From Hahella ganghwensis DSM 17046 (GTDB lineage Bacteria; Pseudomonadota; Gammaproteobacteria; Pseudomonadales; Oleiphilaceae), in the NCBI RefSeq assembly GCF_000376785.1, contig NZ_AQXX01000083.1, positions 1-42,216 of the forward strand: DNA of 42,216 nt, given 5' to 3'. The notes under the pieces are model-generated. The model ran no database searches. It was not told where the DNA came from and saw only the letters and a program-made list of their open reading frames with translations. Shown piece by piece: positions 1 through 42,216 of this stretch (positions are counted from its first letter, which is position 1; each line of letters starts with the position of its first letter). Position numbers and translations under genes: made by a program.

Positions 1-53
1 TATTCGGCCATATATCGTCGAGAGTTTGAATTACCTCAGAACCTTGGGGTTAT

Positions 54-1814
54 TCAGACTCTCCCTAGTGTTGAAATTGAGGATAAAAATAGAGTTCTTT
101 TCTTTTCCTCATCTAACTGTGCTGAAACTTTTGTTACTAGTTCTTCCGCTTCAAGCGCCTTTTTTTTCTCGTGCTCTTTTGCTTTGCGTTCTTCTTCCGC
201 TTTTGCCCTTGCTTCTTCCTTGGCTCTACGTTCCTCGTCTGCTTGTTTTCTAGCAGCTTCTTCAGATCGACGTAGCTCATCAAAACGCTTTTCAGCGGCT
301 TCGATATTTTTAAGGAAAGTTTTGTCTTTTGATTTTTCCGCGATTGCTTTAAGGCTTCCGAGGGATTCTTCGAATTTTGACGATCTTTCGCTAAGGATGC
401 CTATAAGTTTTTGGCTGTAATAAAGTAGTTCAATTTCTTCATTATCTATTAATTTGGCTAAAGCAGAAGCAACCCTAGCCTTCGCAGGATCAGTCAATAA
501 ACGTGAAATATTTTCAGAAAGTCGATCCTCTTTATCAACGAATGTTACAGGAATAACGTATCGTTCCAGACGTTTCAGGCATAGATTTCGAAAACAAGAT
601 TGCAACTCATCCACAGCAGGGCTGTCTATAAGTCCGGTATTTCGACTAGATGCCTCCATAAAATGCTCATCAGAGCCGTAAACATCTAGCCTACCTATGA
701 CATCACGAGTGCCAAGGAATCTGGCATATCCTTGCTGCTTTCTTCGGTCCATCTTGAACCAATCATCTCCTTCTTCCCCTATGGGGAATACTCGAAAGTT
801 ATTGCGAAATAAAAAAACAGATCCAAACTGAACTGAAGGAACCCCCATACGACGAGCAAAAGTCATTTTTGCTGAAGTGTTTAGAAAAAATAGAAGGCAG
901 TGGAAATTCGAATCTTGTAGTAAAGGGTAGGTATTTGGCTCTCTAATTTTATAAACTACCTCGCCTCGGTCTGTTAGGGAGCTTTCTATTTGATTCGTGG
1001 TAGGGTCAATTTTTACCTCAATAAATGTCGTTTTTTCTTGAAGGGTAGTGAATATGAAATTCCCAACCTCTCCATTTGCTAAGTCATTGGGGGGTAAAAC
1101 TAATTCTTTCTCATCCGCACGCTTTTGCGCATCTTTGTCTGCCTGTTCCTCAGCAGGAGCATGAATGACTATCTTGAAGCCATCAGCGTCAGATCCGAAG
1201 GGGTTAATTAGCTTCGATAAAGCGGATTTTATACGACAAATCTTTTCTCTATTCCAGACTTGTCTTGTGTGCTTTATAGTTATTACTGTTCCAGAATTAA
1301 GCCTTGGCAACTGGTCTGGAATATCGAAACCTTTTGGATTGGAGATGTAGGTAACATTTACTTTATCAAATCGCTTTTGATGGTTTTTGTCAAAAAGAGA
1401 CCAGTCTATTGTTAGGTTATGTACAGGGTCTTGGAGCTCTGATTGATGACGTGTCTGTAATATTATGATTTTACCTAATCTGTCGGACGAAAAACGACCT
1501 ATTCCCTTACTTCCAGCGTAGTATTTTCGGTTCGCTATCTCTTCTCTGTAATTCTCAGAGTTCCCTTCTTTCTTTGATGAATATGCTACAAAGAGCCATT
1601 TTTTCTTGATGTCGTCATAGGTCATGCCTGTGCCATTATCTGCAATGATAATCTCATCATTTCCGAAAAAAATATCAACTTGGGGGGCTCTAGCGTCGAA
1701 TGAGTTTTTTACTAGCTCGAAGATTGCAACTTCATCATCTGTGATAAGTTCGCTTCCAAGTACGGTTTTTAGCCCGCTGCTGACATCAAAATGCAGAGGG
1801 GTTGGCGTGGTCAT
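54..1814 (-). CDS. GHKL-type ATPase, transposon cargo, possibly C-terminally truncated
   Basis: The 586-residue protein starts with a GHKL (Hsp90/MutL/histidine-kinase type) ATP-binding domain. The N box is ELVKNSFDA (E33, N37), the G1 box IADNGTGM (D59) and the G2 box AGSKGIGRFSS (around 100-110). A middle region of about 300 residues is followed by a highly charged coiled coil (about 490-575) rich in E, K, R and A. The protein stops right after RTLFLSSIST. Related large ATP-binding proteins, as I recall them, continue past such a motif into a histidine-kinase-like domain, so this may be a shortened form. The other frames below position 54 also carry stops. It is the first gene beyond the transposition module and so is likely cargo. 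A defence or stress role is inference only; specificity is unknown. Confidence 0.75.
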   Translation of the reverse strand: MTTPTPLHFDVSSGLKTVLGSELITDDEVAIFELVKNSFDARAPQVDIFFGNDEIIIADNGTGMTYDDIKKKWLFVAYSSKKEGNSENYREEIANRKYYAGSKGIGRFSSDRLGKIIILQTRHQSELQDPVHNLTIDWSLFDKNHQKRFDKVNVTYISNPKGFDIPDQLPRLNSGTVITIKHTRQVWNREKICRIKSALSKLINPFGSDADGFKIVIHAPAEEQADKDAQKRADEKELVLPPNDLANGEVGNFIFTTLQEKTTFIEVKIDPTTNQIESSLTDRGEVVYKIREPNTYPLLQDSNFHCLLFFLNTSAKMTFARRMGVPSVQFGSVFLFRNNFRVFPIGEEGDDWFKMDRRKQQGYARFLGTRDVIGRLDVYGSDEHFMEASSRNTGLIDSPAVDELQSCFRNLCLKRLERYVIPVTFVDKEDRLSENISRLLTDPAKARVASALAKLIDNEEIELLYYSQKLIGILSERSSKFEESLGSLKAIAEKSKDKTFLKNIEAAEKRFDELRRSEEAARKQADEERRAKEEARAKAEEERKAKEHEKKKALEAEELVTKVSAQLDEEKKRTLFLSSISTLGRV

Positions 1815-2005
1815 GAATCGTCACTCCTTGATAATAATAAGACTATATTTTAGGCCTTGAGATGATAACCTAAAAAGCTAAAGCAATAGGTTGAGCTGTG
1901 CTTGATATATATCAGGGTTTACTGCCTCGTGCCACCTTAGTTCTTTAAGTGAATGTTGGAAAACTGGCCGGGGGAGAGTGTCCCGAAAAAGGAAGGGGGT
2001 CATAA

Positions 2006-3511
2006 CTATGCTTGCGGAGGATGATTTCTCAGTAGTGAAAATGCTTGAGTTGCTATTGGTCTTAATGAAGGCGGTACCTCTATAGACTCGTGATCTGTTT
2101 TGATAAGCAGATCATTACCTGACGTGTACAGACGCCAAGTTGATAGGTCTATGCTGTTTAAAGGAAAGCCAAATGCTTTGGCAATTATGCTATGGAGGAC
2201 ATGAATTGGCGTATTTTCAACTCCTCGTTTTTCTACCTCAGCAAGCAGATTTTTCAGCTCTTTGATAGTACGAGGTTGTTTCTGGCCACTACTAGTAGAT
2301 TTCAGCTCTGATTTAGAGGGCATTGATACATCCCAGGATTTTATTTTTCGGCAGTAGGTGACGAATTTGTGTAGGGACGCACGTGAGCTGGAGTGTTTTT
2401 GAAGAAAACTCTTTAACAGCGTTTTCTTCCAGGGCTGGAGTGAGTCTAATGAGCCGTATTGGCAGAATTTTTCTGCAGCTCGTAAGTAGAGACGAATTGT
2501 CCTTGGCTGAATCTTGCTGTTCTTCAGCCACTCCGAATACTGTTTGAGAAGGGCTCCCCAGGGTTCCCGAGCATTAGATGCTAGCTTATTTCTTATAATG
2601 TCTTTTTCGCTTTGATCATGCTTAATCTGGTCTGGTATTTCTATTGAGAGTTTATTGAGCAGAAACTGGCTGGATAGCAGGTATTTTCTGAGTTCTGCTA
2701 CAGTGAAAGCTTTAAGTAACTCTTCATAGTTAATGGTATCAGTCGATGGAAAGCTCGCATCGAGCCTTTCGAAGAAGGTCTCGTGAATTATGAGTTTCCG
2801 GCGCAAGTTGGGATGGTTGCCCTGAGTTTCCAGCAGCCACTCTGAAAACTGGCTCAGTAGTTCTCTGGACCACTTGTGATTCAAGGTATTCTCATGAAGT
2901 GCTACCTCTTTTCTGAGTCTTCTTGCGTTGAGGCATACCAGGCATCGTGACCGACCAGTTCCTGATACGAGAATGCCACAATCAGGACAATTGTGTTGTG
3001 GGTTTGACACTGAGGAACAGTCCATACAAACTGGCTTATTTTCTGGAGTGTAAGTACCAACCTTTCTGTACTTTCGACAAATGATGCAGGTTTGGTGCGT
3101 AAACTTGTTTCTGCAGGAATCACAGATCTTCTCATTAATACCAAATTGCGGATGCCTTGAAAGTCTAGGCGTCAATTTGTTGCATAGGTGACAGTGTTCA
3201 GGTTTCTTAAAATAGGGTGTACAGGCAGGACATACTGCGGCGCCATTATTGGTCAACATCCCAGCCTTAGGTACAGGACGCTCACACCTAATACAAGTCC
3301 TTTTGGCAATTTTACACTTTCTGCAAATGGGCTCTTCATTTGAGTTCCTGTGGACTCGGTAGTTATTTCCGCACGTTGCGCAGTTTGTGGAGACGAAAAC
3401 CCGTGCGTAGCAGGAGGCGCAGTAGTCGAACCCTTTGTAGACACGATGGGCTTTTTGTATGCTTCTGCCGCACTCGTCGCAATACCTGCCATATTTTGCA
3501 TCAGTGCCCAT
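2006..3511 (-). CDS. tniE: TniE-like protein: zinc ribbons plus integrase-like DNA-binding region
   Basis: This 501-residue protein is the last gene of the transposition operon, and its start overlaps the tniQ stop by 11 bp. Residues 11-193 carry twelve CxxC pairs (CDEC, CASC, CATC, CRKC through CLVC), enough for six zinc ribbons. Residues about 215-290 and 318-392 both look like the helical core-binding domain of tyrosine recombinases and resemble each other (FSEWL...RRKLIIHETFFERL against YSEWLKNS...RTIRLYLRAAEKFC). The C-terminal 100 residues sit where a catalytic domain would be, but no R...HxxR...Y set is visible, so strand cleavage is unlikely. By position and size it matches tniE of Tn6022-like elements. 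A role in target or end recognition is inference. Confidence 0.7.
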   Translation of the reverse strand: MGTDAKYGRYCDECGRSIQKAHRVYKGFDYCASCYARVFVSTNCATCGNNYRVHRNSNEEPICRKCKIAKRTCIRCERPVPKAGMLTNNGAAVCPACTPYFKKPEHCHLCNKLTPRLSRHPQFGINEKICDSCRNKFTHQTCIICRKYRKVGTYTPENKPVCMDCSSVSNPQHNCPDCGILVSGTGRSRCLVCLNARRLRKEVALHENTLNHKWSRELLSQFSEWLLETQGNHPNLRRKLIIHETFFERLDASFPSTDTINYEELLKAFTVAELRKYLLSSQFLLNKLSIEIPDQIKHDQSEKDIIRNKLASNAREPWGALLKQYSEWLKNSKIQPRTIRLYLRAAEKFCQYGSLDSLQPWKKTLLKSFLQKHSSSRASLHKFVTYCRKIKSWDVSMPSKSELKSTSSGQKQPRTIKELKNLLAEVEKRGVENTPIHVLHSIIAKAFGFPLNSIDLSTWRLYTSGNDLLIKTDHESIEVPPSLRPIATQAFSLLRNHPPQA

Positions 3512-4583
3512 ATTTACCTGCCAGCTCCATTAGGATTGATGCTCTCTGGCTTCGCCATCCAGGAGGCTTTCTGCGTTGAAGAGATCTGAGTTCCTCCAAA
3601 GGGGACCTCGATCTTTTTATTCTTGTTCTGTGTTTACGTGAATAAATCGGAAGTCTTTTTATTTCTATGTCTATCCAGTTAGGAATAGATGAGTGATTCG
3701 AAAAAGGTTTTTGATCTAAACAGACTTGACGGGATAAATCTCTGAAAGATTGAGGCCATCCTTCTAATAGTGAGTCCATGAAAAGCAAGACTGTCATTCG
3801 CTCTGAAGTGTCAGAGAGCTCAATAGCGCCTACACCAGCGTCGTCTAATTGGCTGTATTTCGAGCAGCGTTTTTGTCTTAGGGCGCTAAGTAATATATGG
3901 GCTCCAGCAAGCACGTCCCTGCCAGGAATCTCTTGTCGTCCAATGTTTACTGGCAATCCATGCAGAGCTTTGAACAATTTATTTTGGAAATTGATCAGGC
4001 TATGCATTTGAGAGGTTTTACCAAGAAGAGATCCAGGTGCCCTATCCAATCTGAAATTACAATTATGGCAATTCAGTGTATGCATGTGATTTCGATGAGG
4101 AATGACTGGGGCTCGGCATTCTGGGCACCGATCTAGCAGGCCTAGTTGATGGGATTGGCATATTGTGACAAAGGATAGCCGCCAACTTTTTAGGAAGCCT
4201 GGTGATTCCTGGAGGCATTTAGGGCAGTATTGTAACCCAAAGCGCTTTCGATCACGGTGATACACGCCAATAGCGTTGATCCAGGGAGCAAATCCTTGGA
4301 TCGGGCTGTGCGCACTTCCTGTCAGGCATGTCGTTAGCTCATACTTTCTGAGCGTCATCTTCTCTACTGATTTGCAAGAAAGCGCCGAGAAATCAGAAAT
4401 CCTTTGAATAAGTGATTTTGGTGCGGAGCGGTCTATGTCTCTATTCCAAATAGCCGTTTTAGTGCCAAAATGGTGCGAGCAAAAGCTATATGCAGTAGTA
4501 CCATATTGGTGTGAGGTGCGCACCAAGAAAGAACTTAAGAGTTCGTTATCGATTTTATGAGGAAGGAAAGGCCAAGTCGGCAT
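3501..4583 (-). CDS. tniQ: TniQ-family target selector
   Basis: The roughly 360-residue protein opens with the typical TniQ sequence PTWPFLPHKIDNELLSSFLVR. It continues with YCPKC, CPEC and CHNC zinc ligands around residues 120-185, the usual TniQ zinc-finger layout. TniQ/TnsD proteins bind the target site and recruit the TnsC ATPase. The chosen ATG at 4583 lies two bases after the tnsC stop; an upstream in-frame ATG at 4613 would overlap tnsC and adds only ten non-conserved residues. It is shorter than Tn7 TnsD (about 500 residues) but carries more than the bare TniQ domain. As the only TniQ present it is the best candidate for recognising comM. Confidence 0.9.
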   Translation of the reverse strand: MPTWPFLPHKIDNELLSSFLVRTSHQYGTTAYSFCSHHFGTKTAIWNRDIDRSAPKSLIQRISDFSALSCKSVEKMTLRKYELTTCLTGSAHSPIQGFAPWINAIGVYHRDRKRFGLQYCPKCLQESPGFLKSWRLSFVTICQSHQLGLLDRCPECRAPVIPHRNHMHTLNCHNCNFRLDRAPGSLLGKTSQMHSLINFQNKLFKALHGLPVNIGRQEIPGRDVLAGAHILLSALRQKRCSKYSQLDDAGVGAIELSDTSERMTVLLFMDSLLEGWPQSFRDLSRQVCLDQKPFSNHSSIPNWIDIEIKRLPIYSRKHRTRIKRSRSPLEELRSLQRRKPPGWRSQRASILMELAGKYGH

Positions 4584-4585
4584 AG

Positions 4586-5473
4586 TCAAACTCTGCGAGC
4601 GACTTCTTCCCAATCACCGGGGCGAACCCAGTCAAGGTTATCCAAGAGTTTCGATGTAATCTTCTCTTGGCCTGTTTCAATGGCCTGAACGGCTGCAGCT
4701 TTTAAAAGCTTGACAGTACCTCCGATTGTATCCCCCATCATCCCATATAATTTGGGTGCTATTTCGCGTGAGGCTAAATTAGAAGGTTCGGCTAAAGGTA
4801 GTAACCTTTCATAACTGGCTAAGAATCTGAGGTACTCATGATTCAATTGCCATCGATCCAAGGCAGCGGGTTCAAAGCGAGACTTCATTTGAGGGTCAGA
4901 GTTCAACGCATTGATAGCTGTTTGAGTTCCAGCAGCAACAATTGATATTTTGAGGTCGTTGCTAAGCCCTTTTATTGCCGCAAGTAGATCTCCTGCAATT
5001 TTGCCAGCGTTGGTCAAATTGTTGAATTCGTCTATAGCCAGCACTCTCACTTCGGCGTATTGGAGAGTAGACTTTACTTCCCGCTTTTTGATTGGTGCTG
5101 GGTCTCTTTCTCTGTGTGATATGCCTAGGTTCCACAGAATAGTTGACCAGAACTCAGATTCGTCCGGAGTTTCTGGCATTTCTATACGTAAAATAGGGGC
5201 TATGGGCGTTCCACTTGGTGTGATTTGTATCGGGTGCCAGTGACAGAAACGTTCCAAGATTGAGCTCTTACCATTCCCGCTTCTGCCGACGATCAGCACA
5301 TTGGGCATCCGAAGGCTTTTGGGATGAGTCAGCAGTCGATTTAGCTGATTCAGTATTTGTGTTGCTCGTGTATACCCAATCCAACGGTCTGTTTTGCAGA
5401 AGGTCGCTCGTTCATTAACAGGCAGATCAAGCATTTCAATGACATCTGGGCTAAGGTGAGAAAATTTGCTCAT
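4586..5473 (-). CDS. tnsC: TnsC-like AAA+ transposition regulator
   Basis: The 295-residue protein has a Walker A motif GRSGNGKS (63-70) and a Walker B motif VLAIDEF (DE at about 148-149), as in TnsC, TniB and IstB AAA+ ATPases. TnsC oligomerises on DNA, links the TniQ-marked target to the TnsA/TnsB transposase and enforces target immunity. It is compact, like TniB, and much shorter than Tn7 TnsC (555 residues), so the long N- and C-terminal interaction segments of Tn7 TnsC are missing. Its ATG overlaps the tnsB stop in an ATGA, implying translational coupling. Confidence 0.92.
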   Translation of the reverse strand: MSKFSHLSPDVIEMLDLPVNERATFCKTDRWIGYTRATQILNQLNRLLTHPKSLRMPNVLIVGRSGNGKSSILERFCHWHPIQITPSGTPIAPILRIEMPETPDESEFWSTILWNLGISHRERDPAPIKKREVKSTLQYAEVRVLAIDEFNNLTNAGKIAGDLLAAIKGLSNDLKISIVAAGTQTAINALNSDPQMKSRFEPAALDRWQLNHEYLRFLASYERLLPLAEPSNLASREIAPKLYGMMGDTIGGTVKLLKAAAVQAIETGQEKITSKLLDNLDWVRPGDWEEVARRV

Positions 5474-7374
5474 CGGGTTAACAATACCTCGTCAAATGGC
5501 CTGACTGGTGTGGAAAACAGGTCGTCTTCAACTGAATTAGGGGCCATGGAGGGGGAACTTTTTGGCTCCGACTTGGATGGCAGCGTTTTGGGAGTAGGTT
5601 TTGGTTTTCGCGTAGCCTGTCTTCTAGCTGCCTTGGTTTTCTTTTGTGCCTCTTCTACATGGGCTCTCATACGCTCCAGTGCATCAAAAATCAAGTTCTC
5701 ATCAATATCTTTTCGGCCTTCATTCTTAAGCCTTGTAAGGACTTCATTCAACTCCCAAACACTCATTGCCGGGAAGCCAATATTTCGGTACGGGATGGCA
5801 ATATAACGGTTATCAGCGGGGTCAAAAAAATATACTTTGCTGATGTCTCTCGGATCGCGCCGAATTAGGAATTTGCGCTTTGCTTTAGGATTTTCTGGAT
5901 CTGTAGAGTTAATGTAGGGATCGAGAGAAGACTCATAATAAGTAATGTTGTCTATTTGAATGCCGTATTGCTGTACTGTTCTCTCAAAGAAGGGCATGAA
6001 GTCCAAGCGAATACGTAAGGGGTCTTCTGGAATTGGGAAGAGGCCTGTACCAAGTGTGTGTTCATCTCCCAAGACACCAAGCTCCCACTTTTTCCTTGGT
6101 GACATACCCAGTTGGTGGTGTAGGCGTTGATGATAAACATTTACTGTGAAATCGATAAGATATTTCTCTAACTCTGCCAAGGTTAGAGTGGCTTCTGATT
6201 CGGAGTTGTAACCCCGGCGCTGTTTGGGGTTAGAGAAAGTCGTGCCAGGTAATTTGCGAATTTCATTTGCCATCGTGCCCATTAGGCGCTCTACATGTCC
6301 GCCGAAATGGGGCAACTGCACTGGCCTCCATTGAAGGTCTATTGCGTAGTTCTCACAAGCCAATTGGAGAACCTTACCTCGGAATTCTTTTGCGTTGTCT
6401 GCATGGATGACATCTGGTTTTCCCCAAACGGGCCACTCGCCAGCGACACCTAGATCTGCTAGGTATTCTCGTTTGGGACACATCGCGTTTGCCATGCACA
6501 TGCCCACTGATGCCGCACTTGGCCTTTCAAATGTCAGGTATAGCCCAACAACCATTCGGCTAAAAACATCTATAGCGAGAGTCAGCCATGGCCTTCCAAT
6601 GGGTTGCCGATGAACTTCATCAACAAGAATGAGATCCGCTTCGGTGTGGTCGATTTGCACGATCGCCAAAGGATGATCTGCTCCAGGAAACTCTCCTTGG
6701 ATAGGCGCATAGCGATTTCGGGCGATATCCTTGAAGCCCCTTCGCCTGAGTTTATGTGCAGGATTTATCAAAGAAATTCTAGATCTGACAGTATTCGGGT
6801 GAGGAGGGGATATTTTTGCCAGACGACACCTTCTTAATACCTCTTCGGCGACATCTGTAGGGTTATGCCGCTGTTTGGTTAAATATAAATCTTCAATGGC
6901 TGACTCGATGACCTTCTCTTGCTCTGTTGTTAATAAGAAAGTTCCTTTCTTTCGGCCTCGCTTACTCGGTACTAATGCCGAAACGTGGCCGGCATCCTGA
7001 TAGAGCTTTAGCCATCGATACAATGTAGCTGCATGGATTTTGTGTTCTTGAGCGAGCCTTTCTACGTCGTCTCTTGATCTAATTGGGTTTGCCAGAAGAG
7101 GTTTGATTGCACGGAATCGGTCTTGCGCTTCTTCCCATTCTTCCTTGCTTAGCTGCCATAGCTCCCTTTCACTGGGCTGTGAAGTGTGCTCATTTGCTTC
7201 TGGGTCAATCGGGGTGACAGTTTCTATTCTGAGTCGTTGGGTCTCCTGGGTTTCCAGATTAACGGCAAGAATGCTGTCCAACGAAAGAAGGTGTGTTACT
7301 TGATATCTACTATCCCCAAAACTTACTAGCTGCCCTGGTTCTATCTTGAAAAAGTTTCTGGATATGCCGCTCAT
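5470..7374 (-). CDS. tnsB: TnsB-like DDE transposase
   Basis: The 634-residue protein has N-terminal helix-turn-helix DNA-binding regions (about 80-210), then an RNase H-fold integrase core. The DDE triad is visible as QIDHTEAD (D242), VIHADNAKEF (D326) and HFGGHVERL (E362). A Mu-transposase-type C-terminal region and a basic, proline- and lysine-rich tail (about 580-615) follow; in Tn7 the TnsB tail contacts TnsC. TnsB binds the repeats in both ends and joins the 3' ends to target DNA. It starts 4 bp after tnsA, so the two subunits of the heteromeric transposase are co-translated. Confidence 0.95.
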   Translation of the reverse strand: MSGISRNFFKIEPGQLVSFGDSRYQVTHLLSLDSILAVNLETQETQRLRIETVTPIDPEANEHTSQPSERELWQLSKEEWEEAQDRFRAIKPLLANPIRSRDDVERLAQEHKIHAATLYRWLKLYQDAGHVSALVPSKRGRKKGTFLLTTEQEKVIESAIEDLYLTKQRHNPTDVAEEVLRRCRLAKISPPHPNTVRSRISLINPAHKLRRRGFKDIARNRYAPIQGEFPGADHPLAIVQIDHTEADLILVDEVHRQPIGRPWLTLAIDVFSRMVVGLYLTFERPSAASVGMCMANAMCPKREYLADLGVAGEWPVWGKPDVIHADNAKEFRGKVLQLACENYAIDLQWRPVQLPHFGGHVERLMGTMANEIRKLPGTTFSNPKQRRGYNSESEATLTLAELEKYLIDFTVNVYHQRLHHQLGMSPRKKWELGVLGDEHTLGTGLFPIPEDPLRIRLDFMPFFERTVQQYGIQIDNITYYESSLDPYINSTDPENPKAKRKFLIRRDPRDISKVYFFDPADNRYIAIPYRNIGFPAMSVWELNEVLTRLKNEGRKDIDENLIFDALERMRAHVEEAQKKTKAARRQATRKPKPTPKTLPSKSEPKSSPSMAPNSVEDDLFSTPVRPFDEVLLTR

Positions 7375-7378
7375 AACT

Positions 7379-8044
7379 TTACTCTGCTAACCATATAGAG
7401 GATTTCATCGTGAGAGTGTTATGCAATGAAGCAAGGATTTCTCGCTCCGCAATCATTTTCCATAGGACAGGCAGAGCCTCCATTCGGCTGTCGTCTCTCC
7501 AATATGCCGCAGCTAATAGTGCTTGTGGGGTCGTCTTGCCCAAGGCTCTTAATGTATTCATTAGCTGTTGCTTGATGAGAGGATTCTCCGCCCGGTGCTG
7601 GTATTTGCGAAGAAACTTGGCGTTTTGAAGTAGTGGGGTTCTGATTTCCAATTCGGTCATGATCTTAAACCTCCATCCATGCGATTTGCAGTGCTTCACA
7701 GCTGCTTTAAAGCGAGGTCTAAGTTGATGCCAATCAGAGTGTAGTTCACTCCTGTGTTTGACTTCGTAGACGATGATCCTAGGTGAATCGCTGTTACATT
7801 GAAGCTCGGCTAAAACATCAGGAGTGTAACTCCGCATAGTCCCATTGAATTGGTATTCAAGAGTAAACGGTTGAACCTTAATTCCTAAAACGTTGGGACT
7901 AAAGTTCAAGCATATTAGCCAGTCCCTTTCTAGTGAGGATTCAAACTCAACAGCTCCTCCCTGTGAGAGGCTAACCTTGCCTGTAAGGCTGCGGCGATTG
8001 GTTCCAATCCTTCGAGCTGGTGCCCCACTAGCTAGTCGCGCCAT
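7379..8044 (-). CDS. tnsA: TnsA-like endonuclease
   Basis: The 221-residue protein matches the TnsA endonuclease fold. It has FESSLERD (E39), YTPDVL (D76) and YEVKHR (E94, K96), the expected acidic and lysine active-site residues, followed by a C-terminal helical domain. TnsA cuts the 5' ends of the transposon while TnsB cuts the 3' ends, giving true cut-and-paste transposition. It is the first gene of the operon, starting about 120 bp from the element's end, so its promoter must lie within or beside the TnsB-site repeats. That arrangement suggests transposase binding represses its own operon. Confidence 0.93.
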   Translation of the reverse strand: MARLASGAPARRIGTNRRSLTGKVSLSQGGAVEFESSLERDWLICLNFSPNVLGIKVQPFTLEYQFNGTMRSYTPDVLAELQCNSDSPRIIVYEVKHRSELHSDWHQLRPRFKAAVKHCKSHGWRFKIMTELEIRTPLLQNAKFLRKYQHRAENPLIKQQLMNTLRALGKTTPQALLAAAYWRDDSRMEALPVLWKMIAEREILASLHNTLTMKSSIWLAE

Positions 8045-8167
8045 TAGTTATATTCCTCAATCCAATCGCATAAATAGTTGTACTTTGGTCGCATAATATT
8101 ATGTGAATACTCGCTCAGAAACCCCTAAATGTAAACAGAACTGTCGCATAGTTAGATGGAATTCACA
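8045..8167. repeat. Transposon terminus with tandem TnsB-type repeats
   Basis: Read on the plus strand, TCGCATA occurs at 8066-8072, 8089-8095 and 8144-8150, and a weaker TCGCTCA at 8111-8117. The spacings of 23, 22 and 33 bp are what helically phased or overlapping transposase sites of about 22 bp would give. The outermost bases are TGTGAATTCC reading inward from 8167, the 5'-TGT end of Tn7-family elements. The next five bases outside, GTGGC (8168-8172), would be the target duplication; the matching copy is off-window. By Tn7 convention this is the right end. Confidence 0.75.
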
Positions 8168-8862
8168 GTGGCTCTAATCCCAGGCCGGGAGAAATCTCTC
8201 TTGCTCATCATGGTGTACTGTTTTTGGACGAACTTCCCGAGTTTGACCGAAAAGTGCTGGAAGTCCTCCGTGAACCGATGGAATCGGGCGAGATTGTCAT
8301 CTCGCGGGCCGCTCAACAAACCACTTTCCCGGCCAGCTTTCAGCTTGTAGCGGCCATGAATCCATGTCCATGTGGATATGCGGGGCATCCACAGATCGCC
8401 TGCCAATGTACTGAACAGCAGGTGCAGAGATATCGGCAGAAAATATCTGGTCCGTTGCTGGACAGGTTCGATCTTCATATCGAAGTACCTGCCATTGGAC
8501 TGCGGGAGCTTCAGATGCAAGGTGCTACGGATACCACTGAACAGGTTCGCACACGAGTCGAGCAGGCCAGAGGGGCTGCGGTGGAGCGTAGTGGTGCTGC
8601 CAATCAGTATTTGTCTGGAGGTGCACTTGAACAATTCTGTGCTTTGGAAGAAGCCGACAGGCTGATGCTGGAGCAGGCGCTGCAGAAACTGGGAATGTCC
8701 GCGAGAGCATATCACCGGGTACTGCGTGTTGCCCGTACTATTGCTGACTTGTCAGGGGTTGAGAAGATTAGCTCCGCCCATTTGCTGGAATCTTTGAGTT
8801 TTCGAGCCCTGGACCGACGACGTATGACTCAAGTGATAGGTAGCGGCGTAACAAGTAATTGA
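8168..8862 (+). pseudogene. comM: comM (yifB) Mg-chelatase-like ATPase, 3' fragment cut by transposon
   Basis: An open frame from 8170 reads GSNPRPGEISL, then VLFLDELPEF (Walker B), AAMNPCPCG (sensor 1 region), the arginine-finger region PLLDRFDLHIEV and the C-terminal Mg-chelatase domain, ending at 8862. Full ComM is about 500 residues; only the last 230 codons are here, without the N-terminal Lon-like domain and Walker A. ComM is a hexameric helicase that extends branch migration during natural transformation. The first ATG in the fragment (8224) would give a 212-residue piece lacking Walker A, so no ATPase activity is expected. This is insertional disruption, not slow decay: the remaining frame is intact. 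Confidence 0.92.
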
Positions 8863-8875
8863 AAGTATTAAAAAA

Positions 8876-8897
8876 AGGAGTCCGAAACCGGACTCCT
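8876..8897 (-). terminator. Hairpin terminator after comM, U-tract on minus strand
   Basis: A perfect 9-bp stem (AGGAGTCCG / CGGACTCCT) encloses an AAAC loop. An A-run at 8870-8876 gives a U-tract for minus-strand transcripts. It sits between the converging ends of comM and the NIT-like gene and probably serves both. Confidence 0.8.
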
Positions 8898-9121
8898 AAA
8901 TGGGGTTTAGGAAGACAACTTCGATCGCTTCAGATCGAATTTGACGTGCCGACCTATGCCTATTGCTTAAGAGCAGATAAAGCGTATGCCGACACTTGTA
9001 TTGTATAAAAAATAGACAAATCGATCTAGGAAACAGTTCCACATGGCCGTAAATTTTCTGTAAAACATTGTGGAATGTGGATGCCTTTCTGCGGCTTTTC
9101 TGTTTAGGTCCTATCAAAGAA

Positions 9122-9967
9122 TCAGGTGCCTGTATTAATGGAACTGTTGTTGATCCAGCTTTCCAGCTCAGTATCTGTCGCACTTTTCAGTCGCTTGAAC
9201 CCGCTTTTAATATATTGCTTGGTTTGAAAGACCAACTGACTGTTGTTGTTAAAGAACGTGTCCGCCGCAAGGCTGCCGCCCGAGGCTTTCGGCAACATGT
9301 TGTCCTGTATGTTCTGTTCGATTTTCTCCCAGGTATTTATCAAGTCGTACCAGGAGTGAGTGGTTGGGAGCAATGTATCCAGATCATGCATGGCACTGAG
9401 ATGCTGTGTTGAGCGGGTAAAGTAACGGCTAAGAAACCCCAGCCGGTCAGCAAAAGCTTTTTCCTGAAGACTGGATGCCAGGCAATGTGTGCCTATCCCT
9501 CGAACCTGGGCTGCTGTTTCCATAAGCTCGGGGAGCTCATTCAGCGTAAGCTTGGCAATTGGCTGGTGGGCTTCATCAAGGTGGCTGAATAGTGGCCCGT
9601 TCAGGAAATCCTTGAAGATTTTAAGCAATTGCTGAATCAAGTGGGTGTGGAGTTCAAAATTATGAAATGCGCTGTCCTGGCGCCAATGATAATTGACTGT
9701 AAACCATTCTGCACAAAGGCTTTCCCAAACCTCATCCGTGATCAGATCTTTACGAAGTTGTTGTACTTCCTGTAAGTCTTCGAGCACATAAGGTTTTATG
9801 GCGGCCAGGCGCATTTCAAAAAACTCATCTCCCGCCAAAATTGCCAGTGTAGCCCCCCGGTGCTGCTGGACGTGACTGATTAACTCCAGTAGCTGCAAAG
9901 AAAGGTTGAGGCAACGCTGCCGCTCCTGATGGCGTTCATAAGCTTGTCTGATTTTTGATAGAGCCAT
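9122..9967 (-). CDS. NIT-like helical sensor-domain protein
   Basis: The 281-residue soluble protein is almost entirely helical. Its N-terminal part, HVQQHRGATLAILAGD (about 33-48), resembles the Q-x-ERG motif that opens nitrate/nitrite-sensing (NIT) domains, and RLGFLSRYFTRSTQHLSA could be the second helical half. No membrane segment, kinase, HAMP or output domain is visible, so it would be a stand-alone sensor or a decayed receptor. The assignment rests on motif resemblance only. It converges on the comM fragment. Confidence 0.55.
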   Translation of the reverse strand: MALSKIRQAYERHQERQRCLNLSLQLLELISHVQQHRGATLAILAGDEFFEMRLAAIKPYVLEDLQEVQQLRKDLITDEVWESLCAEWFTVNYHWRQDSAFHNFELHTHLIQQLLKIFKDFLNGPLFSHLDEAHQPIAKLTLNELPELMETAAQVRGIGTHCLASSLQEKAFADRLGFLSRYFTRSTQHLSAMHDLDTLLPTTHSWYDLINTWEKIEQNIQDNMLPKASGGSLAADTFFNNNSQLVFQTKQYIKSGFKRLKSATDTELESWINNSSINTGT

Positions 9968-10409
9968 AGTGGTGTTCTTTTTTATCGATATGTAATCAAA
10001 CCCTTGAGTACTAATGCTGAATTAGCAAATTAAAGGCCAGAAAGAAGAGTTAAGAGGTATTGTTACGTTCTTAATCCCGGATGTGCTCTAAACGCTCAGG
10101 AATTGGGCGTTCGCGCGCTAAAGAGATTGGGAGTACTGATATTTATCTTCGGGAGTTGTGCGTTCTTTGTGCTAATGACAAGCGCGTCAGCGATATTTTG
10201 CACAATGCTGGTGCAACCCGGGCAAATGACAAGCTAATTGCCCGTCATTTATATGTACCAGAAAAGGGCAGGTTGTCAGTCATCCTTTAAAATATGATCG
10301 TGAATGAAGGGTGAGGACCTAAAAACTGCTTGTTTTTTGTTCTAAGGTTTTTATCATAGCTCCCCCTGAAAAAATGTCCCCACACCACCTGAAGATCAGT
10401 TGAAGTTAT
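9968..10409. other. Intergenic stretch with inverted repeats, no convincing gene
   Basis: A 69-codon frame at 10081-10290 has no recognisable family and no good ribosome binding site. The notable structure is a pair of interleaved inverted repeats: GGGCAA (10220-10225) with TTGCCC (10238-10243), and AAATGAC (10224-10230) with GTCATTT (10244-10250). ATGACAAGC also occurs twice (near 10175 and 10226). The trmB promoter must lie here. Confidence 0.4.
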
Positions 10410-11099
10410 ATGGAAGAAAGTAAGCCTTTACGCAGTATCCGTAGTTTTGTCATTCGAGGCGGTCGTATGACGGCTTCCCAGCAAAAGGCGTTCGATAATC
10501 TGTGGCCCACTCGAGGGCTGACAGCTGAGAATGGATTGATTGACCCTGTCTCTCTATTTGGTAGAGAAGCGCCTCTGGTGTTGGAAATTGGCTTCGGAAT
10601 GGGACAATCCCTGGCAGAAATGGCTGAGCAAGCGCCGGATATGAACTTTATCGGTGTTGAGGTCCACAAGCCGGGAATCGGTGCGTTGATGCGTGAAATC
10701 GAGATCAGATCTCTGCAAAATCTGCGCGTTTACTGGGAAGATGCCAATCGGGTGATCGATGATTGCCTGCCAGAGGGCTGCCTGGATCGTGTGCAGTTGT
10801 TTTTCCCGGATCCCTGGCACAAAAAGCGCCATAACAAGAGACGCATTGTCCAGCCTGAATTTGTACAGAGGATTCGCAATAAGCTGAAGGTCGGCGGCAT
10901 ATTTCATATGGCAACGGACTGGCAGCCTTATGCCGAACATATGATGGAAGTCATGGAAGCGGCAGAGGGCTACCGCAACCATGTTGGACCTGAAGAGTAT
11001 TCACCCAGACCTGATTATCGTCCGGTGACCAAGTTTGAAAAACGTGGTGAGCGACTCGGGCATGGCGTGTGGGATCTTCTCTACCGTCGCGAAGTTTAA
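10410..11099 (+). CDS. trmB: tRNA (guanine-N7-)-methyltransferase TrmB
   Basis: The 229-residue SAM-dependent enzyme makes m7G46 in the variable loop of tRNAs. It has the SAM-binding motif [15 protein letters not shown] (about 52-66), the family's [17 protein letters not shown] (about 130-146) and the C-terminal [17 protein letters not shown]. Length and motifs match the E. coli enzyme. Its TAA stop overlaps the proV stop on the other strand, so the two transcripts collide without a terminator between them. Confidence 0.95.
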
Positions 11100-12346
11100 G
11101 CGGGTAGATCCTTTGAGGGAGGATCGTCGTTATTGGCTTCGTTGGAGGCTTCAGGCGCGTCGTGGGGAACACTGAGTATCCTGGCAATATGGCGCCTTGA
11201 TATTTCTCCTTCCAGTTCCCCTCTTTCATTGACCACAGGCAGAGGGAATTCGGACTCCAGAGTGTCCGGTATTACTTCTTCAATGATGGCATTGGGAGAC
11301 AGGACATGCCCAGCATTCACCACGGATGTATCGATGGCGCGATCTCCCTGCTGTTCCAGGGCCTGTTCAAGGCTTTTACGGGAAACGGCACCCTGATACC
11401 CCTGCTCATTGACGTAAAATCCATACTCACTTTTTGATTGCTTCATCTGTCGGATGGCTTCAGAGATAAGTTCTGAGGCAATACGGCACGATGGTGGTTT
11501 CATGACGGTATCAACCGTCAGAGCCCGGGCCCTGTTGACATCGCGTACAAAGGCCTCAACATAGTCATCGGCTGGTTCAAGCAATATATCTTTTGGTTCA
11601 CCTACCTGTACAAGCTCTCCATCCCTGAGAATCGCAATCCTGTCACCTAAACGGAGGGCTTCATCCAAGTCATGGGTGATGAATATGATCGTTTTGTGCA
11701 GCTTTTCCTGAAGTGAAATCAACTGGTCCTGCATTTCGCTTCGGATCAGTGGGTCCAGTGCGGAAAATGCTTCATCCATCAGCAGGATATCGGCATCGGT
11801 ACACAAGGCCCTGGCCAGTCCTACCCGTTGTTGTTGTCCGCCTGACAACTGGCTTGGATATTGATCTCCATACTCCCCCAGGCCGACGGTAGTCAGCCAT
11901 TCCTGAGCTTTGGCGTTCCGAGTCTTTTTGTTGATGCCCTGGGTTTTCAGTCCGAAAGCGACGTTATCCAGAACGGTATAGTGAGGAAGCAAACCAAAAT
12001 GTTGGAAAACCATGGACATTTTCTGGCGGCGGAAGTCCCTGAGCTCCGGGATTCCCAATTGCATAATATCGGTCCCCTCAACCTTGATCTGGCCCTCGGT
12101 GGGATCAATCAATCGGTTGAAGTGGCGGATCAAAGTTGATTTTCCCGAGCCGGAGAGGCCCATGATGACAAAGATTTCCCCACGGCGAATTTGCAGGTTG
12201 ATATCTTTTAACCCAAGGGTGTGCCCAGTCTGTTTGAGAATGGTATCTTTGGGGACTCCCTCACGCACCATCGGCATGATTTTCTCGGGAGTCTTGCCGA
12301 ACACCTTGTACAGTCCGGCGATTTCTATAATTGTATTTTCTGTCAT
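11096..12346 (-). CDS. proV: Glycine betaine/proline ABC transporter ATP-binding protein
   Basis: The 416-residue protein has Walker [10 protein letters not shown], the signature [15 protein letters not shown], Walker [13 protein letters not shown] and the switch histidine in [10 protein letters not shown], followed by a C-terminal CBS pair (about 280-390). CBS domains sense ionic strength in OpuA-type osmoregulated importers. It is the last gene of a proX-proW-proV operon, the reverse of the E. coli order and like the choline/betaine/carnitine systems of pseudomonads. The substrate is a quaternary amine, probably betaine; the exact one cannot be told from sequence. Confidence 0.93.
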
Positions 12347-12405
12347 GGTGTCTGTTATCTGCCTCAGCCTGTCATCTAAATGCCCGTTGTGGAGTTTTCG
12401 GGCCG

Positions 12406-13299
12406 CTACTGCCTTGATCCAATATGCTGTTGAGAGCGTTTGGCATAAGCCTGGGATACCCGGTCAAATACAATAGCCAGAGCGACAATGGCCAGACCAT
12501 TAAAAAGGCCAAGGGTGAAGTATTGATTGGTGATCGACTTAAGAACCGGTTGGCCCAGACCTTTGACACCGATCATTGATGCAATTACCACCATCGCAAG
12601 TGCCATCATGATGGTTTGGTTTACGCCGGCCATAATGTTGGGCATTGCCAGGGGAAGCTGAATATTGAAGAGTCTCTGTGTGGGGGTGACACCGTAGGCG
12701 TCAGCGGCCTCAAGGACTTCTTTATCAACGAGTCTGATACCGAGGTTGGTCAAGCGGATTACGGGTGGTATGGCGTAAATCACCACGGCGATCAGGCCGG
12801 GAATTTTCCCGATTCCCAGTAACATTACGACCGGTATGAGGTAGACGAACGCCGGCATGGTCTGCATGACATCCAGAATTGGAGTCACTATCGTTTGGAC
12901 TCGATCTGATCTGGCCATCGCGATTCCTGTCGGAATTCCGAGGGCTATCGCCAGCAGAGTGCAGACGGTAATGATGCTCAGTGTCTGCATGGTGTTTTCC
13001 CACATGCCGAAATAACCGATGAGTATGAAGGAGATCACAACTCCAATCGTCAGCCTCCAGGAACGGGCGGCAAAGTGGGATATGCCGGCGAGTATCAGAA
13101 TGACGAGCCACCAGGGAGTGGCGAGTAGAAGTTTTTCAAACCAGACAAGAAATGCCAGTATGGGATCAAACCAGGATTCGATTGTTTCGCCATAAGCACG
13201 GGAAAATCCGCGATAGGCCTCATCAAGGGTCTGGCGAATACTCAGGAGGGTTTCACGATCGAGTTGTGGAACGTCAGTCAGCCAGGATTTTTCAGCCAT
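12406..13299 (-). CDS. proW: Glycine betaine/proline ABC transporter permease
   Basis: The 297-residue inner-membrane protein has a soluble N-terminus of about 60 residues and several hydrophobic segments. The permease EAA loop that docks on the ATPase is visible as EAADAYGVTPTQRLFNIQLP (about 200-219). It matches ProW/OpuAB permeases in length and motif. It lies 59 bp before proV and 60 bp after proX, with an RNA hairpin in the latter gap. Confidence 0.93.
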   Translation of the reverse strand: MAEKSWLTDVPQLDRETLLSIRQTLDEAYRGFSRAYGETIESWFDPILAFLVWFEKLLLATPWWLVILILAGISHFAARSWRLTIGVVISFILIGYFGMWENTMQTLSIITVCTLLAIALGIPTGIAMARSDRVQTIVTPILDVMQTMPAFVYLIPVVMLLGIGKIPGLIAVVIYAIPPVIRLTNLGIRLVDKEVLEAADAYGVTPTQRLFNIQLPLAMPNIMAGVNQTIMMALAMVVIASMIGVKGLGQPVLKSITNQYFTLGLFNGLAIVALAIVFDRVSQAYAKRSQQHIGSRQ

Positions 13300-13317
13300 A
13301 TGGTACTCCGGTAAATG

Positions 13318-13339
13318 GGGGGCTGGGAGGTCAGCCCCC
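13318..13339 (-). promoter_or_regulatory. Intercistronic hairpin between proX and proW
   Basis: An 8-bp GC-only-rich stem (GGGGGCTG / CAGCCCCC) with a 6-base loop lies just after the proX stop. No U-tract follows on the minus strand. Such hairpins commonly protect the 3' end of the binding-protein message or cause partial termination, giving more ProX than ProW/ProV; this role is inferred. Confidence 0.6.
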
Positions 13340-13359
13340 TGACTGGGAAGGTCTAAAGA

Positions 13360-14424
13360 TCAAAGGTTCGCAATGGCCTCCTTGATACTTGTCGCTGCTT
13401 CCGCGCTAACCCATTGGCTCCATGTGTTTTCATGGTTCTTGATAAAATACTCAGCGGCATAGGACCCGTCTGCCTGATTCTGTTCCATCCAGGCGAGGAA
13501 TTCATTCATTTTTTCATTGGTGAAGGAACGTTTGGTGAGGTATTCATAAGCCTGTGGTGCCTCGGAAGCGAAGTTTTCGGTGGTGACCGTGTGCACTGGG
13601 CTGGGGGGATACATGGTGACTTTAGGGTCGACGCAACCTTCTTTGGACGTACAGGAAATGTACTCTTCAGGGTCTGCACCGGTGCCGAAATCCACTTTTA
13701 CCATTTTGTATTTGCCCAAAACAGCAGTCGGCGCCCAATAATAGCCGAACCAGGGTTCTTTGTTTTCGTAGGCTTTGGCGATAGCACCGGCCAGTGCGGC
13801 ACCTGAACCTGGATCAACCAGTTCAAATCCGGCGTCTGATAGGTTGAGGGCTCGAAACAGGTTTCCGGAAGTGATCTGGCAGTTCCAGCCAGCCGGGCAA
13901 CCCATGAACATGGATTTATCAGGATCTTCCGGGTGTTTGAAAATGTCGGCTTTGGCAATGACGCCCTCAATTTTGGCGAGACTTGGATCTTCTTCCACCA
14001 TGTACTGGGGAACCCAGAAACCTTCCTCTCCACCATCGGACAAGGACTTGCCGGCGTAGCGCAGACGTTTTTCCTCAACACCGCGATCAATGGCGTCTTT
14101 CAGAGAGTTGCTCCACATTTCCGGAGCAATATCCGGCTCACCCTTTTCTATCATTGAGGTGCCGGTCGGCATCGTATCTCCCGGCATTAGTTCAGCATCA
14201 CAGCCATAACCTTGAGAGAGGATGAATTTATCCAGATGAGCCATAAAGGTGGCACTGTTCCAGTTCATATCAGCAATAGTGACACGTCCACAAGAGGATG
14301 AATCGGCAACCTGTTCCTTGGCAGCAGTCGTGGTATTGGTTTCCTGAGCAGGTTGTTCAGCTTCCTGTCCACAGGCGGTCAGCAGAACCAGACTGGCAGA
14401 GAGGCAAAAATGTTGTACTTTCAC
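13360..14424 (-). CDS. proX: Glycine betaine-type ABC transporter substrate-binding lipoprotein
   Basis: The 354-residue protein starts with a lipoprotein signal peptide; the lipobox LLTAC places the lipidated cysteine at residue 18. An OpuAC-type binding domain follows, with VTIADMNWNSATFM near its start. Several W, Y and F residues (WNSATF, EMWSN, EGFWVPQYM, PWFGYYWAPT) suggest an aromatic cage for a quaternary ammonium. It is the first gene of the importer operon; the promoter lies in the AT-rich DNA after 14425. Confidence 0.92.
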   Translation of the reverse strand: MKVQHFCLSASLVLLTACGQEAEQPAQETNTTTAAKEQVADSSSCGRVTIADMNWNSATFMAHLDKFILSQGYGCDAELMPGDTMPTGTSMIEKGEPDIAPEMWSNSLKDAIDRGVEEKRLRYAGKSLSDGGEEGFWVPQYMVEEDPSLAKIEGVIAKADIFKHPEDPDKSMFMGCPAGWNCQITSGNLFRALNLSDAGFELVDPGSGAALAGAIAKAYENKEPWFGYYWAPTAVLGKYKMVKVDFGTGADPEEYISCTSKEGCVDPKVTMYPPSPVHTVTTENFASEAPQAYEYLTKRSFTNEKMNEFLAWMEQNQADGSYAAEYFIKNHENTWSQWVSAEAATSIKEAIANL

Positions 14425-14760
14425 GGAACGCTATCCTTTTGTGATTTATTAAAATGAAGGAGCTTATTTATTAGAACTATAAATAATACTTAATCCGTCT
14501 GCAAAAGATGAAGAAATTGTATTAATTGAGTTAGAAGAGAAAAAAAAGGAGGAGGAGGGGGTAAATCTGAAGCAGGTGCTTCTTCTTCAAACTAACTCGG
14601 CATCAGGCCCAAGGTTTAAATGCAGCGTTCAGTATTAAAGCGTTACCGAATATCAGTTTGTTCCCCCAGACTCGATGGCGAGATGAGACTGGGGGACCGG
14701 AGAACGCCTGTAACGTTCAATACAAAAGGAAGACTCTCTTTTTCTGAGAGGCTTTAGGCA
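14425..14760. other. Intergenic region upstream of proX with a hairpin
   Basis: No gene is seen. AT-rich sequence at 14440-14530 is the likely proX promoter area. An imperfect 12-bp inverted repeat (TCCCCCAGACTC at 14662-14673, GAGACTGGGGGA at 14685-14696) has no U-tract. A weaker hairpin at 14733-14750 followed by a T-rich minus-strand tail may terminate the small coiled-coil gene. Confidence 0.4.
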
Positions 14761-15033
14761 TCAGCTTGCCCATTTTTTGATGCGATCACCAATTTGTTGC
14801 AGTTTGTCTTCTCCTACCTCTTTGACTTCTTTGAGAGTGTTTCGAGCCTCATCAATGCGGGCCTGCAATTGATGAACTTTGTTTCTCACGTCTTCCTTAA
14901 CTTCGGCTTCGGCCTGATCACTTTTAGCCTCGGCAAGTTTTTCCTCTGCCTTGGCTTTTTCAGCATCCACGTGCTTTTCCAAGGCTTGGATTTGTGCTTC
15001 GATTTTTTCAGTGATTGATTCGCGTAAGGCCAT
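14761..15033 (-). CDS. Small charged coiled-coil protein
   Basis: The 90-residue protein beginning MALRESITEKIEAQI is nearly all helix, rich in A, E and K, with heptad spacing across its length (for example KHVDAEKAKAEEKLAEAK). The ATG at 15033 is chosen because AGAGGAG lies just upstream; an earlier in-frame ATG at 15096 lacks such a site. There is no signal peptide or membrane segment. Composition resembles small stress-related or phasin-like helical proteins. No function is assigned. Confidence 0.65.
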   Translation of the reverse strand: MALRESITEKIEAQIQALEKHVDAEKAKAEEKLAEAKSDQAEAEVKEDVRNKVHQLQARIDEARNTLKEVKEVGEDKLQQIGDRIKKWAS

Positions 15034-15287
15034 ATTGATCTCCTCTTTACCAGGTTTAGTGAATGTCGGGTGGAAATTATTCATTTCGATCGACATCAGT
15101 ACGTCTGATTAAGATATTGCAGTCCCCATGCCAAGTGATGGAAAACCTTAAAAGTTCTTTAATATCAGCGAGGTAATATTATTTAGAATGAGCTGCCTGA
15201 ATGGGAAAGGGAAGAAGTAATTACAATGGTTTGTAGAATCTACAGGACTGGTAATTTGATGCTGCTGGTATTTGAGAAGTGGAGAGA

Positions 15288-15307
15288 ACACCTCCCTGAG
15301 GAGGTGT
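15288..15307. terminator. Hairpin terminator
   Basis: An 8-bp perfect stem (ACACCTCC / GGAGGTGT) with a CTGA tetraloop lies 9 bp past the stop of the minus-strand membrane-protein gene. The plus-strand tail has TTTT; the minus-strand tail is TCTCTCC. Confidence 0.6.
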
Positions 15308-15315
15308 CTGTTTTA

Positions 15316-15852
15316 CTACTTAAGAGCTCTTTGCGGTGTCCGGGGAACACTTTGTATACGTTCCCAGACTTTAAAAACACCCTGGGACAGGAAAAATGCC
15401 CAACCGCTGAATAAAAGTAGAAACTTCAAACTGGCGAAGTAATAAGCTGCTGCAGTCAATTGCGGATAGACGAAGCCAGCAAGAATCCCACTCAGTGCGA
15501 GATTTTCCACCAGGTCACAGAACCCCGCGATCATAAAGCCCACAGCAAATAGCTGACGGAGATCGCTTTTGGATTTAAGGGTCAATAATGTGAAAAGTGT
15601 GGAGTAAGCCAGAATAAAGGGGAAATCGACTACCAGGCTCCAGATAGCCAGATATTGGCCGTCTTGGTTCCATGATTCAAGAATCAGGTTGGCTTGCTCT
15701 ACATGCTTGGCCAGCTCAAAGCTGATGATGCCGAGCGGAGAGGCTGGGGAAATAAGAGATTGATCAATCCAGAAAAGTATCGCGCCAAGGATGGCGGTTA
15801 GAGATGCGGCAATCCAAAGTCGTCGCGAGGGTGTCGGGTCCGGGTCGTCCAT
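15316..15852 (-). CDS. Small integral membrane protein, unknown function
   Basis: The 178-residue protein has about four hydrophobic segments: about 12-28 (LWIAASLTAILGAILFW), 68-90, 101-122 and 130-155. A polar loop containing AKHVEQANLILESWNQDG separates the first two. No enzymatic motif is visible. It is separate from hemW, whose stop is 85 bp beyond its start. I do not recognise the family. Confidence 0.7.
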   Translation of the reverse strand: MDDPDPTPSRRLWIAASLTAILGAILFWIDQSLISPASPLGIISFELAKHVEQANLILESWNQDGQYLAIWSLVVDFPFILAYSTLFTLLTLKSKSDLRQLFAVGFMIAGFCDLVENLALSGILAGFVYPQLTAAAYYFASLKFLLLFSGWAFFLSQGVFKVWERIQSVPRTPQRALK

Positions 15853-15936
15853 TGTCTCACTGTCGGTTATTAAACAAGTGAGTATTTAATACTCAATGCG
15901 GGGGGCTTGGCAAGTACTGAATGCAACCTGGGTGAA

Positions 15937-17082
15937 TTACATGAATTGTTGCAGGACCTCGTTAAGATAAAGGTAGCCCTGTTCTGAACACTGCAGCCTG
16001 CTTGTTGATAGAAGGCCTTTGTTGCGTAGATCCTGCAAAGTTGGCGCAATGTTATTCTGTGGAAGGCCGGTGCGTCGGGAGAAAAGCTCTGATTCGACTC
16101 CCTGTTTCAACCTTAAGGCGTTCATCAAAAATTCGAACGGAAGATCCTCCGCTGCAATGGATTCCTCTCCGGCGCGGTAATGGTCGATTCGATTCAGGTA
16201 GTGCTGGGGCAGGCGAGTTTTCCAGTAGCGTTGAATTCGCCCTTCTTCCGGGATGGTTGCTTTACCGTGAGCACCGGCGCCGATCGCAATATAGTCACCA
16301 AACTGCCAGTAATTAAGATTATGCTGGGCTTGCCTGTCCGGTTTTGCAAAAGCTGAAACTTCATACTGCTCGAATCCAGCTTTGCTTAAAGTTTCAATTC
16401 CCTTCTGGTGCATATTCCAGAGGTCATCGTCCTCAGGTAAGCGGGGAGGGTGGCGATAGAACTCAGTATTGGGTTCAATGGTGAGCTGATACCAGGAAAG
16501 ATGTTCCGGGGCCAAGGCCTGAGCAGTTTGGATGTCGTGCAGGGCTTCCTCTGTGGTTTGGTCCGGCAGACCAAACATCAAATCCAGATTAATGTTATCG
16601 AAACCAGCCTCCCTGGCTACCGCAATGGCGTGGCTTGCCTCTGTGCTGGTATGAATTCGGCCCAGTGTTTCCAGATGACGGGGCTGGAAGCTTTGAATGC
16701 CGATAGAGAGGCGGTTGATGCCGGCTTGTCTTAATCCTTTAAATTTATCTGAATCGACAGTGCCGGGGTTGGCCTCCAATGTGATCTCAATGTTGTCTTC
16801 GAAGCCGATGGTGTTTGCAACGTGTTGCAGAATGCTTCCAATCGTTTCCGGCTGCAGCAGGCTGGGGGTGCCTCCACCAAAGAATATGGAAGTCAGCCTG
16901 CGGAGCGTATTAGTTTGAGATAGGCGTTCAACTTCCTGGTCCAGGTCTCGAAGCAGAGCTTTAAGATAGTCTTGTTCTGGAATCCCCTCGCGGGCCTGAT
17001 GAGAATTGAAGTCACAATAGGGGCACTTGCGGACGCACCATGGTATGTGAACATAAAGGGAGAGAGGAGGAAGCTCTATCAT
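15937..17082 (-). CDS. hemW: HemW-type radical SAM protein (haem chaperone)
   Basis: The 381-residue protein carries the radical-SAM cluster CVRKCPYC (CxxxCxxC) right after the N-terminal SLYVHIPWC, then FGGGTPSLL and the C-terminal HemN-type wing. HemW resembles coproporphyrinogen III dehydrogenase but is thought to hand haem to membrane respiratory proteins. The start at 17082 (MIELPPLS) fits the family, 14 bp after the rdgB stop; a longer start inside rdgB adds a cysteine-rich stretch not typical of HemW. It is co-transcribed with rdgB, as in Pseudomonas. Confidence 0.93.
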   Translation of the reverse strand: MIELPPLSLYVHIPWCVRKCPYCDFNSHQAREGIPEQDYLKALLRDLDQEVERLSQTNTLRRLTSIFFGGGTPSLLQPETIGSILQHVANTIGFEDNIEITLEANPGTVDSDKFKGLRQAGINRLSIGIQSFQPRHLETLGRIHTSTEASHAIAVAREAGFDNINLDLMFGLPDQTTEEALHDIQTAQALAPEHLSWYQLTIEPNTEFYRHPPRLPEDDDLWNMHQKGIETLSKAGFEQYEVSAFAKPDRQAQHNLNYWQFGDYIAIGAGAHGKATIPEEGRIQRYWKTRLPQHYLNRIDHYRAGEESIAAEDLPFEFLMNALRLKQGVESELFSRRTGLPQNNIAPTLQDLRNKGLLSTSRLQCSEQGYLYLNEVLQQFM

Positions 17083-17095
17083 ACTAAAGCCGCTG

Positions 17096-17695
17096 TCAGC
17101 CGTGGCGTTCCTGCAATGTTTGCAGGAGTTCCGAGACTGCACGCCCTCGGTGGCTCAACGTATTTTTACGTTCGGGGGTAAGTTCTGCCGATGAGCATTG
17201 CTCCTGCTCTACCCAGAAAAGTGGGTCGTAGCCAAAGCCTTTGGTGCCGGTAGGCTTGGTTAGAATCGTACCGTACCAGTGCCCCTGGCAGATAATCGGA
17301 TCCGGGTCCTCAGCGTGTTGCATCCAAACCAGGGTGCAATGAAAGTGTGCTGTTCTCTGTGCTGCCGGTAGATCTTCCAGAGCTTGCAACAGTTTATTGT
17401 TGTTCTCCTGGTCTGTGGCATCCTGTCCTGCATAGCGTGCGGAGTATATTCCGGGCGCCCCTTGCAGGGCATCGACCACCAGTCCTGAATCATCTGCCAG
17501 CGCGGGAAGTCCTGTCGTGCGGCTCGCGTGGCGTGCCTTTATCAGCGCGTTTTCGACAAAACTCAAACCGTCTTCAGGGACGGATTCCACTCCCATGGAA
17601 CCCTGGGAGATGACTTCCCACTGGAAGGGTTTCAGAAGCCGGTTGAATTCGTTGATTTTGCCTGAGTTATTGCTGGCCAGTACAATCTTGGACAT
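17096..17695 (-). CDS. rdgB: XTP/dITP pyrophosphatase
   Basis: The 199-residue house-cleaning enzyme hydrolyses non-canonical purine triphosphates (XTP, dITP) to monophosphates, protecting DNA from their incorporation. Family motifs are SNNSGKINEF near the N-terminus, ADDSGLVVDAL and GAPGIYSARYAG in the middle, and GFGYDPLFW near the end. It lies between a DUF4426 gene and hemW on the same strand. Confidence 0.95.
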   Translation of the reverse strand: MSKIVLASNNSGKINEFNRLLKPFQWEVISQGSMGVESVPEDGLSFVENALIKARHASRTTGLPALADDSGLVVDALQGAPGIYSARYAGQDATDQENNNKLLQALEDLPAAQRTAHFHCTLVWMQHAEDPDPIICQGHWYGTILTKPTGTKGFGYDPLFWVEQEQCSSAELTPERKNTLSHRGRAVSELLQTLQERHG

Positions 17696-17731
17696 ATTTC
17701 TGCCTGCGGGATAGGTGGTATTGAGATCGGT

Positions 17732-18175
17732 TTACTCGGGGTAAAGTGATTGGCTGAAACGCAGAGAGAAAGGACCTTGCTCCGGGTCTGCCTGAACTTC
17801 CAGTTCAAACACCATATTCTCTCCTTCACTGTACCAGAACTGCGCTATCTGGTAGACGGCAGAACCTTCACTGACTCGTGAAAACTCCAGCTCACGCTGT
17901 TGTTGTACCAAATTGCGAACATGCCCTCTGATAAAAGCAGATATTGCTCGGGTGGTGCCGTCCGGCTGTTTTTTAAGGACCGAGATATTCAGAAAGCCAG
18001 TGCTTTTGCTTCTTACCAGGTTATATTGTTTGGCGATCGCCGGATCCAGAACGGTCGTCGGAAGTGCTATGTAATGAACTTCATAATCGCCGAAAACCTG
18101 CTTTTGCTCTGCATTTGCAGCGGTTGTCAGGAAGAGCAGAGTGACAAGGGCTAAAATGTTTGTGAGACGTTTCAT
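17732..18175 (-). CDS. DUF4426 secreted protein
   Basis: The 147-residue protein has a Sec signal peptide (MKRLTNILALVTLLFLTTAANA) with an AxA cleavage site, then a beta-rich domain beginning QKQVFGDYEVHYIALPTT, typical of DUF4426. The start at 18175 is chosen because it begins the signal peptide; in-frame upstream residues look non-coding. A gene of this family sits between metW and rdgB in pseudomonads too. Periplasmic location is predicted; function is unknown. Confidence 0.85.
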   Translation of the reverse strand: MKRLTNILALVTLLFLTTAANAEQKQVFGDYEVHYIALPTTVLDPAIAKQYNLVRSKSTGFLNISVLKKQPDGTTRAISAFIRGHVRNLVQQQRELEFSRVSEGSAVYQIAQFWYSEGENMVFELEVQADPEQGPFSLRFSQSLYPE

Positions 18176-18198
18176 CTTATATATACCGGCCAGCAGTT

Positions 18199-18792
18199 TT
18201 ATCGGGTGACATGGTAAATGGCAATCTGGCCCAGAAAGTTCGGCCAGACCTTGTTGAACCACCGCTGACGATGCTCATTGTCTACTACGGTACGGTTCAG
18301 TATATGGATGTTTTTCTGGTAGCAGAGTGCCTCAAAGTCCTTGAAAGTACATAAATGGATGTTCGGAGTGTTATACCATGTGTACGGAAGTGTTCTGGAA
18401 ACCGGCATGCGGCCTTTCTGCATCAGATATAGCCTTAATCGCCAATATCCAAAGTTCGGGAACGTAATAATGCATTCTTTCCCAATACGCAGCATTTCTT
18501 CCAGCATGATATCCGGATGACGAACTGCCTGTAGGGCTTGGGTCATCACCACCACGTCAAAACTTTTGTCTTTAAAGTTGGACAGGTCTTTGACATCAAG
18601 ATCCTGTTCAATGACGTTGACACCTTTCTTCAGGCATTGGGTGATATTGGCGCTGTCGATTTCCAGGCCATAGCCCTGAACCTGTTTATGCTCAGACAAA
18701 TAGGCCAGCAAAGTGCCGTCACCGCAGCCCAGGTCGAGGACGTGGTTTTGCGGGCGTATCCATTCGCGGATAATCTCAAGATCAGCTCGCAC
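18199..18792 (-). CDS. metW: MetW, methionine biosynthesis methyltransferase-like protein
   Basis: This class I SAM-methyltransferase fold protein has the SAM motif [15 protein letters not shown]. MetW is needed with MetX for homoserine acylation in pseudomonads. A GTG start at 18792 is preferred because it yields [12 protein letters not shown], the usual MetW N-terminus; an ATG at 18810 would add six basic residues. Either start overlaps the metX stop (by 11 or 29 bp), implying translational coupling. Confidence 0.92.
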
Positions 18793-19939
18793 CTTTGGTT
18801 TCCTCCGCAATCCGGTTCATGTAGGCGCTGAACACGTCCATATAGCGTGGGGTGGGAATCAGGAAGGCATCATGTCCGTGAGGGGCATCAATTTCCATAT
18901 AGCTGACCTGCTTCTTCGCTTCCAGAAGCGCATTTACCAATTCTTCAGAGCGTTCTGGGGAAAAGCGCCAGTCGGTGGTAAATGACGCGACGAAGAAGCG
19001 GCATTTTGCGCCTTTCAGTGCAGCGGCGAGATTGCCGCCATGTTTTCTGGCCGGGTCAAAATAGTCCAGTACCCTTGTCATTAGCAGGTAAGTATTGGCA
19101 TCAAAGTTCTTGGAAAACCTTTCTCCCTGGTAGTGGAGGTAGCTTTCAATCTCAAATTCTACATCGAGCAATCCAAAGTTGAATGCCTGATTACGCAAAT
19201 CTCTGCCGAACTTTTCACCCATGGATGCATCAGATAGATAAGTAATGTGGCCGACCATGCGGGCCAACATCAGTCCTTTGCTTGGATAAGTGTTGTGTTC
19301 GTAATAACGACCGTCGTGGAAGTTCGGGTCTGATGTGATCGCCTTTCTGGCCACTTCGTTGAAGGCAATGTTCTGAGTGGTCAGTTTGGGAGTGGAAGCG
19401 ATAATCAGTGCATTCCTGATGCGGTCAGGGAATTGAATTGACCACTGTAGTGCCTGCATGCCTCCCAGGCTGCCTCCAATGACGGCGGCCCAGCACTCTA
19501 TACCGAGGGAATCGGCCAGCCTGGCCTGGCTAGCCACCCAATCACTGACGGTGACCACTGGGAAATCCGGACCATAGGGTTTTCCAGTGGCAGGATTGGT
19601 CGTATTGGGGCCAGTGGAACCATTGCAGCCGCCGAGGTTATTTAACGACACTACATAAAAGCGATTGGTGTCTATCGGCTTTCCCGGACCTATACAGCTG
19701 TCCCACCAGCCGGGTTTGCGGTCTTCCATACTGTGGTAGCCCGCGACATGGTGGTTGCCGCTTAACGCGTGACATATGAGGACAGCATTGGAGCGATCTG
19801 CATTCAGTTCCCCATAGGTCTCATAGATCAACTGGTAACTGTCCAATTGCTTACCGCACTCTAGGTGCAGCGGTTCGTCAAACACCGCCATCTCCGGTGT
19901 GACGATACCAACCGAATCCGGTGGAATGGTCTCAGGCAT
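18782..19939 (-). CDS. metX: Homoserine O-acyltransferase MetX
   Basis: The 385-residue alpha/beta-hydrolase starts methionine synthesis by acylating homoserine. It has [10 protein letters not shown] near the N-terminus, the nucleophile elbow GGSLGGM, and the catalytic histidine in [11 protein letters not shown]. Acetyl and succinyl forms share this fold and sequence alone does not settle the donor here; MetX proteins paired with MetW in pseudomonads use succinyl-CoA. It is the first gene of metX-metW and probably of DUF4426-rdgB-hemW. Confidence 0.94.
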
Positions 19940-20314
19940 GAGTGTTCGGGAGTCCTGTTAAAAAAGCGTGTGTGAACCGCGCAGTCTATAAACCCCTTGG
20001 AAATTGCGCAAGAAATAATGTTGTCTCGCCAAAGCAGTGATTTGTGGGGGGGGCTTTTTCTGATGTTGTAAATAAAACGAAAGCCATGATCTTACGATCT
20101 CGTAAAAATGGACGATTATTGCGTAATGGAATCTTACTATTACGTAATATTTACTAAATATCACGTAAGTCATCGCAGCCTTTCCTTCCTACCATGGTGG
20201 TGTTTCAGCGTGTCCCTCTAAAGTCGAGATGATTTCTCGGCAGTGTCGAGAAGGGAATTTCCGGAGATCCGGGGCGCTTATACACATGAAAACAACAATA
20301 GGAAAACTGCAAGT
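19940..20314. promoter_or_regulatory. Divergent regulatory region metX/porin with CGTAA repeats
   Basis: This gap holds both divergent promoters. TTACG/CGTAA half-sites cluster on the porin side: TTACGATCTCGTAA (20092-20105), GCGTAA (20121-20126), TTACGTAA (20140-20147) and CACGTAAG (20162-20169). The first and third are perfect dyads. The cluster looks like an operator array. The regulator is unknown. Confidence 0.5.
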
Positions 20315-21307
20315 ATGATCAATAAGACTCCCTATAAAACACTTCCCTTCATGGCTCTTTCGTTAGTCCTGGCTGTTTCCCAGGCAAATGCCGAATTTGG
20401 TATTGGTGCGAATATTGAGCTGGACACTGATGTGATTGACAGTAAAGCCAATGATACGACTTATGAGCAGGGAGGCAGGATAGAAGTTAATGTCACCGGT
20501 AAAAAAGAGCTGAACGGCTATTTTGTCGAAGGTAAGGGCTCTGGTTTGTTGAAGAAGGATGGTAGCGCTGCCACTGATGATATGTGGATAAAGTTCGGCA
20601 GCGACATGTGGGACGTTCAGGCAGGACGTTTCGAAGCGATCAACCTGTTCCCGCTTGGAAAAGATACGGTCGTTTCTCATGCCGGTTCCGATGGCGGAGC
20701 AGAGGTATATGAAGCCAATCTGGTGCGTGGCCGGGCTGGTGATAATGGTGGGCAGTTTGCCCTGAGAGTGCGTCCCAGTGACATGATCTCATTGGAGCTG
20801 GACACTATCTGGGGCGATGCTGATTCTGAAGGCGACAACAAGGAAACCTTCTCCGGGGTACGTCCAAGTATTACTTTTTCCGGCGATAGTTTCAGCATTT
20901 CAGCCGGATATGAAGCCCTGAAATATGAATATTCGGATGAGGCTGCAGATCCCAAAGAAGTCGATAAGTCTGGCTTCGGTATCACTGGTAATATTAACGC
21001 CGGTGGTGCGAGCATAAACTTGAATGCTGCGATGGGGTCTGATGATATTAGCAATGCTGATGTCACAACTTTCGGTGCTAACGTCACCTATGGTGCTTTC
21101 GGTTTGGGGGCGGTTCACTCAGAAACTGATCTGGATGCGTCTGATGACGATCCGACTGTCACGACCGTTTATATCGCCTATACCCTTCCTTTGTTTGACA
21201 TTGATAATGCCTCCGTCACATTTGCCGGTTCAACTTCGTCTGCTGACAATGTGGGTGATGATGACGAGCTGAATCAGTTCCGTACCCGCTTTAACTACAC
21301 GTTCTAA
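20315..21307 (+). CDS. Outer-membrane beta-barrel porin
   Basis: The 330-residue protein starts at MINKTPYKTLPFMALSLVL and has a Sec signal peptide ending at ANA. The remainder alternates polar and hydrophobic residues with many D, G and N turns, and ends in ...RFNYTF, the aromatic C-terminus that BAM recognises. The barrel resembles glycoporin-like porins, but I do not assign a substrate. The acidic loops (DDISNAD, DLDASDDDP) suggest cation preference or a marine setting. A strong terminator follows. It is divergent from metX. Confidence 0.85.
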   Translation: MINKTPYKTLPFMALSLVLAVSQANAEFGIGANIELDTDVIDSKANDTTYEQGGRIEVNVTGKKELNGYFVEGKGSGLLKKDGSAATDDMWIKFGSDMWDVQAGRFEAINLFPLGKDTVVSHAGSDGGAEVYEANLVRGRAGDNGGQFALRVRPSDMISLELDTIWGDADSEGDNKETFSGVRPSITFSGDSFSISAGYEALKYEYSDEAADPKEVDKSGFGITGNINAGGASINLNAAMGSDDISNADVTTFGANVTYGAFGLGAVHSETDLDASDDDPTVTTVYIAYTLPLFDIDNASVTFAGSTSSADNVGDDDELNQFRTRFNYTF

Positions 21308-21400
21308 AACGACCAGACGTAGTCTTCAGGTACAGGGATGGTGCCTGCCGGCAGGTAAGCCGGACCAAGCATATGCTTGATCTTCCGACGTTGTGTGATT

Positions 21401-21430
21401 GCGCCGCCTTTTCAGGCGGTGCTTTTTTTT
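21401..21430 (+). terminator. Intrinsic terminator after porin gene
   Basis: A 9-bp stem with one G-U pair (GCGCCGCCT / AGGCGGTGC) and a TTTC loop is followed by eight T residues. It lies about 95 bp after the porin stop. Confidence 0.88.
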
Positions 21431-21432
21431 CG

Positions 21433-21684
21433 TCATGGGTGATTCAGATGAGAGTGTCGCTTGCGATATTGCAGGGGTGACTTTTGATAGTATCTGCTGA
21501 AAACCTCGTAGAAACGCGTCACCGAAGTGAAGCCGCTGTCAAAAGCAATGTTGATGACCTGTTCCTGAGTGTGAATCAATTGTCTCCTGGCATGGTCTAC
21601 CCTGAGGCTGGTGAGGTATTCCAGGTTAAGTTTATCGGATCGCTGAACCGAAAGGCCTACCTGGCCTGAAAATGAGTATCCTCC
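21433..21684 (-). pseudogene. Decayed AraC-family regulator, C-terminal DNA-binding remnant
   Basis: The minus-strand frame reads EYLTSLRVDHARRQLI, then VINIAFDSGFTSVTRF and YEVFSRYYQKSPLQYR, the second helix-turn-helix half of an AraC/XylS domain, ending in TGA at 21433. Upstream in frame only GQVGLSVQRSDKLNL remains of the first helix-turn-helix, about eight residues seem missing, and a TAA stands at 21685. There is no start codon or sensor domain, so this is a remnant. It faces the porin gene, which it may once have controlled. Confidence 0.75.
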
Positions 21685-22235
21685 TTACCAGGCGGGGGAA
21701 ACGAAGTTTTCCCCGGAAAACACGGATTGCACAAGAGCCAATATCCATATCGGGCAAGAGGCAGCCGGTCCCTTGTTCCCTGGACTAAATGTTCTGAGTC
21801 TCTTTATCGGGTTTACGGGAAACTGAAAGATATGATGAACAATTGGGAGCGATTGAATTGATATGCTGGGGAGGCGGGATACTGTGTCTGGGGCATCGTT
21901 AGTGTTCTCGTTCATGTTGTTATTTTAATGGGCGGAAAACGAATCCTAGCAGACCCAAAAGTAAAGCATTTTAGTAAAATGATAAATATCGAATAAAAAT
22001 GATCTAAAAACGAAAATGTATGATTTCGAATATGTTGATCATATAGAAAAGCAGCTAAGCGATCTGAAGGCTGTTTATTAGACGGTGTGCAAAGGAATGT
22101 TTCCGGAAAAGTGATTGAGCGGATCGTTAGTGGGTTTGAAATATTTCTGTCATGGAATGTGAGACAGGGTGTCATATTCCCTTGCTAATTTTGGCGTTCT
22201 CAAAGAAACGTCAACAAGAAGTGAAGGGGATAACA
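21685..22235. other. Non-coding stretch before the small secreted protein
   Basis: The frames here show no family resemblance. The 21930-22080 part is very AT-rich and likely contains the promoter of the gene at 22236. The rest may be the eroded N-terminal half of the AraC-type regulator, but no similarity survives that I can see. Confidence 0.4.
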
Positions 22236-22535
22236 ATGAACCTCCAAAGATCAATTCTTGCCGCAGCTGTCACTTTTGCGGCGTTGACCTCAAATGCACA
22301 GACCGGTGGATTCGGCCATACTAAGCAGGGGCAGAACCAGGATTCTTCAGACTGGTTGTCGGATCAGGCGTTACAGACATTTGCCCCATTCTTTGGCTAT
22401 TTCCACCGGGGTAAAACGATTTTTCCTGTGTTCCTAGAGAACACTTCCGAAGAAACCTCACAAGGACCTCATCGGGTGCTGGTGTACAGTCATCGAAAAG
22501 TATTCAATGCCGAAAAAAGGTATCTGAACCAATAA
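22236..22535 (+). CDS. Small secreted protein, unknown
   Basis: The 99-residue protein begins MNLQRSILAAAVTFAALTSNAQT, a clear signal peptide with cleavage after SNA. The mature part is about 78 residues, aromatic and polar (ALQTFAPFFGYFHRG, RVLVYSHRKVF), with no cysteine. The ATG at 22236 is chosen for the signal peptide and for AAGGGG just upstream. I do not recognise the family. It converges on the dynamin-like gene and shares a bidirectional terminator with it. Confidence 0.65.
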   Translation: MNLQRSILAAAVTFAALTSNAQTGGFGHTKQGQNQDSSDWLSDQALQTFAPFFGYFHRGKTIFPVFLENTSEETSQGPHRVLVYSHRKVFNAEKRYLNQ

Positions 22536-22561
22536 AAAAGCACCGCAATTGCGGTGCTTTT
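22536..22561. terminator. Bidirectional intrinsic terminator
   Basis: A perfect 26-bp palindrome with GCACCGCAA / TTGCGGTGC at its centre is flanked by A4 and T4. It lies between two converging genes and should terminate both strands. Confidence 0.9.
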
Positions 22562-22584
22562 ATGGTTTGGAGAAGAAGACCTGA

Positions 22585-24546
22585 CTACCCCAGCATGCCG
22601 GGAAGGTTGACGACCTTCTGTCTCAGCATTTGCGGAGGTGGTCGGCGCAATTTCCGCTGGATATTTTCCGCCTCTGTTACCTGGGCGTGAATTTCACCCA
22701 TCAACCCTTGCAACTTACGGGTTTGTGAGCGGGTATCCTTGGCGTTTGCCGCAAGCTCCTTCAGGCGCTTGATTTGATGTTCAAGCAACTGCTTTTGCTC
22801 AATTGTGTGCTGTAGGATTGGTAATAACGCTTCTTGTGGCCAGCGCTCAGTTTCAATTTCAATTTCTGAGTAAATTCTTTTGGCCTCACTGACCAGCGTG
22901 GAGAAAAAGCGTTTCACCACAATCGTCTGTTCGGTCATCAGGGTGCGAGGGTTACGCCTGAAACTCTCTGCCCGTTTTTTCAGATTATTCAATTCTCTGA
23001 TCTGACGGGTAATATTGAAGTTAATAGGGCTCAGGTGCCGGGATTTGGGATCACTGGAATAGCGCTCATAGATCGAACTAACCATTTTCTGAGCCAGACG
23101 GGCTTCATGATTCAGGTTGCTCAGGTCGTTCTCGATCGCCTGGAAGAAGCCTGCCATTGCACGCCCCATACCAATCGTCGTCCAGCTGTTAATCAACTCC
23201 TGGCGAGTCTGCTTGGCATGACCTTCAAAGTGCTCCAGGTCTACGAGGCGTTGAAGAATCATTGCCTGTGACTTCATTAGTCGACGACTGGAACGCAAGG
23301 TGAATAACTTCTTGTAGTAGAAGTTGTAGTCGTCCTGAGTTTTTTCCGTGAGGTTACGCAGAAAATCCGTGCTGACGCCTTTTTGCTCGCACTCTTCAAG
23401 CCTTTCTTCATAGTTCTGCAGGCGTCCCTGGAGAATCGCTTGACTGTTTTGCAGCATTCCCAGAACGTCGTTGACCAGGGTTTGCGTGATCAGGCGTTCC
23501 TTCTGGGCAAGAATCTGGTTGGAGAGCAGATCTTCCAGTGTATCCAGTTGGCTTCTCTGCAGACGTTCCTCATCGCCTTTGATGCGTCCAATCAGAGCCT
23601 GCTTGGCTGAGAGCAGTAATACGTCCTTGGGTTCCAGGCCCAGCTGTTCGGCTGTTTTCGCGCGGACTTGGGTGATTGCCTGCTGTGTGTGCTCCTCGCC
23701 TTGAATGTCATCCCAAAGGATGTCGATTTTATTGAGCACAGCAAAGCGCCCGGCACGGTGGTCGGCCTGGTCGGTAAATATGAAGTCTTTCCAGATTTCC
23801 ATATCACTGGCAGTGACGCCGGTGTCCACTCCGAGCATGAAGATAACGGCGTGGGCATTGGGAATCATGCTGACGGTTAATTCTGGTTCTGAACCCAGAG
23901 CATTAAGCCCAGGAGTGTCCAGAATACGCAGGCCTTGCTGCAGAAGAGGGTTTTCCAGGCTGATCAGGGCGTGTCGCCAGGCTGGAATGATAACCATGCC
24001 ACTGTTGACGGTATCACGTTCCAGGGATGAGGGGTCAAAGCCCAGAGCCCGCGCTTCTTCAAAAGGAACGGATTTGGTTTTCGCTACCTGGTCCAATGAT
24101 TTGCGCATGGCTTCAGGAGAACTCATATCAAGCGGGAATATGATCCAGTCATTTAATGACCGCTTGAGTTCTGCCAGAGATCTTTCTTCCTGCCGGGTTT
24201 CGATTGGCAATACTTTTAAGTAGCTGCCGCCGGCATGATCGTAGAAAAGTTCTGTTGGGCACATTGTGGTGCGGCCGGCTTGCGACGCCAGCATGCGTTG
24301 TCCGAACTCAGCAAAAAACAGGGCATTGATCAGCTCGGTTTTCCCACGGGAAAACTCACCGACAAATGCAATCGTCAGGGTATCTTCATGCAGCAGCTGA
24401 GTACTGCGCTGGAGCTTCAGTTCCAAGTCATCCGAGGACAACTGATTGGTACGAAGCCAGCTTTGATAGTGGGCAATCTCCCGGACAAGAGATTTTTTCC
24501 ACTGTTGGTAAGCTTCTACTTGATGACTTAATCCGCCGCCTTTCAT
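22585..24546 (-). CDS. Dynamin-like GTPase
   Basis: The roughly 653-residue protein has a dynamin-type GTPase domain with P-loop GEFSRGKTELINAL (about 63-76), switch residues GRTTMCPTEL, G3 motif DTPGLNAL and G4 motif NKID. Long helical regions (about 360-640) form the stalk. No clear transmembrane helix is seen, so membrane contact would be peripheral. Bacterial dynamins remodel or seal membranes, and some act in antiphage or stress responses. The start is ambiguous: ATG at 24546 is used, GTG at 24558 adds four residues. It lies where the metX-yggT order is interrupted. Confidence 0.88.
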   Translation of the reverse strand: MKGGGLSHQVEAYQQWKKSLVREIAHYQSWLRTNQLSSDDLELKLQRSTQLLHEDTLTIAFVGEFSRGKTELINALFFAEFGQRMLASQAGRTTMCPTELFYDHAGGSYLKVLPIETRQEERSLAELKRSLNDWIIFPLDMSSPEAMRKSLDQVAKTKSVPFEEARALGFDPSSLERDTVNSGMVIIPAWRHALISLENPLLQQGLRILDTPGLNALGSEPELTVSMIPNAHAVIFMLGVDTGVTASDMEIWKDFIFTDQADHRAGRFAVLNKIDILWDDIQGEEHTQQAITQVRAKTAEQLGLEPKDVLLLSAKQALIGRIKGDEERLQRSQLDTLEDLLSNQILAQKERLITQTLVNDVLGMLQNSQAILQGRLQNYEERLEECEQKGVSTDFLRNLTEKTQDDYNFYYKKLFTLRSSRRLMKSQAMILQRLVDLEHFEGHAKQTRQELINSWTTIGMGRAMAGFFQAIENDLSNLNHEARLAQKMVSSIYERYSSDPKSRHLSPINFNITRQIRELNNLKKRAESFRRNPRTLMTEQTIVVKRFFSTLVSEAKRIYSEIEIETERWPQEALLPILQHTIEQKQLLEHQIKRLKELAANAKDTRSQTRKLQGLMGEIHAQVTEAENIQRKLRRPPPQMLRQKVVNLPGMLG

Positions 24547-24940
24547 CCTGGTTCTCACTTAATACGGTTAAGACCTTAATTATAGGTAATTATTTGGCGC
24601 TGATAGCGGAATATACCACGAGACGCCAACTATCCTTAGTATCGAAAGGAAACGGCATAAAACCTTATCAAACTTTAAAAATCAATATATTAACCTGAAA
24701 AGTTGAAAACCAAAGATGTGTAATGTTTTGTATAGAAAGATGTCATTTTGTAGAAATGTGAACTCGGGAATGACTGGAGAATGACGTTGAGTCATGTGAA
24801 GGCCTCAATAAAGAGGCCTTGAATAAGGGGCTGGAACAGAACAGCACGGACGACGGTTTTCCTAGTAACCTGACGGGCGTTTAAGTCGTTGTCTGACAAT
24901 ATGCCTGCCAGTTGCCCAATATTTAGCGGTTGACCAGTGG
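24547..24940. other. Intergenic region with hairpin downstream of yggT
   Basis: No gene is supported. An 8-bp perfect hairpin (AAGGCCTC at 24799-24806, GAGGCCTT at 24813-24820) may end the yggT transcript, though no U-tract follows. The 24560-24740 part is AT-rich and suits a promoter for the dynamin-like gene. Confidence 0.45.
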
Positions 24941-25480
24941 CTAATAGTTGCCCGACAGAATGCTGCCAATCACATACAGGAGCAGCAGAAGAATCATCGG
25001 CGAGAAGTCCAGGCCTCCCGCAGAGGGCATAATGTTTCTGATCGGCTTCAAAAGTGGCTCTGTAACTTGATGAAGCAAGATCGAACCAGGATGGTAGTTG
25101 CCTGGTGCGACCCAACTGATAATGACAAGAATCAGAATGGCAAATGTGTAAAACTGGATCACCAGATGCAGCAGGCCGATAAGTGAGACAATAAAGATCT
25201 GCCCCAGAAGTGGGATGATGTGACCAAGCGGCACCAGTTTTACGACACAGACGAGTATCATGTGCAACAGCAAAGCCAGCACCAACGAGGCAATATCGAA
25301 CCCCTTCCAGCCAGGTATCAGCTTCCTGAGGGGGATTAAAAGAGGGTTGGTTGCGGTGACTACAAACTGTGAAATCGGGTTGTAGAAATCAGCGCGTGTG
25401 AGCTGCAGGATAAACCGTAACAGCACGATAGTGATATACACTTCGCCGATAATCTCCAGGACATTCAGAACTAATTGCAT
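24941..25480 (-). CDS. yggT: YggT-family membrane protein
   Basis: The 179-residue inner-membrane protein has two repeats of the YggT unit: a hydrophobic helix, then NPISQFVVTATNPLLIPLRKLIPG in the first and HPGSILLHQVTEPLLKPIRNIMPS in the second, each followed by hydrophobic helices. The family is widespread and linked to osmotic or division-related functions without a settled role. Its place downstream of proC and yggS is conserved across gammaproteobacteria. Confidence 0.92.
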   Translation of the reverse strand: MQLVLNVLEIIGEVYITIVLLRFILQLTRADFYNPISQFVVTATNPLLIPLRKLIPGWKGFDIASLVLALLLHMILVCVVKLVPLGHIIPLLGQIFIVSLIGLLHLVIQFYTFAILILVIISWVAPGNYHPGSILLHQVTEPLLKPIRNIMPSAGGLDFSPMILLLLLYVIGSILSGNY

Positions 25481-25618
25481 TGAGGTATTCCAATTCCGAA
25501 ATTATTTAAACCGCTGACTCTGAACAGGCTAGGCCAACAATGTTGCAGTCAGAGGATAAGCGTCTAGGGCTGAAATTTCTAACATAGTGAATGCTTTATA
25601 TAACAAATCACTATGAGA

Positions 25619-26446
25619 TTAATTGTTTGGCTCTTCTCCGGCAAGCTCATAAGAGCGGGTCCAGGCATCACGCATGGCAGCAGCCACAATTTCCGGCAGC
25701 TTTTCCTGCTCGAATCTCCACACTGCTCTTTCTGTTGTGCCGCCTGGTGACATCACACGACGCTTGAGCTGCTCAGGGGATTCATCACTGCGAGAGGCCA
25801 ATTCTGCCGCGCCGCGCATGGTTTGAATGGCCAGGGCACGGGCGTCTGAATTGTTCAGGCCAAGCTCTATCGCCGCTTTTTCCATGGCTTCGATAAACAT
25901 GAAGCAATAGGCAGGGCCGCTACCGGATAATGCAGTAACAGTATGCAGGTCCGATTCTGATGATACCCAAGCCACCAATCCGATGGACTCAAAAAGGCGG
26001 GTTGTCAGCGCTTTCTGATCCTCACTGACTCTGGCGTTGGCAAAGAGTCCGCTGGCTCCAATGTGAACCTGGGCGGGGGTATTTGGCATGCAGCGAACAA
26101 CAGGTAATTCTCCGCCAAGCCACTCTTCAATTTGTTCAATCGTAACGCCGGCAGCGATAGAAACGATCAGGGGCTTGCGGGCCTGAACGCTATCGCGAAT
26201 TGCCTCACAGGCTTTTTGCAGCACTTGAGGTTTGGTGCAAAGCAGCAGTACATCGGTTTGCTCGAGATAGGTGGTGTTATCCAGGCTGGTCTTGATCTGA
26301 AAATCCATTTTCAGGCTCTCCAACTCGTCGTTGCTGGGAGAGCATGCAGAAATAGAGGACGCGGGGTAACCTTTATCAACCAGACCGCCGAGAATGGCTC
26401 TGGCCATATTGCCGGCGCCAATGAAATTCAGATGTGCTGTTGCCAT
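25619..26446 (-). CDS. proC: Pyrroline-5-carboxylate reductase
   Basis: The 275-residue enzyme makes the last step of proline synthesis, NAD(P)H-dependent reduction of pyrroline-5-carboxylate. It has the Rossmann motif FIGAGNMARAIL at the N-terminus, then SGSGPAYCFMFIEAM and the C-terminal MSPGGTTERAVW. Length is normal. It follows yggS on the same strand. Confidence 0.96.
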   Translation of the reverse strand: MATAHLNFIGAGNMARAILGGLVDKGYPASSISACSPSNDELESLKMDFQIKTSLDNTTYLEQTDVLLLCTKPQVLQKACEAIRDSVQARKPLIVSIAAGVTIEQIEEWLGGELPVVRCMPNTPAQVHIGASGLFANARVSEDQKALTTRLFESIGLVAWVSSESDLHTVTALSGSGPAYCFMFIEAMEKAAIELGLNNSDARALAIQTMRGAAELASRSDESPEQLKRRVMSPGGTTERAVWRFEQEKLPEIVAAAMRDAWTRSYELAGEEPNN

Positions 26447-26517
26447 GAGTAACCTCTTTGCTTAGATCCGTCCGATATCCAGTAATGATCATCGGGCGGG
26501 TGGGTGAGTATTGATGT

Positions 26518-27213
26518 TCAGCGTGCGCTGTAATCCCGCTTTCCGAAAATGGCGGTACCTATTCTGACGATCGTAGCGCCTTCGGCGATGGCGATTTCCA
26601 GATCCTGGCTCATCCCCATAGATATGGTATCGATCGTTTTGTGTTTTTTCTGTAAGGCTTGAGTTGCTCTGGTGACAGCCTTGAAGCTTTCGGCCAGTTC
26701 GCTGTCAGACTGGTCCGGATCCGGGATGCACATCAGGCCGCGCAATGTCAGGTGCGGTAACTTAGTGATGGCATCGGCAAGCGCATCCACTTCTTTCAGC
26801 GTCACGCCTGATTTACTTTCCTCGCTGTCTACGTTGACCTGAATGCAGACATTCAGCGGCGGTAAGTCCGGAGGTCTCTGGTCGGATAGTCGAGTGGCAA
26901 TTTTCAATCGGTCTACCGTGTGCACCCAATCAAAGTGCTCGGCCACAGGGCGTGTCTTGTTGGATTGCAGGGGGCCGATGAAATGCCAGCGAATCGACAA
27001 ATAAGATAGCGACTCTATTTTTTCAATTGCCTCCTGCAGGTAATTTTCGCCAAAATCGCGCAACCCGGCAGAATGGGCTGCTCTTACAGCATCTGCAGGT
27101 TTGGTTTTGCTGACAGCCAGAAGGGTTATGTCTTCTGGCTTACGGCCCGCAGATTTTGTTGCATTTTGTATTCTGAGGCTTACGGATTTTATGTTGTCTG
27201 CTATGCTGATCAT
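26518..27213 (-). CDS. yggS: YggS/PROSC pyridoxal-phosphate homeostasis protein
   Basis: The 231-residue PLP-binding TIM-barrel protein carries the PLP lysine in LLAVSKTKPAD, then FGENYLQEA, WHFIGPLQSNK and SMGMSQDLEIAI, all family hallmarks. It buffers free PLP and affects amino-acid pools rather than acting as a racemase. It is first in yggS-proC-yggT and divergent from pilT. Confidence 0.95.
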   Translation of the reverse strand: MISIADNIKSVSLRIQNATKSAGRKPEDITLLAVSKTKPADAVRAAHSAGLRDFGENYLQEAIEKIESLSYLSIRWHFIGPLQSNKTRPVAEHFDWVHTVDRLKIATRLSDQRPPDLPPLNVCIQVNVDSEESKSGVTLKEVDALADAITKLPHLTLRGLMCIPDPDQSDSELAESFKAVTRATQALQKKHKTIDTISMGMSQDLEIAIAEGATIVRIGTAIFGKRDYSAR

Positions 27214-27563
27214 AGTATGTGTATCAATAGCTTAGGATCTGGGGAAGAATGTCGTAAATAACTCCGGATTCATTGGGTTATTTAACATTATCGAGTTATT
27301 TAAGTTTAAAGCAGCCAGCATTTCGACGATTGTTATATCCTTAACCATAATATTTTCTGGTGTGTGGCCCGTTCTGATCTGTACATAGGCCAGAGGATTG
27401 TGAATCCGACCAACGGGTACCTGGGGTATACGAGATTCCGAATGCTGGACGCGCTGATTGTAACTAACCTGCCTGCAAAATAAAGAGGTTGGCCAATATC
27501 CATGGCTGCTTCACTCCTCATGGCGGGTTGGAGTGAATAGAAAAATCTTACACGGGGACCATT
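27214..27563. promoter_or_regulatory. Divergent promoter region yggS/pilT
   Basis: No gene is seen. The AT-rich centre has a direct repeat GTTATTTAA at 27277-27285 and 27295-27303, an 18-bp period that could be two half-sites of an operator or part of promoter elements. Confidence 0.4.
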
Positions 27564-28598
27564 ATGGATATTACCGAGTTGCTCGCGTTCTCTGCCAAGC
27601 AGGGCGCTTCCGACTTGCACCTTTCCGCCGGCTTGCCACCTATGATCAGGGTGGACGGGGATGTCAGACGTATTAACCTCCCGCCCATGGAGCATAAAGA
27701 AGTTCATGCGCTGATATATGACATTATGAACGACAAGCAGCGTAAGGATTTTGAAGAGTTCCTGGAAACAGACTTCTCATTTGAGGTTCCCGGAGTTGCC
27801 CGTTTCCGTGTTAATGCTTTCAATCATAATCGTGGCGCTGGCGCTGTATTCCGGACCATCCCATCGAAGGTTTTGACCATGGAAGATTTGGGGATGGGGC
27901 AGGTCTTCAAGGACATCGCTCTGAAGCCCCGTGGTTTGATACTGGTTACCGGACCGACTGGTTCTGGTAAAAGTACCACTCTGGCGGCCATGATGGATTT
28001 CATCAACGACAGCCGTTATGACCACATCCTGACAATTGAAGATCCGATAGAATTTGTACACGAAAGTAAGAAGTGCCTGGTCAATCAGCGGGAAGTTCAC
28101 AGGGACACACTGGGGTTCAGTGAAGCTCTGCGGTCCGCTCTGCGGGAAGACCCTGATATTATCCTCGTGGGTGAGATGCGGGATCTTGAAACCATTCGAC
28201 TGGCTCTGACTGCCGCGGAAACCGGGCACCTTGTATTCGGAACCCTGCATACCACCTCTGCAGCGAAAACGATCGACCGGGTGGTGGATGTTTTTCCAGC
28301 GGAAGAAAAATCAATGGTTCGTTCCATGCTCTCGGAGTCATTGCAGGCTGTTGTCTCCCAGACCCTGTTGAAGAAAGTTGGCGGCGGCAGGGTTGCTGCA
28401 CATGAAATCATGATTGGTACGCCTGCGATTCGGAACCTGATCCGGGAAGACAAGGTTGCGCAGATGTATTCTGCCATTCAGACCGGTGCCGGAATTGGAA
28501 TGCAGACTCTGGACCAGTGTTTGTCCACTCTGTTGTCCAAAGGTCTGGTTAGTCGGGAAGCCGCTCGTGAGAAAGCCAAGATGCCGGAAAACTTCTGA
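27564..28598 (+). CDS. pilT: Type IV pilus retraction ATPase PilT
   Basis: The 344-residue hexameric ATPase pulls pilin subunits back into the membrane, powering twitching and DNA uptake. It has Walker A GPTGSGKST, Walker B ILVGEMRDLETI, the His box GTLHTTSAAKTIDR and the retraction motif AIRNLIRE near the C-terminus. GGGGA lies upstream of the ATG. It is followed by pilU after about 125 bp. Confidence 0.97.
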   Translation: MDITELLAFSAKQGASDLHLSAGLPPMIRVDGDVRRINLPPMEHKEVHALIYDIMNDKQRKDFEEFLETDFSFEVPGVARFRVNAFNHNRGAGAVFRTIPSKVLTMEDLGMGQVFKDIALKPRGLILVTGPTGSGKSTTLAAMMDFINDSRYDHILTIEDPIEFVHESKKCLVNQREVHRDTLGFSEALRSALREDPDIILVGEMRDLETIRLALTAAETGHLVFGTLHTTSAAKTIDRVVDVFPAEEKSMVRSMLSESLQAVVSQTLLKKVGGGRVAAHEIMIGTPAIRNLIREDKVAQMYSAIQTGAGIGMQTLDQCLSTLLSKGLVSREAAREKAKMPENF

Positions 28599-28722
28599 TA
28601 ATAAAGAAATAAGAAGTGAAAAGTTTTATTGATAGCTGAGGATGGATTAGAGCGACGTCATGCGGAATTACCGGAATATCGGAACCGCATAAGGACGCAT
28701 AATATAGCCATCAGGTGAAATT

Positions 28723-29850
28723 ATGGATTTTGATAAATTACTGAAAATCATGGTGGAAAAAGGGGCCTCCGACCTGTTTATAACAGCCGGGGTACCGCCT
28801 AGCATCAAGGTGCACGGGAAAATGATTCCGATCACCAAGTCGCCCCTGTCTCCTGAACAGACCCGTGAGACGGTCTATTCCATTATGACGGAAAAACAGC
28901 GGTCTGAATTTGAAGTCGCACACGAGTGTAACTTTGCAATCAGTGCGCGCGGGATTGGCCGTTTTCGGGTAAGTGCTTTTTTCCAGCGTAACCTCTGCGG
29001 AATGGTTTTGCGTCGGATTGAGACTAATATCCCCAAACTTGACGACCTGATGCTGCCGGAGATTATCAAAAAACTCTCCATGACCAAGCGCGGCCTGATC
29101 ATATTTGTCGGGGCGACCGGTACTGGTAAGTCTACCTCGCTGGCAGCCATGATCGGACACCGGAACAGGAATAGTAAGGGGCATATTATTTCGATTGAGG
29201 ACCCGATCGAATATATCCACCAGCATCAGGGTTGTATCATTACCCAACGTGAGGTGGGGCTGGATACTGAAAGTTTTGAAATAGCCCTGAAGAATACACT
29301 GCGGCAGGCTCCGGATGTCATCATGATTGGTGAGGTTCGTACAAGGGATACGATGGAACATGCGGTTACCTTCGCTGAGACCGGTCACTTGTGTCTGGCG
29401 ACTCTTCACGCGAACAACGCAAACCAGGCGCTGGACCGGATTATCAACTTCTATCCTCCTGAGCAACACAATCAGGTGTGGATGGATCTGTCCCTGAACC
29501 TTAAAGCCATTGTGGCTCAGCAATTGGTGCCCACGCCTGATGGTAAAGGACGCCGGGCGATTGTCGAAATCCTGATCAACTCACCTTTGGCTTCGGATCT
29601 GATTCGTAAAGCAGAAGTGCATAAACTGAAAGAGTTGATGACCAAGTCCGGTGAAATCGGGATGCAGACTTTTGATCAGGCGCTTTACAGAGCGTATGCA
29701 TCAGGAGAGATTACTTACGAAGATGCCTTGGCTCATGCGGACTCGGCCAACGACCTGAGACTGATGATCAAACTGGGCGCGGATTCGAACACCCAGAAAC
29801 TACAGGGCGCTGCTGATTCTCTGAGTCTCAGCGACGACGAAGGCTATTAA
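28723..29850 (+). CDS. pilU: PilT-dependent retraction ATPase PilU
   Basis: The 375-residue PilT paralogue has Walker A GATGTGKST, Walker B IMIGEVRTRDTMEHAV and the C-terminal extension after GEIGMQTFDQAL (about 40 extra residues) that marks PilU. It works together with PilT to raise retraction force. The spacing is 124 bp and AGGTGA lies before the ATG. A terminator follows directly. Confidence 0.95.
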   Translation: MDFDKLLKIMVEKGASDLFITAGVPPSIKVHGKMIPITKSPLSPEQTRETVYSIMTEKQRSEFEVAHECNFAISARGIGRFRVSAFFQRNLCGMVLRRIETNIPKLDDLMLPEIIKKLSMTKRGLIIFVGATGTGKSTSLAAMIGHRNRNSKGHIISIEDPIEYIHQHQGCIITQREVGLDTESFEIALKNTLRQAPDVIMIGEVRTRDTMEHAVTFAETGHLCLATLHANNANQALDRIINFYPPEQHNQVWMDLSLNLKAIVAQQLVPTPDGKGRRAIVEILINSPLASDLIRKAEVHKLKELMTKSGEIGMQTFDQALYRAYASGEITYEDALAHADSANDLRLMIKLGADSNTQKLQGAADSLSLSDDEGY

Positions 29851-29856
29851 GTTTGC

Positions 29857-29880
29857 AGGGCCGCTTTTTTGCGGCCCTTA
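29857..29880 (+). terminator. Terminator after pilU
   Basis: A perfect 8-bp stem (AGGGCCGC / GCGGCCCT) encloses a T6 loop, followed by TTATTCAATTT. It begins six bases after the pilU stop. A second hairpin near 29913-29933 (GGCGCAC / GTGCGCC) could serve the converging polA. Confidence 0.75.
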
Positions 29881-29948
29881 TTCAATTTCAGGATAGCGAT
29901 TAGCCTGGGAAGGGGCGCACTTATGATGTGCGCCTGACTAGAGGTCTC

Positions 29949-32690
29949 CTAGTGCGCCTCGTCCCAGTTATTTCCGATACCGGCTTCTACCAGCAAGGGA
30001 ACATCCAGTTCAGCGGCTGAGGACATCAGTTCCTCCAGATGCTTCGCGACATCTTTTGCAACTTCTTCTTTCACTTCCAGAATCAACTCATCGTGGACCT
30101 GCATGATCATTGTGGCATCCGGCTTTTCAGTACGGAGCCATTCATCCACCCGGATCATTGCCCTTTTTATGATGTCAGCGGCAGTCCCTTGCATTGGTGC
30201 GTTGATCGCGGTGCGTTCGGCCGCCTGCTGCAAGCCTTTATGCTTGGCATTGATATCCGGCAGGTACAGGCGTCGACCAAAATGCGTCTCAACATAACCG
30301 TTTTCATGGGCTTCCGTACGAATTCGGTTCATGTATTCCTTAACACCAGGGTAGCGTTCAAAGTATTTATCGATATAACCCTGGGCGACTCCTCTCTCTA
30401 CGTTGATCTGGCGGGCAAGGCCAAAGGCAGACATTCCGTAGATCAGGCCGAAATTAATGGCTTTGGCGCTGCGGCGTTGATCTGACGTGACGTCTTCCAG
30501 GGCAACGTTGAATACTTCTGCCGCTGTGGCTTTGTGAACGTCCAGCCCTTCTGAGAAGGCCTTCAGTAACCCCTTGTCACCACTGAGGTGTGCCATGATA
30601 CGAAGTTCAATCTGGCTGTAGTCAGCGGAAATCAGTTTGTACCCGGGTGGTGCAATAAACGCTTGCCGAATGCGACGCCCTTGCTCATTGCGCACAGGAA
30701 TATTCTGTAAATTGGGCTCAGTGGAAGACAGTCGACCGGTGGCCGCCACTGCCTGATGATAGGATGTATGAACCCGTCCTGTCCGGGGATTGATCATCTC
30801 TGGGAGCCTGTCAGTGTAGGTGGACTTCAGTTTGGACAGACCCCGGTACTCCAGCAATACCTTGGGCAATTCATAACGTTCCGCGAGTTCCTGCAAGACA
30901 GGCTCTGCGGTAGAAGGCTGGCCTTTTGGGGTCTTTTTAATGACATCGAACCCCAGTTTCTCATAGAAGATGGTCTGGAGCTGCTTGGGCGAGCCCAGAT
31001 TGAAGCGTTCTCCGGCCATGTCGTAAGCCTGCTCTTCCAGCTCAAGCATACGTTCCGCCAATTGCTGGCTGTGTACTTTCAGGCGTTGGCTGTCGATCAG
31101 GGCTCCATAGTGCTCCATGCGAGTGAGAACAGGCACCAGGGGCAGTTCAATGTCTTTGTAGACCTGTTCCAGTTGACCGATCTTCTGGAGCTGAGGATAG
31201 ATGGTTTCGTGTAATCGAAGTGTGATGTCCGCATCTTCAGCAGCATAGGGGCCAGCTTGATCCAACGAGATCTGGTTGAATGTCAGCTGTTTGCTGCCTT
31301 TGCCGGCAATATCTTCAAAGTGGATCGTTTCATGATCCAGGTATTTGAGGGCCAGGGTGTCCATATCGTGACGGTTGGCCACTGAGTTGAGGACATAGGA
31401 TTCCAACATGGTGTCATGCTCAATACCCTGCAGCTCGATGTCATAGTTCCTCAGGACATGGGCATCATATTTTAAATTCTGACCTACCTTTTTCATCTTC
31501 GGATCGGTCAGCAGTGGGCGTAGCTGCTCCAGAACCCAGTCCCTTGAAAGTTGCTCTGGTGCATCCATGTAATCATGAGCAACAGGAACATAGGCCGCCT
31601 GACCTGACTCAATGCTGAAACTGACACCGACTATTTCCGCTTCCATATAATTGAGGCTGGTGGTTTCAGTATCGAAAGCAAAGAGTTCAGCTGACTGAAG
31701 GCGTTCTAGCCATTGATTGAAGTCTTCTTCGGTGAGGACAGTCTGGTAGTCTGCTTTGACAGCTTCTTTCTTCGTACCTCGTTCACTATTCTCACTACTT
31801 TCTGGTGGGGCAGCTTCAGGTGCGGTTCCGGATTCAAGTTCCCGAATCCAGTTCTTGAACTCGTATTCCTTGTAGAGTTTTAGCAATGATTCGCTATTGG
31901 CTTCTTTGGGTTGAATATCTTCCAGGTTTTCAGGCAAATCCACATCAAGCTTAATAGTGGCCAGTTCCTTGGACATGGGTAACTGATCCAGACTGTTGCG
32001 GAGGTTTTCGCCAATCTTGCCTTTGACTGAGTCAGCCTGCTCCATGATGGTGGCCAGAGGGCCGATTTCGTTCAGCCATTTAACGGCTGTTTTGGGGCCA
32101 CATTTAGGTACGCCGGGAATGTTATCCACGGTATCACCGATCAAGGCCAGATAATCGATAATCAGCTCCGGAGGTACGCCGAATTTTTCAACGACGCCTT
32201 CCCGGTTCATAAAGGTTTCAGTCATAGTGTTGATCAGGGATACGTGATCACTGACCAGTTGAGCCATATCCTTATCGCCGGTGGAAATGATCGTCTCCAA
32301 CCCCTTCTCTGTGGCTTCCTGGGCCAGAGTACCGATAACATCATCGGCTTCGACTCCCTCTACAACGAGGAGCGGCAATCCCATGGCCTGGACAATCTCG
32401 TGAATTGGTGCGATCTGGCAGGCCAGATCCTCAGGCATAGGAGGACGATTTGCCTTATATTCAGGATACATGTCGTGCCGGAATGTTTTTCCTTTCGCAT
32501 CAAAAATCACCACGACTTTGCTCTGTGGGTAGTCCTGCTGCAACCTCCGCAGCATGCTGATCACTCCGCGGATCGCACCGGTTGGGTGTGACTTGCTGGA
32601 AGTCAGTTTAGGGAGCGCATGATAGGCGCGGAAGAGGTATGAAGAACCATCCACCAGAATGATGGGGGCGGTCGAAGTGTCTTTACTCAT
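29949..32690 (-). CDS. polA: DNA polymerase I
   Basis: The 913-residue protein has all three domains: the 5' nuclease (about 1-300, VDGSSYLFRAYHALP), the 3'-5' exonuclease (FAFDTETTSLN, NLKYDAHVL, AAEDADITLRL, acidic residues intact) and the polymerase (SADYSQIELRIMA, RRSAKAINFGLIYGMS, MQVHDELILEV). It fills gaps and removes primers in replication and repair. The ATG has no purine-rich ribosome binding site; the bases before it read CCTCCT on the coding strand. It is divergent from the DUF2782 gene. Confidence 0.97.
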   Translation of the reverse strand: MSKDTSTAPIILVDGSSYLFRAYHALPKLTSSKSHPTGAIRGVISMLRRLQQDYPQSKVVVIFDAKGKTFRHDMYPEYKANRPPMPEDLACQIAPIHEIVQAMGLPLLVVEGVEADDVIGTLAQEATEKGLETIISTGDKDMAQLVSDHVSLINTMTETFMNREGVVEKFGVPPELIIDYLALIGDTVDNIPGVPKCGPKTAVKWLNEIGPLATIMEQADSVKGKIGENLRNSLDQLPMSKELATIKLDVDLPENLEDIQPKEANSESLLKLYKEYEFKNWIRELESGTAPEAAPPESSENSERGTKKEAVKADYQTVLTEEDFNQWLERLQSAELFAFDTETTSLNYMEAEIVGVSFSIESGQAAYVPVAHDYMDAPEQLSRDWVLEQLRPLLTDPKMKKVGQNLKYDAHVLRNYDIELQGIEHDTMLESYVLNSVANRHDMDTLALKYLDHETIHFEDIAGKGSKQLTFNQISLDQAGPYAAEDADITLRLHETIYPQLQKIGQLEQVYKDIELPLVPVLTRMEHYGALIDSQRLKVHSQQLAERMLELEEQAYDMAGERFNLGSPKQLQTIFYEKLGFDVIKKTPKGQPSTAEPVLQELAERYELPKVLLEYRGLSKLKSTYTDRLPEMINPRTGRVHTSYHQAVAATGRLSSTEPNLQNIPVRNEQGRRIRQAFIAPPGYKLISADYSQIELRIMAHLSGDKGLLKAFSEGLDVHKATAAEVFNVALEDVTSDQRRSAKAINFGLIYGMSAFGLARQINVERGVAQGYIDKYFERYPGVKEYMNRIRTEAHENGYVETHFGRRLYLPDINAKHKGLQQAAERTAINAPMQGTAADIIKRAMIRVDEWLRTEKPDATMIMQVHDELILEVKEEVAKDVAKHLEELMSSAAELDVPLLVEAGIGNNWDEAH

Positions 32691-32801
32691 AGGAGGTACT
32701 GGTTTCTAATGTCAGAAGATAATGTGGATGGCTCGAACCGGAACTGAATAAAGATTGCTCAGTACGCGATGGTTGGGCCAAGGCTGTGAGGAAGATTACC
32801 A

Positions 32802-33074
32802 ATGTCGTTTGTGATTCGTAAAGTTTGTATTGTCCTATTGATGGCGTTGTTGGGTACAGGGTTGTCGTGGGCGGAAGAGGAGCCTGATATACAAATACGC
32901 TATGGTGAGGACAAAACCGTCTACGAATATCGGGTAAACGGGCAATTGGTCGAAATCAAGGTTGTGCCGAAGATCGGTCCGGCTTACTATCTCGTCCCCG
33001 TCGATGGCGGCGGATTCGAGCGTTCGGACTCATCTACAGTGGTCGTTCCGAGTTGGAAGCTGTTGGAGTGGTAG
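32802..33074 (+). CDS. DUF2782 small exported protein
   Basis: The 90-residue protein has a signal peptide ending in GLSWA, then EEEPDIQIRYGEDKTVYEYRVNG and a conserved IEIKVVPKIGPAYYLVPVDG-like stretch (here VEIKVVPKIG), the hallmark of DUF2782. Such genes typically sit between polA and thrB in pseudomonads, as here. GAGGAAG precedes the ATG. Function is unknown; the periplasm is the likely location. Confidence 0.88.
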   Translation: MSFVIRKVCIVLLMALLGTGLSWAEEEPDIQIRYGEDKTVYEYRVNGQLVEIKVVPKIGPAYYLVPVDGGGFERSDSSTVVVPSWKLLEW

Positions 33075-33119
33075 CCGGAACGTAGTAAGACAGAATTGGT
33101 TTGATGTGAAAAGGTTGGT

Positions 33120-34088
33120 ATGGCGGTTTTTACCAAAGTCAGTGAAGAGCAGCTGCATTCTCTATTGGAGAGATATTTTGTAAATCCCGAAATTCGATTG
33201 TTTGAAGGGATTTCTGCCGGCATTGAAAACACCAACTACTTCGTTGATGTACAGGATGAATCCGGTTTTAGCCGCTGGGTTTTGACTCTGTTTGAAATGG
33301 TAACCCCGGAAGAACTGCCCATATTTGTTGCTTTGACTCAACAGTTGGCTGCAGCAGGTGTTCCTGTGCCGGCTGCGCTGGCCGATCATGACGGCCAATC
33401 AATTCAAAATATTGCCGGAAAACTTTGCATACTGGTTCCCAGGGTGACCGGTCGGCAATTGGAAGATCCCTCAGTAGAGCAATGCCGTCGCGTTGGCCGT
33501 TTGATTGCCGAGTTGCATTTGGCAGCAAAAAATATTGGTGAATACCGAGCGGTAGTTCGGAATCAGGCCTGGCTTGAAGATCATGAGAAGGCTCTCGAAG
33601 GACATATGCCACAGAATGATGCTGCTTTGTTAAAGGGTGAAATTCAGTATCATCATGATGACCGAAGTAATTGGGGGGATTCGCCGAAAGGTTGGATCCA
33701 TGGGGACCTGTTTGTAGACAATATTTTGTTTGATGCAGAGCAGGTCAGCGGCATTATCGACTTTTATCATGCCTGTCATGATTATTGGTTAATGGATCTG
33801 GCAGTTGCCTGTAATGACTGGTGTTACGCCCTTGGTCAGGGGTATCAACAGCAGAAATTGGCGGCGTTTGTTGAAGGTTATGACTCGGTAAGACCATTGA
33901 CAGACTCAGAGAAAAAGCAATGGTCATCGGCATTGCGCCTGGCGGCGCTTCGTTTCTGGATATCTCGCCTGATCAGTCTTCATGGTGGCGGCTATCAAAG
34001 TCAGGCAGAACAAGGTGAAGTGTTCAAGAACCCTGATGAAATGAAAGAAAAACTTCTGGCAGCCTGTAAGCAGAGTTGTCCTGTTTAG
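33120..34088 (+). CDS. thrB: Homoserine kinase (APH-fold type)
   Basis: The 322-residue protein phosphorylates homoserine on the way to threonine. It is the aminoglycoside-phosphotransferase-fold ThrB found in pseudomonads, not the GHMP kinase of E. coli. The catalytic loop is WIHGDLFVDNILFD and the metal-binding segment GIIDFYHACHDYWLMDLA. The start MAVFTKVSEEQLHSLL is typical of the family. It lies 45 bp after the DUF2782 gene, likely in one operon. Confidence 0.95.
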   Translation: MAVFTKVSEEQLHSLLERYFVNPEIRLFEGISAGIENTNYFVDVQDESGFSRWVLTLFEMVTPEELPIFVALTQQLAAAGVPVPAALADHDGQSIQNIAGKLCILVPRVTGRQLEDPSVEQCRRVGRLIAELHLAAKNIGEYRAVVRNQAWLEDHEKALEGHMPQNDAALLKGEIQYHHDDRSNWGDSPKGWIHGDLFVDNILFDAEQVSGIIDFYHACHDYWLMDLAVACNDWCYALGQGYQQQKLAAFVEGYDSVRPLTDSEKKQWSSALRLAALRFWISRLISLHGGGYQSQAEQGEVFKNPDEMKEKLLAACKQSCPV

Positions 34089-34106
34089 GCGGCTCTTTTG
34101 GTTTGA

Positions 34107-35384
34107 TTATATTTTGACCAGGGTGACCGTCAGTATTCCGGAAAGGGCGACCACAATCATGGCGCCCAACACTCTACCTCCTAATCCCGTTTTCCCTACC
34201 GACCAGGCTAACCCGCCTTTTACCAGAGAATTGGCGATCGCGGCGATCAATATTCCCCAAGAGGCGGCACTTACTGTCAGTCCATCGGCGGCTTTGCTCA
34301 TTCGGGCGAGAGTGAGACTAATGGCATCGACATCTGTCAGTCCCGACAACGCCGATAGAATGTAAACTCCTTGATTGCCAAAAGTGTCACGCAGGGCATG
34401 TGACAGCAAGAGAATCAGTAGCAGGATGATGCCGAATAATAGGGCTGATGTGAGCTCCAGGGGGTTCTGCTTTAACGAAGGCTGGGCGACTTGAACCTGT
34501 GTCTGGCGACTCCAGAATATGAAGGCAGGTATGTAAGTGAACACTCCCATTACAGCCAGAATCGGCAATAGCTGCCAGGCCAGAGCAGAATTAACGACAT
34601 AAAGAATAAACCAGAGCCGAGGGAACATTGTGGCACAGGCGATCAATATTCCTGCGGCCAGAAGCCGGTTTAATTCTGGATTCCGTCGTGCCAGTCTGGA
34701 AAAGTGAAGGGTCAGGGCGGTGGATGAACTCAATCCGGCAAAAAGTCCGGTGATAAGCACACCGCGAGTAGCCCCACCAATCTTGATGGCGAAATATCCG
34801 GCAAAGGAAATACTGCTGACCAGCACCACCATCCACCAGATTTCATAGGGGTTCAGGGCATTCCATGGACCATAGCCTTCATTGGGAAGTATCGGCAGCA
34901 TGACCAGGGTGATGACCAGCAATTTCAATCCGGCATCAAGTTCTTCATCACGAATTTTCTTCAGCAGACCATGCATCTCTGCTTTCATATCCAGCAGAAA
35001 GGTGGTAACAACGGCGCAAATGGCTGCAACGGTAAAATATTCCAGCATGGCCAGAGCGCCGAAGACGAATGTCAGCTGGCTGGCCATCAGGCTGGTAATA
35101 CTCATATCGAGCTTGGTTCTCTGGCTGCTGATATAGGCGGACACCAAGACAATGGTCAAGGAGACGTAGGCGACTCCGAGCATCCAGAATCCAATTAACT
35201 CGCCAAGCCAGGTACTCAGAGCTCCCAGCAGGGCGATCAGTGTATAGGTTCGCACCCCGGCAACTCGAAAGCCGGGTTCCAGTTCTCTTTTGACCCATCC
35301 TCGCTGAATCCCGACGATCAGTCCGAGCATGCTGGCCACAAACAGGTGGGGGAGTGGGCTGTAGTCGTTCAGAAAATCAGGCAT
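34107..35384 (-). CDS. MgtC/SapB-like DUF4010 membrane protein
   Basis: The 425-residue protein begins with an MgtC-type N-terminal membrane domain (FVASMLGLIVGIQRGW, then VRTYTLIALLGALSTWL) and continues with a DUF4010 permease-like domain of about eight more helices (TRGVLITGLFAGLSSSTAL, LTDVDAISLTLARM). Related proteins are linked to magnesium homeostasis or transport without firm proof. It converges with thrB; the stops are 18 bp apart. Confidence 0.85.
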   Translation of the reverse strand: MPDFLNDYSPLPHLFVASMLGLIVGIQRGWVKRELEPGFRVAGVRTYTLIALLGALSTWLGELIGFWMLGVAYVSLTIVLVSAYISSQRTKLDMSITSLMASQLTFVFGALAMLEYFTVAAICAVVTTFLLDMKAEMHGLLKKIRDEELDAGLKLLVITLVMLPILPNEGYGPWNALNPYEIWWMVVLVSSISFAGYFAIKIGGATRGVLITGLFAGLSSSTALTLHFSRLARRNPELNRLLAAGILIACATMFPRLWFILYVVNSALAWQLLPILAVMGVFTYIPAFIFWSRQTQVQVAQPSLKQNPLELTSALLFGIILLLILLLSHALRDTFGNQGVYILSALSGLTDVDAISLTLARMSKAADGLTVSAASWGILIAAIANSLVKGGLAWSVGKTGLGGRVLGAMIVVALSGILTVTLVKI

Positions 35385-35576
35385 CTATCAATTCCATGAA
35401 GTTGTTCCCATGTTAATACACCCTGTTACTTATCTATTTGTTGGATATTGTTTTTTAGTGACTTTTAACCACACGCTTTAGTATGAATATTCTAATTTTA
35501 GTACGTATTGTGGACCGATGAAAAAGCAAGAACCGTTTAGGTTCAAAGTCATCGTTGACCATGGTAGGAGACCAAA

Positions 35577-35930
35577 ATGAGCAAACTGAAGTCTTATCAA
35601 GAACAAGTGCAACAAGCTGTAGAGAAAGGCATTAAAAGCTTCGAAGAGCAACATCGCGCACTGGCTGCCAAGCCGTTTGACTATGCAGAGAAGCTGGAAG
35701 AAGAAGCTAAAGCGTTTTCTATTAAGTCCGTTCGTGAAATTCATGACAAAGCACTGGACACTGTTTATAGCAAGTTGAATGAATGGAACAAGCTGGTAAG
35801 TGATTACACTTCCGGGTTGGTTTCAAAACTTGAACCAGAAGAAGAGAAAAAAGCGCCTGCCAAGAAAAAACCAGCAGCGAAGAAAGCCCCCGCTAAAACT
35901 GCAGCAAAAACAGCAGAAGCGGCAGCCTAA
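35577..35930 (+). CDS. Phasin-like protein with lysine/alanine-rich tail
   Basis: The 117-residue protein has a helical phasin-type part (about 1-85, SYQEQVQQAVEKGIKSFEEQHRALAAKPFDYAEKL) and a basic tail of KKPAAKKAPAKTAAK-type repeats (about 88-117), as in PhaF or AlgP/histone H1-like tails. Phasins coat polyhydroxyalkanoate granules, and PhaF-type tails bind DNA so that granules segregate with the nucleoid. No PHA synthase gene is in the window, so granule binding is inferred. AGGAG precedes the ATG. Confidence 0.75.
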   Translation: MSKLKSYQEQVQQAVEKGIKSFEEQHRALAAKPFDYAEKLEEEAKAFSIKSVREIHDKALDTVYSKLNEWNKLVSDYTSGLVSKLEPEEEKKAPAKKKPAAKKAPAKTAAKTAEAAA

Positions 35931-35950
35931 GTCGAAAAGGCTCTCAAAAA

Positions 35951-35974
35951 GGGCGCCAGAGGCGCTCTTTTTTT
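35951..35974 (+). terminator. Terminator after phasin-like gene
   Basis: A 7-bp stem with one G-U pair (GGGCGCC / GGCGCTC), AGA loop and a run of T follows the stop by about 20 bp. Confidence 0.85.
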
Positions 35975-36014
35975 ATGCCTGTAAGAGGGCAGGGGCGAGA
36001 AAAGGATCAGGATG

Positions 36015-36659
36015 CTACTGATGTATTTTTTTCATCAGGTACTCAAGACGTTCGATTTGTTCGCCGAATTCCCTGATAATGTCGTCCCGGTCAGATTGGT
36101 GACTATCAATTTCATTCTCAAGGGTGCTGTTTTGCTCGCTTAAGCGGCTGATTTCCTGGAGAATCTGCTCCGGGACTTTATGACCCGCGCGTTCCGCGTC
36201 TGCTGCCTTGGACTCCAATTCGACGATCTTTTTCGTGTTGGCTTCTATGTTGTTCTGCTTCAGATTGATCAGTGCATCCAATTCCTGTAGACGACGGTCC
36301 CGGGCCCGTCTCGCGTCATCCGGGTGGCTGTATAGTCTTAGCAGGGTACGGTCTGTCTCCTCTTGCTGACGGGCCAGCTCTTCCTGGCGAGCCTTTTCTT
36401 TTTCCAGGCGCTCCTGCTCGGCAAGTTGCTCAGGAGTTAAAGCGGGGGGGATATCCTTTACCACACGACCAAAGGTGTCGACGATCTGATATCCCTTGCG
36501 GGCATATTCAGGCGGAATGGAAGTACCGAGAACGAGCACGCCGTTGTCATCACGGTATCGGTAGAGAAGTGTCTTGGCATCAACCAGTTCAGAAATGCAT
36601 AGAAAGCAGGTGAGCAGGCAAGTCAGTGAAGCGGTTTTGATGGAAAAAGATAACGTCAT
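36015..36659 (-). CDS. DUF4124-like exported coiled-coil protein
   Basis: The 214-residue protein begins MTLSFSIKTASLTCLL with a signal peptide ending near VDA. A short beta domain (KTLLYRYRDDNGVLVLGTSIPPEYARKGYQIVD) of DUF4124 type follows, then a long coiled coil (about 75-210) rich in E, R, Q and L. The ATG at 36659 is chosen for the signal peptide; the in-frame upstream extension looks non-coding. Periplasmic location is predicted; the partner is unknown. Confidence 0.75.
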   Translation of the reverse strand: MTLSFSIKTASLTCLLTCFLCISELVDAKTLLYRYRDDNGVLVLGTSIPPEYARKGYQIVDTFGRVVKDIPPALTPEQLAEQERLEKEKARQEELARQQEETDRTLLRLYSHPDDARRARDRRLQELDALINLKQNNIEANTKKIVELESKAADAERAGHKVPEQILQEISRLSEQNSTLENEIDSHQSDRDDIIREFGEQIERLEYLMKKIHQ

Positions 36660-36720
36660 GGTGTTTGTCGGCCATTTTAGAGACTTCAATCTGGCCTGAT
36701 AGTTAGTGATACAGAGTAGT

Positions 36721-37500
36721 ATGAGCCAGCTTATTGTAATGTATCTAATGTTATTCGTTATTTCCCTGCTTGCCAACGGACTTTCTGCTCTTGCCGGTGG
36801 CGGGGCTGGATTGTTACAGCTGCCGGTGCTGCTTTTTCTGGGGCTTGAATTCGCTCCAGCTCTTGCCACACACAAAATTGCCAGCGTTGCACTGGGGGTT
36901 GGTGCGACATACCGTCATATGCGAGAAAAAAATATATCGTTGAATTTTTCTCTGTATATGTTGGCTGCGGGATTGCCCGGAGTCGTGCTGGGAGCCAATG
37001 TGATCCTTCAGGTGCCTGATCGGTGGGCGCAGGGCGTATTGGGGTGTTTTACCCTGGGACTGGGCGTTTATTCGATGGTTTCGCCACAGCTGGGAATGTC
37101 GGAGCAGGACCGGAGGCGGAATGTTTTAGGGTATCTTTCAGGTGCATTGGGCCTGTTTTTTATAGGGATTCTGAACGGCTCAATTACCTCTGGTACAGGT
37201 TTGTTTGTCACAATCTGGCTGGTCGTTTGGTTTGGACTCAGCTATAAGCTCGCTGTGGCATACACGTTGATTCTGGTGGGAATGTTCTGGAATGGTACAG
37301 GTGCGCTGGTGCTGGCCATGCAGGCTCCAGTCAAGTGGGATTGGTTGCCAATGTTGATACTTGGAGCGCTTGCCGGTGGCTATTTGGGGGCTCACTGGTC
37401 TATTGCTAAAGGTAATAAACTTGTTAAACGATGCTTCGAGGTGTTGACCATAGTGGTAGGATTGAGTTTACTGTGGCGGGCTGTGTGCCTGCCACAGTAG
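36721..37500 (+). CDS. TauE/SafE-family membrane permease
   Basis: The 259-residue integral membrane protein has about eight hydrophobic segments, two related halves, and the glycine-rich motif LSALAGGGAGLLQLPVLLFLG after the first helix with its counterpart GSITSGTGLFVTIWLV in the second half. The family moves sulfonates, sulfite or sulfoacetate-type anions across the inner membrane; the substrate here is unknown. ATG at 36721 is preferred over an in-frame GTG at 36706. Confidence 0.9.
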   Translation: MSQLIVMYLMLFVISLLANGLSALAGGGAGLLQLPVLLFLGLEFAPALATHKIASVALGVGATYRHMREKNISLNFSLYMLAAGLPGVVLGANVILQVPDRWAQGVLGCFTLGLGVYSMVSPQLGMSEQDRRRNVLGYLSGALGLFFIGILNGSITSGTGLFVTIWLVVWFGLSYKLAVAYTLILVGMFWNGTGALVLAMQAPVKWDWLPMLILGALAGGYLGAHWSIAKGNKLVKRCFEVLTIVVGLSLLWRAVCLPQ

Positions 37501-37508
37501 TACGTCTG

Positions 37509-38156
37509 TCAGGCCTTGATACCATACTGACTTCGGTATTCCGCAACCTGGTCGTAATGTTGCGCCAGCTCAGGATCTGTTTTGAGAAACTCCAGAATTT
37601 GATCCAGCTGGATAATAGCCTGGACGGGAATCTGGTATTGTTGCTCAATTTCCTGTATCGCGGAAAGTTCCTGCTGACCACGTTCCTGACGGTCCAAAGC
37701 TATCAGGACTCCGGCAGGTTCAGCGCCTTCGGCTTTAATAATGTCGATCACTTCGCGAATGGCAGTACCAGCGGTGATGACATCATCGACGATTAGCACT
37801 TTGCCCTGTAATGGGGCGCCAACGATGGAGCCGCCTTCGCCATGTGTTTTGGCTTCTTTGCGGTTGAATGCGTAAGGAAGATCTAGCTGGTGCTTGTCTG
37901 CCAGCGCTACGGATAGCGCGGATACTAGGGGGATACCCTTATAGGCAGGGCCGAACAACAGATCATACTCCATTTGACTGTTGAGCAGCGCGTCGGCATA
38001 AAAATTGCCAAGCTGGGCTAATGCCATTGATGTATTAAATAAGCCCGCATTGAAGAAATACGGGCTCTGGCGGCCAGACTTCAGGGTGAACTGGCCGAAA
38101 TTCAGCACTTTCCGGTCAATGGCGAATTGGATAAAAGATTTTTGATAAGCAAGCAT
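37509..38156 (-). CDS. pyrE: Orotate phosphoribosyltransferase
   Basis: The 215-residue enzyme joins orotate to PRPP to give OMP in pyrimidine synthesis. Motifs are [16 protein letters not shown] near the N-terminus, [14 protein letters not shown] and the PRPP loop [14 protein letters not shown]. The start [13 protein letters not shown] fits the family; an upstream in-frame ATG at 38210 would add 18 unconserved residues. It is divergent from crc, the order known from Pseudomonas. Confidence 0.95.
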
Positions 38157-38237
38157 TAGAGTCTCTATTACCCCTGAGTTCTTTTGCACGAAATACGAAT
38201 TAGGTATCATACACGCAAATTTTTATAGGTAACATCT

Positions 38238-39011
38238 ATGAGGGTAGTAACAATCAGCGTGAACGGACTCAAGCGTGCCGCTGCCGAAGGTTTCTTCGAG
38301 TGGATGCTTGAGCAGGACGCTGACGTAGTATGCGTTCAGGACCATCGAATGCGGGTCTACGAACTTGATGAGCCGGAATTCCGGCCCGAAGGCTATGAAG
38401 CCTATTTTCTTGATGCCGCAGAACTATCCGATGGTGGGGTTGGAATATACACCCGGCAGATTCCCAAAGCCATTATGATGGGCTTTGCCTATGCGCCAGC
38501 TGATATGAATGGTGCATTTCTACAGGCAGACTTTGAAGCGGTCAGTGTGGCATCGCTCATGGTTCCCTGTGCTCTGACTGATGAGTCCAAGCAGCAGGAA
38601 AAAGACGACTTCATGGAGGCCTTTGGCAATCACCTGAAGAAAACGCTGCGTAAGCGTCGTCAATTTCTGTTCTGTGGAAACTTGCAGACAGCTCACTTGG
38701 TGACTGATGCCAGCAGCCGCTATCACAAGCTTGAAGTCTCCGGATTTCTTCCTCATGAGCGAGGATGGTTCGATGAAGTATTTGATGAAATGGAATATAT
38801 CGATGCATTCCGTCGCGTCAACAAAGAGAAGAACCAATATACCTGGTGGCCTGAAGCTGCAGAAGGATGGCGTAAGCAAGCTGGCTGGCGGACTGACTAT
38901 CAGATTGCCACGTCAGGTTTGAAAGGTTCTATCAAACGGGCCTGGATTGATACAGAAACCCGTTTTTCTGATCATGCGCCGTTAATCGTGGACTATGATA
39001 TCGAGTATTAG
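38238..39011 (+). CDS. crc: Crc-type catabolite repression control protein
   Basis: The 257-residue protein has the exonuclease III/AP-endonuclease fold, but key residues are altered: VQDHR replaces the catalytic QETK, and CGNLQTAH replaces GDFN, while SDHAPLI is kept. This is the Crc pattern. In pseudomonads Crc forms a translational repression complex with Hfq on A-rich mRNA motifs, setting the order of carbon-source use. The place between pyrE and rph is the same. AGGTAA precedes the ATG. Confidence 0.9.
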   Translation: MRVVTISVNGLKRAAAEGFFEWMLEQDADVVCVQDHRMRVYELDEPEFRPEGYEAYFLDAAELSDGGVGIYTRQIPKAIMMGFAYAPADMNGAFLQADFEAVSVASLMVPCALTDESKQQEKDDFMEAFGNHLKKTLRKRRQFLFCGNLQTAHLVTDASSRYHKLEVSGFLPHERGWFDEVFDEMEYIDAFRRVNKEKNQYTWWPEAAEGWRKQAGWRTDYQIATSGLKGSIKRAWIDTETRFSDHAPLIVDYDIEY

Positions 39012-39054
39012 TGGAATGGCCTGTGAATGTGGTATCAGGGATGATAGCGATATC

Positions 39055-39085
39055 AAAAAAGGGCAGTATTTACTGCCCTTTTTTT
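39055..39085. terminator. Bidirectional terminator between crc and rph
   Basis: A GGGCAGTA / TACTGCCC hairpin is flanked by A6 on the left and T7 on the right. It lies between two converging genes and should act on both. Confidence 0.9.
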
Positions 39086-39106
39086 GTGCTTAGCTCTACC
39101 AGTAAC

Positions 39107-39826
39107 CTATGCGTCTGTTATGGCGCTTTCCTGAATGGTGAAAATTTCCTGCATTCCTTGCTTGGCCAGATTGAGCATAGCGCTGAGTTCTGTCTCACTG
39201 AAAGGCGCACCTTCTGCTGTACCCTGGATTTCGATAAATCCGGTTTCATCCGTCATGATGACATTCATATCCGTTTCTGCCTGGGAGTCTTCTGCATAAT
39301 CCAGGTCCAGTACGGGGGTGCCTTCATATACGCCAACAGAAATAGCAGCAACCTTGTGCAAAAGAGGGCTATGCTTGATGGCGCCTTTTGCCATCTGACC
39401 CTGAATGGCCAACGCCATAGCGACGTATCCACCGGTAATTGAAGCAGTCCGCGTGCCTCCGTCCGCTTGAATAACATCACAGTCTACCGTAATCGAGATG
39501 TCCGGCATCTTTTTCAGGTCAAGCGCGGCTCTCAGTGAGCGGCCAATCAAGCGCTGGATTTCGACTGTGCGTCCCTGTTGCTTACCACGTGCAGATTCAC
39601 GTTGATTACGGGTGCCCGTTGCTCGCGGAAGCATCCCATACTCGGCGGTCACCCAGCCCTGGTCTTCCCCTCTGAGGAATCGGGGTACACTGTTCTCAAC
39701 GGAGGCGGTGCAAATGACTTTGGTGTCACCAAACTCTATCAGCACAGAACCTTCCGCATGCTTGGTGTAGTTCCTGGTGATGCGTATATCTCTTAGCTGG
39801 TCAGGACGGCGTCCGCTGGGTCTCAT
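39107..39826 (-). CDS. rph: Ribonuclease PH
   Basis: The 239-residue phosphorolytic 3'-5' exoribonuclease trims the 3' ends of tRNA precursors. It begins [20 protein letters not shown] and has [31 protein letters not shown] and the phosphate-binding region. Length is full, without the frameshift known from laboratory E. coli K-12. It is divergent from the DUF1904 gene and yicC, as in the conserved rph/yicC pairing. Confidence 0.96.
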
Positions 39827-40076
39827 AAATCTATCTCGACAGTTGGGTGACTGGTGAATGGCATTTCCGCCATCATAAAAAAGGTGGCAAGTGTAGCACG
39901 ATCCGCGCTATGTCGACATGTATAGCCTTTATTGCGTAGAGCCAAAAGTGGGTTGAGCTGCAGACAAACAAGGGGACATCCTTGTAGGAAAATTTATTAG
40001 CCATTGCATACCATCAAAGATAGCGTGACAATCAAATGGCTTATCAGTAAACCTCATTGCATCGCTGGAGGTTCAA

Positions 40077-40490
40077 ATGCCCGTTATTCGAATTAAGTCC
40101 TTGCCGTTAGCTCAGGATACAGACATCGCACGTGTGCTTGAGGGCATAAGCAAGGAATTTGCAGAGTCTGTCGCAGTCAGTGTTGATCATGTCTATCTTA
40201 CCTGGGAGTATTGGTCTCCGGGTCATTACGCCCATCAGGGAAGGGCGGCAGGCCTACAGGAAAACGATAGCCATCCGATTCAGGTGGAATTGGTGACCCC
40301 GGATATTTTCAGTCCGTCAAGGGTGGAACTGATGCTCAGTAGCATTGCTCAAGCCATCAGTCGGAGAACTCATGTACCTGTAGAAAACATTTTTGTCATC
40401 CGCACAGTCGTCACACCCGGTAATGTGTTCGACCATGGGAAGGTTGAGCGTTGGGATACCTTTACTGAAGAAGGGTTCCATGGAAGCTGA
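40077..40490 (+). CDS. DUF1904 tautomerase-like protein
   Basis: The 137-residue protein begins MPVIRIKSLPLAQDTDIA and matches DUF1904, related to the tautomerase superfamily. The proline after Met would be the catalytic N-terminal residue if it were an active tautomerase. Two beta-alpha-beta units are seen (1-65 and 70-120, the second with VELVTPDIFSPSRVELML). GGAGG precedes the ATG. No substrate is known. Confidence 0.75.
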   Translation: MPVIRIKSLPLAQDTDIARVLEGISKEFAESVAVSVDHVYLTWEYWSPGHYAHQGRAAGLQENDSHPIQVELVTPDIFSPSRVELMLSSIAQAISRRTHVPVENIFVIRTVVTPGNVFDHGKVERWDTFTEEGFHGS

Positions 40491-40670
40491 CACGGCTCAA
40501 TAATGTTGACGCCGTTGTGTGCATGATCTGTGGTGGTCTGTGACTAGAAGGAAGGATGTCGTCAGGTCAGACTGACGGTTGACAGTCTCCTATGTGCGTT
40601 ATTAAGTTGGCATCATTTCATGGTTTTGACCATGATTATTCATTTATGGGGAAATTAAGGTGGAGAAATT

Positions 40671-41537
40671 ATGATTCGCAGTATGACAGCATATGCCCGG
40701 CAGGACGCTCGTGGCGAATGGGGAACGCTAACCTGGGAGCTGCGCTCTGTGAATCATCGATATCTTGAGCCGGTATTCAGAATTCCGGAAGCATTACGGG
40801 ATATAGAGCCTGCCTTGAGAGATAGTTTGAGGCGTTATGTCCAGCGCGGCAAGCTGGAATGCCAGCTTAAATTTCAGCAGGAGTCCCAGTCCACCGGTAG
40901 CTTCAGCGTGAACCTGGATCTGGCCAATGAGTTGAATCATGCGGTTAATCAGATCAATCGCCTGTTGGATAATCCGGCCCACATCGATGCTTTTGACTTT
41001 ATTAATTGGCCTGGTGTGATGGTGACTGAGGAAACAGATCTTGAGCCGGTGAAGGAAGAAGCGATTTCCCTGTTTAATCAGGCTCTGGGACAACTGGTCA
41101 CGACCCGGGAGCGTGAAGGCGGCCGAATTCACCCAATGCTGGACGACCGTCTGGACAGTATTGCCGAAATCGTCGAAAAAGTACGTGAAAAACTACCGCA
41201 CATTCTGGAACGTCAAAATGAAGCCCTGAGATCCAGGTTTGAAGAATTACGCTTGGATATTGATCCCGGTCGATTGGAACAGGAAATGGTAATGCTGGCA
41301 CAGAAAGCCGATGTGGCTGAAGAGCTGGATCGCCTGGAGGCACACGTGCATGAGGTCAAGGAAGTTCTGGCCAAAAAAGAGCCTGTCGGACGGCGCCTGG
41401 ACTTCCTGATGCAGGAACTGAATCGTGAAGCCAACACCCTCTCCTCGAAATCATTGGTGACGGAAACCACGCAGTTTGCGGTGGAGTTGAAGGTGTTGAT
41501 CGAACAGATGCGGGAGCAGGTGCAGAATATTGAGTAG
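40671..41537 (+). CDS. yicC: YicC-family endoribonuclease
   Basis: The 288-residue protein has the family's N-terminus MIRSMTAYARQDARG, then WELRSVNHRYLEP, and the C-terminal DUF1732 segment GRRLDFLMQELNREANTLSSKS. YicC of E. coli is reported to promote decay of the small RNA RyhB and to be an endoribonuclease. AAGGTGGAG lies before the ATG. It is near rph, as in many gammaproteobacteria. A terminator follows. Confidence 0.94.
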   Translation: MIRSMTAYARQDARGEWGTLTWELRSVNHRYLEPVFRIPEALRDIEPALRDSLRRYVQRGKLECQLKFQQESQSTGSFSVNLDLANELNHAVNQINRLLDNPAHIDAFDFINWPGVMVTEETDLEPVKEEAISLFNQALGQLVTTREREGGRIHPMLDDRLDSIAEIVEKVREKLPHILERQNEALRSRFEELRLDIDPGRLEQEMVMLAQKADVAEELDRLEAHVHEVKEVLAKKEPVGRRLDFLMQELNREANTLSSKSLVTETTQFAVELKVLIEQMREQVQNIE

Positions 41538-41565
41538 CATCTGCTAAGATCCGAAACTGCTCTGT

Positions 41566-41598
41566 AAGGCCCTAAATATAGGGCCTTTTTGTTTTTTC
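41566..41598 (+). terminator. Terminator after yicC
   Basis: A perfect 9-bp stem (AAGGCCCTA / TAGGGCCTT) with an AATA loop is followed by TTTGTTTTTTC. It is the last clear chromosomal feature before the mobile DNA at the right edge. Confidence 0.9.
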
Positions 41599-41718
41599 TT
41601 CAGTAAAGTTCGTAAACATTCGGCCGAAATCCACGTCCAACTGGCGAATAAATTGGAGGGTAAACCGATAAAGCTCTCAGTGAAACTGAGGAGTGAATTT
41701 TTCCTGATAGAGCCCTGA

Positions 41719-41796
41719 CGAGGTTTCTAGATAAAGATAGAACTATCCCCGAAGACGAACTTCTCTGCGAACGGATTCTAAAAAAGGACTGGCCAT
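41719..41796 (-). pseudogene. intI: Frameshifted start of an integron integrase (intI)
   Basis: The minus strand from ATG 41796 (GGGAGAG upstream) reads MASP, then after a one-base loss in a T-run (41780-41785) FLESVRREVRLRG, then in the first frame again SIFI-stop-KPR. Together this matches the usual IntI N-terminus (FLESVR...LRGYSIRTEKTY), with TAG where a glutamate codon is expected. Beyond 41719 no integrase sequence is recognisable and the yicC terminator is soon reached, so the rest of the gene is lost. A LexA-type box stands 28 bp upstream, as in real intI promoters. Confidence 0.65.
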
Positions 41797-41821
41797 ATAC
41801 TCACTCTCCCTGTGATCTTTA

Positions 41822-41841
41822 TGCTGTATATAAGCACAGTA
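41822..41841. promoter_or_regulatory. LexA (SOS) box
   Basis: CTGTATATAAGCACAG (41824-41839) has the CTGT-N8-ACAG form of the gammaproteobacterial LexA operator, and 16 of 20 positions of the extended site match the E. coli consensus. It lies 28 bp upstream of the decayed intI start, and intI genes are known SOS targets. It may also affect rightward transcription. Confidence 0.75.
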
Positions 41842-42178
41842 TATTGGAAAGGAGTCAAGAAAGTCGCACGCTTTGCTGTACCGGATGGCTCGGTTTTCCG
41901 ATGAAGTAGTTCTGAAAAATGTTTTGATTCAATAACTTGGGATCTGGCTTGTTGTGATAACGAGACCCCCAAGAAAGTGTATATGCGCACGCACGGTTTC
42001 TCGTAAATGAGGTAGTTTGACTTTCTGGGATTTTACACTGGAATCAGTGGGCTGGAGGAACTATCTTCAAAATGTTGGAATGGAAAAACGCGCATGCGCG
42101 ATATACACATAATGATATGGACGCTCCCTTTCTATACTGAACAGGCTGAGAAGTTAGTTAAACCTGGAGGGATATATT
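41842..42178. other. Non-coding stretch between intI remnant and IS110 transposase
   Basis: No gene is supported. An inverted repeat joins GTGTATATGCGC (41977-41988) with GCGCGATATACAC (42096-42108), pairing with one bulged base over a loop of about 107 bases; next to the right arm is the palindrome CGCGCATGCGCG (42089-42100). A GTTAAAC heptamer (42157-42163), matching the GTTRRRY core of integron recombination sites, lies 16 bp before the transposase start. The old attI site and the IS110 left end should both be in here. Confidence 0.45.
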
Positions 42179-42216
42179 ATGAAAAGTATATCCGTTATTG
42201 GTATTGATTTGGCCAA
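42179..42216 (+). CDS. IS110-family transposase, N-terminal start only
   Basis: The last 38 bases encode MKSISVIGIDLAK-type sequence (12 full codons, cut by the window end), the start of the RuvC-like DEDD domain of IS110/IS1111 transposases, where the aspartate of GIDLAK is catalytic. CTGGAGGG lies upstream as a ribosome binding site. The element has no terminal inverted repeats by family rule, so its left end cannot be fixed here. Confidence 0.8.
   Translation, partial: MKSISVIGIDLA

Follow-up and report, generated by a model that had tools for sequence, protein, structure and literature searches.

The gene at positions 2006-3511 (minus strand) of the window, by which we mean the whole stretch of 42,216 nucleotides analysed here from contig NZ_AQXX01000083.1 of Hahella ganghwensis DSM 17046, encodes a protein of 501 aa that we identify, with a probability of about 0.93, as TnsF (orf3/tniE), the selector of the chromosomal target comM in a Tn6022-type Tn7-like transposon. 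The identification follows from synteny and from a domain architecture as described by Faure et al. (2023; PMC10293859), so the comM-selector role is already in print and the window protein is a new, diverged member. In the relevant passages of that paper, TnsF, earlier called orf3 or tniE, is named as the comM target selector of Tn6022-type transposons and is made of zinc fingers, two core-binding domains (CB1 and CB2) and a partial catalytic domain, the recombinase domain being inactivated. The same passages report that in AjTn6022 (i) removal of TnsF impairs transposition, (ii) TnsF pulls down TniQ, (iii) TnsF shifts comM DNA and (iv) both binding and transposition depend on 10 bp within the Walker B codons of comM, and that Tsy transposons carry an active TnsF-like recombinase. 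A table in a 2024 review also gives comM as the target of Tn6022, reached via TniQ and Orf3; neither orf3 nor tniE is mentioned where a survey published in 2021 (PMC8649781) treats the cargo of Tn7-like elements, as far as its passages go. The first-pass annotation had taken the product of this gene for a former tyrosine recombinase that now reads DNA as a subunit of a Tn7-like machine, which matches what these passages say of AjTn6022 TnsF, and of the roles that it listed (targeting factor, end-recognition factor or TnsE analogue) a targeting factor fits best and is the role already described in PMC10293859.

tnsF is the last gene of a run tnsA-tnsB-tnsC-tniQ-tnsF, of which the first four members were identified by Pfam. 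All lie on the minus strand: the tnsA endonuclease gene (7379-8044; PF08722, E 2.1e-17; PF08721, E 2.7e-07), tnsB, which encodes the DDE transposase (5470-7374; PF09299, E 7.2e-12), tnsC, which encodes an AAA ATPase of the TniB family (4586-5473; PF05621, E 9.1e-57), and tniQ (370 aa, 3501-4613; PF06527, E 4.3e-21), inside the 3' end of which tnsF starts, with an overlap of 11 bp. Upstream of tnsA, the transposon end (8059-8167, ending in ...TTCACA) contains three repeats of the TATGCGA type (8059-8073, 8082-8096 and 8137-8151); the pattern has five matches in the window against a shuffle mean of 1.48, and three of the five fall within this end. The end is followed directly by the pentanucleotide GTGGC (8168-8172) and by the 3' half of comM (229 aa, 8173-8862, plus strand). 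The 5' half of comM is found on another contig of the same genome (C80, match at 22052-22921), where a second copy of GTGGC (22914-22918) is followed by TGTGAATTC. With GTGGC at the edges of both halves, comM has been split by an element that ends in TGT/ACA and generated a 5-bp target-site duplication. In the numbering of an intact ComM (G004) the break falls at codons 285-287, and the duplication stops 42 bp before the Walker B codons (VLFLDELPEF, 8215-8244, plus strand), the region that AjTn6022 TnsF requires according to the passages of PMC10293859. The ends of the two contigs do not overlap exactly over as many as 11 bases; the known parts of the element total about 24.7 kb and its middle is unassembled.

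The cargo of the element is possibly a defence or modification set. At 54-1814 (minus strand) lies a GHKL/HSP90-like ATPase gene (PF13589, E 3.9e-17), and PADLOC models named 'Type II restriction enzyme' match the ATPase part of its product (best E 8e-11). On C80 (L015, 14844-17693) there are ORFs whose products by eye resemble a DNA cytosine methyltransferase, a receiver-type protein and a histidine kinase.

End recognition in Tn7-like elements is the role of TnsB, and the repeats upstream of tnsA are probably TnsB sites. That the 501-aa protein would itself recognize the transposon ends, or serve as an accessory factor aiding TnsB rather than as a target reader, appears extremely unlikely: its gene does lie within the operon, and a protein with zinc ribbons and helical domains could recognize DNA other than comM, but the AjTn6022 homologue is described in passages of PMC10293859 as binding comM DNA, with a need for the Walker B region, and our analysis found no support for the end-recognition option of the first-pass annotation. 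We thus retain a comM target selector as the preferred reading.

For this gene, a tblastn search gave 70 plasmid records with relatives, all below 60% identity, and an alignment query of genome contigs gave 40 related genomic loci; a single-sequence scan of the same genome contigs returned no relative, an alignment scan of viral contigs returned no relative and the phage collection contributed two records of about 3 kb. Most relatives have the same layout: all five genes are present in 37 of the 40 genomic loci, and the comM 3' half adjoins tnsA in 31. Among the nine loci with no comM match, four are cut short (L045, L055, L062 and L064) and five have more than 5 kb of sequence before tnsA (L037, L038, L040, L063 and L065). 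comM is likewise found in none of 12 loci from the plasmid collection, some of which have short flanks. These plasmid loci and the five roomy genomic ones indicate that the element is not always at comM. Three of the five, from Vreelandella (L037, L038 and L040), have flanks other than comM; their TnsF proteins are near-duplicates of that of the comM-inserted L031, with the elements at other sites, which is consistent with a second targeting route. Among 97 genomes around and including that of the window, two have a TnsF match, the window's own and G033.

The Xanthomonas plasmids L012 (52,592 bp) and L025 (52,591 bp) carry the same kind of element; L025 has tnsF as a single open frame, L012 as two separate pieces. 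A closed genome from the genus of the window's (G002:C1:6504824-6536369, loci L066 and L067) has its comM interrupted by some 31 kb of other DNA, with a serine-recombinase-like ORF at one edge (by eye); the break lies further 3' than that of the window's element, and G002 has no TnsF match.

The plasmid records and the five roomy loci without comM are also what a TnsE analogue directing insertion to conjugating plasmids or replication forks might leave behind. We nevertheless consider this very unlikely for the window protein, because 31 of the 40 genomic loci are in comM and because the element carries another gene, TnsE-like, at its far end, just within the C80-side end and reading inward; it may correspond to the tnsE that Tn6022-type transposons have on the opposite strand. 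Homologues of this gene occur in eight ORF sets of 42 loci searched (L012, L017, L027, L028, L029, L031, L044 and L048); its name comes from a sub-threshold TnsE_C match in two of seven homologues (best E 0.026), with none in the element's own copy, and its product has no PDB sequence match below E 0.5 and no NCBIfam match. The TnsF and TnsE-like profiles are unrelated (HHalign E 0.6), and TnsE_C is not found for TnsF among matches up to E 1. The TnsE-analogue option of the first-pass annotation is thus a bad fit, and we return to TnsF as the comM selector.

The protein begins with an array of putative zinc ribbons (residues 11-193; 2933-3481, minus strand). It contains exactly the 12 CxxC pairs counted earlier, starting at residues 11, 31, 44, 63, 73, 94, 107, 130, 142, 162, 175 and 190, whereas 2,000 shuffled versions of the protein averaged 1.26 pairs and never had more than 5. 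All 24 cysteines of the array are invariant across the 10 sequences of a first alignment (A1). In a second alignment (A2: the window and 25 of the 40 loci, after omission of 11 near-duplicates, three short loci and one without an ORF), 23 of the 24 are invariant and C11 is kept in at least 90%. LIM- and GATA-type proteins are among the weak structural matches of the protein. In two AlphaFold models the array is followed by a first core-binding-like helical domain, CB1 in the terms of PMC10293859 (about residues 208-312; 2576-2890, minus strand), a second one, CB2 (about residues 313-405; 2297-2575, minus strand), and a partial catalytic domain, pCAT, made of helices and beta strands without catalytic residues (about residues 415-496; 2024-2269, minus strand), all borders being set here. 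Mean pLDDT values of 88.3 and 87.3 with pTM values of 0.57 and 0.63 indicate that the domains are better defined than their mutual arrangement. Neither Pfam nor PADLOC names the window protein, and the TniQ domain PF06527, present in its neighbour TniQ, is not among its matches up to E 1.

The first-pass annotation had also called the two core-binding-like domains mutually similar. This holds for the window sequence, in which none of 200 shuffles reached the score of CB1 against CB2, and the models show a comparable helix order in both halves (by eye). It does not extend to the family: among 25 relatives the similarity is found only in L045, and weakly (3 of 200 shuffles), the other 24 of the 26 rows showing none; for the family profile it is not above chance (68 of 150 shuffles equally good); and HHalign aligned only six columns of CB1 and CB2 (E 0.084, against 0.13-0.72 for eight shuffles). 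The claim at the level of the family therefore depends on the structural claim in the literature.

Behind the array lies a helical region that appears distantly similar to the core-binding domains of tyrosine recombinases, followed by what is probably a stub of a catalytic domain. A profile of residues 198-501 (A3, 26 sequences) matched 30 tyrosine recombinases with an HHalign E of 0.00043 and a probability of 34%, HHalign probabilities for the recombinase matches spanning 34-50%. As controls, 20 of 20 column shuffles gave E 0.13 or worse, reversed profiles gave 0.47 and 0.52, and the TnsE-like proteins gave 0.36. An HHalign match to the recombinases begins at residue 378, so that the last helices of CB2 fall within it, and ends at position 184 of 320 columns. 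In Foldseek searches with the domain model, IntI, Cre or XerA occupied seven of the best 11 PDB rows (best E 0.33). With the whole protein LIM-type zinc proteins came first, IntI, Cre and XerA lower, and GATA-type proteins were among the weak matches, while the best four rows against viral structures comprised two named integrases and two nameless proteins. Taken singly, the recombinase matches are weak, and no structural match of the window protein to PDB or viral rows was below E 0.001. Pfam gave no recombinase domain among the families listed for 26 TnsF members, and NCBIfam gave only a far sub-threshold XerA match (residues 324-427, E 0.51). A PDB sequence search with A1 had nothing below E 0.02, and zinc-finger chains were on top.

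The catalytic set of tyrosine recombinases is R-K-HxxR-H/W-Y. It is absent from the window protein, as the first-pass annotation had held for the C-terminal region, and no full RHRY set was found by alignment. HHalign places P450 (codon 2162-2164, minus strand) opposite the first catalytic arginine (Arg I) of the recombinases, and the chain stops before the regions of box II and of the tyrosine. A still active tyrosine recombinase, e.g. one that resolves cointegrates by means of an atypical active site, would account for the distant recombinase similarity found by Foldseek and HHalign, but the proline at Arg I and the early end of the chain argue strongly against it, as does the lack of any readable remnant of a lost catalytic end in the three frames behind the tnsF stop (by eye); we give this possibility almost no credence and keep to a DNA-reading TnsF.

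In our trees the window protein shares a six-row branch (support 95/81 and 100/100) with sequences from Lysobacter, Massilia and a Xanthomonas plasmid and with two from Acidovorax, whereas 26 rows, Acinetobacter and Halomonas among them, fall outside it; the trees had 33 and 32 rows with at most one Tsy-like row as outgroup, flagged long branches, AjTnsF left out and an unsettled root. Identity of the window TnsF is 26-42% to the members of its branch and 22-27% to the four Acinetobacter proteins of A1. The Acidovorax members of the branch (L028, 9983-11578; L017, 4586-6178) retain the catalytic domain almost as far as box II, a longer stretch than the other rows of A1 and A2, and they alone have an arginine at the Arg I column (L028 among the 26 sequences of A2, L017 among the 10 of A1). 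With an L028-led profile the alignment to the recombinases extends further, reaching position 226 of 298 (E 2e-5, probability 77%). Judged by sequence, these proteins are possible intermediates between a recombinase and a DNA reader, and their arginine and additional catalytic domain hint at a stepwise decay. If the branch holds, truncated forms on either side of the split, together with the longer Acidovorax form, would suggest that the catalytic end was lost more than once. It is tempting to speculate, though we regard it as a tentative scenario with the odds somewhat against it, that the window protein stands for a deep TnsF branch whose recombinase degenerated stepwise, separately from the Acinetobacter/Halomonas branch, after a Tn7-like ancestor took over a nearly whole recombinase of which the catalytic end was lost repeatedly. 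The words Acidovorax and Xanthomonas are absent from the main text of PMC10293859, and its tree may include the Acidovorax forms.

A working model may be proposed largely by analogy with the AjTn6022 homologue. In it, TnsF would recognize comM near the Walker B codons through its zinc-ribbon array together with its core-binding-like domains, which may also bend the DNA there. TnsF would also bind TniQ, TniQ would recruit the TnsC ATPase, and TnsC would bring in TnsA and TnsB bound at the transposon ends. The outcome would be an insertion upstream of the Walker B codons with a 5-bp duplication. The same analogy suggests that tnsF would be needed for transposition of the Hahella element. The window protein extends a tested but sparsely sampled class of target selectors by a deep branch, and its element keeps both comM halves and the duplication. 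As this branch contains apparent intermediates from recombinase to pure DNA reader, it would become testable how Tn7-like elements came to adopt a recombinase.

Compared with known systems, the closest counterpart is TnsF of Acinetobacter johnsonii Tn6022, as far as the passages of PMC10293859 describe it. Both genes follow tniQ and encode proteins of similar length (498 aa there, 501 aa here), both proteins have zinc fingers (in the first 199 aa in Tn6022; putative here), a core-binding-like region and a partial catalytic domain (both probable here), and both elements insert in comM upstream of the Walker B codons. They differ in that the window protein belongs to a branch apart from Acinetobacter, with 22-27% identity to the four Acinetobacter proteins aligned in A1. 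With IntI (2a3v), Cre and XerA, the window protein shares a weak fold and profile similarity that begins in CB2 and continues into the first part of the catalytic domain; unlike them, it has no catalytic residues, an extra zinc array and probably a second core-binding domain.

A possible example of the Tsy TnsF-like proteins is found on a Variovorax plasmid (L021, 5342-8728), where a tyrosine recombinase is paired, in Tsy-like fashion, with a TnsF-like protein in a 15-kb locus without a comM match. The latter is homologous to the window protein in its zinc array and core-binding region (27% over residues 31-445), but differs from it by an extended C-terminal region containing, by eye, a candidate tyrosine, by its neighbouring tyrosine recombinase (PF00589, E 8.5e-17) and by a locus without matches to tnsA, tnsB, tnsC, tniQ or comM. 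Since neither Pfam nor NCBIfam finds a recombinase domain in it, and since the match of an L021-led profile to the recombinases is limited to 52 core-binding columns (E 0.0015), it is a possible, unproven active relative.

In TnsD of Tn7, finally, a TniQ core and the DNA reader are combined in one protein. The window protein would be like TnsD in selecting a chromosomal target via the TniQ/TnsC route, a comparison also made in the passages of PMC10293859, and unlike it in that the reader is here a separate protein of probable recombinase origin.
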